Of a DNA stretch of 58,657 bases, positions 1 through 58,657 are shown one piece after another. The translations under genes and the position numbers were made by a program. The notes under the pieces were generated by a model that saw only the letters and a program-made list of their open reading frames with translations, made no database searches and was not told where the DNA came from. Each line of letters begins with the position of its first letter. The first letter of the stretch is position 1. Origin of the DNA: a virus; IMG/VR virus record IMGVR_UViG_3300030102_005689, positions 1-58,657 of that record. The stretch is one strand, 5' to 3'.

Positions 1-261
1 GGGCAAAGAATCTGATAGATGAGCGAGTGCAACGACAAATCCAACAGTCCTATCGACCCTAAGTTCCTTATTTCCCTGCTCGTAGGGTTGGCTGTGCAGG
101 CAGGTGGTATTGTTTGGTGGGCATCCAAGCTACAATCGGAAGTCCAGCACAACGATTTCCAAATCAAGATGATCGCTAAGGACGTGGCTAAGAACTCAGA
201 GTTCACCGAACTGTGGCCTGCTGGCAAGTGGGGGAGTGGCAGTCTCCCTAGTGATGTTCGT
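1..261. repeat. Contig-end overlap, copy at the start
   Basis: These bases match 58397-58657 at the far end. The first 98 bases are identical. After that 19 codons differ and every change is synonymous, so both copies encode the same 81 residues. This looks like circular closure with two strain alleles at the join, not an old duplication. The true genome length would be about 58,396 bp. Confidence 0.9.
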
Positions 262-348
262 CAGGATTTAAAGATATCCATGCTTGAATTAGATGTAGAG
301 AAAATAATGGAAAAGCTCTACAATGGCCATACACCCCCTAAAAACTAA
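19..348 (+). CDS. Small single-span membrane protein
   Basis: 109 residues. A hydrophobic stretch at about residues 15-36 ends in the aromatic pair WW and is followed by a hydrophilic, probably helical tail. I do not recognise the family. In the closed circle the gene overlaps the end of the preceding small membrane protein (58150-58458) by 44 nt, and the next small gene starts inside its 3' end. A partial second allele at 58415-58657 encodes the same residues with many silent changes, which is good evidence that the protein is under selection. A role at the envelope (holin accessory or antiholin-like) is possible but inferred only from the membrane span. Confidence 0.8.
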   Translation: MSECNDKSNSPIDPKFLISLLVGLAVQAGGIVWWASKLQSEVQHNDFQIKMIAKDVAKNSEFTELWPAGKWGSGSLPSDVRQDLKISMLELDVEKIMEKLYNGHTPPKN

Positions 349-457
349 ATACCGCCCTATCGCTGTGTTTTTGTTGATAGGCAGTTTTGTATTTAGTAGT
401 ATTTTACTTTACCTAGCCGCCTCTGTTGTTTTAATACTAAGCTCATACCCTGACTAA
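323..457 (+). CDS. 44-residue hydrophobic membrane peptide
   Basis: Starts inside the preceding gene and ends in a TAATG junction with the FmdB-type gene, so it fills the gap exactly and is probably translationally coupled. The peptide begins MAIHPLKTKYRPIAV. It has a hydrophobic core from about residue 12 to residue 41 (one long or two short membrane passes) and a short charged N-terminus. It has no recognisable family. Support comes from perfect tiling between neighbours and from composition. Confidence 0.6.
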   Translation: MAIHPLKTKYRPIAVFLLIGSFVFSSILLYLAASVVLILSSYPD

Positions 458-684
458 TGCCTAACTACGATTACCGATGTCGCCTTTGTGGGAACACCTT
501 TGAAGTGTTTCAGTCCATGAATGACAAGAAGCTCAAGAAATGCCTTGATTCTGCCTGTGGTGGCGAGGTAGAGCGTCTTATAGGGACAGGTTCATCAATT
601 ATATTCAAAGGCTCTGGCTTCTATTCTACGGACTACAGAAGCCCTTCCTACAAACGGGATAAGGCCGCAGACCGCTCAAAATAA
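457..684 (+). CDS. FmdB-type zinc ribbon protein
   Basis: 75 residues beginning MPNYDYRCRLCGNTFEV. This is the classic FmdB zinc-ribbon start: CxxC at residues 8-11, an FQSM segment, a second cysteine pair near residues 29 and 34, and an IIFKGSGFYSTDYR segment that closely matches the family. Such small zinc ribbons are common in bacteria and occasional in phages. Their molecular role is poorly defined; regulation or nucleic-acid binding is assumed. It is translationally coupled to the membrane peptide upstream. Confidence 0.88.
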   Translation: MPNYDYRCRLCGNTFEVFQSMNDKKLKKCLDSACGGEVERLIGTGSSIIFKGSGFYSTDYRSPSYKRDKAADRSK

Positions 685-743
685 CTCGTCGTTTGCGTTT
701 ACTGCAAAAGTTAGTTATTTTATCAGAATAACTTTCTGAAATT

Positions 744-1691
744 ATGTCGAGATCACTAGGTAGCCGTATTCGTAGAACACGCAAGCAGAGGGGCAAGAGC
801 GCACCCCCACTTAAAGTCAGTATGGGGGGCACAGCTAAACGGGGTAGGCAAGCCCCAGGCACACCCCGCACACCGAGACGTGCCGCTCCTTTATCTAAGG
901 CGGCACAGAAAAGTGCAGCAGATACAGCCCAACGCATGAATGAGATGGGGGCTATAAGGGCACAACAATCGGCTCGACCACAGCCCCAAGCCTCTAAGGC
1001 TCCGGCACCTATGGCGTCCCCCAAATCTACGGCTACAACAGCAGCAGATTTCGCTGATGTTGGTTATGGCACTTCCATGAAACCATCTACGGCTACGACT
1101 GCACAAGATTTAGCTGATGTTGGTTATGGCACTTCCATGAAACCATCTACAGCGACAACGGCAGACGATTTAGCTGATGTTGGTTATGGCACAGCTACAA
1201 AACCAGCCCCACAAGAGTCTGCTATGGGCACACTCCGCAGCCGTATTGCTGGTGCAGCAGTATCTCCGGTATCGGTTAAGCCTATTGAATCTGCGACACC
1301 GGACCCAGATATCCCCGTTCCCGATGTGTTTACGGACGTATCCCTTGCGGACATACCGGAAGGAGCCGCACTACCGGATATCCCAGTAACTCCACAGCCT
1401 GCGTTTAATACAGGGGAACAAAGGGAAGCCTTTCAAGGGGCACTTGATGCAACTGTAGACAGTCAACTGGAGATGCTTCAACGTGGCGCGGATATACAAG
1501 GTTTATATCCTGGCGATCCACTTTACCCTACTAAGGAGAGCGTGAGTGCTAATGTCCAAGCTCAGTTGGAAGCATTAGCTAATGACCCTGAAGCACAGAT
1601 GGAATTTTTAAGAAAAATGAATGAGCCAGATATTTTTGGTTCCTCTCTCCTTGAGCGTTCTCCCGAAGGAGGCTTACTGGGTGGTGGCTAA
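744..1691 (+). CDS. Repeat-containing virion-region protein
   Basis: 315 residues. The N-terminus is strongly basic (RRTRKQRGK). The middle is rich in Ala, Pro, Ser and Thr and holds three tandem 20-residue repeats (DNA period exactly 60 bp) centred on LADVGYGTSMKP. The C-terminal third is acidic with aspartate- and proline-rich spacers. It lies between small genes and the capsid gene. Low complexity and location suggest a virion or assembly protein, possibly unstructured, but no family is recognised. Confidence 0.75.
   Translation: MSRSLGSRIRRTRKQRGKSAPPLKVSMGGTAKRGRQAPGTPRTPRRAAPLSKAAQKSAADTAQRMNEMGAIRAQQSARPQPQASKAPAPMASPKSTATTAADFADVGYGTSMKPSTATTAQDLADVGYGTSMKPSTATTADDLADVGYGTATKPAPQESAMGTLRSRIAGAAVSPVSVKPIESATPDPDIPVPDVFTDVSLADIPEGAALPDIPVTPQPAFNTGEQREAFQGALDATVDSQLEMLQRGADIQGLYPGDPLYPTKESVSANVQAQLEALANDPEAQMEFLRKMNEPDIFGSSLLERSPEGGLLGGG
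1021..1200 (+). repeat. Three tandem 60-bp in-frame repeats
   Basis: Units begin at 1021, 1081 and 1141. Each contains gctgatgttggttatggc. Copies 2 and 3 are nearly identical at the DNA level, which suggests recent expansion by slippage or unequal recombination. Confidence 0.9.
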
Positions 1692-1737
1692 ATTAGTCCC
1701 TTGACCCCCCTTAAAATTCCGTTTATCTTTTTATACG

Positions 1738-1953
1738 TTACAGGAACTAGGTTGCTCTAGCCGTTCAATTTAGTTCAGGTTCCTGTAATAACATATCCAA
1801 GAAGCCTGTGTGGTTGCTCTAGCCCGCCCTAAGTAGTTCTAAGTAACAGGTTTCACACTGAACTAGGCTATTTCCCGCCTATGGGAGATGGCTTGCACCT
1901 AACTATTATTACACGGATCGCTACGCCTATACGGGAGCGGTCTGCACTAACCA
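1738..1953 (+). ncRNA. Structured leader upstream of the capsid gene
   Basis: The 281-nt gap before the capsid gene holds two tandem copies each of two hairpin motifs. Motif A1 (1738-1788) has a perfect 10-bp outer stem TTACAGGAAC/GTTCCTGTAA. A2 (1802-1853) has an 8-bp outer stem AAGCCTGT/ACAGGTTT. Both enclose the same GGTTGCTCTAGCC (1750-1762 and 1812-1824). Motif B1 (1867-1892) has a 10-bp stem with loop GCCTAT. B2 (1916-1942) has a 7-9-bp stem with CGCCTAT in its loop. Each B is followed by a TGCAC..TAAC-like tail. Stems are kept while their sequence differs, as expected for functional RNA. It may control capsid expression as a cis-acting 5' leader. No known riboswitch class is recognised. 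Confidence 0.6.
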
Positions 1954-1972
1954 CTTAACCATATTTAATAAA

Positions 1973-3325
1973 ATGGCTGTTAATACATCATGGTCAAATG
2001 ACACCGCCGCGATTAATACCGTCCTCGCTGAAGAGGCAAACCGTATCGGGTCAGATGTCCACAAACGCATACTACACACTTCTCCTTGGATTGACTTAAT
2101 CAAAAAGAGGAGCTTCCCCGATGGAATGGGTTATCAACTCACTTCATTGGTTTATGATCGTTCAGTTCCAACTTACGATGACGAAGGAGCTAACTTAGCG
2201 ACTCACAACACTTGGAAGGCTCTTGGAGTTAATGGTGGTTCCAATGATTTCGGAACTTCTCAAGTTCAGGGTAACCAAGGCATCGCTGGTGCTATGGAGA
2301 CGCAGAATCGTTTCGCCGCTGGTGATTCTACAGGAGCTACTGACGGCATGGGTTTCATTTCCGTGAGCAAGGTTCTCCACACCTACTCACTGAAGAGGCT
2401 CTCCCTTGAGTCCCCTGTTATCTCCCTTGAAGACCTTAGATTTGCGGCTCACCGCACTGAGCAGCTTCGCGCTATTGTTGATCTTCTTTCCCAAGCCTCC
2501 AGGCATTCTTGGGAAGAGCGTTATCGCATGGAGTTTGATCGCCTTGCCGGAAACATTGTTCCTTGCTTGACTTCAGGGACCAAGATTTACGATACAATTG
2601 ATATTAGTGCTTCTACCAAGAAGTCAGGTACTAATACAGATGCTGTTGATTTCAATAATGACTTTGACTCTTCTGGTGTCGCTGCTGACAAGACACCGAC
2701 TGCAAACATCTCCAACGCAATCTTGGATAAGATTTACTATAACCTCGTCCGTAAGGGTGGTGGTGCAGATGCCTATGGCCGTGAAAATGGTCGTCCTGTA
2801 TTTGGTCTTGTTTGCTCTTCGGAGGCTTCTTACCAGCTTCAAACTGAGGCCGGTTTCCGTGACGATGTTCGTTACAACAAGTCTGCTGTTAGCGACCTAA
2901 TTGCACCTCTTGGAATTGAAAAGGCTTTCCGTGGTTTCTACCACTTGATTGACGACCTTGCTCCAAGGTTCAATTCTTCTGGTGATGTGGATCTTGACCT
3001 TGTGTCTCCTTATTCACAGTCTGCTGGTGTAACTACCATGAATTCTGCTTATGACACTGCTACCTTTGAGGCTGCATACGTCATCCACCCAGAAGTCTTT
3101 GAGTCCCTTATTCCTGCACCATTCAGTGCTGGAGCCGGTGTCGATTTCGACGCTGCTTCATTCGCGGGTGAATTCAAGTGGACCAACATCAAGAGTGTTG
3201 ATAAGAACCCTGACGGCCACAACGGCTTCTTCAGGGGTCTCCTTGCTTCTGCTTCCAAGCCGATCAAGACCGACTTCGGTTATGTGATCGTCTTCAAGCG
3301 GGACAGCACTACTCCTGCTGCTTAA
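1973..3325 (+). CDS. Major capsid protein candidate
   Basis: 450 residues, beginning MAVNTSWSNDTAA. Size, position between the scaffold/portal side and the tail genes, a strong terminator directly after the stop, and a long structured leader all fit the major capsid protein. The sequence has no signal or membrane segment and has the mixed alpha/beta texture of HK97-fold capsids, with a helical segment around residues 130-180 and a C-terminal domain ending GYVIVFKRD. Assignment rests on context and texture; no signature motif is decisive. Confidence 0.75.
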   Translation: MAVNTSWSNDTAAINTVLAEEANRIGSDVHKRILHTSPWIDLIKKRSFPDGMGYQLTSLVYDRSVPTYDDEGANLATHNTWKALGVNGGSNDFGTSQVQGNQGIAGAMETQNRFAAGDSTGATDGMGFISVSKVLHTYSLKRLSLESPVISLEDLRFAAHRTEQLRAIVDLLSQASRHSWEERYRMEFDRLAGNIVPCLTSGTKIYDTIDISASTKKSGTNTDAVDFNNDFDSSGVAADKTPTANISNAILDKIYYNLVRKGGGADAYGRENGRPVFGLVCSSEASYQLQTEAGFRDDVRYNKSAVSDLIAPLGIEKAFRGFYHLIDDLAPRFNSSGDVDLDLVSPYSQSAGVTTMNSAYDTATFEAAYVIHPEVFESLIPAPFSAGAGVDFDAASFAGEFKWTNIKSVDKNPDGHNGFFRGLLASASKPIKTDFGYVIVFKRDSTTPAA

Positions 3326-3331
3326 TCTAAA

Positions 3332-3360
3332 GCGGGGTTCCTCGTAAAGGGGAACCCCGC
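3332..3360 (+). terminator. Hairpin terminator after the capsid gene
   Basis: A 10-bp perfect stem GCGGGGTTCC/GGAACCCCGC with a 9-nt loop begins 7 nt after the capsid stop codon. It is followed by AT-rich sequence (ataatttaatt) without a long T run, so termination may be partial. It would give the capsid message its own strong 3' end. Confidence 0.8.
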
Positions 3361-3387
3361 ATAATTTAATTCAACAAATATAAAATT

Positions 3388-4011
3388 ATGCCAACTTTAG
3401 ATGATATAACAATTCTTCAGACTAACTCCAAAGTAGCTATCAACGACCCAGTTGCGGTTGTTGATAAAAGCTCCTCTGGATCAAGCCGAGTTGAGCAGTT
3501 TCCTTTGGGCTTAATTGCTCAAGGATTTACTACTGCTTGGGTTATTAATTATGATAACCCTAACTTTACTGGGAATTCGGAAACTGCCGCTAGTACTATA
3601 GCTCAAACAATAGATTTACATACTTTTAGTTCTACTGAAAGACTTACGAAAGTAAGGGCTGTTGTGACTGAGCTATTTGCACCCGCTTCTGGTGAGACTA
3701 GTAATGGAATGACTATTGATGTAGGGGAATCGGGAGATACCGATAACTTTATTGATGGAATGGATGTTAGAACAGGAAGTGCAACTCTTTACTCTCAAGC
3801 AGATAACTCTGGCTCTGGTTTAAGTGGAACTATTGCATCTCCAGCGATAGACGATCCTGCTGATCAAGTGTTGAAGTTTACGTTAACTGTAGGTAGTTCC
3901 GATAATTCGGTTCACATTAATGATTTAAGTGCGGGGCAAATAGTAGTTTTAGCTGATTTATATGATCTTGCTGACTACAAAGATTGCGTCCCAAAATTAG
4001 GCACTCTATAA
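3388..4011 (+). CDS. Putative capsid decoration or head protein
   Basis: 207 residues, beginning MPTLDDITILQTNSK. Rich in Ser, Thr, Asn and Asp with alternating hydrophobic residues, so probably mostly beta. It stands alone between two hairpin terminators directly behind the capsid gene, a typical place for a decoration or head-stabilising protein made in large amounts. No family is recognised. Only an AT-rich, non-Shine-Dalgarno stretch precedes the start. Confidence 0.65.
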   Translation: MPTLDDITILQTNSKVAINDPVAVVDKSSSGSSRVEQFPLGLIAQGFTTAWVINYDNPNFTGNSETAASTIAQTIDLHTFSSTERLTKVRAVVTELFAPASGETSNGMTIDVGESGDTDNFIDGMDVRTGSATLYSQADNSGSGLSGTIASPAIDDPADQVLKFTLTVGSSDNSVHINDLSAGQIVVLADLYDLADYKDCVPKLGTL

Positions 4012-4034
4012 TCAGTAACAATCCATAATTCACA

Positions 4035-4075
4035 AGAATCCCCGATCCTCTAACACTAGAGAGGGGATCGGGGTT
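4035..4075 (+). terminator. Long-stem terminator
   Basis: GAATCCCCGATCC pairs with GGGGATCGGGGTTC with one wobble, and an inner CTCTA/TAGAG stem continues the helix. The sequence ttctttattt follows. It ends the decoration-like gene unit. Confidence 0.85.
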
Positions 4076-4099
4076 CTTTATTTATAACCAATTGATACC

Positions 4100-4540
4100 A
4101 TGCCTAAAGATCCAAATACTGGAGAAAGACTACGGGACGAAGAAGGAAATATAATCCCTTACGAGGGGGAGACTATGGAAGAGGCTGAAGCTGATGCCCT
4201 TTCTACAGAGATGGATTTCCCTGCCAGGGTTGAGTCCTTAATGCTTGAGAAGTCGGGAGAAGAGATGCCTGTTGAGGCTTCTGAAGAAGAGCTACCGGCG
4301 GAAGAGGTTTCTGAGGAGCTTACTGAAGAGCAGGTTCAAGAAGCTGCTCAAGCTCTATACGCTCAAATGTATGGGGCAGATGCTCCAGTTGACCCGAATG
4401 TTGTCGCCATGATTGCTGCTGAGATTGCAGCTGACCCTTCTATCTTGGCTGATGGCAACATTGTTGCAGCTTTGGAGTTATTACCTAAATTAAGGTCAGA
4501 TGGAACACCTCCTAACGAGGACCAAATGATCCCTACTTAA
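4100..4540 (+). CDS. Acidic hypothetical protein
   Basis: 146 residues, strongly acidic, with many Glu-Glu pairs (EEELPAEEVSEELTEEQ around residues 60-80) and an alanine-rich helical C-terminal half. It ends 1 nt before the next start, so it is cotranscribed with 4542-4901. No family is recognised. Its composition is compatible with a scaffold-like or head-completion helper. Confidence 0.65.
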   Translation: MPKDPNTGERLRDEEGNIIPYEGETMEEAEADALSTEMDFPARVESLMLEKSGEEMPVEASEEELPAEEVSEELTEEQVQEAAQALYAQMYGADAPVDPNVVAMIAAEIAADPSILADGNIVAALELLPKLRSDGTPPNEDQMIPT

Positions 4541-4541
4541 A

Positions 4542-4901
4542 ATGAATAATCCATTACAGGGCGGACCCCCGCCAGTTGCCTCCAAGGGGGAGGAGCTTCA
4601 TGCGGAGCATTCTGATGCCTCGCAGGATTCTAGGATGTCAGCTACTGACCTCCGCGCCGTTCACGATAAGTCCTGCGAATTGGTCAAGATGATTGAGTCC
4701 GGCAATTTTGAAGAGAAACTTTCCAAGGGCTGGGTCCAGTCAAAGCTGACCCTGGCCAACGACTACTTAACCGCTATTCATGATTATATTGTCCACGACA
4801 AAGAAGCCACCGATTCTCATGGGCATGGGGATGACGGAGGAGAAGGTGGCAACATGAGTGGCGGTTTCCTTATTTCGATTGAGAAAAAACTAGGCAAGTA
4901 A
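4542..4901 (+). CDS. Small virion-region protein with helical core
   Basis: 119 residues. A helical segment around residues 50-80 (WVQSKLTLANDYLTAIHDY) resembles a motif I have seen in head-region proteins of marine myoviruses. It is followed by a His/Asp/Gly-rich loop (HGHGDDGG) that could bind metal. It is packed between neighbours with gaps of 1 nt. The function is unknown. Confidence 0.65.
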   Translation: MNNPLQGGPPPVASKGEELHAEHSDASQDSRMSATDLRAVHDKSCELVKMIESGNFEEKLSKGWVQSKLTLANDYLTAIHDYIVHDKEATDSHGHGDDGGEGGNMSGGFLISIEKKLGK

Positions 4902-4902
4902 A

Positions 4903-5439
4903 ATGGCACTTAGCGCATCCCAGTTAAAGCAAGTTGTATCAGCCCGTGTAACTGGCGTGGGTGCTACTTCAAACCACGTTATTGGCGGGACGAACACGAT
5001 AACCGATGACGTTGATATTGCTTTTGGTTTCACGATGAAGTGCGGTCATGCCGATAATAGTGTTATACTCAATTACAGGGATGCTTATTCTTCAAACAAA
5101 CCCACGTTGGAACACAGTAGTGGTGCTAATACCACTATAAATTGTGACCAAAAGATAGGTGCTTTTGAGAGTCAAGAGATCATAGAAGACCCAACTTTTA
5201 CTGATATTGCTGCAATAACCACGATAGTAGCTATTTACTTTGAAGCCCCTGCCAGTAACAATGGCACGATCAGTATCGCGGGAACTCCTAACGATATAGG
5301 TGATGTGGATTTCAGTGCGGCAGGGGGATCATTCCTACTAACTCCACGCTTTACCAACACCACCTCTACCAAGCACGTTATAGATTTTAATGCTATTGGA
5401 GACATTCTTAAAGTGATAGTCTTAGGTAAAGGAGCATAA
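4903..5439 (+). CDS. Beta-rich structural protein candidate
   Basis: 178 residues, Thr/Asn/Ile-rich with an alternating pattern typical of beta structure and no charged clusters. It starts 1 nt after the previous stop, so it belongs to the same operon. It is similar in texture to 3388-4011, but I see no clear alignment. It may be a second decoration or neck/tail component. Confidence 0.6.
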   Translation: MALSASQLKQVVSARVTGVGATSNHVIGGTNTITDDVDIAFGFTMKCGHADNSVILNYRDAYSSNKPTLEHSSGANTTINCDQKIGAFESQEIIEDPTFTDIAAITTIVAIYFEAPASNNGTISIAGTPNDIGDVDFSAAGGSFLLTPRFTNTTSTKHVIDFNAIGDILKVIVLGKGA

Positions 5440-5450
5440 CCCCAACACCC

Positions 5451-6983
5451 ATGCCAATATCCTCTAACAGACGGCAACGGGTAATTGAATTCGCAACCCC
5501 GAAGGTTGCTGATCTTGTCGTTGTTGAGCGCGTAGATGCCAGTAAGAATGTAAATTCGGCGGCAACCGCTGATGACAATGCTTACGGCACAGCACACCCT
5601 GATACTACTCGATTCCCCAACTTCAAGTTAGCCCTTATCAAGAACGGGGATAACGACCAAGGGCAATTTCAGGATTGGTATTATGTAAAAGACCGCGCCA
5701 ACCAAGATGACTATAATTGGGAGTTCCAAGCGGCTGGCGCAGGTAGCCCACGCTTTGATACCGTTGTCAGGACGTATGTTTTACCCAGAGCCGATGGAGG
5801 TGGAACGGGAGGGGTAACTCATTTTGATGAATCACTTCCTGCATTGGCTTCGGCAATGCCTACCACTACAAACGATCCGTTTGGTGACGGCATAGGGGAC
5901 GCTGATCCGAATACGGACTCTAGTTATATCTTGTTTGAAAAGAAGCAGGTTCGATCTGGTGACGAAACACTAGATACCCTGTTCGTTGTTGAGCAACGGG
6001 TTTACGTTAAGCGAGTCACTATTGTAAGTGTTGATTCGGATAAACAGTTTCCATATAGTGGATACAATGCATCTGGTGACCCTTACGGGGGTTTAATTTC
6101 TAAGGAGACGCTCTATTATAGAGATGAGGTTGTGTATGCGACAGTCGATTTCTCTGACTCTGAGGAGGATACTGCTGGGATACAAACTGGAGGATTCCGT
6201 ATTTTCTCCGTGCATAATTCAGATGCCGCCAAAAAGAAGGCTGAGTATATATTTACCGATAAGGATGCGGTTTACCAGTATAATCCAGATGGAGGTTCCT
6301 CCCCCTCCACATATAATTTTTGGGGTATTGATCCAAATGGTGTTATGCGTGAGGGCAAGCAGTTGTCCGATAACTGGTATGCATTATCCGAAAGACAAGT
6401 AATACGCAAAGACAGCGATGGGTTGGTAGCTGAATATTTCACAAACCAGAACATGAGTTGGCCTGCTGTGTTCAGTAATTTATACGCCACTGTCTGGAAC
6501 CGTAGGGACGGGGGCAAGCATACAAATGTTTACCCCGTGTATAAGCGCGAGGTATACAATGGCCCTACAAAAACCAAGGTGCAGATTTACTGGCAGAAAG
6601 CTCCTTTTTCAGAACCAGACACAGTTGACGATACGGATGTAACTACTTTATGTCTCCTAAAGCCCATGGAGCCTATGGAGATGGAGTTCGTAACACCAAA
6701 CTGGCGGGTAAAAACAAAGCCCAGTTTGCATGGCATTGTAACTGTAACATATACCAATGGCACTGAAGACCCTGTATGGGACTATGGTGGGTATAAGGCA
6801 ACGTGGAAGCCTACTAACTACACTGATTGGCCTGATGAGATTGTAATCTCTGATTCTCAGGAAGCCTTTAGGGGAGGCTACCTCCGCACGAAAGTCACGG
6901 CATATAAGCCGAACATAACCACTACTGATGATGCCGCCCGTCATAGCACTGACAAGACCAATCCCCCTGTATTAGAGGCCTAA
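5451..6983 (+). CDS. Large tail or neck structural protein
   Basis: 510 residues rich in Tyr, Trp, Asp and Thr, with repeated aromatic segments (NTDSSYILFEKKQVR, VYPVYKREVYNGPTK). The style suggests a beta-structured tail or baseplate-like protein. The stop overlaps the next start in TAATG, so translation of 6983-8203 is probably coupled. No family is recognised, and nothing suggests an enzyme. Confidence 0.65.
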   Translation: MPISSNRRQRVIEFATPKVADLVVVERVDASKNVNSAATADDNAYGTAHPDTTRFPNFKLALIKNGDNDQGQFQDWYYVKDRANQDDYNWEFQAAGAGSPRFDTVVRTYVLPRADGGGTGGVTHFDESLPALASAMPTTTNDPFGDGIGDADPNTDSSYILFEKKQVRSGDETLDTLFVVEQRVYVKRVTIVSVDSDKQFPYSGYNASGDPYGGLISKETLYYRDEVVYATVDFSDSEEDTAGIQTGGFRIFSVHNSDAAKKKAEYIFTDKDAVYQYNPDGGSSPSTYNFWGIDPNGVMREGKQLSDNWYALSERQVIRKDSDGLVAEYFTNQNMSWPAVFSNLYATVWNRRDGGKHTNVYPVYKREVYNGPTKTKVQIYWQKAPFSEPDTVDDTDVTTLCLLKPMEPMEMEFVTPNWRVKTKPSLHGIVTVTYTNGTEDPVWDYGGYKATWKPTNYTDWPDEIVISDSQEAFRGGYLRTKVTAYKPNITTTDDAARHSTDKTNPPVLEA

Positions 6984-8203
6984 TGCCCGAAGAACCTAAA
7001 GATTTTCCTCAGAGCGGGGCAGATGGTTCCGGTCAAATTGGCAAGCAGGATTGGGAGTTACCCAATTCTGTATCCGCGCCCCCTGATGGTTTTTCCCCGA
7101 ACGTGGAGACTGCCTCCTATGGGGGATACGATGAATCCATAACGGATTACCACCCACCCGTTGAGCAGGCATCAGAAAGCCTCCACCCATTTAAGGTAAC
7201 ACGGTATACAAATGAAGATGACGAGGTAAAAGTTCGTGTGCGCCTTGGCAGGTTTTATTATTCAAGCTCAGTGATGACTGTAGCAAAGCTCCCCCCACAT
7301 GGGCCACATTATGGTGCATTCACTTTGGCACAAGGCGGTGACCCCGAACATAGCCACAACGTAACCATGGATGCTGGATCATCTCATTGGGCGGATATGA
7401 ATGGAGTGGATCAAGCTGGGATGGGTGGCACTGCCGCGGGTTTTTGGCCTATAAATGTAGGCACTAGGGACGGCGAAGGAGTGGAAACTGGGGGCAAAGC
7501 GGCAAATCCCTATTTTACTTTCACGGGGATGGGTGTTTCGGGCTATTTTGAGCAGAATGACACCCTTGGCAAAAGCATCCCTTATGCCTTTAGGTTACCC
7601 TTGGGGGTCGAACCAACCACATTCACTGGTCGGGTTAATGAAGCGATTTCGGACTATATTGAGTTTGATTCTATACCGGAGGCTTCTTCTGTGTGGTTCC
7701 GTTATGTCCTTGAGGATAACGGGACTTCAATTGATTTAGCCAATTATGAGGCTCAAGATGTGGTCTATGTTAAAGATGTAGTAACTTCAGGTATTCGCGC
7801 CCTCCCCACTAATCATGGCCCCCTTCAGCCATTGATTTTAGCTCCACTACATGACGGTAACAACACCGTCCCTGATCTAGTCCGTGGAAATCCTACTGGC
7901 TGGGAGACACTACCCCCCGGTATGACTACCTCCACCTTCGGTTCGCCTCCGCCCAATTTAGGTGAGGGGGACGAGGCAGGTGAAGCTCATTATCTTAAAA
8001 TGGGGTGCTACTATATAAGATTAGCCTCACTCCCACCAGAAGGTGATGAAGAAACTTATGGGGGAAAAGTCCAGCAGGTCATTCACGATAATATTTACCA
8101 CTCCACGTTTTGGCTTGCAAATAGTGGTGTAGTCCTATCACAGCATGATATTAATGGTAGAGGTTATGGTGCGGCGAACCGCGCTCCTGATCCTGACGCA
8201 TAA
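6983..8203 (+). CDS. Tail-region structural protein, Gly/Pro-rich
   Basis: 406 residues. The first 70 are proline- and glycine-rich and probably extended. The rest is beta-rich, with HSHNVTMDAGSSHWADMNG-type His/Asp loops near residues 125-145. The start overlaps the previous stop, which ties the two proteins together as partners in the tail or neck. No family is recognised. Confidence 0.65.
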   Translation: MPEEPKDFPQSGADGSGQIGKQDWELPNSVSAPPDGFSPNVETASYGGYDESITDYHPPVEQASESLHPFKVTRYTNEDDEVKVRVRLGRFYYSSSVMTVAKLPPHGPHYGAFTLAQGGDPEHSHNVTMDAGSSHWADMNGVDQAGMGGTAAGFWPINVGTRDGEGVETGGKAANPYFTFTGMGVSGYFEQNDTLGKSIPYAFRLPLGVEPTTFTGRVNEAISDYIEFDSIPEASSVWFRYVLEDNGTSIDLANYEAQDVVYVKDVVTSGIRALPTNHGPLQPLILAPLHDGNNTVPDLVRGNPTGWETLPPGMTTSTFGSPPPNLGEGDEAGEAHYLKMGCYYIRLASLPPEGDEETYGGKVQQVIHDNIYHSTFWLANSGVVLSQHDINGRGYGAANRAPDPDA

Positions 8204-8211
8204 CCCACCCC

Positions 8212-8239
8212 TTGAAATAACCCCGATTTCCCCTATATT
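8212..8239 (+). promoter_or_regulatory. Sigma-70-like promoter, leaderless type
   Basis: TTGAAA (8212-8217), a 16-nt spacer, then TATATT (8234-8239). The ATG of the next gene is at 8248, so transcription would start at or next to the start codon and give a leaderless message. Confidence 0.5.
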
Positions 8240-8247
8240 AACGAGTC

Positions 8248-9228
8248 ATGCCAGCCAAGACAATTACGCAACTATATGATGAGGATTATCTCAGGGATTT
8301 CCTTGAGGCTCCTTATTCTGCTGCCAAGTTCCGTAACGCGCTGAACGAGATAATGCCCCGCATTTACAAGATGGGCTACTGGCGTGAAATGGTTTTAGAG
8401 CATACGCAGAGTGCATCTGACGGTTATGTTTCACTGCCCCACAACACTGACAGTATTGTAGGGGCTGTTATTGATAATAACGCAGTTCCGTCACACTCCC
8501 TTTGGCATGACTATAGGTTATTTGGGACAAATGACAGTGATGACAATATCCTGTCCGCCTTTATTGATGACGGATACGCCAGCACTTACAGGGATATATC
8601 CACGACAGCTGCTGACCAATACCAAATTCAGTTAAAGTCGATCTCGCCTGAGACTTATTTACCCAATGGGGGAACTATAAATGTAGCTGTTCGTTATTCC
8701 ACAGCCGCCTTACCCGATGGTTACCTAAAGGAGACTATGGTGCTGAACACAGGTTCTGCCACTACAAAAAATTCTACTGCTACAACAATAAACAAAATCC
8801 ATCAAATTGCGTACAACAATATCCCCGCTGAAAGCGGCGTTCAAATAATAGCAGTTCACCAGGCTCCGTCCCCTTTGACTAATGTCGTTTTGGGCGAACT
8901 CCCAGCGGGTTCTGGTGTTCTGCGTTATCGTCGTTTTAGGATAGGGGACACATCTTCCAATTCTTCCGCGCACATGCTACTCAAGCGTCGATGGGTTGAC
9001 GCAGTAGATAGTTCAGAAACAATCCATGTGCCTGACAGAGCCATTTTAAAACACGCCCTTTTGGGCAAACTTTCAGAAGACAACGCCGATGTACAACGTG
9101 CCCAATATCATTGGGGCATATGCAAACAGCTTTTGGAAACCGACATGGATTCCTACAGGGGTTCCACTAGGCCAAGAGTGCATATTGCGCCCGAAGGTGC
9201 CAGCAGTGGTATGTCAGGCATGTATTAA
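8248..9228 (+). CDS. Putative head-to-tail connector protein
   Basis: 326 residues, beginning MPAKTITQLYDEDYLRDFLE. A helical N-terminus (residues 8-60), a beta-rich middle and a helical C-terminus (LLGKLSEDNADVQRAQYHW, about residues 270-290) resemble adaptor or tail-tubular proteins of podoviruses, whose helical ends pack on the portal. The assignment is by texture and position; no signature motif is visible. A promoter-like site lies directly upstream. Confidence 0.55.
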   Translation: MPAKTITQLYDEDYLRDFLEAPYSAAKFRNALNEIMPRIYKMGYWREMVLEHTQSASDGYVSLPHNTDSIVGAVIDNNAVPSHSLWHDYRLFGTNDSDDNILSAFIDDGYASTYRDISTTAADQYQIQLKSISPETYLPNGGTINVAVRYSTAALPDGYLKETMVLNTGSATTKNSTATTINKIHQIAYNNIPAESGVQIIAVHQAPSPLTNVVLGELPAGSGVLRYRRFRIGDTSSNSSAHMLLKRRWVDAVDSSETIHVPDRAILKHALLGKLSEDNADVQRAQYHWGICKQLLETDMDSYRGSTRPRVHIAPEGASSGMSGMY

Positions 9229-9251
9229 TTTCAAACAAACAATAATTAGCT

Positions 9252-9566
9252 ATGGCTACATCAAATATAGACAAACAATCCTTCGGAGAAGCGGGGGCAA
9301 CCATGTTAACAGGCACGGAGGGCGTAGCAAAAGACATATGCGCCATTCTTGTTATTGAGGACGCAATCTTCGATGGTCATGGTAGCGACACCAGTGATAA
9401 GTCCATATGGGATGAATTAACGGATTCAGCGACTAATGGAAAAAAACTTTTACGAAGTGATTCTGCCGCTGATGGTGTAACTGTCCCTGCGGGGATAACA
9501 ATTTATGGGCAATTCCGGTCGGTTAAGCTCCGCTCAGGCACAGTCCTCTGCTACCACGGCGCATAA
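9252..9566 (+). CDS. Small structural protein before the lectin-like gene
   Basis: 104 residues with a central ILVIEDAIFDGHG segment and a beta-rich C-terminus ending GTVLCYHGA. It has the look of a small trimeric virion component such as a fibre base or decoration protein, but I do not recognise a family. It lies 6 nt upstream of the lectin-like gene and is presumably cotranscribed. Confidence 0.6.
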   Translation: MATSNIDKQSFGEAGATMLTGTEGVAKDICAILVIEDAIFDGHGSDTSDKSIWDELTDSATNGKKLLRSDSAADGVTVPAGITIYGQFRSVKLRSGTVLCYHGA

Positions 9567-9572
9567 AGAACC

Positions 9573-10538
9573 ATGGCTCCCCGTTTAGGATTAGGTGGCG
9601 GTGTATCCGCTGACCCAGCGAGTGGGTTGTTTGCCAGCACACCATTGCTGTTGGACACTTACCCGAACGCTCACATAGCGTATTCGGTTCGTAAACTACG
9701 CACTGAATATACGGGTCATGCCATGAAGATTAGGGTTGATGCGTCACCTGACAGGGTAGCTGATGTAGCCTTTGACGATGACGGCTTCGTATCTGCCAGT
9801 TCAAAGGTATATAATAGGGATGACGGGGGGACTGAAGGGGTCACTCTTGCGGCTTTTGTAGATACAGACAATGAAGTTTATGTGCATACATGGTATGACC
9901 AGTCAGGTGAAGGTTCTAATGCAACTGATCGGGCGGCTGATTTTAGTGTGAGTGTAGACCCTGCAAACCAACCCAAAATTTACACCAGTAATAGTCTAAT
10001 CACAGATGATACTGGGTCGGGAACAGCAAGAGCTGCTCTACAATTTGATTCATCCGACCGTCTTCACGTCCCCAACGATGGGTTGAGTCTTGGATCAACT
10101 TCCGTATTCTCACTTTTTCGGCATAACAATACGAGCAATCATACAGCTTGGTCACTTGTCTATAGCGCAGTTCCAGCTAGATATTATATTATGTATCAAC
10201 TCAGCAGTGAACTGAAATGGTATTATGATAATGCCATTGCGACCTCACTAGACCTTAACCCTTCCGGCTCTGGAATTCCTAACATACGGAGATTAGTTTC
10301 AACATTAGCTGGCTCTTCTGCTCAAACTATGATCGTCAATGGGACTACCATTTCTGACGCTTCCCCAAGTAACGCTACAACCGCATTAGCTGGCCACGTT
10401 TCGTATTCGGCTCTAGGTTTTTCCTTCACCTCTGGTCTTACAGGTTTTATGCAGGAGTTCATCGTTTACGACTCCGATCAGACATCGAACAGTGCAGGGA
10501 TTACATCTGCAATAAACACCGTTATGGAGGTATACTAA
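9573..10538 (+). CDS. Tail protein with arabinofuranosidase B-like lectin fold
   Basis: 321 residues. The stretch around residues 30-130 (AYSVRKLRTEYTGHAMKIRV, then VHTWYDQSGEGSNATD) matches the pattern of the concanavalin-like domain annotated as alpha-L-arabinofuranosidase B (GH54-like), which is widespread in phage structural proteins. Here it is more likely a glycan-binding or depolymerising virion part, such as a receptor-binding fibre, than a metabolic enzyme. The C-terminus (GLTGFMQEFIVYDSD) continues the laminin-G-like pattern. The stop overlaps the next start. Confidence 0.75.
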   Translation: MAPRLGLGGGVSADPASGLFASTPLLLDTYPNAHIAYSVRKLRTEYTGHAMKIRVDASPDRVADVAFDDDGFVSASSKVYNRDDGGTEGVTLAAFVDTDNEVYVHTWYDQSGEGSNATDRAADFSVSVDPANQPKIYTSNSLITDDTGSGTARAALQFDSSDRLHVPNDGLSLGSTSVFSLFRHNNTSNHTAWSLVYSAVPARYYIMYQLSSELKWYYDNAIATSLDLNPSGSGIPNIRRLVSTLAGSSAQTMIVNGTTISDASPSNATTALAGHVSYSALGFSFTSGLTGFMQEFIVYDSDQTSNSAGITSAINTVMEVY

Positions 10539-10771
10539 TGAATTATTTGATAATGGATAGTGAGCAGGAAGCTACCGCTCGTTCTGAACAAGCGGCGATT
10601 GACAAAAATATTACTGGTTACACCACCATTTGGGGTTTTATCCCTGACCACAATTCGGATAAAGCCGCTCTTTGTATTCATGGAGATTACCTCTACCTAC
10701 TAACAGAGGACGAAAAAGACTCTCTCGTAGATGAACTGCCCGAAGGTTGGATTAAAAACCCGTTTGAGTAA
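10538..10771 (+). CDS. Small hypothetical protein upstream of lysis genes
   Basis: 77 residues, acidic and soluble. It is coupled on both sides: its ATG overlaps the stop of the lectin-like gene, and its stop overlaps the ATG of the first holin-like gene. It may be a chaperone or trimming factor for the tail protein upstream, as small genes after fibre genes often are, but that is inferred from position only. Confidence 0.6.
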   Translation: MNYLIMDSEQEATARSEQAAIDKNITGYTTIWGFIPDHNSDKAALCIHGDYLYLLTEDEKDSLVDELPEGWIKNPFE

Positions 10772-10950
10772 TGAACACCGGAGAAATCATAACCAAAGGA
10801 ACGACAGGCATCGCTGGCTCAGTTGTGGCGGTTCTCTCACCTTATCAAGAACACATGGAGTGGGCGATTCAAGTATTAGGAGGTCTTTTAGGAATTGCAG
10901 TGGCCGTTGTTTCGCTGTATCATCTGTTAAAGAACAAGAATAAAAAATGA
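10771..10950 (+). CDS. Small two-segment membrane protein, holin-like
   Basis: 59 residues. Weakly hydrophobic N-terminal segment (residues 11-25), a short charged turn (YQEHMEW), a strong membrane span (residues 32-52) and a lysine-rich end KNKNKK. This is the shape of a small holin. It is joined to its neighbours by TAATG at the start and ATGA at the end, and the next gene also encodes a holin, so the pair may be holin and antiholin. Confidence 0.7.
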   Translation: MNTGEIITKGTTGIAGSVVAVLSPYQEHMEWAIQVLGGLLGIAVAVVSLYHLLKNKNKK

Positions 10951-11111
10951 GCAAAGACGCTATACTAGGAATCGTAAGACACATCCTCACCTTCGGGGGA
11001 GGCTTTATGACTCAGGCCGGAATCGCATCCGACGATCAGATCACAACTGGTGTATCAGCCATCGTGACCCTCGTCGGACTCGTCTGGTCGGTGCTGAATA
11101 AGAAGAAGTGA
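10947..11111 (+). CDS. Holin of the Pam3 gp28-like type
   Basis: 54 residues. The segment RHILTFGGGFMTQAGIAS followed by ITTGVSAIVTLVGLVWSVL and a KKK end is the typical pattern of a very small phage holin family (the Pam3 gp28-like group, named from memory). Two membrane segments form the pore that times lysis. It overlaps the previous gene by 4 nt (ATGA) and the next by GTGA, so the lysis genes are translated as a coupled string. Confidence 0.82.
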   Translation: MSKDAILGIVRHILTFGGGFMTQAGIASDDQITTGVSAIVTLVGLVWSVLNKKK

Positions 11112-11293
11112 AGTTCTTCCGGTTGTTAACAACCGCACTGGAGGCTTACATTGCGTATGCCAACTGGCGTAAAAGAACCTACGTCTATGACCTGGAAGAT
11201 ACTGTTGATGCTTTGGCTGCCGATGGCAGTCCTGCTGCAAAGTTGCGCCTTGAAAGACTCGCAAAGAGACTTGAACGAGAGCGCGATGTATGA
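11108..11293 (+). CDS. Spanin-region helical protein
   Basis: 61 residues, GTG start overlapping the holin stop. The N-terminal half is moderately hydrophobic (LLTTALEAYIAYANW) and the C-terminal half is a charged coiled coil (AKLRLERLAKRLERERDV). The position and the lipoprotein gene nested in it in another frame recall Rz/Rz1 inner spanins. The hydrophobic segment is weak for a membrane anchor, so the inner-spanin role is tentative. Confidence 0.65.
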   Translation: MKFFRLLTTALEAYIAYANWRKRTYVYDLEDTVDALAADGSPAAKLRLERLAKRLERERDV

Positions 11294-11426
11294 CCCACCG
11301 ACAGTAACCCTTATCGAAGGGTTCAAGTATCCTTTTGTCGAAGGGACTTTGATGGGACGAGGGCAGAAGTTTCATTCGGATTATAGCTACAGGCGCGCTG
11401 TTATTATAGGAGGAAGCGGTAAATGA
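11187..11426 (+). CDS. Small lipoprotein, outer-spanin candidate, nested out of frame
   Basis: 79 residues starting MTWKILLMLWLPMAVLLQSC, a signal peptide with a lipobox-like LQSC, the cysteine being residue 20 of this start. The gene begins inside 11108-11293 in another frame and runs past its end, the Rz/Rz1 arrangement of Gram-negative phages. The mature part ends YSYRRAVIIGGSGK. The stop overlaps the amidase start (ATGA). An outer-membrane spanin that disrupts the outer membrane at lysis is the likely role. A longer start at 11151 is possible but would place charged residues before the signal. Confidence 0.7.
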   Translation: MTWKILLMLWLPMAVLLQSCALKDSQRDLNESAMYDPPTVTLIEGFKYPFVEGTLMGRGQKFHSDYSYRRAVIIGGSGK

Positions 11427-11977
11427 TCGCTTTATGTGTGGGTCACAGCAGACAAGGAGACAGTGGAGCTTATTCTGTTGATGGGACTCCTGAGTATGAC
11501 TACAACTGTAGGTTAGCCGAAGCAGTTGCGTCTAAGCTGTCTCAGGATATACGGGTGTATAGTTCTTACGAAGGCAATGGATACACCGGTGCGATGCGGT
11601 GGTTGTCCAAGAAGCTCAAAAGTGATGGGGCAGAATTTGCTGTAGAGTTGCATTTTAATGCAGCTGGTTCTTCTGCTACTGGCCATGAGTGGCTTTATTG
11701 GAACACCAGTGAGAAAGGCCGTCTTTTGGCTCGTTCGTTACGCGACTCAATGGAGGATTCATTTCCTCAATTAACGAGCAGAGGTATCAAAGCGCGTGGA
11801 AAAGGCTCCCGTGGAGCCAGCTTTTTACGCCTAACCCATTGTCCTGCTGTGATTGCAGAGCCGTTCTTTGGCACTAACCAAGATGATTGGCAATTAGCAG
11901 TCGAACATATGGAGGGGTTGGCTACTGCCATTACAGGTGGTATAGTTCTTTATAACGATTTAGCCAGCAGATGGTGA
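11423..11977 (+). CDS. N-acetylmuramoyl-L-alanine amidase, endolysin
   Basis: 184 residues, Amidase_3 type. Zinc-ligand candidates are visible in order: His in the opening VGHSR, Glu in the RVYSSYEGN region or earlier, and His in ELHFNA (about residue 77). The catalytic Glu is in IAEPFFG (about residue 147). It cuts the bond between N-acetylmuramic acid and the stem peptide. There is no signal peptide, so export depends on the holins just upstream. It overlaps the lipoprotein gene by 4 nt, completing the lysis cassette. Confidence 0.88.
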   Translation: MIALCVGHSRQGDSGAYSVDGTPEYDYNCRLAEAVASKLSQDIRVYSSYEGNGYTGAMRWLSKKLKSDGAEFAVELHFNAAGSSATGHEWLYWNTSEKGRLLARSLRDSMEDSFPQLTSRGIKARGKGSRGASFLRLTHCPAVIAEPFFGTNQDDWQLAVEHMEGLATAITGGIVLYNDLASRW

Positions 11978-11983
11978 TAACCT

Positions 11984-12292
11984 ATGAAACTCCCGAAGAC
12001 AGTCACAATCGCTGGAAAGCGGATTAAGCTGATTGTTGAGGAGTTTAAAGGAGCAGATAGTGGCACCTTTGGGGAATATTTTCATGATGACAAGCTGATC
12101 CAGTTGAACACTGGCTTAACTGACGAAGACGCTTTAGAAACACTCCGGCATGAGATGATGGAAGCCAGCCTTTTTATATCTGGATTAGCTTGGGCAGAGA
12201 GGTATGAGCAGGAGTCAGTGGTTCGTTGCATGGAAGAAATATTCTTTCCAGCCTGGGAAACAATTTTAAAGAGGATTCACCGAAAGAAATAA
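11984..12292 (+). CDS. Small metallopeptidase-like protein with HEMME
   Basis: 102 residues. The segment DALETLRHEMMEASLFISG places a His-Glu pair in a helix like the HExxH helix of zinc peptidases, but the second His is replaced by Glu (HEMME). Small phage proteins with this helix are common and usually called ImmA/IrrE-like or putative metallopeptidases. The changed ligand leaves activity uncertain. It sits between the amidase and the LysM protein. Confidence 0.6.
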   Translation: MKLPKTVTIAGKRIKLIVEEFKGADSGTFGEYFHDDKLIQLNTGLTDEDALETLRHEMMEASLFISGLAWAERYEQESVVRCMEEIFFPAWETILKRIHRKK

Positions 12293-12301
12293 TATTTAAT
12301 T

Positions 12302-13426
12302 ATGGCTGCCAGACAATTTTTTACCCCACGAAACAAGGATCTCGCTAAGTCCGAAGTCGGGATTTTCATGACAAAAGAAGACCCCTATGGAGTGGGGGCA
12401 GTAAGTTCTGGCGAAGGTGATAAAGGTGGACCTTCTTTTGGAACTTTTCAAATGCCTAGTGTTCCCTTTACAAAAGGAGGAAAAGCAAAGGTTAGTCTTT
12501 TTGTGGAGCAATTACCTTCCTCTTTATCAATGAGATTTAAGGATAGAGCAGGGAAGTTTTATTCCCCTCAATCGGAGGAATTTAAAAAAGGGTGGCGGGA
12601 CACTGCGAAGGAAAACAACTTACTTTTTGGCCAAGCACAAGAAAAGTATATTTATAAAGGGGGCAAGGACTCCGTTGGCATAGAGGATTATTTAAATAAA
12701 TTTGAGGACATCACAGGCAAAAAAATGGAATCCCTTAGTCCTTTAGGTAAAGATCAAGTTGAGGGTACCTACAACCACATGGGGCATCTAGGACATGGAC
12801 ATGCTAGGGTTGCCAAAGAGCTAGAAGAAAAGGCTAAAAAGAATAACAAACCTTTTTCTGAAGAAGATTTTTTTCAGGCATTTATTAAGTCAAAACTTAA
12901 TTTATTAGAGAAAAATTTTATAGGATCAAAAGATGATTGGCCTGGGCTCAGGAACCGTTTTAACCGCGAGCTTTCTAAATTTTCCCCTAGAGTAGATACT
13001 CCCAACACATCTAGTGCCACTGAAATGGCTTCTGGTTACATGATTAAAAAGGGAGATACCCTTTCGGGGATAGCCCGTAAGCACGGAGTTTCAGTAGCGG
13101 ACTTACAGAAGGTTAATAATATTAAAGGCGACAGGATTCGTGCGGGAGACTCCTTGAGTATCCCTTCCCTAACAGATCCCCCGAAACCTCCAAAAAAGAT
13201 TCTTCCTGAAGCAGGGATACAGCATCAAATACAACAGGGGGATACTTTATATGACTTAGCGCGTAAGTATGGAACAACTGTAGAATCTCTCCAGAAGCTC
13301 AACAAAATTAAAGGAAGTAAAATACGGTCTGGCGATATCATACAAATACCTGAGCCAAGCCAAAAGCCTAAGAAGGTTTCCCCCGAAGTCTCGTTCATAG
13401 ACAGCATAGAAGAAAGGTTAACTTAA
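12302..13426 (+). CDS. Cell-wall hydrolase-like protein with two LysM domains
   Basis: 374 residues. The N-terminal domain (about 1-220) includes SSGEGDKGGPSFGTFQM near residues 34-50, the style of a chitosanase/lysozyme-like glycosidase active region. Two LysM peptidoglycan-binding domains follow at about residues 247-287 (KKGDTLSGIARKHGVSVADL) and 311-352 (QQGDTLYDLARKYGTTVESL). It could be a second endolysin or a virion-associated wall hydrolase used at entry. There is no signal peptide. Confidence 0.75.
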   Translation: MAARQFFTPRNKDLAKSEVGIFMTKEDPYGVGAVSSGEGDKGGPSFGTFQMPSVPFTKGGKAKVSLFVEQLPSSLSMRFKDRAGKFYSPQSEEFKKGWRDTAKENNLLFGQAQEKYIYKGGKDSVGIEDYLNKFEDITGKKMESLSPLGKDQVEGTYNHMGHLGHGHARVAKELEEKAKKNNKPFSEEDFFQAFIKSKLNLLEKNFIGSKDDWPGLRNRFNRELSKFSPRVDTPNTSSATEMASGYMIKKGDTLSGIARKHGVSVADLQKVNNIKGDRIRAGDSLSIPSLTDPPKPPKKILPEAGIQHQIQQGDTLYDLARKYGTTVESLQKLNKIKGSKIRSGDIIQIPEPSQKPKKVSPEVSFIDSIEERLT

Positions 13427-13432
13427 AGCCAC

Positions 13433-13972
13433 ATGAGCCGCCCACGCAGAGGAAGAAAGCGGTTCAAGCATGTGGATGACCTTGCCGTCTTTACTCCTAC
13501 GGGTGATGACATAGCCCTAGCCCATGAACGCTCTTGTGCCATGGGCATTCTCCCTGGATCTTACACAAGAGGCATGGGAAACCTAACAGGCTGTTTGGGT
13601 GAGATCGCCGTGAATGCCTACTTACCCCGTAGCCGATATGTTGGTAACGAAATATTCACCCATGATCTTGTATATAAGAAACAGAAGGTCGAGGTGAAGT
13701 CCAAGACTTGTAGTGGGCAACCTAAGCCAGATTTCAGTGCTTTTGTTAACTGCAAAAAAGACATCACTCCTGAGAACGATGTCTTTTTCTTTACTCGCGT
13801 GAGGCGCGACCTTGCCAGGGTATACTTAGTTGGTTGGTTATCAACCCCTACTTTCCTTGATGAGGCTACTTTTAGAAAGCGCGGGGACGCAGATGATACG
13901 GGGTTCGTGTTTAAATCTAATGGCTACCAAATAAGCATAGGGGAATTAAACCCACCAAACAGTTTCAAATAA
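13433..13972 (+). CDS. PD-(D/E)XK-like nuclease
   Basis: 179 residues with a basic start. A GCLGEIAVNAYLP helix, then HDLVYKKQKVEVKSKT (about residues 80-95), gives the D...ExK pattern of PD-(D/E)XK nucleases. The protein resembles small phage proteins of this type. It is the last gene of the plus-strand block and overlaps the converging minus-strand gene by 8 bp tail to tail. It could act in host DNA breakdown or genome resolution; the specificity is unknown. Confidence 0.65.
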   Translation: MSRPRRGRKRFKHVDDLAVFTPTGDDIALAHERSCAMGILPGSYTRGMGNLTGCLGEIAVNAYLPRSRYVGNEIFTHDLVYKKQKVEVKSKTCSGQPKPDFSAFVNCKKDITPENDVFFFTRVRRDLARVYLVGWLSTPTFLDEATFRKRGDADDTGFVFKSNGYQISIGELNPPNSFK

Positions 13973-14231
13973 CAGTGTGAATAAATATTGGGCTGCACTC
14001 ATACTCTTCTGAAGCAGCCATAGTATTTTTCCAAAAGTATTCCTCCGCATCTTCTAACGACATACCTTGGTTCGTAAGGGTGTTAATGCAAAGGTCTATA
14101 CTGTAGATAGCTTTAGGAGGATCCAGTGAAGCCCCAATAAAGGCTCGGTCAAAATTATCTACGAGGATAACCTCCTCTGCGTCCTTCCCTAGTTTTTCTT
14201 CTAGGAACTCATTAACTTCTTCGGTTGTCAT
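13965..14231 (-). CDS. Small conserved phage protein, paralogue of 22593-22865
   Basis: 88 residues. The core FDRAFIGASLDPPKAIYSI...GMSLEDAEEYFWKNT...SPIFI matches a small protein family seen widely in phages with no known role. The gene at 22593-22865 shows the same layout (DAFIG, PP, YS, a helix with EAR.RYEYEY, TPVFL), so the genome holds two diverged copies at opposite ends of the replication operon. Its start overlaps the primase stop (ATGA). Confidence 0.7.
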   Translation of the reverse strand: MTTEEVNEFLEEKLGKDAEEVILVDNFDRAFIGASLDPPKAIYSIDLCINTLTNQGMSLEDAEEYFWKNTMAASEEYECSPIFIHTVI

Positions 14232-16405
14232 GAGGCTACTTTTTCTTTCATCTGTTGTTTTACTGGCTCCTTATCTATATCAAATTTCTCGTTCAGGTCA
14301 ATCTCCCATATCTTCCCGCCCCCAAATCCTATAGACTTTATGGGGCGCGCTTTCTTATTATTCTTGCTAGTCTCTTCGAGTGTTATAAAACCCCTGCGAA
14401 CAAACTCCATGTTTCCAGATACACCTATATTACGACCACCGTTAAATTCCAAAATACTCCCCTGAAACTCAGTAAGAGTTCCTCTCCAAACAGGGTTAGA
14501 AAAGTACTCCCGCGCACGTTTGACGAAGAACTCTACCAGTTCCGCTACAGTAGACCGGCTGGAATTATCATAAGCCGCTGATGCAATTGACTTATCAATG
14601 TAGCTATCTACCCCAAAGCGGGAAGACCCCTTTACTTCTTTCGGAACCTCCCAATCTAAAAGCCAACGAGCCATATGAGGCAACTCCTCTGCTATAGTCT
14701 GTTCTAGCTCATCGTTTGGGGGAAACTTTGTCCTTGCCGAATCACTCATGCGTAATGCCATTAGTTTGTCCCTGTTGGATGAATCTAGGCTTGGGATCAC
14801 ACTGAGGCTGTTTGCATCCATGTTCAACGACATAACGACACGGCCTGTCCATGGAACACTAATTGCATCAACATACTTTGCATGGTATTCCATCCTTGGG
14901 TTAGCTACGCATTTCTTTATAAGCTCTGTTGCCCTTCGTTGGTCTTGGAATGAGGCCGCTGAAGTGGTGTCGTCTACGACCCAGGCTGCCACTCTAGCAA
15001 GGTCTTTGTTGAAACTCGTTTGACCCGATAGGTAATCAGAAGCGTCAGCAAAGCCACCAACTAACGCTGATATAACTTTGTTTGATAACAGCGATTTACC
15101 AACACTGGTTGGTCCTACCAAAAGTAAAGCGTGTCCCTGTTTACGTTTACGCTCCAACACAGCTATATAGAACCGCTTCAACCAAGCAAAGAAATAAAAC
15201 ACGGTGCCATGTTTAACACTGTTAGCAAAAAGCTGATGTAGCCAGCTATGGAGGAATGGCCATTTAGATGGGTCACCATCGTCTGCTGGTTGAATAGGTT
15301 CTATGTTTGCATTATTCAATATGCGATGACTGTTGTAGTTAACAACTCTGTCTGGGCTAAATACAACTGGAGCTATTTCATCGATCCTGTTTTCATTCGC
15401 AATGGTCACTAAAGCAGTCTCTAGCTCAGATAGGTTTTGCCCCCTCCGCGCTCTTGGAGAAAACCCTGCTTGCCTTAACTCCAAGCAGAGTTGGTCTTTC
15501 GGTATTTGTTGGGCAGAGCCATGGAGTAATTTGAAGTGCATTTTTCCATTAAACCAGTAATGGTCTAAAAGGCTCCCCATTTTCTTAACTTCATAATCCT
15601 TGACGAAGTCTGCCCCAAATATCTCTGACCAAGACATAAAGCCTTTACCGGCTCTATCGCTATAGCAAATCATACCCTCTTCAGAGACTTGGCACCCGAC
15701 ACGGTCAATGCCGTCATCTAGCCAAAACAAAGGGCCACGCGATCCTACTGCAAATTCCCCGTCCCATCTGTTAGGGAATACTTTATGAACTTCCTGCTCA
15801 ACAACATCAATGGGGATAGATGTCTCACCTGACTGCGGTGGTTTCTCGTTGGCTGCCTTCAATAAAACGGTCCTGTAAACCTCTTTAGGTAATGGTTCCC
15901 CTATCTTTACCCACTCCTCCCCAATAGCAAAAACTTGGCTCGGTCTATAAGAAGACTCATCGAACCCAGCGAACAGGCGACCCATCTTCAAGTGGTTAGA
16001 GAGTCTCTTGATAAATGTATCATACATATCAGGAGATATTGGCAACCGCTCTTCAAACTCCCACACCAATCGTATATAACCAGAGTAAGTCTTGGAATAC
16101 CAAGTAGGAGCCAAATCCTTGCATTGAGTTTTAATTAATGTCTCAACATCTTCCCAATTAACTGGTGCGTCATAGTCGGCTACTATGCCGTGAACCGCAT
16201 TTACTGGGTTGTCTTTATTAACTCTAACATTGGGATTATCTCCCTCACATAAAGTGTAAAAAATGTAGTCAGTGTCATCGTCCTTGCACCAAGTTCTAAA
16301 CTCAGCTTTTGACGCAAGTTTAGGTTTTTGGCAAGCCAATCCAGATATATCATCAGCTTTAGATATCTTCTTTTCCGTGAGGTTTTTAATGTATCGATAT
16401 TTCAT
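14228..16405 (-). CDS. Primase-helicase, prim-pol plus SF3/D5-type
   Basis: 725 residues. The N-terminal part contains HGIVADYDAPV (Asp77 and Asp79), the acidic pair of a primase-polymerase-like domain, followed by a WEFEERLP strand. The C-terminal half has Walker A GPTSVGKS at about residues 431-438 and a Walker B-like AAWVVDDTTS about 45 residues later, fitting a superfamily 3 or D5-like ring helicase. It would prime and unwind at the phage fork. It overlaps the polymerase gene by 4 nt, so the two replisome proteins are made together. Confidence 0.85.
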   Translation of the reverse strand: MKYRYIKNLTEKKISKADDISGLACQKPKLASKAEFRTWCKDDDTDYIFYTLCEGDNPNVRVNKDNPVNAVHGIVADYDAPVNWEDVETLIKTQCKDLAPTWYSKTYSGYIRLVWEFEERLPISPDMYDTFIKRLSNHLKMGRLFAGFDESSYRPSQVFAIGEEWVKIGEPLPKEVYRTVLLKAANEKPPQSGETSIPIDVVEQEVHKVFPNRWDGEFAVGSRGPLFWLDDGIDRVGCQVSEEGMICYSDRAGKGFMSWSEIFGADFVKDYEVKKMGSLLDHYWFNGKMHFKLLHGSAQQIPKDQLCLELRQAGFSPRARRGQNLSELETALVTIANENRIDEIAPVVFSPDRVVNYNSHRILNNANIEPIQPADDGDPSKWPFLHSWLHQLFANSVKHGTVFYFFAWLKRFYIAVLERKRKQGHALLLVGPTSVGKSLLSNKVISALVGGFADASDYLSGQTSFNKDLARVAAWVVDDTTSAASFQDQRRATELIKKCVANPRMEYHAKYVDAISVPWTGRVVMSLNMDANSLSVIPSLDSSNRDKLMALRMSDSARTKFPPNDELEQTIAEELPHMARWLLDWEVPKEVKGSSRFGVDSYIDKSIASAAYDNSSRSTVAELVEFFVKRAREYFSNPVWRGTLTEFQGSILEFNGGRNIGVSGNMEFVRRGFITLEETSKNNKKARPIKSIGFGGGKIWEIDLNEKFDIDKEPVKQQMKEKVAS

Positions 16406-18201
16406 TTTTCATATCTTTCTAATATTTTGCCTTCCGCTGCCAATGGGATATCCGGTATCCACTCTGGTGCCGTTGACATGCTTTCTATTACTTCTTTCAA
16501 TGTTGCTTCTGCTTCCTTTTCACTTGTCTCTATGATGAATTCATCGTGGACATGAAAAATTATATGTTTGCCCTTCTTGTCTATATTGAGGAGCATTTCG
16601 GCAAATATTTCCCGTGCTAACGCTTGAGACAAATTCTCAGCTAACAGCCCACCCCATAACCGAACCGGTATCTTCTTTGACCCCTTAGTAACCATAGCCA
16701 TGTAGCTACGTCTACCATTCTGCAAAGCGGTAGTGATTTTTCCGTAATTTAACGATCTACCAGTAGGCAGTGTAAGAATGAAATCTTCTTTCCGTGTATA
16801 GGCGACATGCATTTTCCGCTGCAGCGTGTTCCATAGCTTAACTACCTTATTAAGTTTGTACCTGTAAAGGTTAACCGCTGTCTGAGCCTCTTTGAGGGGC
16901 ATACCTGAAATTATGGAAAACTTATTTGCAGAAGCCCCATAACCACAACCTAGCACCATCTGTTTTACCATGTGCCTAGTTTGTGGTTCTTCATCTTTCA
17001 ATGCACCCTTTTCGGAATCCCACTTACCAAAGCGAATTGCAAAGGCTTCGTAAATATCTTCACTCTTTTTAATCTCATCTAAAGTTTCCGCATCTTCAGC
17101 CAACCAACAAAGAGTCCTAACTTCGATCTGTGAAAGGTCTGCAACAATTAATTTGTTCCCCTCTTTAGGTGATATAAGGCTACGCAAATTTGTCCCAAAC
17201 AAATCCCCACGGGGGAGATTTTGCAGGTTAAGGTTTCCCCCGGATCCTGACCACCTGCCGGTGTGCGCCCCGAAATACATCAAGCCTCCGTAGAACCTTT
17301 GGTCCGGTTGTGTCGCGTAGTCAAAACTCTCCAGCTTCCTTTTTAAGGCATTAATCCTCCTGTAGTCCCGAACTGACTCAATCCAAGCATACTCTTTTCC
17401 ATACTTAGCTATCCACTCGTTTGCCTCTTGATTAGAAAGAGCCAGGCTCGCGGGTGGCTCAATATTCAGTCTCCGGCATTCAGCATTAAACGCTTTCCTA
17501 GACAGTGGTGGGGACTCCCCTATCCAAGGGATTTGATTTTCTGAATCAAATAACAGTTTCGCAACAGACTCTTTTTGTTCTTTGAGTAATTCTAAATCAA
17601 TAGGAACTCCGCGTTGCACAATTCTCCTGCCTGTAATACTGATCTCCTTCTCTCTTTGAGACCAAGAACCTTCTAATTCCTGCCATAAGCGCAAGCACAA
17701 CTCGGAGTCTTTAAGGGCATACTCGCTGACCTCCTCTTTGAAGTCGTCAGGCATCGACTCCCAGCTTTTGCCTGACATATTATCCCTAGTTGTTTTATCA
17801 ACACTCAGTCCAAAAAGTTCCGCAGTTGATCCTTTTAGGGATCGGGGCAACCCACAGTAAGCTGCTAAATCTGCTGTGCAGTGCCACTCAGCGTAATCCA
17901 CAGAAGGCCACCAGTTCTGTGTGATCCCATATAAGTAAAGGGTCTCATCAAATGAGGCATTGTGGGACAGAACCCGGTTACCTGTTAAGGTCTGCCAATC
18001 AAAATCTTTAGGGTGTCCAACCCACTGTAGTCCATCATCTCCAACAACACTCATTAGATAAGCGTCAAAGTCAGGATGAGCAAAGTAACCCAAGGGTCCA
18101 AGTTTCCGTATAGAGCAAGTCTTATCATAGTAAGACTCATAATCTAGGGCATAGGTATTCATATCGAAAAGGGGCCCCAACGGCACTGAGGAAGAAAGCA
18201 T
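16402..18201 (-). CDS. Family A DNA polymerase with 3'-5' exonuclease
   Basis: 599 residues. Exonuclease motifs: DYE near residue 20, HNASFDE near residue 80, and YALKDSE near residue 160. Polymerase motifs: A = VADLSQIEVR (Asp355), B = RHMVKQMVLGCGYG with the Arg, Lys and Tyr in place, C = HVHDEF (Asp553). It lacks a 5' nuclease domain, as expected for a phage polymerase. The start at 18201 follows a GAGG; a second start at 18162 (MNTYALDYES) puts the first exonuclease residue close to the N-terminus, as in relatives. It replicates the phage genome. Confidence 0.95.
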   Translation of the reverse strand: MLSSSVPLGPLFDMNTYALDYESYYDKTCSIRKLGPLGYFAHPDFDAYLMSVVGDDGLQWVGHPKDFDWQTLTGNRVLSHNASFDETLYLYGITQNWWPSVDYAEWHCTADLAAYCGLPRSLKGSTAELFGLSVDKTTRDNMSGKSWESMPDDFKEEVSEYALKDSELCLRLWQELEGSWSQREKEISITGRRIVQRGVPIDLELLKEQKESVAKLLFDSENQIPWIGESPPLSRKAFNAECRRLNIEPPASLALSNQEANEWIAKYGKEYAWIESVRDYRRINALKRKLESFDYATQPDQRFYGGLMYFGAHTGRWSGSGGNLNLQNLPRGDLFGTNLRSLISPKEGNKLIVADLSQIEVRTLCWLAEDAETLDEIKKSEDIYEAFAIRFGKWDSEKGALKDEEPQTRHMVKQMVLGCGYGASANKFSIISGMPLKEAQTAVNLYRYKLNKVVKLWNTLQRKMHVAYTRKEDFILTLPTGRSLNYGKITTALQNGRRSYMAMVTKGSKKIPVRLWGGLLAENLSQALAREIFAEMLLNIDKKGKHIIFHVHDEFIIETSEKEAEATLKEVIESMSTAPEWIPDIPLAAEGKILERYEK

Positions 18202-18212
18202 AAGACCTCAGT

Positions 18213-18238
18213 ACCGCTGGAGCGGTCGGCGTACGCCG
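18213..18238. repeat. Two adjacent palindromes upstream of the polymerase gene
   Basis: ACCGCT-GG-AGCGGT (18213-18226) is directly followed by the 12-bp perfect palindrome CGGCGTACGCCG (18227-18238). Both are GC-rich in a 43-nt gap of the replication operon. They could form an RNA stem or bind a dimeric protein. Confidence 0.7.
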
Positions 18239-18244
18239 ATGTGA

Positions 18245-18451
18245 TTAAGATTCAGAATCGACAAGTTCTAAAGAACTTTGTCGCTCTGCTCCTTTGAGAT
18301 GAACCACCTCTTTCTCAAGAGCATTGATTAAAACATCAAAGTCATTCTTCTGACGTTCCATGACGTTAATCTGCTCTGTGTATTCATCTTGGAGCTTTTT
18401 AAGCTCCTCGATGTGCCTCTCTACTGCCTCCAGTTCTGTTGATACTTCCAT
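18245..18451 (-). CDS. Small coiled-coil protein
   Basis: 68 residues that are almost entirely one charged coiled coil (heptad-like ELEAVERHIEELKKLQDEYT). It lies between the probable ssDNA-binding protein (4 nt away) and the polymerase. No family is recognised. Its place in the replication operon suggests an accessory or oligomerisation role. Confidence 0.65.
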   Translation of the reverse strand: MEVSTELEAVERHIEELKKLQDEYTEQINVMERQKNDFDVLINALEKEVVHLKGAERQSSLELVDSES

Positions 18452-18455
18452 GGTT

Positions 18456-19109
18456 TTATACAGTAAAGTTGCTCATGAATTCTACAACTGCTTCGGGTGC
18501 ATCCCCGACAGCGATTGTAAGTGAAGGACTATACCAAGCTACCTGACCCCTAGTAAGGAGTTCAGTCTTGAATGTCCACAGTTTTTGAGACAGAGGAACA
18601 TCAGGGTTGAAGGCCGCAAAGGTCGCCAACCGTTTGAAGGTGTTCCTGTAAGCTCCTTTTGAGACATCCAGTTTACCCATAGAGTAAACTTGGTCTCCAA
18701 TAGGGAACGGATATGCTGTTTCATCACCATTTTCAGGCTTCGCAAACAACATAGTAATGTCTGCAAATTCAATCACTTCATGATCGGAATCTGCAAGCAG
18801 TTCTTGTGCAGCTTCTTCGGTGTAGGCTACTCGGCCTTTTTCACCTCCAAAGTCTGTCAGTTCCCTCCAGGCTTTCATGACGTTGACCACAATAACCTCA
18901 GTTGACTCACCTGGATCCAAGATAACGTGTGTCTTGTCACTTACAAGTGATCCAAAATCCCCCGCTTCAAATTGCGAGGACTTTTGTTTGATGTTAAGGC
19001 GTGGGATATCAATATCCGCAGCCGTGACCTGCCACTTAGGGGCTTCTGTCAGTTCTTTTTTTTCTACTTCTACTACTTCTTGTTTTTTCTTTTCTGCTGT
19101 TTTAGGCAT
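18456..19109 (-). CDS. Probable ssDNA-binding protein
   Basis: 217 residues with a charged N-terminus (KTAEKKKQEVVEVEKKELTE), then IDIPRLNIKQKSSQF and a beta-rich body with many aromatics. I recall similar phage proteins located beside the polymerase, with an IPRL.I.QK opening, that are usually unassigned. Location between exonuclease and polymerase and OB-fold-like texture suggest single-strand binding, but there is no acidic C-terminal tail and no motif proof. Confidence 0.5.
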   Translation of the reverse strand: MPKTAEKKKQEVVEVEKKELTEAPKWQVTAADIDIPRLNIKQKSSQFEAGDFGSLVSDKTHVILDPGESTEVIVVNVMKAWRELTDFGGEKGRVAYTEEAAQELLADSDHEVIEFADITMLFAKPENGDETAYPFPIGDQVYSMGKLDVSKGAYRNTFKRLATFAAFNPDVPLSQKLWTFKTELLTRGQVAWYSPSLTIAVGDAPEAVVEFMSNFTV

Positions 19110-19139
19110 CTCTGTTATTCTGTTATTCTGTTGTTCTGT

Positions 19140-20258
19140 TTAGGAGAGAGTGTATCTCGTCTCCGATCTTTCTATTATGGAAGCATCTTCTGCGGCATCC
19201 ATAAAATCTTTTGCTGCTTGACCCTTCTCACCGTCAGGGGCTGCTTTACTTACAGCATCAGAAATCTTTTTCAAGGGAAAGTTGCCAAGTTGTATGATTT
19301 CTTTTTGGTCCACCCCAAAGTCATTGACTAAATCCATTAGTTTTTCATTATCAATACACTTTCTAGGTGACCCCATTGACCTTAACCTTAGTGATGGGAA
19401 TTCTACGCCTTCTTTAGCCTTGGCAATAGCCTTTGCCTTAATCCGCGTAGCCCAATTAGTCACAATCTTAGCTATAGCCCATAGTTGCTCCAGTGTTTCG
19501 GGGTCGTCAGGATCAGCAATGTCCGTCTTAGGTAGCGTGTTTTCGGCAACTCTATTAGCTACCTCTATGGCAATAGCTCCCAAGGCAGGGCAACGATCCT
19601 CATAAGCGCAAAACCGGCAGTTTACATTCGGGGATAATTTGGTCAGGTCAGGGTAACCCTCCTCCCATTGAGGTCTGATTAGCTCGCCGGATTTAATCAC
19701 ATATGACAAATCTTTGACGAGCTTGGGTAGGTCATCCCTTGTAAACTTACCGTGCAGGACTTCATCCCGAACTGGAATGTAAAACACGAATATAATTTCT
19801 TTAAGTTCTGGAAACTTTTGAAAAGCTCCTGCCGTATATGCTTTGGCTTGCCAGTTTTCTGTCGGTGTGTCTATGACACTAATTCCTGTCTTATAGTCCC
19901 CCATTACGGCTTTATCACCATATATTGTGAGTCTATCACAAGTTCCCCAAGTACTGGTTCCCTCCAGTTCAACATCAACTACCACTTCATTATATTCAGT
20001 GCGTTCTGCATCACCGATAACAGTTTGCAGGAACTCATCCTCATCCTTTACAATTTGATCATAAATCTCGACTTCCTCCTCATCTTGTAGCGCGGAAGAG
20101 TCCCGCACCTCCAATGCTTCATGAATCCTGGTTCCTTTCTCAGCGGCAGCACTTGTGCCTGACCTGCCGTTGTAGCCGGAACATGCGGCTACATACTTCA
20201 ACGATGACGGACTAAATTCCGCGTGATCTCTACTTGTGTGATCTGGTGTGTCTTTCAT
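19140..20258 (-). CDS. Cas4/RecB-like exonuclease
   Basis: 372 residues. Begins SPSSLKYVAACSGYNGRSGT with an N-terminal Cys, then AAEKGTRIHEALE. The PD-(D/E)XK core is VMGDYKTGI, and a downstream ENWQAKAYTAG gives the QxxxY motif of RecB-type nucleases. C-terminal cysteines CRFCAYEDRC together with the first Cys can hold an iron-sulphur cluster as in Cas4/AddB. It probably supports recombination or DNA end processing in replication. There is no Cas neighbour, so this is not a CRISPR gene. Confidence 0.82.
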   Translation of the reverse strand: MKDTPDHTSRDHAEFSPSSLKYVAACSGYNGRSGTSAAAEKGTRIHEALEVRDSSALQDEEEVEIYDQIVKDEDEFLQTVIGDAERTEYNEVVVDVELEGTSTWGTCDRLTIYGDKAVMGDYKTGISVIDTPTENWQAKAYTAGAFQKFPELKEIIFVFYIPVRDEVLHGKFTRDDLPKLVKDLSYVIKSGELIRPQWEEGYPDLTKLSPNVNCRFCAYEDRCPALGAIAIEVANRVAENTLPKTDIADPDDPETLEQLWAIAKIVTNWATRIKAKAIAKAKEGVEFPSLRLRSMGSPRKCIDNEKLMDLVNDFGVDQKEIIQLGNFPLKKISDAVSKAAPDGEKGQAAKDFMDAAEDASIIERSETRYTLS

Positions 20259-20268
20259 TTTAAATAGG

Positions 20269-20342
20269 TAGGCTTCAGGTGTTCAATGGCAGGTCTATAA
20301 TCTGCGTCCGTAGTTCTCCTACGGCTCTAGTCCTAAAGCCTA
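20269..20342. promoter_or_regulatory. Nested stem-loop between helicase and exonuclease genes
   Basis: Outer arms TAGGCTT (20269-20275) and AAGCCTA (20336-20342) enclose an inner perfect hairpin CCGTAG-TTCTC-CTACGG (20308-20324). The element fills the gap between the helicase stop and the exonuclease start and may be a terminator or an RNA-processing site. Confidence 0.55.
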
Positions 20343-20344
20343 AA

Positions 20345-21637
20345 TTATCCATGAAGGGCTGTAAGGTTTTTAAGTTTCTTGTTAATAGACTTCATCACCG
20401 TCTCCTCAATAGAGTCTGCCGCTACGAGGATTTTCTGTAAAGCATCCGACTTAGCCCCATTGCGGTGTATCCGCCCTAAAGTCTGTAAGTGATCTTTGGC
20501 AGAGAATGAAGGGCTTATGAGGCTAATGCGTTGTCGGTTGCCATGTGTATCATGCAGAGAAAGCCCAACCCCGCCAGCTGCTGTGTTAACAGCGAGGACA
20601 TGTAAATCGTCATTTTGGAAGGAGTCAATAACCTCCTGCCTTTCTTTAGCCGATTGTCCTCCATCAATCCGGCCACATTTAAGTCGCTCACAAAGCGCAT
20701 CCATGCTCTCTCGAAAGTTAAGGAATATCACTACGGAGTTACCTTGGGCCACTAAATCCTCGGCTTGATCTGCAATACAGGGAGCTTTAAAACTTTCAGC
20801 CAGTTGTCTAGCTCTTAGCAAGTTGACCAATATATGCTCACTCTCAGTGACAGTCCCATTTTCAATATATTCTTGAATAATAGATGGAGTGATCCCTAGC
20901 TCTTCATAAGCCTTAATTATTTTTTTGGATCCAGCAAACTGTATAGGCTCAACAAATACACGGTTCTCTCTAAAGGAGTCAGGAAAATCTTCAACCGTTA
21001 AACGGTATCCATTAACTCCGTAGATTGTTTCTTTAACATCTGTCAACTTAGACCTACTCAGTAACTTCCATTGCTTCCATTGATCTTGGGCACAACCATT
21101 AGCGAGCATCCACGAATACCAACTCTTTTTACCAGACTCGCTTTTGTTGAGACTATGCAAGCCCAGCATAAATCCAATTGATCGCATCTCAGTAGGATCC
21201 TCGCAGGCCGTAGCACTCATGCCGTGAATTTGGTAACCCTGCTGAACCAATGAGATAACAAGTTGTGCGTTCTGCGTGTAAGGACCCTTACACTTGTGGA
21301 TTTCATCAACCAAGACCAAGGTGTTTTCGGGCAGGTGCCAAGTCATTATTTTCTTCCCCTTCTTTGTCATGTGTGGGGTCTTACCTGTCCTTATCTTCTC
21401 ATAGTTGAGGACAAACTCAGGGGTTACACCAAATTCTTCCAGTTCCCGTTCCCAGCTAGGTATAACAGCCTTGGGGCAAATAACAGCCACTGGTTGGTTT
21501 TGCTGGTATGCTAGTTCAGCAGCTACAACAGTTTTACCTGTTCCTACACTTGATGTATCAATGGTGTTGCCACCATCTATTAGGACGCTAAGGAAGAAGT
21601 CGGCGGCTTCCCCCTGCTTGGGATACAATGCTTTCAT
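20345..21637 (-). CDS. SNF2-type DNA helicase
   Basis: 430 residues, superfamily 2. Motif I is TSSVGTGKTVVAAELAYQ near residue 30, motif II is LVDEIHKC (DEIH), motif III is GMSATACE, and motif VI is LGRIHRNGAKSD near residue 385. This compact form is common in phage replication modules. It probably remodels forks or recombination intermediates together with the RuvC-like enzyme and the exonuclease. Confidence 0.9.
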   Translation of the reverse strand: MKALYPKQGEAADFFLSVLIDGGNTIDTSSVGTGKTVVAAELAYQQNQPVAVICPKAVIPSWERELEEFGVTPEFVLNYEKIRTGKTPHMTKKGKKIMTWHLPENTLVLVDEIHKCKGPYTQNAQLVISLVQQGYQIHGMSATACEDPTEMRSIGFMLGLHSLNKSESGKKSWYSWMLANGCAQDQWKQWKLLSRSKLTDVKETIYGVNGYRLTVEDFPDSFRENRVFVEPIQFAGSKKIIKAYEELGITPSIIQEYIENGTVTESEHILVNLLRARQLAESFKAPCIADQAEDLVAQGNSVVIFLNFRESMDALCERLKCGRIDGGQSAKERQEVIDSFQNDDLHVLAVNTAAGGVGLSLHDTHGNRQRISLISPSFSAKDHLQTLGRIHRNGAKSDALQKILVAADSIEETVMKSINKKLKNLTALHG

Positions 21638-21690
21638 AAACGGGTGGGACTATACATCCTCGTCAAGTTCTTGTCTAGTTGTATCTTTTA

Positions 21691-21859
21691 TTAGGGGGTG
21701 TATGAGATAGGGGGTAAAACCTAAGCGCACTTCACGCACCCCTTTATTTCTAAAAGTGTGCATACACCCCCTAATCTTGTTGCCAAATGAAACAACCTTC
21801 TTATAACCAAGGAGTTGCGCCACGCACACCTTTTTTGATGCAATGTGTGCATACACCCC
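21691..21859. repeat. Repeat cluster upstream of the helicase gene
   Basis: GTGTGCATACACCCC occurs twice as a direct repeat (21756-21770 and 21845-21859), each about 20 nt after a CACGCAC box (21733 and 21821). TTAGGGGGTGTATG (21691-21704) is a perfect inverted copy of CATACACCCCCTAA (21761-21774). The 244-nt gap has no convincing gene. Iteron-like spacing inside the replication module makes it a candidate origin or operator. Confidence 0.65.
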
Positions 21860-21881
21860 TAAAAACTAGAGGAAAAAATTC

Positions 21882-22373
21882 TCAGGAATTCCCAACTGTT
21901 TTTTTGAACATGTATCTTGCAATCAAGAAGGCGTCTATCATGCCATCATGTGGTTTGCTGGCTCGTTTGCTTTTCAGCCAGCATTCGTCAGGCGCAATAT
22001 CATTGGCAACGGCTAAGGCTACCTCCTTGGTCTTCCCTTTAGGGACACGCCCCAACATGACCTTTTGCCACTTGTGAACACTAATGCAGTTCACTTTCCA
22101 CTGTCGGCTCTCAGCCAAGCCTAACAGCTTCCCAAAAGATAAAGCCATGGAGCGCACTGCTTGGGATGACCTAGCGTGGTGTAGCGGTTCCTCTATAGCC
22201 AACTCAAAATCAGATTCCAAGGACATGATCCATTCATAGACCTTGCGGGTGTCTACCTCCCTTTTCTTGAGCCGATGAAGGGTAGGCATAACGGTCTTAT
22301 CAACAACTGTCCCCGTGCATTTTGAGATGGCGACAAGCCCTCCCGTCAAACCGTTATCAACTCCTATTATCAC
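21882..22373 (-). CDS. RuvC-like Holliday junction resolvase
   Basis: 163 residues. IGVDNGLTGG gives the first catalytic Asp, LAIEEPLHH near residue 60 the Glu, and KPHDGMIDAFLIARY near residue 145 the closing His/Asp pair of the RNase H-like fold. It should cut four-way junctions before packaging. It overlaps the next gene upstream by 4 nt. Confidence 0.85.
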   Translation of the reverse strand: MIIGVDNGLTGGLVAISKCTGTVVDKTVMPTLHRLKKREVDTRKVYEWIMSLESDFELAIEEPLHHARSSQAVRSMALSFGKLLGLAESRQWKVNCISVHKWQKVMLGRVPKGKTKEVALAVANDIAPDECWLKSKRASKPHDGMIDAFLIARYMFKKTVGNS

Positions 22374-22609
22374 AGAGAGTCTATGGCTCTTTTGCGGACA
22401 AGTAGACCTTCTCCATCAACCGGCAAGAATACATCTATGTTTTTGCCTAACATTTGTAAGAAGTATACTTCTTTAGCGATGCGTGGCTTCACCATGTAAA
22501 AGTCACCAAGTTGTATTAATGTTACAAACTTAAAATCAGACGGAGGTATTTCCTCACGCACTAGGACTTTAGGGTCTGGAACAATATATTTATCAGGAAA
22601 TAGTTTCAC
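22370..22609 (-). CDS. Small hypothetical protein
   Basis: 79 residues. A Leu/Val-rich centre (FKFVTLIQLGDFYMVKPR) suggests a small beta-barrel or beta sheet. It overlaps the resolvase by 4 nt and the conserved small protein upstream by 17 nt, so it is an integral member of the replication operon. No family is recognised. Confidence 0.65.
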   Translation of the reverse strand: MKLFPDKYIVPDPKVLVREEIPPSDFKFVTLIQLGDFYMVKPRIAKEVYFLQMLGKNIDVFLPVDGEGLLVRKRAIDSL

Positions 22610-22865
22610 ACAATTCGTCGTCTAAGAACACGGGGGTAGCTTCCCCGTAATCTGTTTGAAGATATTCATATTCGTAACGCTCACGCGCTTCAGTCTCGCT
22701 GAGATCAAAGTTCTGTATAAGAACTTTCAGCGTTAATCTTTTTGAGTAACAGGCAACAGGTGGTTTTCCGTAGGTCTCTACAGAACCGATAAATGCATCC
22801 TGTAGCCCTGAGTAAAGCAACAAGGTATTCTCAGGCTCCTCATAAGCCTCTGGTGATATAGCCAT
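22593..22865 (-). CDS. Small conserved phage protein, paralogue of 13965-14231
   Basis: 90 residues: LQDAFIGSV, GKPPVACYS, a helix with ETEARERYEYEY, then GEATPVFLDD. The same layout is seen in 13965-14231. The family is frequent in phage genomes and unassigned. Two diverged copies at the two ends of one operon suggest old duplication and perhaps different partners. Confidence 0.7.
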   Translation of the reverse strand: MAISPEAYEEPENTLLLYSGLQDAFIGSVETYGKPPVACYSKRLTLKVLIQNFDLSETEARERYEYEYLQTDYGEATPVFLDDELCETIS

Positions 22866-22871
22866 GACAAA

Positions 22872-23465
22872 TTACTCGTCTTCGAGTGGTTCAATATCGA
22901 TAACCTTCTTAGGCGTAATCTTAACGGCACCCTCTCCATTATCCGCCTTGGTGTTATTTAAAATAGATATGTCTATTTGCATACTACCAGATCCCCCAGT
23001 GTTTCGGGCGTTAAGACCTAAGTTCCGCCTTATTAGCTGATCCAAGATGTCGAACTCTTTAACCGTTCGAGGTCCGCGTAGATTTTTCATTGAGTCCCTT
23101 AGCAGTTTAATACTTTGAGACGCAACATATGTTTGGTATTTATCAGCAGGAGAAGACTGAGCTTCTGCCAAATTCATTATATCCTCTTCTTCTTTTTGCC
23201 TCTCCTCAAACTTGGCAATCTTTGCTTCCTCTTTGGTCATCTTTTGCAAGCTGGCATCCAAAGCAGATTGTAGGGGGTCTGTATCTTCTGGTTTAGGTTC
23301 GTCAGAATTCTTCTTAATCGGCTTGATACCAGCCTCGCGGAACCAACGTCTTAGTGTAGATGGGTGAATATCTAACTCACGACTAATGCTCACCTGCATG
23401 TAACCCTTCTCATGCAATTGCAGAGCGAGTTTCATTAGTTTTTCTTTTTTGGTTATCTTCGCCAA
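22872..23465 (-). CDS. terS: Small terminase-like HTH protein
   Basis: 197 residues from a TTG start (MAKITKKEKL). Residues 10-45 form a helix-turn-helix (YMQVSISRELDIHPSTLRRW), then come a charged coiled-coil linker and a C-terminal helix pair containing LLRDSMKNLRGPRTVKEFD, as in small terminase subunits that recognise the packaging site. It lies next to the large terminase but points the other way, heading the replication operon. A transcription regulator is the alternative. A promoter-like site lies directly upstream. Confidence 0.65.
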   Translation of the reverse strand: MAKITKKEKLMKLALQLHEKGYMQVSISRELDIHPSTLRRWFREAGIKPIKKNSDEPKPEDTDPLQSALDASLQKMTKEEAKIAKFEERQKEEEDIMNLAEAQSSPADKYQTYVASQSIKLLRDSMKNLRGPRTVKEFDILDQLIRRNLGLNARNTGGSGSMQIDISILNNTKADNGEGAVKITPKKVIDIEPLEDE

Positions 23466-23474
23466 ATCACTTAA

Positions 23475-23503
23475 TATATACTATTATATTTAGAGTAATT
23501 CAA
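23475..23503 (-). promoter_or_regulatory. Sigma-70-like promoter for the replication operon
   Basis: On the minus strand TTGAAT (23498-23503), 17-nt spacer, TATATA (23475-23480). The TTG start is at 23465, so the message would be leaderless or nearly so. The block ACTTGAATTAC is shared exactly with the site at 40898-40903. Confidence 0.6.
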
Positions 23504-23508
23504 GTGGC

Positions 23509-25281
23509 ATGACAAAGAAGCTACATGTGTATGAACCGCGCATAGATGCGGATACAAAGAAGATGGATGTTGGGGGTCTTTTAATTCCACCAACAAATAC
23601 TGTCACAGCATTGTTGTACGGATTTGCCAATCATACAACATACCGCGCCAAGGAGTATTACTTTTGGAGAATCTGCGATGAGTTTTGGAACAGAGATGAT
23701 TTACCAGAACATATGATGGTAAAACATCCATGGGCTGAAGAGATGATCAAGACAGTGATCCGCAATAAATATGTCGCCATTGGGGGAGCAGCCTCATCCG
23801 GTAAGAGTCATACGATGGCTGCGTGGGGTATCATTAATTGGCTATCCGCCCCGCGTGACACCCTGGTTTTAATCACTTCAACTACACTGAGAGAAGCGCG
23901 TAAAAGGATATGGGGATCAGTTATATCTTTACTTTCCGTTATCGACGGTGCGCCCTTAAAGATAAGGGATAGTATTGGTAACGTAGCTTATGTGAATGAA
24001 AACGGAACTCTGATTGAGAAGGCCGGACTATCTTTGATTGCTTCGGCTCGCGAGAAGACCCGCGAGGCCGTTGGCAAATTTATCGGGATCAAGCAAAAAT
24101 CTGTAATTTGTATTGGTGACGAACTCGCGGAGTTGTCCCCCGCCATCCTCTCCGCTTCACTCAGTAACTTGTCGAAGAACCCCTCATTCCAGCTTATCGG
24201 GATGAGTAACCCTGCTAGTAGGTGGGATGCCTTTGGCGAGTGGTCTGAGCCTAAGTTGGGATGGGACTCCGTAGATACAAACACAGCGGACTGTTGGGAT
24301 ACCAAGTATAATGGAATCTATGTCCGGTTTGATGGTGAGCGTTCACCGAATGTTTTAGCAGGAGAACAAATATATCCCTTCTTACCTACCCAAGAAAAGT
24401 TAGAAGAAGATAAAGCCCTTTTGGGAGAGGAGTCACGGGGATATATGCGTATGGTTCGCGCTGTTTTCTTTGACTCAGATGAGACCGAAGGTATTTACTC
24501 AGAAGCTGAGATTGTTCGTTCAGGATCCATGAACCAAGTTGAGTGGCAGGATGAGCCAATTCCTATTGCCGGCTTAGACCCCGCGTTTACTTCAGGCGGA
24601 GATCGCAGCATTCTCTACACCGGTTTTGTTGGTTACAACAAAGATGGTCATTTTGTTCACCAGTTTGGGGATGCGATTCATTTGAATGACGATGCCACCA
24701 ACAAAGCGGTCCCCCGCAGTTATCAGATTGTTCGTCAAGTGATCGACGAGTGTAAAAAGCGTAAGATAAAAGCGATGGACTTGGCTGTTGACGCAACCGG
24801 TGCCGGAATGCCTTTATGCGACATCTTAGCCGGTGAATGGAGCGACGAAATATTACGGGTATCTTTTGGAGGAAAGGCATCAGACAAGCGTGTCAGCGCA
24901 AATAGTAAGTTGGTGGGAGAACAACTCTACATGAACAGGGTAAGCGAACTCTGGTTTGTCGGCAAGGAGTTGGTGCGGACTAAACAGATTTATGGGGTTA
25001 ATAAGGACTTAGCTTCTGAAATAACAGGGAGGAAGTATGACATGGTCAAGGGAGCTACTCTGCGAATGAAGATTGAAAGCAAGGCAGATTTTAAATCTAG
25101 GTTGGGGAGATCCCCCGACTTAGCTGACGCAGCTTTCTTGTGCCTCGACTTGGCACGACAAAGACATGGTTTAGTAGCGGTTGAGCCACCTAAAACGAAT
25201 GAAAGCGGGTTTTCAAGACCCCGCAGGTCGATGAAGCAGCTTACTAATATGCTGTCAGGGGATCACCTAACCCCCTCCTAA
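23509..25281 (+). CDS. terL: Terminase large subunit
   Basis: 590 residues. ATPase: Walker A GGAASSGKS at residues 92-100, Walker B ICIGDE with Asp204-Glu205. Nuclease: GLDPAFTSGGD (Asp357), VDATGAG (Asp428), SPDLADA (Asp537 and Asp540), the metal-binding acidic set of the RNase H-like terminase nuclease. It pumps DNA into the procapsid and cuts concatemers. It is transcribed divergently from the small terminase-like gene over only 43 bp, and the ejection-protein genes follow. Confidence 0.95.
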   Translation: MTKKLHVYEPRIDADTKKMDVGGLLIPPTNTVTALLYGFANHTTYRAKEYYFWRICDEFWNRDDLPEHMMVKHPWAEEMIKTVIRNKYVAIGGAASSGKSHTMAAWGIINWLSAPRDTLVLITSTTLREARKRIWGSVISLLSVIDGAPLKIRDSIGNVAYVNENGTLIEKAGLSLIASAREKTREAVGKFIGIKQKSVICIGDELAELSPAILSASLSNLSKNPSFQLIGMSNPASRWDAFGEWSEPKLGWDSVDTNTADCWDTKYNGIYVRFDGERSPNVLAGEQIYPFLPTQEKLEEDKALLGEESRGYMRMVRAVFFDSDETEGIYSEAEIVRSGSMNQVEWQDEPIPIAGLDPAFTSGGDRSILYTGFVGYNKDGHFVHQFGDAIHLNDDATNKAVPRSYQIVRQVIDECKKRKIKAMDLAVDATGAGMPLCDILAGEWSDEILRVSFGGKASDKRVSANSKLVGEQLYMNRVSELWFVGKELVRTKQIYGVNKDLASEITGRKYDMVKGATLRMKIESKADFKSRLGRSPDLADAAFLCLDLARQRHGLVAVEPPKTNESGFSRPRRSMKQLTNMLSGDHLTPS

Positions 25282-25356
25282 AAACTTTTCTATAGGAAGA
25301 AATGAATTTATTATATAAATGTAATAAATTCATAACGCACCTGTGAGAAAGTTTTT
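25281..25356. repeat. Nested palindrome, copy 1
   Basis: Inner 12-bp perfect arms ATGAATTTATTA (25302-25313) and TAATAAATTCAT (25322-25333) around an 8-nt loop. Outer arms are AAAACTTTTC (25281-25290) and GAAAGTTTTT (25347-25356). The same element recurs at 52357-52430 in the opposite overall orientation, sharing CTATAG next to AAAACTTTTC. It precedes the ejection-protein block. Confidence 0.85.
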
Positions 25357-25359
25357 GTC

Positions 25360-25383
25360 ACGGGGGTAACCTAGTTCCCCCGT
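25360..25383 (+). terminator. Hairpin after the large terminase gene
   Basis: ACGGGGGTAAC pairs with GTTCCCCCGT with a single bulged T and a CTA loop. No clear T run follows. It separates the terminase gene from the ejection-protein genes. Confidence 0.6.
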
Positions 25384-25410
25384 TGACTTACCGTTAGAAA
25401 ACCTTAAATT
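25383..25410 (+). promoter_or_regulatory. Possible promoter for the ejection-protein genes
   Basis: TTGACT (25383-25388), 16-nt spacer, TAAATT (25405-25410). The -10 box is a weak match. It lies directly after the hairpin and 25 nt before the next start. Confidence 0.35.
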
Positions 25411-25434
25411 TATACTTTACCTGTCTATTGAATT

Positions 25435-27063
25435 ATGCCATTACCAGCTATTCTCGCCGCCAATGTAATTAGAACAGCCGCCGTTAGAGGGCTACCTTGG
25501 CTTACTAGAACCATTCCTAAGTTAAGAGCCGCCTTTCCTTCATTTACGAAGGCTTCAGCCCGTCAATTAAAAAAAGAGGCTACAAAAGCAATATCGAAAA
25601 ACTCAAGGCGCGCCCTGCCTCGCTTGGCTACTCAAGGAGGACGTAGGCAAGCCCTGCGTCAAACCATGCAGCAGGGAGGGCGTCAACGAGCCGCCGCTGG
25701 TGCTGCTCGTCAAGAAACAAGAAGGCAAACAAGAAGGCAAACTAGGCAGCAACCATCCAATTTAAATCGAAGGGATTTGATCCGTCCCCTGCAAAGAGAC
25801 TCTTATACAGGAAGAACACTGAATATTCGGCCACGCGGTAGTAGGTATGCTAATCGACGCGCTTTTCTTGGGCAAAGTAATGTCCCCCCTGTAACACCCT
25901 TCAATGTAGCCAGGGCACAAACAGCAAGAACAGCAGCTTCTTCAACAGCCCAAAAAGGGTCTACAGGAAAACTTGCCAAAATTATTGGCACTAGAGAACA
26001 ACTTGGAAACAGATTAAAGACTGTTGGAACAATTGCTGCTGGTGCTGGAGGCCTAGCCTTGTATAATAAACTCACTAAGGACTACAACGAGTCTAATGAT
26101 CCAAAAGAGCAGGAGGATATTTTAAATCAAATTAATGATTTAATGGAGTCTCCGCAGTTGGGTGACCGTAGCAGAGCCATATCTGACATTCTTGGTTCAG
26201 GTAAAGCTGCTAAAGATCAAATCGCGGATTTGGAAGAGCTACAGAAAAAACGCGAAGAGCGCAGAGTTGGTAGAAAAGAGCGCAAAGAAGAACAGCGCGC
26301 CACTTCTGCTAAGAACAGGAGGGAAGAGATAGGGCAGTATTTACAGATGCGGATGAGGCAGGATGCTAACTATTGGCTTAAACCTGAGAATCAAGAAGAA
26401 AAAATGGCACTGCACTTGGAAGGCAAAAGATTAGGTGGTGGTGCTGCAATTTCTACCGATGAGTTTAATCGGGCAATAAACAGTTTTGCTAAAAAGGCTA
26501 ACGAGTTAGAGGCCGAAAGAGTGCGTGAAAAGGATCGTGCTGAAGGTGATGCTTGGCGTAATGATAGGCTACTGGCTAGTGCTATGGACGAACGTGCGCT
26601 TTCACCATCAACTGCGGCACAAAAAGGAAAGAGCATTGCTCGTTTTCAAGAAGCTGCTGGGTTAACTGGTAGTAAGGGTAAACCAGAACCAGTTGAGGAA
26701 GCCGGAGATATGTCCCCTAAAGAGGAAGCCACTGCGCCGATGGGGGGTAAAGGAAAGGTGAAGAAAAAGCGCGGACAGCGCGGACAGCGCGGCCAAATGA
26801 TTGAATCCGCAATTAGAGGTCTTCAAGGAAGAGCCAAGGAAGAAGAAAAAATTGATACACAACAAGACACTATTGCTCAGTTGGAAAAGAAGTATGGTGA
26901 GGCTCAAACACAAGGCGGAATTCGTATGCCTGTTTATGCTATGGCTAAGGATGATCCCGATAACCCACTATACAAAGAAGTTAATGAAGCTCTCAAAAAA
27001 GGTGGCATAGGACCTCGTTCAAAAAGAAATCCACGTGGGTATGACCCACTTTATAAGTTTTAA
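25435..27063 (+). CDS. Putative internal/ejection protein, basic
   Basis: 542 residues, very rich in Arg and Gln near residues 45-110 (RRQTRRQTRQQ). A Gly/Ala-rich hydrophobic segment follows (about 190-210, TVGTIAAGAGGLALYNKL), then long charged helices, another basic low-complexity stretch (KKKRGQRGQRGQ) and a basic C-terminus. A DNA-binding, membrane-interacting internal virion protein fits. It is the first of three genes in the slot where podoviruses encode core and ejection proteins. No family is recognised. Confidence 0.6.
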   Translation: MPLPAILAANVIRTAAVRGLPWLTRTIPKLRAAFPSFTKASARQLKKEATKAISKNSRRALPRLATQGGRRQALRQTMQQGGRQRAAAGAARQETRRQTRRQTRQQPSNLNRRDLIRPLQRDSYTGRTLNIRPRGSRYANRRAFLGQSNVPPVTPFNVARAQTARTAASSTAQKGSTGKLAKIIGTREQLGNRLKTVGTIAAGAGGLALYNKLTKDYNESNDPKEQEDILNQINDLMESPQLGDRSRAISDILGSGKAAKDQIADLEELQKKREERRVGRKERKEEQRATSAKNRREEIGQYLQMRMRQDANYWLKPENQEEKMALHLEGKRLGGGAAISTDEFNRAINSFAKKANELEAERVREKDRAEGDAWRNDRLLASAMDERALSPSTAAQKGKSIARFQEAAGLTGSKGKPEPVEEAGDMSPKEEATAPMGGKGKVKKKRGQRGQRGQMIESAIRGLQGRAKEEEKIDTQQDTIAQLEKKYGEAQTQGGIRMPVYAMAKDDPDNPLYKEVNEALKKGGIGPRSKRNPRGYDPLYKF

Positions 27064-27068
27064 GTCAA

Positions 27069-28271
27069 ATGGCCACATCCACTCAATCTTATTTAGGTAG
27101 GGGCAGAAACATTGTCCGACGATTAAGGAAAGATGGTCAGACAGCGGCAGCTTCGGCAGTTAGCACTAGGTTAGCTCAAATGGAGCTAGAAGGTCGTGGG
27201 GGTCGCCTTTCAAGAGAAGCGCGGGACGCTCAGTCAATGCTCGACAGCATTACTCAGTTGGCTAGATTACGTTCTTCTCAGCCAGGGCATTCTTACGAGG
27301 AGGATATTCTTCCCTTAAAACATGCTATTGATGGTGTTGCTTTTGGAGTTTCTGATCCCATAGAGCGTGAAGAAATACGAGGACCAGCTATGGCTGCGTT
27401 TAACACAGCTTCTGATGAAGCATTTAAATCACAGCAGGCTGTCCAAGGATTACGCGCCAGAGATTTAAGTATGGAGCAAGCTGAGATGGGCTTAACGGCT
27501 GCGGCAGACAAACTCGAAAAAATCAGAGATGCTGAAGCTAGGTCACAAGAAATGGGAAATATTTTAGGTGATATTGTAAATTCCCCAGGCTCTTCTACTG
27601 ATAGGGCTAAAAAAATGTTTTCACATGTGGTGAAGAACCCGCAATTTTACAGCACAGATATTGGTGAAGCTATGCATAAGAGCGCGCTTTCGGCAGCCGG
27701 TATAGAGATGAGTCCGCTAAAGCAAGACTTATTATCTTATGCAACAAGAGTTAACTCCCCTACAGCTATTAAAGCGTTATTGGCAGAATCCGATCTTCCT
27801 GAAAATATTAAGCAATCTATGGTTGAAGCTGCAACAGAAGAGAATCGTAGAAAAGAGGCTATAGCAAGGAGCTATAATAAGAGTGGTGGCAAGTGGGTTG
27901 AAAATAATTTTAAGGTAGCTACTGATGCATATAACAAGGCTTTGATGTCTAGCGCGAAAAGCAGCACTATTGTTAATGCATCAAACTTGGTAATTCAAGT
28001 TGCTCAGAAGTTTGGTTTTACAGATCCAATTATTCTTGAGCTTAAAAAAGCATTGGAAGCTCCCGTTGAAGAAGATAAAAGAGGTCTTTCAAGAACTTCA
28101 GCGGTTTTACTTGAAAAATTGCAAGCTGCTTACTCTGCGTTAAGTTTCTTTGTAAATGATTTGGAAGCTGCTCGCATGGGCCAGGCTTCACCTGTAAGAT
28201 CACGGCGAGACCCCAGCGTCCGTCCCACTACTAAAATGTCAGGGTTAGGGGTTCCTGCCAGAAATATATAA
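27069..28271 (+). CDS. Putative internal/ejection protein, helical
   Basis: 400 residues, predicted mostly helical, Ala/Lys/Glu-rich, with no membrane segment. It starts 5 nt after the previous stop and ends 9 nt before the giant gene. Size, composition and order (medium basic, medium helical, giant) mimic the T7-type gp14-gp15-gp16 set without detectable sequence similarity. Confidence 0.6.
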   Translation: MATSTQSYLGRGRNIVRRLRKDGQTAAASAVSTRLAQMELEGRGGRLSREARDAQSMLDSITQLARLRSSQPGHSYEEDILPLKHAIDGVAFGVSDPIEREEIRGPAMAAFNTASDEAFKSQQAVQGLRARDLSMEQAEMGLTAAADKLEKIRDAEARSQEMGNILGDIVNSPGSSTDRAKKMFSHVVKNPQFYSTDIGEAMHKSALSAAGIEMSPLKQDLLSYATRVNSPTAIKALLAESDLPENIKQSMVEAATEENRRKEAIARSYNKSGGKWVENNFKVATDAYNKALMSSAKSSTIVNASNLVIQVAQKFGFTDPIILELKKALEAPVEEDKRGLSRTSAVLLEKLQAAYSALSFFVNDLEAARMGQASPVRSRRDPSVRPTTKMSGLGVPARNI

Positions 28272-28280
28272 TAAATTGTC

Positions 28281-31200
28281 GTGGCTATACCCAGCACCCT
28301 TGCTCCTGTTCAGGAAACGGAGGATCTCTTTTCTGATCCCAACCAAGACGTTCTTAAATACCCTGAGTGGAAAACAATATATAGTAGAGAGGACACTTCT
28401 ACAGAAGTAGACCTCCCACATTATTTGGATTATTATCGGTTTGAGTTGTTTAAAAACAATTCGCTTACCCGCGAGAAAGAACAGGACATCCAATCTTATT
28501 TTGCTGATTGGTATACAGGGGGAGAGGCTGTAAGCGACGAAGAGTATCAGAACATAGCAGCACAATCGACTGCGTTTGCCCCTAACGAAAAACGCAACGC
28601 CCAGCAGGTTGCGCGTGTATTCGGAGAAGATGTAGCACAGAACTTTTCTAACTTCGATGAGCCTACTCAAACCGATTATTTAAACAGGGCAAGAGAGGCT
28701 CTGTTGGCAAGCGGTGACTTAGCTTTTGCTACAATCATGCGTGACGGGCGCGGGATTGTTAAATCCGGTAATTATGCCACTCAGGGTATCACAGCGGAAA
28801 GACAATTCGCTTCTGGTAATGATGCCCTTGATTCCTTTAATAATGGTGATGTAGATCCCCGCGATATGTGGCAGGTAACCGAAGGGTTAGCTCCCTCAAA
28901 CATCAGTGGTAAAACTATTTTTCAATCTTCTATGGATGAAAAATATTTGGGTGTCATCCAAGATGAACTTTATAAAGAGAGCAAGCAGAAGAATACTCCT
29001 ATACAGGATGCCATCATATCTTCGATAAAGACTGATGAGTTTGACCCTGACTTATGGAAGAGTCCTGTAAAATGGTTTAAAGAATTTTTTGAAGAGGAGC
29101 CTGATAAAATTTCACAAGTCGTTATGGACAAGGTTCCTCCTGAAATGTCTGAAATCCAAGATGTTTTAGTTCAGAGGTTTTCCGACAGTTTAGGCTTAAC
29201 TGATGCACAGTCTTTCGGATTAAACCTTGAAAACAGCAACCGTTACTCTGCTGAACGTATCAACGGTTTTCTAAAAGAGCTTGCCACCAGACATGCTAAT
29301 GAAATGGGTATGTTCAAGCTCCATGATGCGGAGCGTGATTTTAACAATGTCCGTTTGACTGAGATGGGGAATGTGATTGTCCACCCCACAGTCATGAAGA
29401 ACCCAACACGGTTTAAAGAGGTTATTGAAAAAGATAAAAGACTCTCTGACCAACAAAAATTCTTGGCCAAACGAGACCGTGATTTCTTTATTCTTCAACA
29501 GGCTCCGCAGTTTGATAAACTCATGGAAGAGTTTGATGGAGAAGTTGGGGACAAGTGGGTAAAAGCCAAGACGGAGAACCCCGAAGCCTGGTCTAAAAAC
29601 CGTGTCGAGTTTCTGGACAAGTTCCTTTCCGACAAGACTAATTATGACCACAGTAAAAACTACTGGGCCGGTGTCGGCTCCTCTGTTCCTGACGCCTTGT
29701 TTGGTTTAGTTAACAGTGTTGGTGCATTGTTTGGGCTTGAGTTTTCTGCTAACTATTTAGCTGAGTATCAAGCCAAGCAACAGAACAGGAGAGAATTAGC
29801 TGGTCTATTTGGAGAAAACCTTGGTTTTTCTTATGATGCTCTTACAACGGCTCCTGCTGTTGTAGCTGACCTTGCCGCTACTGCTTTAGTTATTCCAAAG
29901 ACTGCTAAGGTGCTTTCGCTTGCTAAGGGTGTTATGTCCCCGCGCAATGGTTTCAAAGCTATGACATCTCGGATGCTTCTACGAGAGGCTGGAGAAAAGG
30001 CTACGCTTACAGCTAATAGAAAAGCTGCCCAAACAGCAATTACAGAATCCACCAAGACAGGAGCCGAAGCGTATAACGCTATTAGTTCATTTAATAAGTT
30101 GGTTGGAAGCAAGTTGAATGTAGGAACAGCAGTTTTCCTTACATCTGCCAACCGCAGTGCTGGTGGAATGTACGCCACAATTTATTCTTCGATGCCCGAA
30201 GATATGTCTCATGAGGAGAAGCACGATAAGGCTTTAGGTCATGCACTACTTGGTGGCTTGATAACTGGTGTAGTTACTTCCGGTTTCACTGCAATTGGTG
30301 CAGGCGGTATTGAGAATGTATTCACCAGAGGACTTTCTTTCAGTGCGGCAAAGCGAGTCTTGGACAAGATTGGCGACCCAGGTTTCCTTACTGATGAGGG
30401 TTTGAAGAGACTTTTAAAGAAGCATATTTCTTCACAGACTAAGAAATTGTTTTTTGAGAAAGGAGCAGGTCTTGTGACCCGTGTTGGAGTGAGCGCACTT
30501 CAAGAGGGTGTAGAGGAAGGAATTGATCAGTGGGCACAGTCTTTTGTGGAGGATTCAGCCCTTCAACGAAATACTCCAATGAGGGATCGTGTCATGCACA
30601 CTGTCCATGCCTTCAAGCTAGGTGCCGTAATGGGTGCTGGTGTTAATGTCATAGCTCCCGCAGGAGGTTCTGTGTGGAAGCGTATGCAGAAAACAATGGG
30701 GCGTGAAAAAGCCCTTGAGGAAGACGAAACAATATTCCTTTTTGAACAAGTTCAAAAGGCCGCAGACGTTTTGGAGCGCGCAGACTCTCCACAGAGTGCG
30801 GCTAGATTGCGTGAGTTAGTTTTTGAAAAGTTCACTAAAGAGCTTGCTTCTAAAGAGTCTCCACTCCCACGCACTGAAGTCGCCACAGAAGAAGAGGAAG
30901 AGTTAGAGATTAAGTTCCCTGAAGAAGAAACCGCTATACCTTTAAGTGACAAACAGCGCGGGGAACATGCCGCTACGGTTGCTGTTGCAAACACATCTCT
31001 TAACGAAGATTCAGATGTTGATATTGATTCCCTTCCTGTTCTTAACCCTGACTCTCTTGAGTTTGCAAAAGCTGTCAACGATCCCAATTATAATATTGAT
31101 CCAGACGGAACAATTAGAGGAGTAGTAGACCCCAAAACGGATGAGTGGGTAGGAGCTAAACCAGCGGAAACCGCAGAAGAAGAAGCAGAGGAAGCCTTGG

Positions 31201-34200
31201 CAGACGTTGCAGCAGAAGCTACAGAGGAAGCCTCGGCAGATGTTGCAGCAGAACCTACAGAGGAAGAAGCAGAGGAAGAAGCAGAGGAAGAAGCAGAGGA
31301 AGAAGCAGAGGAAGTTACTCCGCCACTGGGTAAGGTCAAAAAAGGTGCTTTTCCTAAAGGACTTTCTTCTGCTGACTACACAGACCCAAGTCGTATTAAA
31401 GATGCTGTTTCCCTTTGGCTTAATGTTAACGATGGAGCCATATTCAAGCGTTTTAGAACGCTGGGAATTGAGGTAAAAATTGACCCTGAATTTGGGCACA
31501 CTAACCCTGAAACCGGTGAGCTAACTAAACTTCCTGCGGGGGTTGAAGTTATCACTGAGGGGGAAGACCAAAACAAGATTGTATTTTGGGTTAACCCCGA
31601 CAAGTTAGCCAGTGACTTAACTAGGGAGAAAGATGACACAAGAGCCAGTGCTTTCGATGCACTCATGGCCCATGAGTTGGCGCATATTGCGGAAGCATCC
31701 TACTTAAAAAGTAAATGGAAGAAGAGTAACTCTGCCGTTGATTTCCATCAATACTATTTAAGAGAGCGCACCAAAATTTATGACAGTCTAGAAGACAAGC
31801 ATAGTGATATTCTTAGGGCTTCAGTTGCGACCTATTTAAGAATGGATGAGACCGCTGTTGTCTTACCAGGGGAAGAAGATTCTTCGGGTAAGAAAGCGAC
31901 CATGGAAAAGGAGCAGATTATTTCTGAGGTGGTTCGCTTTGCAATGGATGCCAAAAGGCGCGGTAAACTACAGGAACAAGCCTTCAAGGGTATGACCTTG
32001 TCTTCAAAGCTCTATTTATACATTGAGGGCATCCTTGATTTTATTAATAAGAATCTTCTCAAGAAAAAACTTATAGGAACTAATAATGTTAAGGAGCTTA
32101 GAGAACATGTTAAGAGTGTTGGGGAGGAACTTAGTAAGTATTATACAGCTAGAAATTTAACTAAGAGTCTTAGCCAAAAAATAGATCGGTTAGCCAAAAT
32201 AGAAAAAGAAGAAAAAGCCCTTCAAAAAGAAGCAGAAAAAGCCGAAAAGAAAAAGGGGGAGTGGGTTGCGAATGAAGATAAAACTCTTCATGACTCTCCT
32301 GAGATTGACGGAGTCCGCAGGGATCAGATTAAAAAAGAGGGGGAAGAGTGGCAACTTATTATTGATGGAGCTACACAAGAAAAGACTTACGGCTCCTTGG
32401 GTGCCGCTAAAGGAGCTTACCCAAAGGTTCTTGAAGCTATTGCAAACCCGATACCTGAAATCTCTGACAGCACTATACCGGCAACTGATGCGGATCAAGC
32501 ATACCTTGATGCACACGAATTGCGTAATAGGGAGATTAATAACTTTAGTGCTGCTGCTCAAAGAAGAAGGCAGGCTCAAAGCACAGAGATGGCTACACAA
32601 CTTCTCTTGGCTTCAGGTCAATTGACTGAAAACCAAGTAGGGATCCTGCGTGAGTATCATAACGCCTTGTTAGAATTAAGGCAGATCACAAAGGCGAAAG
32701 CTAATCCCGATGAACAAATCAAAAAGGTTAAGGAGATAATCAGCAAGGGCAGGAGTTGGACTGCATGGAAAAAAGATGCTTTAATTTTTAAAGTAGGTTC
32801 AAAAGGAGGGATAACAAATTTCAAAGAAGACTTTGATGCATATGCAAAAGGCTTCTTGGCGGCGGCAATTAGAGAGAAAAAGATAGAAGGAAAACCTGAG
32901 ATTACTGTTACTGATAGGGATCTCCCTGTTGTGCCCTCGAAAAGATTTACTAAGCCAACAAAGCGTCTTGTGGTTGGTATGGCTCCTTCTGAAAATGCGG
33001 ATGTTCCGGTAGAGGACACTGCTGCCCAGCCCGTTGATGAGGCTACTCAAGAACCTATGCTGGAGGTTCCCGTTATGCCTGTCCATTTGGACATGTCTTT
33101 GTTGGAAGACATGAAGGTTTATTCAGGAGCTTCTATTTCCGAGCAAGAGTCTGTGGTTCAGGATAAAGCACACTTTATCAAAGCACTCTCAGAAGAGCAT
33201 TTTAATATAGAGGTTACTACAGACAGGCAAGGGGATGAGGACTCAAGCTACAGGGATCATGATGCAGTTCGATTTCAGAATATTGATGGTAACCTAACTG
33301 CTGTGGTTAACCCGCTTGGTGTTGCCAAACTTGTTGACGGAAAAGCTGAAGCGGATTCTGATGCTACAATAGCTTTTCATTTTATTACAAAGCTGCACCA
33401 GCATAAAATTTTAGAACAACTTTCACAACAAGAACTAGACTCAGTAGGGCAACTAGGAAGTGAGGAATTGATGCGCGTAGGGCGTGAGCTACTCCCTAGA
33501 CAGGTAAGCTCCAAACTAGATGGCGCGCTGGATAATACGAATACTACCGTTAAATTTATTCTAGGTGATATAGTCACCAAGGTATCTGATGATACACTCA
33601 CTCTTGATGACATCTCTCTTATAGAGAGCAACCCCGAACTTGCTACTTTAACTACAGACGTTTTAACAAAACTGTATGTTGAGACCAAGAAGACTATCTC
33701 AGGGTTCCCTAACCTTGACGCAAATGAGTCCTCCTTAGCTGTTACCAACAAGGGCTTTAATTACTTGGCGGCTAACCTTTCTCAGTTAGCTAGAACCATT
33801 AATGATTTAAACAGCCGGCATGGGATTCCTTATCAGTCTCAAACTCAAAAACTACTCGACCCAAATGATGTAGACATAAGCGGAGACGCAATCATCGATG
33901 CGTTGGAAGAGCAGTCAAAGCCATCATCCCTTATGCTGTTCGCACAGTCACCGGATACGGCTACTGAAGAGCAGGAAGCTCTTATAGATGAGGAGACAAA
34001 GAAGGAGATTGAGAACATCGAAGCACTGCTGGAACTGGGCATATGGGAGTCTGGAGAATACAAAGCCCCAGGGAAAGGACAGCCTGGTTTTGTTCAAAAG
34101 TTGCGCCAGCTTTTTGAAGGAACCGCAGACCCTAATTTAAGGAGGATCAAACAACATAATGAGGGATTCTTCCAGTATATAAATAAGGTAATGGGTGATT

Positions 34201-37200
34201 GGTCTAGGATTTCTGAGCGTCTTATTAACGAGGCTTACGGTTCCTTTGAGCAAGCTAGAGCAGTAGGAGGAGCGCAGGATATAATGGATGCCTCTGGATC
34301 TACTGAAGGTTATACCCTAAAGGATTCGTTTATTAACAAATTGAACAAACAGTATGAGGAAACTAGGAAGGCTGTTGAAAGAGATATAAAAGACGACCCT
34401 AAGTTAAAGGCAGCCTACATCAAACGCGCTCGACAGCTACGCCAAAAGAGAATTGACGACGAGATTGAAAGTCAAAAGAATAAGATTAAGCGTAGAAGAT
34501 TAGCTGCTTTATCTAGAATACGACAGCGGTCACCTGAACTTTACCAGCACTTAATAAACATGCGTGGTTTGGTTGACACAATGTCAAAGAAGATCAGAGA
34601 CGGTTTAGGGCTTAATGAAAAACTAAAGATTAAGTTCACTAAACAGTTGGAGGTGTATCTTACACGTTCCTACAGAATTTTCTCTCAGCCTGGTTGGAAG
34701 GAGATGATCCTTACTAGTGACCACTCTGATGTGGTTCAAGCAAGAGAGGCCGCTAAACTAGAGTATGCCAAGCTGTGGAAGCAAAAGAAGCGCGAAGAAC
34801 TATTCGATAAGTATTCTAAGAACCGTCCAGAAGGATCGGAAGAGCTTAGTTCAGATGATTTGTGGCAACAGGCTACAGATGAAGCTGAAAAGCAATTTAA
34901 TATTAAAGTGAGCGAAAGGGCTGCGCGAGGCGAAGACTTTGCTGACAGCTTAATGCGCGAGCAGTTGGACAAGTATGAACTTGGAGCGACTGATGTTTTA
35001 CACCGCAAGGATAATATACCTGCTCCGATACGGAAGATATTAGGAGAGTATGGAGGAGAAACAGGTGACTTTAATCTGATGCGAACTTTCCTGAATGTTA
35101 GTTCCCTTGCTGCTAAACAGTCATTGGCGTCTAACATTATCAGTGCCGGTAGGACAGGGGAGGGAACTGCTAATGAGGATCGTTCACAGTGGTGGTTCTT
35201 TACTCAGAAGGAGCGGGACGAAATGAATGACAGTAGTTCACAGTTCTACAATCCAGAACTGTATGCCAAGCTGTCAACTTGGGGTTATGTCAATTCCGTT
35301 GATAAAAACATGGCAGGCCCCAGTGAGTTCAACCCCTTCTTGAATTTTATTAAAGATGGAGAAAATCAAGGAACTCTCATAGCTTCGCCTGAAGTTCAGA
35401 ATGAATTACGGGCGATGTTTGTTAAGCAGAGCGAACACGACCCTGTTAGAAAGCTGACTGAGAAACTTGATACAGGTTTCCGTAAAGCTGTTGGGTGGTC
35501 ATTGATGTCCAAGACAATAGGTAGCGGACCCTTCTATTCAAGAAACATAGTATCAAACCTTGCTTTCTTTTCTTTGGCACAGGGCATGGCCCCTACGGGA
35601 GTAACAAAATTGTTTTCAGAGCTTAACCGTCTGTTTATACAGAACAACAAACCAAAAGCCATGGATGCCTATATCCATCGCTTGGTAGGTTACCGTATCC
35701 TAGATAATGATTTTACGGTGGGTATGATGGAAGACATCCTTGCAGGTAAGACAACACCTGAGTCTCTCTTAGCAGAGACTAATCAAGCGATTGATGATGC
35801 CATGGAGAAGCAAGGCATTCCCAAAGTGGACTATGCCACAAGTTTTTCTGCGCTTAGAAGTAAGCTCGAAAAGGTAGGTGACTTAGCTGAACTTACTGTA
35901 GGGGATCCTGTAATCAGCAGACTTAAAAATCTTTCAATTGCGTGTGATTCATTTTACAAAATTGCTTATTTTGAGAAGGAGTTGAAAACTCTGAGGGGTG
36001 CCCGTGAGGAAGATCAAAAGAAAAACAAGGACACCCTCATGGCGAATGCCACTGATAATAAACTGGAGAGGTTGGCTGCCGATAAAGTTTTAATGACGGC
36101 TCAATCTTGGAGCCAAGCAATGAACTTTGGTAAGGCATTCCAGAACTCAGCGTTGGGAGTTACTCTTGCCCCTTACTTGCGATTTAAGCTGGAGGTTGTT
36201 CGTATCGTTGCCAATACATACAAGCTGGGAACTCAGGAAGTTAGAAGCGGAAATTCTGTTCTTGTAAGGCGCGGTATGCGCCGTCTTGCAGGTATGACTA
36301 CTGCATTAACCAGTTTCTCAGTCCTTGCAAAAACACTGGGTCAGTGGTCGGTTAACCTTATTGCTGAACTATTAGGGCACGAAGAAGCTGATGACCTAAC
36401 AGATGAGATGAAGGAGACCTTGCTCGCGGGAGTCCCACCATTCTTAAAAACGCACACGTTTTATTACACCCGCGATAAAGAGGGCAATTTGATTTCTTGG
36501 GATCTTACCTACCTAAATCCCTTTGCCATGTATACCGATGCGTTGCCACAGTTTTGGTCACATGCTACAGCGGGTCGCATGGGGGATGCTTTCGGTGCTG
36601 TATTTAAAACGGCTGTTGCGGTCCCCTTCATGGAGGGTCAGATACTGACAAGTGCTGTGGGGTCTGTTGCTAGGAACAAGGATTCCAGGGATAACCCGAT
36701 TTGGTTGGAGACAGATAACTTCTTAGAAAGAACTATTAAACAAATTGGTTACGTTTACCAACAGGCTTATGAGCCACCAACTTTGGCTCGCCTTGGGGGC
36801 ATACGTCTTGGCTACACCCAAGAAGAAGGATTTGACCTTAGAGTGTTGGATAAATTGTTTGCCTCTATTCAGGCCGGTAGGGAAGGCGATTGGTTTAACT
36901 CACCATTAGGTTTGATGATGGGTGAGGTTATGTTCGTGAAAGGACATAGGGTTGACCCACAAAACACAGCATTCCGTATCATGCAGGGTCTGGCCAAGGA
37001 CAAGGACTCTATTAGGAGTATGATTAACAGGCTTGCCAGTGACCGTTTGATGAGTGAGGAACAGATAGAGTCCCTAACCAACCAGTATATCAATGTGCAG
37101 ATGCGTCTTGCAAAGCGCGCAATGAAACATTGGCAGCCTTTGCTTGATCTTGGTGTTGACCCTGAGTGGCAGCTGAATGCCTTAAACAGGCAGTTTGGGG

Positions 37201-37373
37201 CAGACAATGTTGAGAGTATGGTATTTGATGGTCAACTCAACATCAAAGGATTGAGCAACTACATTCAGGACTTAATAGCCCAAAACCCGAAAGAGGATGT
37301 TCGCGAGAGACTGCTACAGTTTGAACGTCTCTTCTATGAGAAGACCGAAGGTGGTAATTTAAATTTACCTTAA
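28281..37373 (+). CDS. Giant 3,030-residue protein with HELAH metallopeptidase motif
   Basis: GTG start. Residues about 440-800 include hydrophobic helical stretches (VVADLAATALVIP, HALLGGLITGVVTSGF) that could insert in a membrane. Residues about 955-1015 are an acidic hinge (EEEAEEEAEEEAEEEAEE). An HELAH zinc-peptidase motif follows at 1131-1135 in DALMAHELAHIAEAS, then a long charged coiled coil (about 1300), a middle region with DEETKKEIENIEALLELG, and a C-terminal third with further hydrophobic helices. It is the last gene of the terminase and ejection block. The best guess is a giant ejected virion protein whose protease acts during entry or maturation. No polymerase or transglycosylase motif was found. 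Confidence 0.7.
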   Translation: MAIPSTLAPVQETEDLFSDPNQDVLKYPEWKTIYSREDTSTEVDLPHYLDYYRFELFKNNSLTREKEQDIQSYFADWYTGGEAVSDEEYQNIAAQSTAFAPNEKRNAQQVARVFGEDVAQNFSNFDEPTQTDYLNRAREALLASGDLAFATIMRDGRGIVKSGNYATQGITAERQFASGNDALDSFNNGDVDPRDMWQVTEGLAPSNISGKTIFQSSMDEKYLGVIQDELYKESKQKNTPIQDAIISSIKTDEFDPDLWKSPVKWFKEFFEEEPDKISQVVMDKVPPEMSEIQDVLVQRFSDSLGLTDAQSFGLNLENSNRYSAERINGFLKELATRHANEMGMFKLHDAERDFNNVRLTEMGNVIVHPTVMKNPTRFKEVIEKDKRLSDQQKFLAKRDRDFFILQQAPQFDKLMEEFDGEVGDKWVKAKTENPEAWSKNRVEFLDKFLSDKTNYDHSKNYWAGVGSSVPDALFGLVNSVGALFGLEFSANYLAEYQAKQQNRRELAGLFGENLGFSYDALTTAPAVVADLAATALVIPKTAKVLSLAKGVMSPRNGFKAMTSRMLLREAGEKATLTANRKAAQTAITESTKTGAEAYNAISSFNKLVGSKLNVGTAVFLTSANRSAGGMYATIYSSMPEDMSHEEKHDKALGHALLGGLITGVVTSGFTAIGAGGIENVFTRGLSFSAAKRVLDKIGDPGFLTDEGLKRLLKKHISSQTKKLFFEKGAGLVTRVGVSALQEGVEEGIDQWAQSFVEDSALQRNTPMRDRVMHTVHAFKLGAVMGAGVNVIAPAGGSVWKRMQKTMGREKALEEDETIFLFEQVQKAADVLERADSPQSAARLRELVFEKFTKELASKESPLPRTEVATEEEEELEIKFPEEETAIPLSDKQRGEHAATVAVANTSLNEDSDVDIDSLPVLNPDSLEFAKAVNDPNYNIDPDGTIRGVVDPKTDEWVGAKPAETAEEEAEEALADVAAEATEEASADVAAEPTEEEAEEEAEEEAEEEAEEVTPPLGKVKKGAFPKGLSSADYTDPSRIKDAVSLWLNVNDGAIFKRFRTLGIEVKIDPEFGHTNPETGELTKLPAGVEVITEGEDQNKIVFWVNPDKLASDLTREKDDTRASAFDALMAHELAHIAEASYLKSKWKKSNSAVDFHQYYLRERTKIYDSLEDKHSDILRASVATYLRMDETAVVLPGEEDSSGKKATMEKEQIISEVVRFAMDAKRRGKLQEQAFKGMTLSSKLYLYIEGILDFINKNLLKKKLIGTNNVKELREHVKSVGEELSKYYTARNLTKSLSQKIDRLAKIEKEEKALQKEAEKAEKKKGEWVANEDKTLHDSPEIDGVRRDQIKKEGEEWQLIIDGATQEKTYGSLGAAKGAYPKVLEAIANPIPEISDSTIPATDADQAYLDAHELRNREINNFSAAAQRRRQAQSTEMATQLLLASGQLTENQVGILREYHNALLELRQITKAKANPDEQIKKVKEIISKGRSWTAWKKDALIFKVGSKGGITNFKEDFDAYAKGFLAAAIREKKIEGKPEITVTDRDLPVVPSKRFTKPTKRLVVGMAPSENADVPVEDTAAQPVDEATQEPMLEVPVMPVHLDMSLLEDMKVYSGASISEQESVVQDKAHFIKALSEEHFNIEVTTDRQGDEDSSYRDHDAVRFQNIDGNLTAVVNPLGVAKLVDGKAEADSDATIAFHFITKLHQHKILEQLSQQELDSVGQLGSEELMRVGRELLPRQVSSKLDGALDNTNTTVKFILGDIVTKVSDDTLTLDDISLIESNPELATLTTDVLTKLYVETKKTISGFPNLDANESSLAVTNKGFNYLAANLSQLARTINDLNSRHGIPYQSQTQKLLDPNDVDISGDAIIDALEEQSKPSSLMLFAQSPDTATEEQEALIDEETKKEIENIEALLELGIWESGEYKAPGKGQPGFVQKLRQLFEGTADPNLRRIKQHNEGFFQYINKVMGDWSRISERLINEAYGSFEQARAVGGAQDIMDASGSTEGYTLKDSFINKLNKQYEETRKAVERDIKDDPKLKAAYIKRARQLRQKRIDDEIESQKNKIKRRRLAALSRIRQRSPELYQHLINMRGLVDTMSKKIRDGLGLNEKLKIKFTKQLEVYLTRSYRIFSQPGWKEMILTSDHSDVVQAREAAKLEYAKLWKQKKREELFDKYSKNRPEGSEELSSDDLWQQATDEAEKQFNIKVSERAARGEDFADSLMREQLDKYELGATDVLHRKDNIPAPIRKILGEYGGETGDFNLMRTFLNVSSLAAKQSLASNIISAGRTGEGTANEDRSQWWFFTQKERDEMNDSSSQFYNPELYAKLSTWGYVNSVDKNMAGPSEFNPFLNFIKDGENQGTLIASPEVQNELRAMFVKQSEHDPVRKLTEKLDTGFRKAVGWSLMSKTIGSGPFYSRNIVSNLAFFSLAQGMAPTGVTKLFSELNRLFIQNNKPKAMDAYIHRLVGYRILDNDFTVGMMEDILAGKTTPESLLAETNQAIDDAMEKQGIPKVDYATSFSALRSKLEKVGDLAELTVGDPVISRLKNLSIACDSFYKIAYFEKELKTLRGAREEDQKKNKDTLMANATDNKLERLAADKVLMTAQSWSQAMNFGKAFQNSALGVTLAPYLRFKLEVVRIVANTYKLGTQEVRSGNSVLVRRGMRRLAGMTTALTSFSVLAKTLGQWSVNLIAELLGHEEADDLTDEMKETLLAGVPPFLKTHTFYYTRDKEGNLISWDLTYLNPFAMYTDALPQFWSHATAGRMGDAFGAVFKTAVAVPFMEGQILTSAVGSVARNKDSRDNPIWLETDNFLERTIKQIGYVYQQAYEPPTLARLGGIRLGYTQEEGFDLRVLDKLFASIQAGREGDWFNSPLGLMMGEVMFVKGHRVDPQNTAFRIMQGLAKDKDSIRSMINRLASDRLMSEEQIESLTNQYINVQMRLAKRAMKHWQPLLDLGVDPEWQLNALNRQFGADNVESMVFDGQLNIKGLSNYIQDLIAQNPKEDVRERLLQFERLFYEKTEGGNLNLP
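31257..31316 (+). repeat. GAAGAAGCAGAG repeats encoding the acidic hinge
   Basis: The 12-mer gaagaagcagag, with slight variation, repeats about four to five times and encodes EEAE units in the giant protein just before its peptidase region. Copy number could vary by slippage. Confidence 0.85.
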
Positions 37374-37380
37374 AAGACGT

Positions 37381-37408
37381 AGCCCCACCCCCTTTCGAGG
37401 GTGAGGCT
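37381..37408. terminator. Shared terminator between converging blocks
   Basis: AGCCCCACCC pairs with GGGTGAGGCT (one mismatch) around an 8-nt loop. It lies between the giant plus-strand gene and the first minus-strand accessory gene, so it can end transcripts from both sides. Confidence 0.65.
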
Positions 37409-37439
37409 CGTATGTCCAAGACAGCCAATGAAGGCAAAT

Positions 37440-37811
37440 TTATTTAGATAGGTAGCACCATTTCTCAATATTGGCTACCCATTCATCACGGTTTCCTTTA
37501 ACAGATAAAGTTATTTTCTGAGGGACTCCACCCATCTCTTCAGTAGATGTGTAGAACTCTTCTTCAGAGGACACCTTATTAATCATGTCCTCAGTGCTTA
37601 TATCTTTGTTATTTGATGTGGCCAACTCCACCCCAGTTAACTGATCCAATAAGTCTTCTAAGGGGATTAGGAAGAAGGGCGCATTGCGTCCACGCTTTCC
37701 TTTCTCCTTGAAGCTCACTACTGACTGCCTGTTACCAGGGTCAAGGGTCACATAGTATTCTTTCCCGTTGAGCTTTACCTCACGGGTTATCGGTTTTGTT
37801 AGTTTCGTCAT
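37440..37811 (-). CDS. Hypothetical accessory protein
   Basis: 123 residues with a basic/beta N-terminal half (NGKEYYVTLDPGNRQSVVSF) and an acidic C-terminal half. It is the last gene of the minus-strand accessory block and overlaps the small membrane protein before it by 32 nt. No family is recognised. Confidence 0.6.
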   Translation of the reverse strand: MTKLTKPITREVKLNGKEYYVTLDPGNRQSVVSFKEKGKRGRNAPFFLIPLEDLLDQLTGVELATSNNKDISTEDMINKVSSEEEFYTSTEEMGGVPQKITLSVKGNRDEWVANIEKWCYLSK

Positions 37812-37914
37812 TGCTTTCTTTTCTGTTTAGGTAAAGGCACCATAGTATCAAAGCGATACCATGTGCCGGTAGGATTGAGATTTGCAAGATCCCTTGTATT
37901 TGTTCTGGTGTCAT
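37780..37914 (-). CDS. 44-residue single-span membrane protein
   Basis: Starts MTPEQIQGILQISILPAH with one hydrophobic span (about residues 10-30) and a charged tail ending TNKTDNP. Its ATG overlaps the previous stop (ATGA). The first 19 nt of this start region are identical to those of the gene just upstream, so both proteins begin MTPEQI. Confidence 0.55.
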   Translation of the reverse strand: MTPEQIQGILQISILPAHGIALILWCLYLNRKESNDETNKTDNP

Positions 37915-38387
37915 TACTTTATGTGCTTGTCTAGTATTAGTAGCTTGTTCACTTTTGTGATTCCACAAGGTTTCCAACCTGCTTTTTTAAAGCAGTAACC
38001 AGGATTGTCTGACTTTACTTTTAAGGGAGCCACATAGGTGTATAATCTTGTAGCTCCCCACCGATCAAGGGCAACTTGCTCGGCCTCAAGGATTAGATCA
38101 GAACTTCTTGTGGGTGTTTCATTTCTGAAGATTGAACAGTTTATCCCCTGCTGGTTATCTCCTGAATTAAACTTCCTCCATACAAAAAGTCCTCCTTCCA
38201 TGACAAGAACAGTCTTAAACCCAGGGCCACAGAATAGCTTGGGTTTTCTACCATCCTTGTATGGTCTATATGAATAATGCCTATGGAACAATGAACGGGC
38301 ATAGTCATTGCCATCCTTTGTAAAGAACCAATGTTCAGTTGCTTTCTCCATCCCCTCTGTTGGATTCAATATTTGTTCTGGTGTCAT
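37914..38387 (-). CDS. GNAT-like acetyltransferase candidate
   Basis: 157 residues from MTPEQILNPTEG. The body CSIFRNETPTRSSDLILEA then LYTYVAPLKVKSDNPGYCF and KAGWKPCG follows the pattern of a widespread phage protein with a GNAT-like layout, where a C-terminal NPGYCF..AGW resembles the acetyl-CoA-binding end. The target is unknown. The start at 38387 overlaps the previous stop (ATGA); a longer start at 38408 is less likely. Confidence 0.55.
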   Translation of the reverse strand: MTPEQILNPTEGMEKATEHWFFTKDGNDYARSLFHRHYSYRPYKDGRKPKLFCGPGFKTVLVMEGGLFVWRKFNSGDNQQGINCSIFRNETPTRSSDLILEAEQVALDRWGATRLYTYVAPLKVKSDNPGYCFKKAGWKPCGITKVNKLLILDKHIK

Positions 38388-38572
38388 TTTCCTCTTGGGT
38401 TGTCCCATGGCTTATAGCGCGTTAACTGCCAGCCATGGAAGTGTTTAGCCATATACTCAGCTTCCTCTCTACTTGAGTAAGTGTGTTGGAACTCAAGTTT
38501 CTTTAGGTGCTGTATCTTCCAATTATCACCATACCTGTATAAGTAGGCACGGGGTCTCTTTACACGAATCAT
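38384..38572 (-). CDS. Small basic protein after the methyltransferase gene
   Basis: 62 residues from MIRVKRPRAYLYRYGDNWKI. Rich in aromatic and basic residues; the middle EFQHTYSSREEAEYMAKHF looks like a short beta-alpha unit. It starts 10 nt after the methyltransferase stop and overlaps the next gene. A third-frame extension upstream into the methyltransferase gene is probably spurious. Confidence 0.6.
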   Translation of the reverse strand: MIRVKRPRAYLYRYGDNWKIQHLKKLEFQHTYSSREEAEYMAKHFHGWQLTRYKPWDNPRGK

Positions 38573-38582
38573 GGCACAGGAA

Positions 38583-40142
38583 TCAGAGCAATCTGGATGT
38601 GAGGATTCTGAAGGCACGTTCTGCGGTAGCAGGGACAACACCGTTGCCCAACATCCTCAGTCGATCCACTCTGTTGGCAGTTGTGTCCACTGCGGGGGGA
38701 CACCCATTAGGTGTTCCACCCAATTCGGGTTGAGCTTCGCGTTCGTAACTGACTGTTGGTCGTTGAGGTTCTTTGTCCTCTTCTCGTCTTCCCACCTCTT
38801 CGGGTCGCCACTTCTGTGGTCTCTCGTCTGTGGTGTTGCCCAGTTCGCTTCGTGTGTCTCCACCGCATCCCGCAGCTTCGCCCCGAACCACTGGTCGCTC
38901 TTCTCCCTCCGGCTCCTGAACCCCTTGTCTGTCTCCTGAGTCTTGATCCTCCCGCCCTCGACATCTGACACTCTCGCTGTCGGCCATTGCTTGCTCTCCT
39001 CCTTGTATATCTCCACTGCCTTTGGGTCTACTTGTTCCCGCAGATTCGCCGGCTTCTTCCGCCCCTTTCGGGCTGTCTGTGCTTGTCGTCTCAGTGCTTC
39101 CTCTGACCTTTGGGGCAGACTGTCCATTGTGTTTGGGGTTGCCCACGACTCCTTGCGGACTTGGGATTGTAGCCCCTTCTGTTGGCTGTTGGGTCCCTGT
39201 GGCTTTTCTGCTTGGCTGGCTGTTGGAGTTACCCACGACTCTTGGTTCTTCCCACTCGAACTGGACTTCGCCTGGTCTTGCTGGCCAAGGTAAGCCAAAC
39301 GCTGTGGTAATGTCTGCCTGCTCACAGTTGTCCTCGACGGAGGCAGGGTGCCCCCGTCCTTCCAATCCCGTGTCGTTGGTGTTGGCCATGTCCCCGCTAC
39401 TACATCCGGTAGCAGTCGTCGTTCCTTCTTGGCTTGGCTCTCCGCTGAGTAAGCTCCCTTCCAATCCCTTGAGGTCGGGGTTGGCCACTTCATAACCTGT
39501 TCCTCCAGATACAGGGGCACACTCGTCTTGCCCTGCTTCTTCCTGAAGGCCAAGCATTTCTTCAACGTAGCTTCTGAGCGCGGACGACTCATCGCTGTTG
39601 GAGTGCCCCATAATAAAGACTCGCTTTCGTTGATGGGGCGCGCCGACTTCGCTCGCGCTAAATAATCCTGCCGTTGCGCTGTAACCCACTTCTTCCAAGC
39701 TTCGGAGGACATATTGGAGAACACTTTCTCCGTCTCCGGTTTTGCTGGAGATGATGCCTTCGACGTTTTCCAAGAAAACAAATCTTGGCCTACACTCTTT
39801 GATCCCTTCAAGGATGAATGGGAAGAGGTGTCTTGGGTCTTCTGTTGACTTGTGCGCTCCAGCGTTGCTGAAGGGTTGGCATGGGAAGCCTCCAGTGAGG
39901 ATATCCACTTGTCCACGAAACTTTCGGAAAGGGAATTCTTTAAGGTTCGTGAACACAGGGCACGGATCCAAGAGGCCCGCTTCCATCTTCGCAACCAAGT
40001 TTGCGGCTGCGAAGGCTTCGATCTCCACATGAGCGATTTCTCGCACATTTGGGAGAACTCTTCTGAGTCCAATTCCGATCCCTTCGTATCCACTACAAAG
40101 GGAGAGGTGTCTGATATGTTTTTCGGTATTATCCACATACAT
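38583..40142 (-). CDS. DNA cytosine-5 methyltransferase
   Basis: 519 residues with the ordered C5-MTase motifs: I = LSLCSGYEGIGIG (13-25), IV = GGFPCQPFS with nucleophile Cys88, VI = FLENVEG (123-129), VIII = GAPHQRKRVFI (168-177), and a C-terminal motif X-like RMLGNGVVPATAE (about 498-510). Between VIII and X lies an unusually long region (about 180-485) of degenerate repeats starting VANPD, MANTND, VVGNSN or LGNTTD. A long second frame covers almost the whole gene. It probably protects phage DNA from host restriction or marks it; the target sequence is unknown. Confidence 0.93.
   Translation of the reverse strand: MYVDNTEKHIRHLSLCSGYEGIGIGLRRVLPNVREIAHVEIEAFAAANLVAKMEAGLLDPCPVFTNLKEFPFRKFRGQVDILTGGFPCQPFSNAGAHKSTEDPRHLFPFILEGIKECRPRFVFLENVEGIISSKTGDGESVLQYVLRSLEEVGYSATAGLFSASEVGAPHQRKRVFIMGHSNSDESSALRSYVEEMLGLQEEAGQDECAPVSGGTGYEVANPDLKGLEGSLLSGEPSQEGTTTATGCSSGDMANTNDTGLEGRGHPASVEDNCEQADITTAFGLPWPARPGEVQFEWEEPRVVGNSNSQPSRKATGTQQPTEGATIPSPQGVVGNPKHNGQSAPKVRGSTETTSTDSPKGAEEAGESAGTSRPKGSGDIQGGEQAMADSESVRCRGREDQDSGDRQGVQEPEGEERPVVRGEAAGCGGDTRSELGNTTDERPQKWRPEEVGRREEDKEPQRPTVSYEREAQPELGGTPNGCPPAVDTTANRVDRLRMLGNGVVPATAERAFRILTSRLL
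38657..40138 (-). CDS. Overprinted WPTPT-repeat protein in a second frame
   Basis: 493 codons open without a stop in the frame next to the methyltransferase. This ATG lies 4 nt after the methyltransferase ATG (ATGTATG); an upstream ATG at 40201 would add 21 residues. The protein carries about eight repeats led by Trp: WPTPTSRDWKG, WPTPTTRDWKD, WVTPTASQ, WATPNTMD, WPTARVSD, WATPQTRD and others. It closes with LNPNWVEHLMGVPPQW. Each repeat is the same DNA that encodes VANPD-type repeats in the other frame. I recall WPTPT/LNPxWVEWLMG proteins at other phage methyltransferase loci, which supports real coding. The function is unknown. Confidence 0.7.
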   Translation of the reverse strand: MWIIPKNISDTSPFVVDTKGSELDSEEFSQMCEKSLMWRSKPSQPQTWLRRWKRASWIRALCSRTLKNSLSESFVDKWISSLEASHANPSATLERTSQQKTQDTSSHSSLKGSKSVGQDLFSWKTSKASSPAKPETEKVFSNMSSEAWKKWVTAQRQDYLARAKSARPINESESLLWGTPTAMSRPRSEATLKKCLAFRKKQGKTSVPLYLEEQVMKWPTPTSRDWKGAYSAESQAKKERRLLPDVVAGTWPTPTTRDWKDGGTLPPSRTTVSRQTLPQRLAYLGQQDQAKSSSSGKNQESWVTPTASQAEKPQGPNSQQKGLQSQVRKESWATPNTMDSLPQRSEEALRRQAQTARKGRKKPANLREQVDPKAVEIYKEESKQWPTARVSDVEGGRIKTQETDKGFRSRREKSDQWFGAKLRDAVETHEANWATPQTRDHRSGDPKRWEDEKRTKNLNDQQSVTNAKLNPNWVEHLMGVPPQWTQLPTEWID

Positions 40143-40166
40143 TTACTTTCTTTCTTTTTATGTTTT

Positions 40167-40352
40167 CTATTTTGGTTTCCCCGTATCTTTGTCTTGGACA
40201 CGGATGATTATTTTCTTTTCTGTATTCTCTTCTCCAAGGTTCTCTGTGCCCCGCACAGGGCGCAGATCATGATGTTCAGTATTAACCAAACGAGGCTTAT
40301 TAGGATCCACAGTAAGATAGATTCTGTAGTCTGGCAGAGGTTCACGTTTCAT
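40167..40352 (-). CDS. Small hypothetical protein before the methyltransferase
   Basis: 61 residues, charged, no membrane span. It overlaps the DnaA-like gene by 11 nt at its start. The longest version of the overprinted frame would overlap its last 35 nt. No family is recognised. Confidence 0.55.
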   Translation of the reverse strand: MKREPLPDYRIYLTVDPNKPRLVNTEHHDLRPVRGTENLGEENTEKKIIIRVQDKDTGKPK

Positions 40353-40656
40353 TGTTGTTTAGTTTAGTAGTCAGGTTGATGATCTCATCAATTGATTCTT
40401 GGACTCCTTCGTCTTGTAGACTGTCCTCTACTTTCTTCACGGATAACCAACCTGAAGTAAAGTGCCGGCCAAAAAGCCAAGCAGCTTCTTCGTAGGTCAT
40501 TCCTGTCTTCCGTGCGATGTAGATACCTAAGTGTGCCCAAGGTGTTATGTTATGTTTTCTTGATGTCAGCACTTCTCTTTCAGAGTAACCAGATACAGAG
40601 GCTACAGCTTCCACCAGTTTACTTGTTCTCGTTGTCTTCTTCTTTATCAGCTTCAT
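40342..40656 (-). CDS. DnaA domain IV-like DNA-binding protein
   Basis: 104 residues. LVEAVASVSGYSEREVLTSR, then HLGIYIARKTGMTYEEAAWL and FGRHFTSGWLSVKKVEDSL, follows the layout of the DnaA C-terminal domain (helix, HTH, then the GRDHTTV..A..KI signature, here GRHFTSGWLSVKKV). It lacks an ATPase domain. A small stand-alone DnaA-C protein could bind DnaA-box-like sites to control replication or block host initiation. It overlaps both neighbours. Confidence 0.6.
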   Translation of the reverse strand: MKLIKKKTTRTSKLVEAVASVSGYSEREVLTSRKHNITPWAHLGIYIARKTGMTYEEAAWLFGRHFTSGWLSVKKVEDSLQDEGVQESIDEIINLTTKLNNNET

Positions 40657-40867
40657 TATTTTCTTCTTTGTTCTCCTGAAGGAGGACTATTGATCGGGGT
40701 GCAAAGTCCATTAGATCAAGAGGGAACTCTTCTGCAACCCTCTTAACTCCGTAATCATCCGTAGTTATGATATACATCCGTAGTTCCTTTACTTCCCCAT
40801 CTTTAGTCTTGATGGCGTCTACGATGAGCGGTAGCCCATCCGGCTCTATCTCTCTCCGAAGATACAT
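40619..40867 (-). CDS. Small hypothetical protein, acidic tail
   Basis: 82 residues with a beta-rich body (MYLRREIEPDGLPLIVDAIK...MYIITTDDYGVKRVAEEF) and an acidic tail (EENNEADKEEDNENK). It is first in the DnaA-like/methyltransferase unit. A promoter-like site sits right upstream, giving an almost leaderless message. Confidence 0.6.
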   Translation of the reverse strand: MYLRREIEPDGLPLIVDAIKTKDGEVKELRMYIITTDDYGVKRVAEEFPLDLMDFAPRSIVLLQENKEENNEADKEEDNENK

Positions 40868-40875
40868 TATATTAT

Positions 40876-40903
40876 ATATTATTAGATTTTATATGTAATT
40901 CAA
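40876..40903 (-). promoter_or_regulatory. Sigma-70-like promoter, leaderless type
   Basis: On the minus strand TTGAAT (40898-40903), 16-nt spacer, TAATAT (40876-40881), within a very AT-rich 53-nt gap. The start codon is at 40867. It shares ACTTGAATTAC with the replication-operon site. Confidence 0.55.
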
Positions 40904-40920
40904 GTAGCTTTTAATTAATA

Positions 40921-41340
40921 CTAGTAGTTGAAATCAGTAGCTACTCGACCCAGTTTATCAAGAGTCGTTGATACCCATTCACTTAGAGACATGTTCTTTA
41001 TGTGCTTGAGTGTTATGACAGAAGCCCATCCATCCAGGTAGTCTTTACCATCCATAAGGACACCAACTAAGATGGCGGTGTCATCAGGGTGTAAAACATC
41101 CTGTACGGTTTCTCTAATATCATATGGGGATAACTCAGAGTTACCTTCTTTAATCACCCAAGGAAAGCGTCCACCATTCTGCGGACCACCTGTTATAGCA
41201 TAAAGGGCTTCCTCTTCGGTTTTCTTGACCCACCATTGGATGTTGGCTTGCGCCATCTTCTTAACGAATTGGTCATGGTTTCTTACTCTGAAGTAATTAC
41301 TCCGGTCTACTGCGAATTTTACATATTCAATGTTACTCAT
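40921..41340 (-). CDS. Hypothetical accessory protein
   Basis: 139 residues, mixed alpha/beta, with a central VQDVLHPDDTAILVGVLMDG segment and a C-terminal SLSEWVSTTLDKLGR helix. No recognised domain. The AT-rich promoter gap lies just after its stop, so it ends one transcription unit. Confidence 0.6.
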   Translation of the reverse strand: MSNIEYVKFAVDRSNYFRVRNHDQFVKKMAQANIQWWVKKTEEEALYAITGGPQNGGRFPWVIKEGNSELSPYDIRETVQDVLHPDDTAILVGVLMDGKDYLDGWASVITLKHIKNMSLSEWVSTTLDKLGRVATDFNY

Positions 41341-41352
41341 ATTGTATTCAGT

Positions 41353-41898
41353 TTAAGAGTGGGTTAATGCCTTCCTTCTATCTTCTTCGCACTTCCGTAT
41401 AGCCTTAGTGAACTCTTCTTTGCTGAGTCCGTTCAACATGACGAAGTGATCTTCCCACCACTGGCACTTCTTCACCATGGTGAGATACTCTGGCGAGGGT
41501 TTACCACTGTTCCTTAGCTTGACTTGGTAGACCTCACCACCATCGACATACTCAACCTTGGAAGCGCGAGCAGCCTTTTGATGCTCCTTCCAGTGCAGAT
41601 CATCCTGCACTAGCTGATCGATGATGTAGTCCAAGCACCGCAAGTAGGACTCCAAAGACTCATCATTGCGAGCCTCCTCTTCTGCTTTCTTGAGCCTAGC
41701 TGAAGCACCGGCATCAACCTCCCATTTGTTGTCTACTACTTTGCCATTAGCCCAGTAGTCAGTTTCACCTCCGCGCCCATCATTCTTTGCGCCCCCTGTC
41801 TTCTTGCCGTCAATCCATAGATCAGCGGTGAATGCATTGGTTTCTTCACTCATGTTTGTGGCGTGAACCACGTTCTTTATTTCTACTTTCGTTTTCAT
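41353..41898 (-). CDS. Hypothetical phage protein with Trp/Lys-rich body
   Basis: 181 residues from MKTKVEIKNVVHATN. This start was chosen because it follows the repeated A-rich leader CCAAAGAAAACC...AAAAAATG; a longer frame to 42060 runs over the Gp88-like gene and is not believable. The N-terminal part (FTADLWIDGKKTGGAKNDGR) resembles phage proteins I have seen but cannot name. The C-terminal part has a WWEDHFVMLNGLSKEEF helix. Confidence 0.65.
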   Translation of the reverse strand: MKTKVEIKNVVHATNMSEETNAFTADLWIDGKKTGGAKNDGRGGETDYWANGKVVDNKWEVDAGASARLKKAEEEARNDESLESYLRCLDYIIDQLVQDDLHWKEHQKAARASKVEYVDGGEVYQVKLRNSGKPSPEYLTMVKKCQWWEDHFVMLNGLSKEEFTKAIRKCEEDRRKALTHS

Positions 41899-41926
41899 TT
41901 TTTGTCTTGGTTTTCTTTGGTTTGGT

Positions 41927-42796
41927 TTAGTGGACACCAATAGCAATATTGATGTCTGAGAATGTATCAAGGCCACAGGCGTGACCCTTCGGGGTGCATG
42001 TTCCACACTGACCAGGGCATACGAACGTCTTGCCGAACCCAGCCAGCTTGGCAGCTTCACGCACTGCTTTCCGATAAAGATTAGTACGATTGCCTATGGG
42101 TGCGTCTACTTCCTTTGGTATGTCAACAGCCACGAAGTTCCCCCGTGTGCATGACAACTTCTCCACCTGCTTCCGCATTTCTTGATCATAGGTCGATCCA
42201 TTGGACAAGTTTAGTTTGTAGTTGACAGGAAACTTGTAGCCTAAACTGTCCCATTGGAGGAACAGTTCCCATGACTTACTGTATCCATAGCACTTGATGT
42301 CCGGCCTCTCTTCAAGTAGATCGAACCAGAACTTCATGGTATCTAGATCATGGAAGTCTCCATCCACATAGAGCCTGAAGGTGATCCCTTCATCAAACTT
42401 CAGGAACTCATCCCGCAGGATCGAGGGTTCATGGCGCAGGAGCCAAAGGTTCTGGCACTGCCTGAAGAAGGCTGCCGGATAACGCCATGCCTTCAAGCTA
42501 TAGCAGTAGTTCTTACAGCCCCCCGCACCAGGGCAGGTGACAATGGGCAGGTTGCTGTATGCCTTGAAGGGTAGCTTCATGTTGCCATCTGCAAAGGTAG
42601 TGAACTGAGGTATCTTATGCACCAACACCCTGTCCATGCGGTGTGCGAAGTAACCCCATGTCCCGCGCTTCTCCGGCTCACGCCAGTGGAAATGCTCATG
42701 AAGATACTCACAAGCATCTGTTATTGTATTGTCCTCCCGCATCATACGGGCGAACTCCATCTGGATGGGGCGTGTAACCCCTGCTTTCTTTTTCAT
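41927..42796 (-). CDS. Gp88-like cysteine-motif protein
   Basis: 289 residues. VTCPGAGGCKNYCYSLKAWR near residue 87 (C-x5-C-x3-C) and FVCPGQCGTCTPKGHACGL near residue 260 give two cysteine clusters around an alpha/beta body with a FRLYVDGDFHDLDTMKFW segment. This matches the Gp88-type phage proteins known from actinobacteriophages, as I recall them. Metal or iron-sulphur binding is likely; the reaction is unknown. It starts after a T-rich (minus-strand A-rich) leader. Confidence 0.65.
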   Translation of the reverse strand: MKKKAGVTRPIQMEFARMMREDNTITDACEYLHEHFHWREPEKRGTWGYFAHRMDRVLVHKIPQFTTFADGNMKLPFKAYSNLPIVTCPGAGGCKNYCYSLKAWRYPAAFFRQCQNLWLLRHEPSILRDEFLKFDEGITFRLYVDGDFHDLDTMKFWFDLLEERPDIKCYGYSKSWELFLQWDSLGYKFPVNYKLNLSNGSTYDQEMRKQVEKLSCTRGNFVAVDIPKEVDAPIGNRTNLYRKAVREAAKLAGFGKTFVCPGQCGTCTPKGHACGLDTFSDINIAIGVH

Positions 42797-42815
42797 TTGT
42801 TTCCTTTCTAATAGG

Positions 42816-42896
42816 TTATAAACCTTTTATGTAGCTTAGATATTTCACTGGCATGGCCGACACTAGCTCAATGGCTAGTTCTAGTGCTTCTTTCAT
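42816..42896 (-). CDS. Possible 26-residue peptide
   Basis: MKEALELAIELVSAMPVKYL and six more residues, an amphipathic helix. Its ATG overlaps the previous stop (ATGA), and it fills an otherwise empty gap. Support is positional only. Confidence 0.35.
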   Translation of the reverse strand: MKEALELAIELVSAMPVKYLSYIKGL

Positions 42897-43183
42897 TTTG
42901 TTTCTTTTCTTTTCTTTTCTTTTCTACGGTCAGATTCATCTTTGTCCCCGAAGTATGCCTGACCAACCGCATACTCTCGGAGTTTTATTCCCCAGTATTC
43001 ATCTAACCTGTTAAGGTTAGGCAAGAATACCTGTTCATCAGAGTTCCAATCTGCTGACTCTACCAAGTAGCCTTGCCACAAGGCTTCCTTCGCTTCCTGT
43101 TCAGTTCGTCCTGTGGCCATGAGTCCATAGCCGTCAAACAAATCAGGTTGCGATGCGACCCATATAGTTTTTTCTGTTTTCAT
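42893..43183 (-). CDS. Hypothetical accessory protein
   Basis: 96 residues from MKTEKTIWVASQPDLFDGYG, a start placed by the repeated A-rich leader. The middle (GRTEQEAKEALWQGYL) looks like a helix found in small phage proteins. The end (RRKEKKRKETK) is encoded by four to five copies of a 5-bp AAAAG repeat, a slippage-prone tract. Confidence 0.6.
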   Translation of the reverse strand: MKTEKTIWVASQPDLFDGYGLMATGRTEQEAKEALWQGYLVESADWNSDEQVFLPNLNRLDEYWGIKLREYAVGQAYFGDKDESDRRKEKKRKETK

Positions 43184-43211
43184 TTTGTTTTCTTGGTTTG
43201 CTTGCACAAGC

Positions 43212-43721
43212 TCATGCTTGCATTTCTTCGATCTCTTCTTCTGTAGTAGCACCCAAGCGGAGCGCATACTTTATGATTTCTTTATGCTCTGTCAGACATA
43301 AGTCTGTTCCGTCTGCCATGAGGGTACCGGCAAAGAACCAACCCTCATCTACATATTCCAGAATGAACTCGTATTCGGGGAAGTCATTTTGTAGCTTCCG
43401 AATGACAGGAATGGGCGGTGCCCAGGCAGTAAAGAACTTACCGTCCGTAGAGAACAGGTCGATGGTCTCATCCTCATTGGCATCATAGCCATAAGAAGGG
43501 TACACATCCCATTTAGTCCCCCAGTTATCCACAGACCAGTCGTACCAGTTTGGGCTATCTGATGGGGACGTTGTCCCTTTTAGTTGCTCCGGCATTGGTA
43601 TCACCTTGTCCAAGCTGAAGCGTTTAAGGAGGCCCCGTAGCTTGGGGTCGTCTATGTGCATGACCTTTGATCCATCCTTCTTGTGGACAACGGTCAGTTG
43701 GTTTGTTGTATGGTTAGGCAT
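43212..43721 (-). CDS. Api92-like (DUF1281-type) protein
   Basis: 169 residues beginning MPNHTTNQLTVVHKKDG. WSVDNWGTKWDVYPSYG and FFTAWAPPIPVIRKLQNDFP are the signatures of the Api92-like family, which has a ferredoxin-like domain and is common in phages and plasmids. The role is unknown. The start was placed at the A-rich leader; the longer frame begins inside a terminator hairpin. Confidence 0.82.
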   Translation of the reverse strand: MPNHTTNQLTVVHKKDGSKVMHIDDPKLRGLLKRFSLDKVIPMPEQLKGTTSPSDSPNWYDWSVDNWGTKWDVYPSYGYDANEDETIDLFSTDGKFFTAWAPPIPVIRKLQNDFPEYEFILEYVDEGWFFAGTLMADGTDLCLTEHKEIIKYALRLGATTEEEIEEMQA

Positions 43722-43750
43722 TTGTTTTCTTTGGTTTGGTGTGTAAAAAG

Positions 43751-43785
43751 AAAGCCACACCCCCAAGAGTAGAGGGTGTGGCTTT
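43751..43785 (-). terminator. Terminator after the DUF932-like gene
   Basis: AAAGCCACACCC pairs perfectly with GGGTGTGGCTTT. On the minus strand the stem is followed by a T-rich run (TTTCTTTTTAC). It ends the message of 43803-44933. Confidence 0.88.
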
Positions 43786-43802
43786 TCTCTAATTCGTTAT
43801 AG

Positions 43803-44933
43803 TTATACTTCGAGTAGTTCGCGCTTGTTGTTTAAAAGAAGTTCACCCTTATGGGCTTCCTCATCTAGGGCATTATCATCTAATACCTTCGTCAACCACT
43901 GAGCAATACTCGCTTTCTTATCTGCGCCGGTTCCAAACTCCGCGCTGGCAAACTTAGACCAGCTACGCTTGTTGGTTCCGTCATCCCGTCCAGTGCCATC
44001 GCCAGCAGTGTAGTACTGAGTGGCTGCATTGAACAAGTCATATAAGGTCTCGCCCTTGTTGCCAAGTCCTGCGGTATGCAGTTCTGCAATATTCATAATG
44101 CTGTTAAATGCCCTAGTGGATAGGTCACAGTTGATCTCAACATTATTCCAAGCAGCAATCAACTGTTCAGCCTTCACCGCATCACACTCAACTGAAGCAA
44201 ACCGTTGCATCAATTGCACAAAGACATCCCTGCCAGCATAGATACTAGCAAGGGTCTCAGCTGCATTATCTAATGCAAGCCCTGCATTCTTTGTCTTGCG
44301 GATCTTGATGTTGATATCACCTTGATCCGAAAGGGAAGCACGGAACGTGTTAGCACATACAATACGCATGTTGCTGTCATACATCATGATAGAATAAGAA
44401 CCATCATGGCTTTGGACTACGTTCAGGTAGAACTTGAACATGTCCCCATTGATAAGGCGTTCCTCTTCGCCATCGACAATGATGGTCGCAAAGAACAGCT
44501 TGCCATTCTTTAACGTCCCCACTGTTTGGATAGTATACTTCAGTCCCTCTTTGTCGAGGTGACCACAGACAGCCTCCATTAACTGCCCGTTCTCAATACT
44601 ACAATACCTGTTGGTGGGTACTGATAAGGCATGCACCTGCCCATCGAACTCACGGGTTAGTATCTTGTTGTTGGGAGCAGCCGCAAAGGTGGACAGCAAC
44701 TCATCTACCTGTTGTGCAGACAGGTAACCCTGTGTTTGGCATTCAGTTAATAACTCCTGCCTCCTTTCTGGTTGGATGTCTGCGAATGCACCACCCTCCT
44801 TGATAAGGAAGTAGGCATCTTTGTGGAACTTATCAATCCGCTTCGGACTAATAAACTCCACTATTCTTTCTAGACCATGCCAGCATTGTTCTAAGGCAAG
44901 GACGATGTCTGTTTCTTTTATTTCAGAACCCAT
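43803..44933 (-). CDS. DUF932-like phage/plasmid protein
   Basis: 376 residues. The body (YSIMMYDSNMRIVCANTFRA near residue 190, then a NAATQYYTAGDGTGRDDGTN segment near residue 310) follows the pattern of the DUF932 family, large proteins shared by phages and plasmids whose function is unknown. A strong terminator follows directly. It is the largest gene in the accessory block apart from the methyltransferase. Confidence 0.75.
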   Translation of the reverse strand: MGSEIKETDIVLALEQCWHGLERIVEFISPKRIDKFHKDAYFLIKEGGAFADIQPERRQELLTECQTQGYLSAQQVDELLSTFAAAPNNKILTREFDGQVHALSVPTNRYCSIENGQLMEAVCGHLDKEGLKYTIQTVGTLKNGKLFFATIIVDGEEERLINGDMFKFYLNVVQSHDGSYSIMMYDSNMRIVCANTFRASLSDQGDINIKIRKTKNAGLALDNAAETLASIYAGRDVFVQLMQRFASVECDAVKAEQLIAAWNNVEINCDLSTRAFNSIMNIAELHTAGLGNKGETLYDLFNAATQYYTAGDGTGRDDGTNKRSWSKFASAEFGTGADKKASIAQWLTKVLDDNALDEEAHKGELLLNNKRELLEV

Positions 44934-44986
44934 TATTTTACTTTCTATTTACTTTGTTTTTTGGTTAAAGCCTGAGAAGTTGTATC

Positions 44987-45328
44987 TCAAACTAGATCAT
45001 TTTGTTTATACTTTTTCTGCACGGGCTTTGGTAACCCATTGATCCATGGTTCTCCCACATAATCAATTAAGTCAACTTCCATTCGCCCACCCTTTTTATT
45101 TTCCAAGCATAGGATATAGCCAGCAGGCCAAACAGGAGCAGCCCGACTGCCCCGATGCCACCAGTTATCCGCCCACTTGTAGGTGATAGTAACTGGCTGA
45201 TCACCGGCAAAGGATTCAGGAAACAGGTCGCAGATTGCATTGGCTGTCTCCAGTTTATTCAGCAGTGTCACATTCTCATATGCCAGGTCACGCTGTTTAT
45301 TGATTGCGTCTTGTACTTCTTTACTCAT
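44987..45328 (-). CDS. Hypothetical accessory protein
   Basis: 113 residues with an N-terminal coiled coil (QRDLAYENVTLLNKLETAN), then a Trp-rich domain (YKWADNWWHRGSRAAPVW) and basic C-terminus. It overlaps the previous gene by 8 nt. No family is recognised. Confidence 0.6.
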   Translation of the reverse strand: MSKEVQDAINKQRDLAYENVTLLNKLETANAICDLFPESFAGDQPVTITYKWADNWWHRGSRAAPVWPAGYILCLENKKGGRMEVDLIDYVGEPWINGLPKPVQKKYKQNDLV

Positions 45329-45497
45329 TTGTTTTCTTTGGTTTAGTTAACATCTCATTTAAGACATCAATTGTTAGTTTAAGTTCCGCTTCCTCTACCC
45401 CATCCCGCTCTTCCAAATCACGCATTCGGATTAGGTCAAGCCGGTTGGATGCCAATTCAACGGCACACTCCAGTGCTACTTGCTTGCTACTCTTCAT
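45321..45497 (-). CDS. 58-residue helical protein
   Basis: MKSSKQVALECAVELASNRL followed by a charged helix and the end TKPKKTNE. The last codons and stop are read out of the A-rich leader that starts the next gene, and the start overlaps the previous gene. Tiling with neighbours supports it. Confidence 0.55.
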   Translation of the reverse strand: MKSSKQVALECAVELASNRLDLIRMRDLEERDGVEEAELKLTIDVLNEMLTKPKKTNE

Positions 45498-45615
45498 CTA
45501 GATTCCTTTCTCTTTCTTTTTCTAGTTCCTCTTGCAGTTCCTTCATAGTGAAAGGTGCATAGGCGCGGGGACCATCATCTGCAAGCTCATGCAGTTGTCT
45601 TTCTTTATCTGTCAT
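45487..45615 (-). CDS. 42-residue charged peptide
   Basis: MTDKERQLHELADDGPRAYA, then a Glu/Lys-rich helix. It overlaps the next gene by 11 nt and follows the previous by 4 nt. The function is unknown. Confidence 0.45.
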   Translation of the reverse strand: MTDKERQLHELADDGPRAYAPFTMKELQEELEKERERNLDEE

Positions 45616-45619
45616 CAGG

Positions 45620-45775
45620 TTACAGGATGATGCGCGAGCGCAGTTCTTTGATCTTGTTGGCAAGTTGCTGACGGGTTGGCTCAGTCAGGTCATGGCTGCT
45701 GTCTTCCCACCGCTGCTCGTAGTTGGCGAGCAGGGCTTTCAGTTGAGCTTGACTCATCTCGTCGTTTTTACTCAT
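45620..45775 (-). CDS. 51-residue helical protein
   Basis: MSKNDEMSQAQLKALLANYE, then EPTRQQLANKIKELRSRIIL. Helical with a Q/R-rich C-terminus. The gene lies directly downstream of the heptamer repeat array. Compact tiling supports it. Confidence 0.5.
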   Translation of the reverse strand: MSKNDEMSQAQLKALLANYEQRWEDSSHDLTEPTRQQLANKIKELRSRIIL

Positions 45776-45782
45776 GGTTTTA

Positions 45783-45816
45783 TTCAGGGTTCAGGGTTCA
45801 GGGTTCAGGGTTCAGG
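45783..45816. repeat. TTCAGGG heptamer array
   Basis: 4.9 perfect tandem copies of TTCAGGG in a gene junction. The array covers the last bases of 45812-46033 and the gap before 45620-45775. Related degenerate heptamers occur at 48329-48350, 49003-49026 and 50782-50799. Confidence 0.95.
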
Positions 45817-46033
45817 CAAAAAAGCATACGTATCCTAGACCTTCAATGTCAGCCTTTGTGAGACCAGTGACCTCAAAAAAGTGATCGAGTTGTTCGACAT
45901 CGTCTTCGATATACGTCAGATCGATGATGATGTCACCGCCGTTTGTGTTTGTGTACCCACTGTCGGAATAATCATCCATCAATATAGAGACTATGTCTCC
46001 GCTGGTTTTAATTACGAGTGTTGTTACTTTCAT
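45812..46033 (-). CDS. Small acidic protein
   Basis: 73 residues from MKVTTLVIKTSGDIVSILMD, acidic with an IIIDLTYIEDDVEQLDHFFE core and end YVCFFA. The stop region runs into the heptamer array. A start 3 codons further upstream is also possible. No family is recognised. Confidence 0.55.
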   Translation of the reverse strand: MKVTTLVIKTSGDIVSILMDDYSDSGYTNTNGGDIIIDLTYIEDDVEQLDHFFEVTGLTKADIEGLGYVCFFA

Positions 46034-46045
46034 TTGGTTCATGGT

Positions 46046-46339
46046 TCAGTCGTTAGTCTTAGGTTGAATGCGAGTCCCCCATCCAACTAGCGGGGCAAAC
46101 TCGTAGGTTTCGGGGATGGCAGGGAGTGGAAGGTGTTCCGACTCATACAGTTCTCCTTCTATAATCTTGCCTCCATTCCATCGCACGGTGTGGCCATACT
46201 GGACGTAAGCGGAGCCACTGTGAGCAATGATCCCCTTTGGGGGTCGGTTACCCCAATGGTCTTTCGGGGCATAGCGAGACATCTTCTCGCATTTCTTTTC
46301 ATCCCAAGTTTCTTGGGGGTGGGTGTATAACTCTTTCAT
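46046..46339 (-). CDS. Hypothetical accessory protein
   Basis: 97 residues from MKELYTHPQETWDEKKCEKM. This start was chosen because it follows a long copy of the A-rich leader with AACCAAACC repeats. Aromatic and basic, with HWGNRPPKGIIAHSGSAYVQ in the middle. No family is recognised. Confidence 0.6.
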   Translation of the reverse strand: MKELYTHPQETWDEKKCEKMSRYAPKDHWGNRPPKGIIAHSGSAYVQYGHTVRWNGGKIIEGELYESEHLPLPAIPETYEFAPLVGWGTRIQPKTND

Positions 46340-46379
46340 TTTGTTTTCTTTGGTTTGGTTTGGTTTGGGGCATCTTTCT

Positions 46380-46673
46380 TTATCTGTCATCTTGACTGTG
46401 GAGGTGCATTACTTGTTCAAGGTTATACTGCCTAAAAGCACGGAGGTTTTCCTTGTGCTTGTCCCTTTCCTTTCTTGCTTTGTTGTAGGACTCATAGCTG
46501 TATGGATTATCATCCAGCACACAATAATCACGAGAGTGAAACTCGCATTCATCCAAGGCTTCCTGCACTTTCTTGAGGGCATCATGGACTTTCATTTCGC
46601 CCTCTAATAGCTCCTCTTTAGATGTGCCGTTCAGATGGACTGTAGGTAGTGGGTAGTTTACGTTTACTATCAT
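46380..46673 (-). CDS. Hypothetical helical protein
   Basis: 97 residues. After a short beta start (MIVNVNYPLPTVHLNG) it is helical and charged (DALKKVQEALDECEFHSRDY). Its ATG overlaps the stop of 46670-46813 inside the A-rich leader. Confidence 0.6.
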   Translation of the reverse strand: MIVNVNYPLPTVHLNGTSKEELLEGEMKVHDALKKVQEALDECEFHSRDYCVLDDNPYSYESYNKARKERDKHKENLRAFRQYNLEQVMHLHSQDDR

Positions 46674-46813
46674 TTTGTTTTCTTTGGTTTGGTTGGTTCT
46701 AGATATGGGTTAGGTAGGTCAGGAAACCTTTCAACCCTGGGGTTGGTGGCTTTCCATGCTTGCCATCCCTGTTCCACATGTGACGCGGTTTGGTGCTTTG
46801 GTTTTTTACTCAT
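46670..46813 (-). CDS. 47-residue protein ending in the leader motif
   Basis: MSKKPKHQTASHVEQGWQAW, then a Pro/Glu-rich tail ending TKPKKTK. The tail and stop are read from the leader CCAAAGAAAACAAAATG that starts the next gene (ATGA overlap). Tiling with both neighbours supports it. Confidence 0.5.
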   Translation of the reverse strand: MSKKPKHQTASHVEQGWQAWKATNPRVERFPDLPNPYLEPTKPKKTK

Positions 46814-47000
46814 TTGTTTTCTTGGTTACTAATTCTAGCTCTTCACTATCGTAAGCTAGTATCTTGGTTTCAATATCACATCTGCTCAGGGCTGCTAGGA
46901 GTTCATCCAAGGCGGATTCAAGTTCCATGGTCGCCCCAAATGCATCTGTGGAAGTCCACAATGTGATTTTCTCTAGTTTTATACTTGGGTTTTTAGTCAT
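46806..47000 (-). CDS. Small hypothetical protein
   Basis: 64 residues with a central acidic helix (ATMELESALDELLAALSRCD). It overlaps the next gene by 8 nt. It starts after an A-rich leader copy. No family is recognised. Confidence 0.55.
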   Translation of the reverse strand: MTKNPSIKLEKITLWTSTDAFGATMELESALDELLAALSRCDIETKILAYDSEELELVTKKTNE

Positions 47001-47008
47001 TTGTTTTC

Positions 47009-47344
47009 TTATTTGAATGTGACTTTTTCTACTTGCCTCACAACCCTATACAGGTTGGTCGCGTTGATGCGGTCAACCAACTCTTGAGTAAACTCTTTCT
47101 TGGTCTGTTCTGGGTGGGACTGATGCACCGGTAGGTCAACTGCCAGGTTGGTTAATGCGAAGCATGTACCACAACTAGACCACCCACTGTATAGCGTGTA
47201 GTCGAGGTAACCACCATTCAGATCACATATCAATGTCATGGCGTGACCATTATTTCGAGTTACTACTGGGTCAACTTCTTCCCAGCACTTGTCCTCGTAG
47301 TTATATTTGTTCCTCCCTATATGGAGATGTGCTATTCTACTCAT
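47009..47344 (-). CDS. Hypothetical accessory protein
   Basis: 111 residues from MSRIAHLHIGRNKYNYEDK. The longer frame would begin inside a terminator hairpin, so this start is preferred. A beta-rich first half with a YSGWSSCGTCFALTNLAV segment (CGTC could bind metal) and a helical end. No family is recognised. Confidence 0.6.
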   Translation of the reverse strand: MSRIAHLHIGRNKYNYEDKCWEEVDPVVTRNNGHAMTLICDLNGGYLDYTLYSGWSSCGTCFALTNLAVDLPVHQSHPEQTKKEFTQELVDRINATNLYRVVRQVEKVTFK

Positions 47345-47366
47345 TGTTTTCTTTTGTTTATATAAA

Positions 47367-47395
47367 AGCCGCGCCCCCATGTAGGAGGCGCGGCT
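47367..47395 (-). terminator. Terminator, minus strand
   Basis: AGCCGCGCC pairs with GGCGCGGCT. On the minus strand the helix is followed by TTTTATATAAAC. It ends the unit that includes 47428-47667. Confidence 0.85.
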
Positions 47396-47427
47396 GTTCC
47401 TTTGTTAGGATTGCTCTTTGGTTAGGG

Positions 47428-47667
47428 TTAGTTCCCCCTTACTATTGTTACTTTGTATGTCCGACTGTGCATCGTCAGATATTCTATCTGCTCTTCTGTG
47501 ACCTCATCACCAACGCGAAGGTCTTTAAACTCACGTTGTTCATCCTTATGCCCCCTATGAGGGGGCATTCTCAGACTCAGACGTACGGATCCAGTGATAG
47601 AGTGGATGCAGTACTTTCCGTAGTTATTGCGGTGTATCTTAATGGCTATTGTGTTATTTAATGGCAT
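47428..47667 (-). CDS. Small basic beta-rich protein
   Basis: 79 residues, beginning MPLNNTIAIKIHRNNYGKYC. Basic, with a second half KDLRVGDEVTEEQIEYLTMH typical of a short beta-barrel-helix unit. It overlaps the next upstream gene by 10 nt and is followed by a terminator. Confidence 0.6.
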   Translation of the reverse strand: MPLNNTIAIKIHRNNYGKYCIHSITGSVRLSLRMPPHRGHKDEQREFKDLRVGDEVTEEQIEYLTMHSRTYKVTIVRGN

Positions 47668-47876
47668 AGCTTTTCTCCTGTTGTGATACCACCAACGGTG
47701 TTGCCGTTGATGTCTGTTAGTGTGTTGCTGTAGCCGATGCCCTCAAAGGGCTTGCCCCTGCCACAGTTTTCCCACCATTGAACCAGGCTTTCGGATGCCC
47801 CGCTAAGGATGCGCCCGATCTCTTCAGGGTCATCAAAGGAGGCGTTGTCTATATCAAGTTGGATATTGATTGTCAT
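47658..47876 (-). CDS. Small hypothetical protein
   Basis: 72 residues from MTINIQLDIDNASFDDPEEI. The start overlaps the stop of the previous gene, preferred over a longer frame at 47915. Contains a helix followed by GRGKPFEGIGYSNTLTDING. The role is unknown. Confidence 0.6.
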   Translation of the reverse strand: MTINIQLDIDNASFDDPEEIGRILSGASESLVQWWENCGRGKPFEGIGYSNTLTDINGNTVGGITTGEKLCH

Positions 47877-48064
47877 TACTTGCCCTCCTTCATGCGTCTG
47901 CAATGTGCGTTCCACTTATCTGCAGCCTCTGCCATCTGACCAAACTGCTGTTCTATTGCACCATGCCCCTGTTGGGTTGAGTTATTCAACCCCGCTAACA
48001 TCAAGGGCAATATGTCTGACCACGTTGGGGTCATGTCTACTGTCTTAGGTTTCGATACTCTCAT
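47876..48064 (-). CDS. Small hypothetical helical protein
   Basis: 62 residues, beginning MRVSKPKTVDMTPTWSDILP, then a Gln/Gly stretch and a helix QMAEAADKWNAHCRRMKEGK. It overlaps both neighbours by 1-4 nt, showing tight operon packing. Confidence 0.55.
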   Translation of the reverse strand: MRVSKPKTVDMTPTWSDILPLMLAGLNNSTQQGHGAIEQQFGQMAEAADKWNAHCRRMKEGK

Positions 48065-48288
48065 TTGTTTCCTTTACCTTTCTTTGTTTTCTTTTTGTTG
48101 TTAGCCTTCGCCTTTGCCGGCTTGGCTAGTTCATTCTTACGGCGTTGCGCCGTGTTCTCCCACTTACGCCTGGTCTTGTCAGTCGCGTCTGTGTATGCAC
48201 TCCCTGTTGTAAGGAGACTGTCTATCACTTCAATACTAGGTGCGTCCTTGATAAGTTGACGCAATCCCATTGTCTTAGTCGCTTTCAT
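48061..48288 (-). CDS. Small Lys-rich protein
   Basis: 75 residues from MKATKTMGLRQLIKDAPSIE. Its C-terminal half is very basic (KANNKKKTKKGKGNK), which suggests nucleic-acid binding. A longer start at 48318 is possible. The gap upstream carries degenerate CAGG heptamers. Confidence 0.55.
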   Translation of the reverse strand: MKATKTMGLRQLIKDAPSIEVIDSLLTTGSAYTDATDKTRRKWENTAQRRKNELAKPAKAKANNKKKTKKGKGNK

Positions 48289-48352
48289 AATGCTACTTGG
48301 TTCTAGGTTAAGTCTCACTGTGCCGGTAGCAGGGCACAGGAAACAGGATCAA

Positions 48353-48538
48353 TTACTTGCCTCGTAGGTAACGCATCATACGCTCCACTGCTCTCTTATA
48401 GTCTGCCGATCCCCTCCGCCGGCACAACCGCGCTCTCTCCAAATGAGCATGTAACAAACACCGCTGCTCCACGCTCATCTCTTTACCTTCCTCGAAGTCT
48501 GGTTCAATATAGTCATCCATATTCTTAGTTCCTTTCAT
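48353..48538 (-). CDS. Small hypothetical protein
   Basis: 61 residues from MKGTKNMDDYIEPDFEEGKE, with an Arg-rich helical C-terminus (ERARLCRRRGSADYKRAVER). It overlaps the previous gene by 14 nt. No family is recognised. Confidence 0.5.
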   Translation of the reverse strand: MKGTKNMDDYIEPDFEEGKEMSVEQRCLLHAHLERARLCRRRGSADYKRAVERMMRYLRGK

Positions 48539-48776
48539 GGCAAAAGGTCTTCTCAACTGGCTTCACATCTTGGTATTGCTCGTAGGGGATAGCTATCCCC
48601 CCAACACCTAGACAAGCCCTTCGGTCATCCCGCAGGAATTGCTGGACTGCCCCCCGTTCGCTGTTCTCATATTCAGACCTGATTGTCACAAGCCTGGGTT
48701 TATACCCATCCCAATTGGAATTGGTAACTAACACTACATATCTTCCGCTTGGAGATATTACTTTTTCACTATCCAT
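48525..48776 (-). CDS. Small hypothetical protein
   Basis: 83 residues from MDSEKVISPSGRYVVLVTNS. The opening looks like a beta hairpin of a small WD/kelch-like unit. The middle RGAVQQFLRDDRRACLGVGG is mixed. The start is 5 nt after the previous stop. Confidence 0.55.
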   Translation of the reverse strand: MDSEKVISPSGRYVVLVTNSNWDGYKPRLVTIRSEYENSERGAVQQFLRDDRRACLGVGGIAIPYEQYQDVKPVEKTFCHERN

Positions 48777-48780
48777 AATG

Positions 48781-48960
48781 TTATTGTGTTGTGGCTTCAA
48801 CCTTTACGGTTACGCCGTCGATGCCTTGGGTTATCGTTACCTTTCCACTACTGGCGAAGTCTAGTAAGTCTTTAGCCTTAGTGATTAGGGTGTCGTGATG
48901 CTCTTGATGTGCGAGCCTTTTGTAATGCCTAGCGAGTAGGATTTCTCTTGATGTTTCCAT
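48781..48960 (-). CDS. 59-residue hypothetical protein
   Basis: METSREILLARHYKRLAHQE, then a helix and a beta end (GKVTITQGIDGVTVKVEATT). It fits exactly between its neighbours (stop 4 nt before the next start). Just under the usual 60-codon cut-off. Confidence 0.6.
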   Translation of the reverse strand: METSREILLARHYKRLAHQEHHDTLITKAKDLLDFASSGKVTITQGIDGVTVKVEATTQ

Positions 48961-49002
48961 TTTTATTAGTAGTCATACACCCCGACCTTGGTTAAGGCAC
49001 AC

Positions 49003-49026
49003 TGCACAGGGTGCAGGGCGCAGGGT
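49003..49026. repeat. Degenerate NNCAGGG heptamers
   Basis: CACAGGG, TGCAGGG and CGCAGGG in tandem, framed by AGGCACACTGC and GCAGGGTGCCT which can pair with one mismatch. The array lies in the gap between two minus-strand genes. Confidence 0.75.
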
Positions 49027-49035
49027 GCCTTTGCT

Positions 49036-49251
49036 TTACTTACCGGCTTGCTTTGCAGCTGCCATCGTATTGATCGCGTATTCAATGAACCTGTTTAGTT
49101 CTCTGAACTCAGATTCGCTGGAGCATATACTCATCTCATTAATCATGAGGTGTTTATCTACTCTATAAATTAAGTCATCATCGTTATGGATAACTGCATG
49201 TGCTACTGCTTTTACAATCCCCGTCGTTGATGTGATTTCTTCTATATTCAT
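49036..49251 (-). CDS. Small hypothetical protein
   Basis: 71 residues, beginning MNIEEITSTTGIVKAVAHAV, helical, acidic to neutral. It starts 2 nt after the previous stop. No family is recognised. Confidence 0.55.
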   Translation of the reverse strand: MNIEEITSTTGIVKAVAHAVIHNDDDLIYRVDKHLMINEMSICSSESEFRELNRFIEYAINTMAAAKQAGK

Positions 49252-49253
49252 AT

Positions 49254-49454
49254 CTAATTACCTCCATTGTTTGTCTTCCCTAAGTTGAGAAGATCAAGAG
49301 CTTCCCACGCACCACTAGGTAGTGGATTAGTAGGTTTGATTTCCAGGGGCTTACGCTTTTCCCTGTTTAGTCTACCGGTATTCGTGCCTATGAAACTATA
49401 GATAGGTATGCCGGTCGATGTCCTTCCTATATAGGCGGTGTTTTCTTTGTCCAT
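49254..49454 (-). CDS. Small hypothetical protein
   Basis: 66 residues, MDKENTAYIGRTSTGIPIYS, with a basic turn and a C-terminal PSGAWEALDLLNLGKTNN segment. It begins 1 nt after the stop of 49456-49632 within a repeated junction sequence. Confidence 0.55.
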   Translation of the reverse strand: MDKENTAYIGRTSTGIPIYSFIGTNTGRLNREKRKPLEIKPTNPLPSGAWEALDLLNLGKTNNGGN

Positions 49455-49455
49455 T

Positions 49456-49632
49456 TTATGGTGTGTTTGTGGTGGATTTGCACCAATCCCAAAAGGTCAA
49501 GACCCATCGGTTTGGTATTAGTTTGAGTTTGGATCTACGCCCCTTGCCAACCATATAGTTATCCCAGAAATTAGGGTAATGGTCACGGAGATGCCTCATT
49601 GTTTTTAAGGCTATGCTTTTAAATAGCTTCAT
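49456..49632 (-). CDS. 58-residue basic Trp-rich protein
   Basis: MKLFKSIALKTMRHLRDHYP, then NFWDNYMVGKGRRSKLKL and a tail ending TTNTP. Basic and aromatic, consistent with nucleic-acid or membrane-surface binding. The 23-nt junction at its 3' end is identical to the junction at its 5' end. Confidence 0.55.
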   Translation of the reverse strand: MKLFKSIALKTMRHLRDHYPNFWDNYMVGKGRRSKLKLIPNRWVLTFWDWCKSTTNTP

Positions 49633-49633
49633 T

Positions 49634-49699
49634 TTATGGTGTGTTTGTGGTGAATACCAAAGCGTCTCCGCCTTGGTCTAGTATTTCTGATGCTGACAT
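49634..49699 (-). CDS. Possible 21-residue peptide
   Basis: MSASEILDQGGDALVFTTNTP. It ends with the same TTNTP as the next gene because both read the duplicated junction. It may be a remnant left by duplication rather than a functional gene. Confidence 0.3.
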   Translation of the reverse strand: MSASEILDQGGDALVFTTNTP

Positions 49700-49725
49700 A
49701 TTATTGCTTCCTTTCTGGTTACTTG

Positions 49726-49995
49726 TTAACAGCCTTCCCATTCAGATTGCCGTTCTCTCCAGCTATCTGCATAGTCAGACCATGATTCTTCACCGGCATC
49801 CGGCTGCCGGATTTGTGCCTGGAGGTAATCAATGCACCAATGGATTTGATGCACCTTCCATGTGATATTCTCATCCCGCTCTTCCTTCTCTTCAGCGGTC
49901 GTATTATTACGCCCCAAAAGATCCCACTTGATTGCCTGTGCGTTGACTCGCAAGTCACGCAGCGTTTCCAACATATCTTGGTTAATCATGTTCAT
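49726..49995 (-). CDS. Hypothetical helical protein
   Basis: 89 residues, beginning MNMINQDMLETLRDLRVNAQ. Helical, with Trp-rich middle (ENITWKVHQIHWCIDYLQAQ). A second start two codons in is equally possible. An overlapping shorter frame is rejected. No family is recognised. Confidence 0.6.
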   Translation of the reverse strand: MNMINQDMLETLRDLRVNAQAIKWDLLGRNNTTAEEKEERDENITWKVHQIHWCIDYLQAQIRQPDAGEESWSDYADSWRERQSEWEGC

Positions 49996-50014
49996 TTTAC
50001 TTTTACCTTTCTGG

Positions 50015-50251
50015 TTACTTGTTTAGTTGATTGATAAGCCATGTCAGATTCTCTACCTGCACGGCCTTTGCTCTCCGTTCCATTGTTACCTTCCGCTTGC
50101 TAGGCTTAGTCAGTGATCTGATCACCTTGCCTGTTAGCTTGGGTGCTTTCCTATTCACATCCGGCGAGTGCCGGTGTGTAGGGTTTCCAGGTGCAACTCT
50201 TTGTGGTGTATATGCCGGTGGCTGTTGCTTTCCAATTCGTTTTGCTTTCAT
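50015..50251 (-). CDS. Small basic protein
   Basis: 78 residues from MKAKRIGKQQPPAYTPQRVA. Very basic (RKAPKLTGKVIRSLTKPSKR), with a short helical end ENLTWLINQLNK. It looks nucleic-acid binding. It is the first gene of the small-gene run after the gene-poor kilobase. Confidence 0.5.
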   Translation of the reverse strand: MKAKRIGKQQPPAYTPQRVAPGNPTHRHSPDVNRKAPKLTGKVIRSLTKPSKRKVTMERRAKAVQVENLTWLINQLNK

Positions 50252-51310
50252 AATCATGGCTGCAGTTCAGACGCATTGCCTCATTACAATTGCCTGAACT
50301 ACAGGTAATGATTATAAATGTAGTTCCCGATCCGATTAAGGATCCTTGCTTTCTCTCCAGGGTATTCGTCCCCCTTTCCAAGTTTAATGTCTATCATGCT
50401 CCTTATCGATCAGACAGATCGTGCCTGATCCTCGCTGTAGACTATGCGGATATTATCACTCTTAGGGCGGTTCAATCCCGCCTCCGCTCGCTTATGATTC
50501 AGCGGATGCTATCCCGCTGCCGATGCCAATCGGTTCACAATTCCTGGTGGATAACTTCATGCCTAGAACGCTAGGCACAAAACACCACCGGTTTTGTAAT
50601 GCGATAATCAATATGTGGATTCACCACTAGACAATGCATGTCAATGCATGATCACTAGTTGGTTTTCCTAAGTTGCTTTTGCTAGTCGTTCACTCTCACT
50701 AAAACATCTCTGCCACGCTCCATGATCTTTTGCCATTGTTAAGGATTCCATGCAATGAGACATGAAACCGGAAACAAGGCGCAGGATACAGGAAACACAA
50801 TGCCACTTGTTAGGTGTCATTGTGTAGCCTTAAGGCTACGGTTCGAGCTAATAAAACAAGCTTCAAAGGTTAAGGAAAACCCTTGCCACTAAATCCAACG
50901 TCAAGCCTAGTAAGCCCAACTCTATAAAGAACACGCGAAAATATGCGAGGCAATCGCTATAGAAACCACGTTGAAAACCCTTCGCAAGGTTTCGTGATCC
51001 TCATGCCGTTTACTAGCCATATTCCGAATATAGGACAAAAGCCCCATTATCAGAATAATTGAACGCCTATTGAACGCTAATACTTTTCCGCCATCGCTTG
51101 CCACGTCTTCCACACTCTTCTTAGTGAACCACGTTATTAGTCCCGTGGCGTTTAGACGTGGCGCAAGGAAAAGCAAACAAGCCCCATTGCAGGCACTGTG
51201 TCCCGCTAGAGGCTTATTCGTAAAGGCTTTTAACTTGTCGCACATTTTCACCACAAAAGCCCGCTAGCGCGAACGCTAGCAGGCTAATGGGCTTTATATG
51301 GTTTAGGGTT
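50252..51310. other. Hairpin-rich gene-poor region
   Basis: No convincing gene in about 1 kb. Strong stems: TGCCTAG-AACG-CTAGGCA (50560-50577) followed at once by ACAAAAC/GTTTTGT (50577-50597); CACAATG/CATTGTG with inner CAC/GTG (50796-50824); the perfect palindrome GTAGCCTTAAGGCTAC (50824-50839); CCACG/CGTGG near 51130. A T-arm-like GGCGG-TTCAATC-CCGCC lies near 50466. It could be an origin, a control region or a large structured RNA. Weak frames at 50922-51254 (-) and 51070-51267 (+) are not believed. Confidence 0.6.
51258..51285 (-). terminator. UUCG-loop terminator
   Basis: CGCTAGC/GCTAGCG with a four-base loop (TTCG on the minus strand), extended by AGCC/GGCT with one mismatch and followed on the minus strand by TTTTG. 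It ends the gene at 51311-51676. Confidence 0.8.
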
Positions 51311-51676
51311 TTACTTTTTGCCAAATGTTACCACGTTGAATGTGGTATTGAACGCAAAGTATCTTGAACAAGCTTGCTGTTCACTTGGTGATAATTCACG
51401 CCAAATTTCACGCTTCATATTGGCATCAGTGATTGCCTTGTCAATCCCGCCGAACGTGGTCGGAGGAGCGATTTTAAAACGAGCAACAATGCCACAATAG
51501 ACACTATGGTCATTGTTGTATTGCTCTTGCAGTTTGACATTGAATATATCAGTTTTGTAAACATCGCCATTCAGCAATCTGATCGCAAAAGGCTTTGTTG
51601 GTGTTTCGGTTTTAGTTTCCTTCACTTTAGGTGAAGCCTTGGTTTGTGCCTTAGAGGCATTCTTTATCTTTGACAT
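51311..51676 (-). CDS. Hypothetical protein next to the gene-poor region
   Basis: 121 residues from MSKIKNASKAQTKASPKVKE, a basic low-complexity N-terminus, then a folded part (RLLNGDVYKTDIFNVKLQEQ...ELSPSEQQACSRYFAFN). A longer start at 51694 adds 6 residues. It stands alone on the minus strand with its own terminator. No family is recognised. Confidence 0.6.
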   Translation of the reverse strand: MSKIKNASKAQTKASPKVKETKTETPTKPFAIRLLNGDVYKTDIFNVKLQEQYNNDHSVYCGIVARFKIAPPTTFGGIDKAITDANMKREIWRELSPSEQQACSRYFAFNTTFNVVTFGKK

Positions 51677-51883
51677 TAAAAAGACTATATGCACAAACCT
51701 AATAAAAAGCCAATAGAAATACTGATAAAAAGCAAAAAGATTTCATGCCTCTTTTCACAAGGTTTCAAGCAATGCCTTGCCATCCGTGGAACTTTTGCGC
51801 CATTGCATTGAACCGTGAACCATGAGGCCGGAGGCATGAGGCCGGCAACAGGACCAGGACGCCACCGGTGGGGCCAGGATTTT

Positions 51884-51910
51884 TTGAGCAGGGCCGGCTA
51901 TAGATATATA
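51884..51910 (+). promoter_or_regulatory. Possible promoter, leaderless type
   Basis: TTGAGC (51884-51889), 15-nt spacer, TATATA (51905-51910). The ATG of the next gene is 7 nt downstream. The spacer is short. Confidence 0.4.
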
Positions 51911-51916
51911 CCCTGT

Positions 51917-52198
51917 ATGAAAAAATTTGACAAAATTGACCTGGCGGGTTCTTCTTGTGGGGAAATGGCAGATTCTTTAAAAAACGACTACTACCAGAAA
52001 AACAGAGAGGCAAGACTCTCGTATCAAAGAGCTTACTACAGAAAAAACCGTAACCGGATTATACGGGCTAGGGAGATTCGCAAGGAAGAGGACCCGAAAT
52101 GGAGCGAGCGGCAGCGCGCATATAACCGCGCATACTACATCAAAAACCGCGCAAAAATCCGGCTTCAGAGAGAAAAAAAGGCTTCTGAGGGGTCTTAA
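51917..52198 (+). CDS. Small YYxKNR-repeat protein
   Basis: 93 residues from MKKFDKIDLAGSSCGEMADS. Contains repeated YY.KNR.. units (DYYQKNREARLSYQRAYYRK and YNRAYYIKNRAKI), a pattern of small basic proteins often found near HNH or AP2-type nucleases. A DNA-binding role is likely. The start was chosen for the promoter spacing; a longer frame to 51815 runs through low-complexity DNA and is rejected. Confidence 0.65.
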   Translation: MKKFDKIDLAGSSCGEMADSLKNDYYQKNREARLSYQRAYYRKNRNRIIRAREIRKEEDPKWSERQRAYNRAYYIKNRAKIRLQREKKASEGS

Positions 52199-52209
52199 TT
52201 GAGAATCTC

Positions 52210-52552
52210 TGAGCGGTCGAGCGCGCATTTAGAAATCTGAGCGGTCAAAAAGAAATTGACGGGCGGAGCGCGCATTAGTGCCAAAATGGCTCAAAAAGGG
52301 CTATTTCCAATACAAATCCCTAAAATGTTTAGAACTTTATCCGTCTGAGCAAACTGAAAACTTTTTTGAGAGGCGAAATGAATTTATTATATAATGTAAT
52401 AAATTCATTTCCTTCTATAGAAAAGTTTTATATAGGGGGGTTGCGTCAAGTTCTTTCCTGTGCTAGTCTGTTCAAGAACTTTTTAACCGCTCATTCCCAT
52501 GACAACCGCTCAGAGATTATCGACCGCTCATTTACAACAAGCAGACCGCTTA
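52210..52552. promoter_or_regulatory. Operator-like repeats around the portal-block start
   Basis: TGAGCGGTC at 52210-52218 and 52238-52246. The inverted form RACCGCTYA follows at 52485-52493, 52504-52512, 52522-52530 and 52544-52552, spaced 18-22 bp, across the start codon of 52499-53005. GAGCGCGCATT also occurs twice (52219 and 52266). This looks like a binding-site array for a regulator, perhaps the NUMOD4-like protein itself. Confidence 0.55.
52357..52430. repeat. Nested palindrome, copy 2
   Basis: Inner 12-bp perfect arms ATGAATTTATTA (52378-52389) and TAATAAATTCAT (52397-52408) with a 7-nt loop. Outer arms AAAACTTTT (left) and CTATAGAAAAGTTTT (52415-52429). The right flank is the inverted counterpart of the left flank of copy 1 at 25281-25356. 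Confidence 0.85.
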
Positions 52553-53005
52553 AAAATACCAGGTGCTTCCAAGTATGAAATCGACGTATACGGCTTCGTT
52601 TACCGCAACGGAAAACGTATTTCGCTCCAACGCAGAGGTGCCTGTTGGCAAGCTCAAGTTTATTCAGATAAAGGACAGCGCGTAAACTTCGACTCTGAAC
52701 GCCTAGCCCGAATCCTGTTCGGTGAGGACGAACCCGAACTCAGGAGGCAGGATATAGAGCGCAACTTTGACATCCGCACTGTGCCCGAATTCCCGCGTTA
52801 TGCGGTAACACCCTATGGGGCTGTTTACTGTGTGGATCCACCGAAGAGGGGTAAGAACGCTGGTTCCTGTTACCTGCTCAAGGAGTCATTGAGCCGGAAC
52901 AAGCCTTATGTGAATCTTTACAGGGCGGATGGCACAAAGCGCAGGAAACAGGTTTCATGGGTAGTTAAGTCGGCTTGGGGTGGATTAGACCTTGATGAGG
53001 CTTAA
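52499..53005 (+). CDS. NUMOD4-like DNA-binding protein
   Basis: 168 residues with two repeats of a NUMOD4-like pattern: IPGASKYEIDVYGFVYRNGK and VPEFPRYAVTPYGAVYCVDP, followed by LKESLSRNKPYVNLYRADG and KQVSWVVKSAWGG. No HNH catalytic residues follow, so it is probably a DNA-binding protein and not a homing nuclease. It heads the portal block, and its start lies inside an array of repeated 9-mers, so it may regulate itself. Confidence 0.65.
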   Translation: MTTAQRLSTAHLQQADRLKIPGASKYEIDVYGFVYRNGKRISLQRRGACWQAQVYSDKGQRVNFDSERLARILFGEDEPELRRQDIERNFDIRTVPEFPRYAVTPYGAVYCVDPPKRGKNAGSCYLLKESLSRNKPYVNLYRADGTKRRKQVSWVVKSAWGGLDLDEA

Positions 53006-53028
53006 AAAAGAATTAAATTTCCGGTTAC

Positions 53029-55266
53029 ATGGCAACGAATAAATTGCAGATGGACGGACTTGATGCCCTTGATGGGTTAGGTTCCTTAGATGAGAAGGGT
53101 AAGCCGGTTAAGAGTCGCCTTAAAGATGTGAAGAGTGCGGTGTCTCTTTTTGGGACATTGTTGAAGGCCGACGAGCAATCTGCTGCGAACCGCGCACGGG
53201 TTGACGCGATGTTTGATGGGGCGAGTCCTTATGATCAAGGCCGGCTTTCTTCCAGTGGCCAGGGTTTAAAGACGAACCTTAACTTTGGGGAGGCGCAGCG
53301 GTTGTTGGATATATCGCTTTCTGCGTATGTTGATCTTTATTCCTCGTTGGAGAAGTTGGTTGAGGTGAAGGGTACTTTGGGGGAGCCGTCTGAGATTGGG
53401 GCTTTGGAGGATATAGTTTCTGAGGAGATCACGCATTTGTTGCGTGGGTGGCCTGAGTTCCATAGTAATTATTTGCGCCTATGCACGACCTTCATTAAGC
53501 ATGGGGTTGGCGTGGCATATTTTGACACCCCTGACGATTGGCGTTTTAGGGTGGGTGGTTTCGCGGACATATTGATCCCCCGTCAGACTCCTGCGTCTGA
53601 GAACTTCATTGATGTTGCTATTGGGCGTAGGAGTTACCATCTGCATGAGCTTTATAGTTATATCAAGAACCCGAAGGCTGCTGAGAAGGTGGGTTGGGAT
53701 GTTGATGAGGTGAAGCGTGTGATGATGGAGAATGCGACATCTGATCGGCGCACTGGTGCGGATTCCTACTCGAATTGGGAGGCGTTGCAGGCTGAGTTGA
53801 AGAACAACGATGTTTATGCGGGGCATGAGAACCCGACTGTGAGTGTTTTGCATTTTTGGGTCCGTGAGATGGATGGTTCTATTTCGCATTACCTTTGTTC
53901 AGAGCGCGACCCTAAGAATTTCCTTTATAAGAAACTTTCCCGTTACGATAAGCCGGAGCAGGCGTATGTGATGTTTACTTATGGTGTGGGGTCGAATGGC
54001 ACTTACCATTCGATTCGTGGTTTGGGTCACCGTATTTTCAACCACATCCAAACGAGCAACCGTCTTCGTTGCCAGATGATTGACGGAGCTATGTTGGGTT
54101 CTGCGGTGATGATCCAGCCGGATAGCCAACGTGCGTTGGATGAGTTGGGCTTTACTTATTATGGGGCATATGCGGTCCTGTCGCCCAACGTGAATATTAT
54201 TGAGAAGGCGGTTCCTAATCTTAGCACTGCGGTTCAGCCGGCGTTGCAGGATATATCCCAGCAGCTTGCTTTGAATACGGATACTGTTAGCACCTATGGA
54301 GCGCAACAGGGATCACCTTACAGGAATCAGATGCAGGTGGTTGCTGATATGGATGTCAGCACCCGTTTGTCTGGGGCGAGTTTGAATCTTTTCTACGCGA
54401 GTTGGAACCGCTTGTTGCGTGAGGTTGTCCGCCGGATTGTTAACAATAAGAAGAACGACCCTGTTCTTAAAGATTTTTATTCCCGTTGTGAGGCGCGTGG
54501 TGTGCCTAGAGAGTTTATAAAGACCCTGGATGTGGAGCGCACCCGTGCAGTCCGTTCTATTGGCAATGGTTCTTACGCCAACCGCCTTGTAGCTTTGCGG
54601 GAGTTGCAAGCGATCAGTGGTTCCTTTGATGATGTAGGACGTAAGAACTTGACCCGCGACATTGTTTCTACCCGTGTTGGTCATGATTTGGCAGACAGGT
54701 ATACACCGCAACAGCAGGAGGCGCGCCCGACTGTGGATAATAAGATTGCCTTCTTTGAGAACCAGCAGTTGATGACGGGTTCCCCTGTCCCTGTAGTTAC
54801 AAATGAATTACATAGTGTCCATTTGCAGACACATGTCCCTGCACTTATGCAGTTGATTGAGCAGCTTAATACTGGAGCTGCTGACCCTGTGCAGGCTTTG
54901 CCGGCCTTGCAGGCATTTTACCAGCACATTGCCGAGACTGCCCAGCAGTTGGCTGCTGATCCAGCCCAAGCTGGAATGGTAGGTGAGGCAAATCAAGCCT
55001 TGCAGTTTGCTGAAGAGATGATAAATAACACAACCAAGCAGGTGCAGAAGATGCAACGCGAGGCAGCCCAAGCAGAACCGGAAGCCGGTGGTGGGGGTGA
55101 GCCACAGGTTGACCAAGCACTTGCTGCCAAGATGCAGGAACACCAAATCAAGATGCAAATTGCCCAGCAGAAAGCAGAGCTAGACATGCAGATCAAGAGA
55201 GCGAAATTTGATCAAGAGCAGGCTATGCGTGATGCGAAGAACGCAATGGAGATGACCTCCCAGTAA
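53029..55266 (+). CDS. Portal protein
   Basis: 745 residues. Position directly before the scaffold and capsid genes, size, a helical N-terminal half (residues about 80-330), the segment YVMFTYGVGSNGTYHSIRG near residue 310, and a long Gln/Ala-rich coiled-coil C-terminus (EMINNTTKQVQKMQREAAQAE) fit a podovirus-type portal. Twelve copies would form the DNA gateway bound by the terminase. The C-terminal barrel may extend into the head. Confidence 0.8.
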   Translation: MATNKLQMDGLDALDGLGSLDEKGKPVKSRLKDVKSAVSLFGTLLKADEQSAANRARVDAMFDGASPYDQGRLSSSGQGLKTNLNFGEAQRLLDISLSAYVDLYSSLEKLVEVKGTLGEPSEIGALEDIVSEEITHLLRGWPEFHSNYLRLCTTFIKHGVGVAYFDTPDDWRFRVGGFADILIPRQTPASENFIDVAIGRRSYHLHELYSYIKNPKAAEKVGWDVDEVKRVMMENATSDRRTGADSYSNWEALQAELKNNDVYAGHENPTVSVLHFWVREMDGSISHYLCSERDPKNFLYKKLSRYDKPEQAYVMFTYGVGSNGTYHSIRGLGHRIFNHIQTSNRLRCQMIDGAMLGSAVMIQPDSQRALDELGFTYYGAYAVLSPNVNIIEKAVPNLSTAVQPALQDISQQLALNTDTVSTYGAQQGSPYRNQMQVVADMDVSTRLSGASLNLFYASWNRLLREVVRRIVNNKKNDPVLKDFYSRCEARGVPREFIKTLDVERTRAVRSIGNGSYANRLVALRELQAISGSFDDVGRKNLTRDIVSTRVGHDLADRYTPQQQEARPTVDNKIAFFENQQLMTGSPVPVVTNELHSVHLQTHVPALMQLIEQLNTGAADPVQALPALQAFYQHIAETAQQLAADPAQAGMVGEANQALQFAEEMINNTTKQVQKMQREAAQAEPEAGGGGEPQVDQALAAKMQEHQIKMQIAQQKAELDMQIKRAKFDQEQAMRDAKNAMEMTSQ

Positions 55267-55269
55267 TTT

Positions 55270-55575
55270 ATGCCCAAAGAAGTAGCCCTGCCTATCCCGC
55301 TGGAGAGGTGGTTCACGGATGTCGAGAAAATTGAGGAACTGCGAAAAGTCTTGGATTCTGAGGCTTTCCAGACGGCAGTTGCAATCCTTAAAGATATCGC
55401 CGGACCCAGCAACAGCACACTTAGCACCGACATCAATGAAAATAGTAACCGCCACGCCTGGTATGCCGGTTACCGTGACGCATTTCAGGATCTTCATAAG
55501 TTAACCAAACTTAGAGACAAAAAACAAACCGTGAACCAACCAGAAGAATGGACGCACATAGCGACACCGCAGTAG
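55270..55575 (+). CDS. Small helical protein between portal and scaffold
   Basis: 101 residues, helical (WFTDVEKIEELRKVLDSEAF). It starts 3 nt after the portal stop and overlaps the scaffold-like gene by 28 nt. It may be a head-assembly helper. No family is recognised. Confidence 0.65.
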   Translation: MPKEVALPIPLERWFTDVEKIEELRKVLDSEAFQTAVAILKDIAGPSNSTLSTDINENSNRHAWYAGYRDAFQDLHKLTKLRDKKQTVNQPEEWTHIATPQ

Positions 55576-56783
55576 CCGAATCCCCCGAAGTAGCCCAAGC
55601 CGATGCACCCAATGCACTTGACCAACTACCTGATGCCAACCCCGAACCTTCCAGTTTCTCAGACGCCCTTGAGAGCGCACTTTCCCAGTTATCAGGGGAG
55701 GCGGAAGATTCGTCTAGTAGTCCCGCAGCGGTTGAAGTTGCCCAAGAGTCTCCGCAGGTTCAATCCGAGCCTGCCGTTGAATCCGAGCCTGAGCCTGAAT
55801 CCAAGGATGAACCCGCTGATAGTGCGGAAAGTGACGCGGAGGAAGCTGGAGATAAAACACCCCTCGAAAGTCTTACGGAGGATGTAGGCGACTGGACCCC
55901 TAAAGCTGCTAATCGTTTCAAGCAACTCAAGAGTGAGTTAAAGAGCAGTAACTCTGAGCTTGAGCAACTCCGGCAGACAGCTGCCCAACAGGAGCAGAAG
56001 ATTAAGGAGATGTCCGGTCTCATTGAGAACCGTGACATTGACAAGCTACAGGAGTCTGTTGCGGACTACGAATATGAGATGGCTTTCCAAAATTTGGAAG
56101 AGACTGCCTTGTATAAGCAGCAGATTTCTGAACCTTTAGCTAATTTGGTTGACCGAGCGAACCAAATTGCGGCTCACTACGATGTCAGCGACGAAGTAAT
56201 GCTGGATATCATTTCCTTGGAGGATGCTGAAGTGCAGGATAACGCATTGAAAGAGCATTTCGGTGACGCTTCTGACAGGGACCGCGCCACTCTTTACCGG
56301 ATTATTGATAGTGTTGACCCCCTCTTGGATAAGAGGCAGGAGTTGTATGACAATGTTGAGGCTGCTTTAAACGAAGCCAAAGTTTTGGAAGAGCAGCGGG
56401 AAAATGAGATATTGGCTGAGAATGCTAAGTTCCGTGCCGATGTCACCCGCAATGTAACCCAGCGAGTTACTGAGAAGCTACCCTTCCTCAGTGGTGTTGA
56501 GGGGTTGGACATGAGTGCCGTTGAGGCGAAAGCTGCTGAAATGGATCCAAGCGTTGTCCACCCTGTAGACTTTGCCTACAACGCTGTTGCAGCCCAGTTG
56601 CTCCCTATCGTTGTTCGTGAGTATATGTCTTCCCGTAAGGATGTTGACGGCTTGATGGACAAACTTTCTGAGTATGAGGATGCAGAACCCAACATGTCAG
56701 GGACACCCGCTTCTGATAGTGGTTCTCGCGCTACAGCAGGAATGAGCTTTGAACAGGCAATCAGCAACGCTTTGGGTAGCTAG
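55548..56783 (+). CDS. Scaffold-like protein
   Basis: 411 residues, very acidic and low in complexity in the first 110 (PAVESEPEPESKDEPADSAE), then a long coiled coil (residues 120-180, NRFKQLKSELKSSNSELEQL) and helical C-terminus with a SFEQAISNALGS end. Acidic helical proteins between portal and capsid genes are the hallmark of capsid scaffolds. No protease domain is visible. Confidence 0.72.
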   Translation: MDAHSDTAVAESPEVAQADAPNALDQLPDANPEPSSFSDALESALSQLSGEAEDSSSSPAAVEVAQESPQVQSEPAVESEPEPESKDEPADSAESDAEEAGDKTPLESLTEDVGDWTPKAANRFKQLKSELKSSNSELEQLRQTAAQQEQKIKEMSGLIENRDIDKLQESVADYEYEMAFQNLEETALYKQQISEPLANLVDRANQIAAHYDVSDEVMLDIISLEDAEVQDNALKEHFGDASDRDRATLYRIIDSVDPLLDKRQELYDNVEAALNEAKVLEEQRENEILAENAKFRADVTRNVTQRVTEKLPFLSGVEGLDMSAVEAKAAEMDPSVVHPVDFAYNAVAAQLLPIVVREYMSSRKDVDGLMDKLSEYEDAEPNMSGTPASDSGSRATAGMSFEQAISNALGS

Positions 56784-56817
56784 TTGAATACTACGCTATA
56801 TTGAATTATTTTTCAGT

Positions 56818-57105
56818 ATGGCGCGGTTTAAACGACTACCTAGTGGAAGAATACTTTTTAGAGGTGAAACCTTTGCGGGTTTCAACAAACCCAAACGTGC
56901 CCCAAAAGGGAGTAAGAAGAAATTCTTTGTATTAGCCAAGCAGGGGGACAAAGTCCGTAAGATTGGTTTTGGGCACAGGGATTACCAAGACTTTACACAA
57001 CACAAAGACCCGAAGCGGAGGAAGAACTTCCGGTCTCGCCATAACTGTAAAACGGCTAAGGATAAGTTAACCGCCCGTTACTGGGCTTGTAAAAAGCTCT
57101 GGTAA
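56818..57105 (+). CDS. Small basic protein with ARYWACK motif
   Basis: 95 residues, basic. KKFFVLAKQGDKVRKIGFGH, then HKDPKRRKNFRSRHNC and LTARYWACKKLW. This pattern belongs to a small basic family common in phages (RANFRARH/ARYW type), unassigned. The Cys residues at the end may bind metal. It ends in the start codon of the next gene (TAATG). Confidence 0.7.
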   Translation: MARFKRLPSGRILFRGETFAGFNKPKRAPKGSKKKFFVLAKQGDKVRKIGFGHRDYQDFTQHKDPKRRKNFRSRHNCKTAKDKLTARYWACKKLW

Positions 57106-57299
57106 TGGCTAAGAAGAGGAAAAGAAAAAGCAAATCACGGGTTAATGAGGCTGGTAATTATACCAAGCCAGGTATGCGTAAGCGTTTGTTTAAACGTATA
57201 CTGGCGGGAACCAAAGGTGGTAAAGCCGGACAGTGGTCAGCGCGTAAAGCACAAATTTTAGCCCGTGAGTATAAGAAGGCCGGTGGAGGATATAGATAA
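57105..57299 (+). CDS. Small basic WSARKAQ-type protein
   Basis: 64 residues. NEAGNYTKPGMRKRLFKRI, then GTKGGKAGQWSARKAQILA and YKKAGGGYR, the exact layout of a short basic family seen in phages and some large viruses (DUF6321-like by memory, number unchecked). It is probably DNA or RNA binding. It is coupled at both ends to similar small basic genes. Confidence 0.75.
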   Translation: MAKKRKRKSKSRVNEAGNYTKPGMRKRLFKRILAGTKGGKAGQWSARKAQILAREYKKAGGGYR

Positions 57300-57616
57300 T
57301 GGCTAGGACAATGACAGAGCGACTTCTTCGCAAAGTTAAGCTGAAGAGGAAGGGTAAGGGTAAGAAAGCCCCACAGAAGTCACTTGATAGGTGGACGAAG
57401 GAAGATTGGGGAACCTCTTCTGGCAAGAAGTCTTCAGAGACAGGGGAGCGTTACTTACCAAAAGCCGCTAGAAAAGCTTTGACACCTGCTCAAATTGCGG
57501 CAGGTGATAGAAAGAAAAAAGAAGCTACTAAAAAAGGCAAGCAATACGTCCCATATACTAAAGCAGAGAAAGTTGCTTACAGAGGGGCAACCAAAAACAC
57601 AGGAAAAATGTCATGA
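57299..57616 (+). CDS. Basic protein with SLDRWTKEDWGT motif
   Basis: 105 residues. SLDRWTKEDWGTSSGKKSS, then GERYLPKAARKALTPAQIAA and TKKGKQYVPYTK, the layout of a family shared by phages and giant viruses that I recall as DUF5872 (number unchecked). Strongly basic; a DNA-packing or virion role is possible. Three such basic proteins stand in a row here. Confidence 0.72.
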   Translation: MARTMTERLLRKVKLKRKGKGKKAPQKSLDRWTKEDWGTSSGKKSSETGERYLPKAARKALTPAQIAAGDRKKKEATKKGKQYVPYTKAEKVAYRGATKNTGKMS

Positions 57617-57684
57617 AATATAAGCCGAAGCCGAAGACTACGCCAAAGCCTAACAAGCCAAAACCTTACAAGCTTAACAAATAG
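57613..57684 (+). CDS. Possible 23-residue Lys/Pro peptide
   Basis: MKYKPKPKTTPKPNKPKPYK. It overlaps the previous stop (ATGA) and ends 1 nt before the next start. The regular KPKPK pattern resembles a DNA-binding tail. Positional support only. Confidence 0.4.
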   Translation: MKYKPKPKTTPKPNKPKPYKLNK

Positions 57685-57685
57685 C

Positions 57686-57895
57686 ATGAAAAAGAAAGAA
57701 GAACCTTTCAAGCCCCATGATATGTATAAAGATGGGGTTGCTGTAAAAGCTAATACTGTTGAGGAACACCTCGCATTGAAAAGTGCAGGGTATGGACATG
57801 ACAAGCCGAAGAAGATAATAGCCACTATGTCTTTTAAAGAAGCGGTTAATGCCGCTAAGTCTTTTCTTGAGGCTGTTGAGTCCCAAATGAAGTAG
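57686..57895 (+). CDS. Small Lys-rich hypothetical protein
   Basis: 69 residues. MKKKEEPFKPHDMYKDGVAV, then EEHLALKSAGYGHDKPK, a segment like the short motif in small phage virion-region proteins, then a helix. It fits the tight spacing of the row (1-2 nt). Confidence 0.65.
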   Translation: MKKKEEPFKPHDMYKDGVAVKANTVEEHLALKSAGYGHDKPKKIIATMSFKEAVNAAKSFLEAVESQMK

Positions 57896-57896
57896 G

Positions 57897-58169
57897 ATGC
57901 CCTCTGATCACATCTCCAACACGGACTACCATAACCACCTTAAATCCAGCCCACACGATAACGGGTATGGGATAAGGGAGGATTATGAAGCTCTGAAAGA
58001 GCAGAAGATACAATTACAGCATCGTTGCTCCCTCTACAAAACAGGTTTACATAATGCGCTTGCTTGGCTGAAGGAGAACACTAATATGCCTGATGATGTC
58101 AAAGACAGCCACTTGGCAGAGAATATTGTGTGGGAACGCCTGAAAATTAATGAATCTGGATTGGAATAA
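57897..58169 (+). CDS. Small helical protein
   Basis: 90 residues, charged and helical (REDYEALKEQKIQLQHRCSL), starting 1 nt after the previous stop and overlapping the next small membrane gene by 20 nt. No family is recognised. Confidence 0.65.
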   Translation: MPSDHISNTDYHNHLKSSPHDNGYGIREDYEALKEQKIQLQHRCSLYKTGLHNALAWLKENTNMPDDVKDSHLAENIVWERLKINESGLE

Positions 58170-58458
58170 AATTGTATGCAATGCCATTACTGTCTTAGTT
58201 GCCTCTGTATTTGTAGGAGCCGCCGCCCAGTTGTGGAGTGGCGTTCAGACTATAGATTCTAGGATAGAATCCAACCTAGTGGAGATAAAAGCCACTCAGG
58301 ATGTCCTGTCGGCTCAGATAGACCGAGCTAACGGCAAGCTGTCTGAGATATTGCCCCTCATCCTTATTGATGATACCTTTGATAAACCCCAAAAAGGGGC
58401 AAAGAATCTGATAGATGAGCGAGTGCAACGACAAATCCAACAGTCCTATCGACCCTAA
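58150..58458 (+). CDS. Small single-span membrane protein with helical tail
   Basis: 102 residues. A hydrophobic segment at about residues 8-30 (VCNAITVLVASVFVGAAAQL) followed by an amphipathic helix (IDSRIESNLVEIKATQDVLS). In the closed circle it overlaps the start of the next small membrane gene (19-348) by 44 nt. The pair share a layout (one span, then helix) and may work together at the envelope. Confidence 0.7.
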   Translation: MNLDWNKIVCNAITVLVASVFVGAAAQLWSGVQTIDSRIESNLVEIKATQDVLSAQIDRANGKLSEILPLILIDDTFDKPQKGAKNLIDERVQRQIQQSYRP

Positions 58459-58657
58459 GTTCCTTATTTCCCTGCTCGTAGGGTTGGCTGTGCAAGCAGG
58501 TGGTATTGTTTGGTGGGCTTCTAAGCTACAATCGGAAGTCCAGCACAATGACTTCCAGATCAAGATGATCGCTAAGGACGTTGCTAAGAACTCAGAGTTT
58601 ACAGAACTCTGGCCTGCCGGCAAGTGGGGTAGTGGGTCTTTACCCTCTGATGTCAGG
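58397..58657. repeat. Contig-end overlap, copy at the end
   Basis: Matches bases 1-261. See the entry at 1-261. Positions 58415-58657 hold the first 81 codons of a second allele of gene 19-348, cut off by the contig end. Confidence 0.9.

Follow-up and report, generated by a model that had tools for sequence, protein, structure and literature searches.

A phage C5-cytosine DNA methyltransferase probably split between two completely overlapping genes

What is the second of two long proteins encoded over the same phage methyltransferase locus, and why has it been kept? This question is raised by the viral sequence IMGVR_UViG_3300030102_005689 of IMG/VR (positions 1 to 58,657, the whole stretch of 58,657 nucleotides analysed here and hereafter called the window), where an ORF survey finds two frames of the minus strand, alpha and beta, open simultaneously. 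The initial annotation had proposed that the methyltransferase is overprinted by a second protein, about 500 residues long. This proposal holds, and neither composition nor the repeats account for beta. With a probability of roughly 0.86, the locus encodes a single C5-cytosine DNA methyltransferase, divided between two genes that overlap completely. On the sequence comparisons described below, beta is most likely the DNA-recognition part that alpha lacks, in an arrangement that recurs in many phage families.

Two open frames and their motifs

The features of the locus are as follows.

38583..40142, minus strand: alpha, C5-cytosine DNA methyltransferase of 519 aa with an ATG start (PF00145 and phrog_363 matches; absence of motif IX from sequence and alignment)
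38657..40138, minus strand: beta, 493 aa, in frame +1 of alpha and wholly overlapping it (open frame; phrog_1008 match; purifying selection in relatives)
40134..40142, minus strand: start cluster ATGTATGTG (sequence)
39582..40112, minus strand: alpha motifs I-VIII, the catalytic core, region R1 (Pfam match to residues 11-187)
39611..40138, minus strand: N-terminal part of beta, residues 1-176, predicted helical (alignment; AlphaFold2)
38735..39610, minus strand: WxTP array of beta, residues 177-468, seven modules (module listing; cassettes gained, lost and swapped among relatives)
38684..38734, minus strand: motif IX (LNPNWVEHLMGVPPQWT), in beta only (IX-X alignment to a solved DRM methyltransferase)
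38604..38672, minus strand: motif X (RVDRLRMLGNGVVPATAERAF), in alpha only (alignment; C-terminal matches to phrog_1008 and phrog_363)

The ATG of beta lies 4 nt downstream of that of alpha, as had been noted at the outset, and the 493 residues are counted from it; the open frame itself extends further upstream, as far as a GTG at 40201. Within the start cluster, the alpha ATG occupies 40142-40140, the beta ATG 40138-40136 and an alternative alpha GTG 40136-40134, the last sharing 1 nt with the beta ATG, which is the layout of most relatives. The string ATGTGGAT, in which the beta ATG and the alpha GTG share 1 nt, is found in 87 of 110 relatives and is preceded by AGGAGG in some of them. The window has this overlapping GTG plus the additional alpha ATG, and the ribosome-binding site of its own pair is weak.

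Over the 493 codons of beta there are no stops in the beta frame and 16 in the third frame. Synonymous recoding of alpha at phage codon usage introduced a mean of 14.2 beta stops and never fewer than 4 (3000 trials), and shuffling of alpha's own codons left a mean of 6.1, with a probability of 0.0007 for no stop at all. The caution that composition helps to keep stops rare was justified (alpha is 54% GC, the window 46%), but composition alone is insufficient. Furthermore, none of the window's other large genes has a +1 frame open for more than 140 codons.

Alpha is the catalytic chain. It is matched by PF00145 (E 9e-37, confined to residues 11-187) and by phrog_363 (E 4e-52), it has the PCQ and ENV motifs within I-VIII that, together with the PF00145 match, mark C5 membership, and its profile is matched by HhaI-type chains (E 1e-19). 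All of the C5 motifs had initially been assigned to this one frame; sequence and alignment correct this, with I-VIII and X present and IX absent, the missing motif being LNPNWVEHLMG of beta. Between VIII and X, alpha of the window and its relatives has a second conserved element, WPARPGxxQxEWEEPRV. Compared with most relatives, the window has it further upstream, and it is retained where motif X forms a separate ORF.

Beta had been thought to close on LNPNWVEHLMG, which is not quite the case: VPPQWTQLPTEWID follows, and the C-terminus reads as motif IX and then nine more residues. In its N-terminal part, SLMWRSKPS..TW..R.KR and S.EAWKKWV..QR..Y..R.K are conserved in the alignment, and AlphaFold2 predicts a helix at residues 145-165 whose core exceeds a pLDDT of 90, the remainder being low. 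Searched against phage families, the second-frame protein of the window matches phrog_1008 ('DNA methyltransferase', E 1.5e-18), as do 59 of 59 aligned betas, so that beta-like proteins have been clustered previously. Beta was assigned to no family by Pfam or NCBIfam, and its profile found no matches among PDB sequences. AlphaFold2 models of beta alone reach a mean pLDDT of 59 for a minimal beta and 54 for that of the window; with models this poor, no fold ties the WxTP array to a known target-recognition domain. Such low values might be expected of a chain whose folding depends on alpha, and they prove nothing.

When the two ends are joined by hand, beta's IX and alpha's X are colinear with the IX-X segment of a plant DRM methyltransferase structure (4onj, E 0.009), and further C5-methyltransferases match this joined profile at weaker E-values. 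Against the same DRM structure, a profile built from five chains in which IX and X are naturally contiguous reached an E of only 0.87, and the apparent structural match of IX-X to solved C5-methyltransferases is therefore graded as weak and modest. The succession of IX and X that belongs to a C5 enzyme is found in the window only across both chains, and is contiguous in the relatives L262 and L284.

Two other features of the neighbourhood may be recorded. The gene directly downstream of the pair (37914-38408, minus strand) matches phrog_24928, a family of unknown function. A 3030-aa open frame (28281-37373, plus strand) lies a little downstream of the terminase large subunit (23509-25281), and searches of Pfam and PHROGs returned no matches to it.

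Motif partition and selection among relatives

Relatives were found by beta-driven scans, which gave 29 and 80 loci, and alpha-only scans were added to guard against circularity. Classification counts use a relaxed form of the motif IX pattern, as the strict form misses WVETLMG-type motifs. The window family contributes 105 nonredundant classified loci: in 102 of them IX is in frame +1 with X in frame 0, both motifs are in frame +1 in two, and one locus is shifted; IX lies in alpha in none of the 105. Across the VIII-IX interval of the 102 loci, which amounts to 17,103 codons, stops number 64 in alpha, 959 in the third frame and zero in beta. The alpha-only scans place IX in +1 and X in 0 in 60/62 loci of the window family, 3/3 of the Synechococcus type and 43/43 of the Bacteroides type, and beta is without stops from VIII to IX in all classified loci. 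Frequent stops in the second frame of relatives had been named as the result that would speak against a second protein, and no window-family relative found through alpha has beta closed between VIII and IX. In the Bacteroides type beta begins later, and 25 of the 43 loci have beta stops in R1 (motifs I-VIII). The partition seen in these loci, with I-VIII and X in a large chain and IX in a second one, is that of M.EcoHK31I.

Alpha of L009, L253, L255 and L257 is closed beyond motif VIII, with beta remaining open through to IX. The alpha frame then contains 14, 16 and 34 stops in the first three loci and many in the fourth, and the motif X segment returns in this frame as a conserved ORF, with AAAGGAG shortly 5' of its ATG in L253 and L257.

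These four loci (L009 3987-5316, L253 2452-3742, L255 2476-4141 and L257 1869-3324) have the appearance of three-piece methyltransferases, composed of alpha (I-VIII), beta (repeats and IX) and a small motif X ORF nested in beta, with a good ribosome-binding site in two of them.

Both IX and X lie in beta in L055, L262 and L284, and actinophage TiroTheta9 has an AquI-like pair, gp78/gp77, of which gp77 carries PTP repeats, IX and X. A I-VIII chain with an overlapping PTP-repeat/IX/X chain is seen at L286 1201-2071 (Gordonia phage GordDuk1) and L032 1977-3072 (TiroTheta9); the second chain of GordDuk1 is annotated merely as a C-terminal fragment. With regard to other annotations, alpha alone is annotated in C75C1, Yong-M2-251, 66FD, epsilon15, BcepC6B and several E. 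coli genomes, that of phiKX1 covers just part of beta, and both overlapping genes are annotated in Xanthomonas phage PhiXhv-5. In E. coli ECCTRSRTH03 (L204 1986-3155), the prophage alpha gene is given by RefSeq as two pseudogene fragments.

Selection was estimated by an OLGenie-like count over independent pairs, in which changes were sorted by their effect in each frame, with genes flanking the locus in the same phage pairs as the control. The control genes gave a pseudo-beta dNN/dNS of 0.68 (0.59-0.79) and a dSN/dSS of 0.94 (0.67-1.33). For the window family, the ratios were 0.20 for alpha and 0.47 for beta in R1 (motifs I-VIII; dSN/dSS 0.12), 0.42 and 0.19 in R2 (VIII to IX; dSN/dSS 0.18) and 0.22 and 0.14 from IX onward. 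In R2 of the enterobacterial family, which comprises Salmonella phages 66FD and epsilon15 and prophages and is independent of the window family, alpha gave 0.74 (0.59-0.94) and beta 0.07 (0.05-0.10); here the annotated frame is near neutral by dN/dS and the unannotated frame is not. The Bacteroides type gave 0.55 and 0.12 in R2.

Set against the control genes, these frame-wise ratios indicate purifying selection on alpha and beta alike, beyond what hitch-hiking would produce. An overlap with unreduced synonymous change had likewise been named as counting against a second protein; changes that are silent in alpha but alter beta are in fact suppressed. At the boundary between the catalytic core and the variable region, beta takes over from alpha as the more constrained frame, and the three families are concordant in this, with some constraint remaining on alpha from VIII to X in the window family. 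We infer, as a parsimonious history, that a canonical gene in one frame had its VIII-X segment shifted to +1, after which the alpha interval and the N-terminal part of beta would have been overprinted.

Repeat cassettes, the proposed enzyme and its alternatives

Between the conserved helix and IX, beta carries an array of up to eight segments with a median of 47 aa, each starting with WxTP or similar. About eight Trp-led repeats had been counted in the window, of which seven stand as WxTP-type modules and the eighth is a W-led helix. Fourteen module clusters recur, their order and number vary among relatives, and module content differs in 142 of 170 close pairs (<12% divergence in motifs I-VIII). 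For example, clean indels of 84 nt and 99 nt separate L022 from L023 and L024 from L027, genes otherwise ~98% identical, and one module is swapped between L005 and L008. Modules exchangeable between VIII and IX are what characterizes enzymes of the multispecific type. This cassette exchange is, by analogy, the behaviour of target-recognition modules in multispecific phage methyltransferases; the specificity of the cassettes is putative. A bolder version, which we put forward tentatively and at slightly less than even odds, is that beta consists of shufflable tandem recognition cassettes, whose swaps reprogram the methylated sequences with two frames kept open, and that some phages have a three-piece enzyme (I-VIII, recognition and IX, and X).

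In the split enzyme proposed here, alpha would give AdoMet binding, the catalytic loop (I-VIII) and the closing helix (X), and beta would give, in trans, the variable target-recognition region (the WxTP cassette array) and motif IX. Both chains would be translated from one mRNA, where the overlap or close spacing (a few nt) of the start codons favours similar amounts of the two. Alpha and beta would then assemble to an active enzyme, the cassettes would recognise the target and the phage DNA would become methylated, probably as a protection against host restriction.

A partner, an inhibitor of the enzyme and an anti-restriction factor had all been suggested as the role of beta. The first is favoured and the other two are unsupported, as beta has the enzyme's IX and variable region, and in a few relatives IX and X together. 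More broadly, it is improbable that beta is a separate effector, be it inhibitor, anti-restriction factor or regulator, lying by chance over the enzyme gene. In favour of such a protein, the conserved helical N-terminal part resembles no known family, but alpha is without IX, the sole IX-like sequence is in beta and correctly placed there, and some variants carry IX and X on one chain. Moreover, the strongest constraint on beta falls on the region that replaces the enzyme's variable region, and defence-system models gave no match to beta. A hidden HNH endonuclease was also considered and judged less likely, beta having no HNH match.

Marginally less probable still is programmed frameshifting, in which the ribosome, having started in alpha, would move to +1 after VIII, translate the recognition region and IX there, and return to the first frame for X, giving a single polypeptide. 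The motif order on the DNA is indeed canonical (I-VIII, variable region, IX, X) with the frames alternating. However, a fused chain would need neither a conserved beta start codon nor a beta frame that is open and under purifying selection over I-VIII as well; alpha is open all the way to X in nearly all loci, and in L253 and L257 motif X is equipped with a start codon and ribosome-binding site of its own. Finally, a second frame that is open by chance and untranslated is by far the least probable account and, as a general one, already refuted: shuffled codons leave only about six stops on average and repeats conserve both frames jointly, but the absence of beta stops across the relatives, selection ratios far off those of control genes and loci with beta open and alpha closed all contradict it.

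Significance and comparison with known systems

Returning to the split enzyme, many phage and prophage annotations of a 'complete' cytosine methyltransferase are without motif IX, and such genes would seem inactive or odd if cloned alone. The missing subunit would lie in the same DNA, usually unannotated and better conserved than alpha between VIII and IX. The locus is also a very long same-strand overlap whose products probably cooperate and in which the ancestral and overprinted frames can be distinguished in regions. In addition, it offers a testable account of how phage methylation specificity diversifies, with cultured examples in epsilon15, BcepC6B and C75C1. Earlier accounts of phage-wide overlapped methyltransferases were not found in the open literature, which does not prove their absence, and the name of phrog_1008 is silent on its members being the second chain of an overlapped enzyme.

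Several known systems share parts of this arrangement. In the ShiLan insertion of actinophage methylases, an out-of-frame homing HNH endonuclease lies within the insertion (PMC11855218); there, as here, a phage methylase gene conceals a second protein in another frame, but beta is proposed as part of the enzyme. The multispecific C5-methyltransferases of Bacillus phages are described as having several target-recognizing domains that can be exchanged (Trautner et al. 1996, as cited in PMC12707154), which the tandem VIII-IX modules, varying among close relatives, would resemble. Those enzymes are single chains with established specificities, whereas the modules here lie in a second gene and their exchange has to keep two frames open.

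M.AquI consists of alpha and beta chains split within the variable region (PMC3404938), and its X accompanies IX in the second chain. The same is seen in L055, L262 and L284 and in actinophage pairs such as gp78/gp77 of TiroTheta9; the window differs, as its X is in alpha and the AquI-type division is not found there.

The closest comparison is with M.EcoHK31I, in which the smaller chain is reportedly read in a different frame within the larger gene. The window pair shares its division of motifs, with I-VIII and X in alpha and IX in beta. In this two-polypeptide C5-methyltransferase (YGGCCR), the larger subunit carries I-VIII and X together with the predicted target-recognition domain, and the smaller polypeptide carries IX (PMC3404938). 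Unlike there, the VIII-IX interval does not mark the large chain as the site of recognition (0.42-0.74 in alpha vs 0.07-0.19 in beta); with alpha weakly constrained or closed in this interval and beta strongly constrained, the recognition region must lie in beta. Further differences are that alpha is closed after VIII in L009, L253, L255 and L257, that variants exist with motif X as a third gene, and that the window beta spans the whole of alpha at a similar length, with overlapping starts and variable, exchangeable cassettes. The pair appears from its sequence to operate like M.EcoHK31I, but with the recognition region in the second chain.
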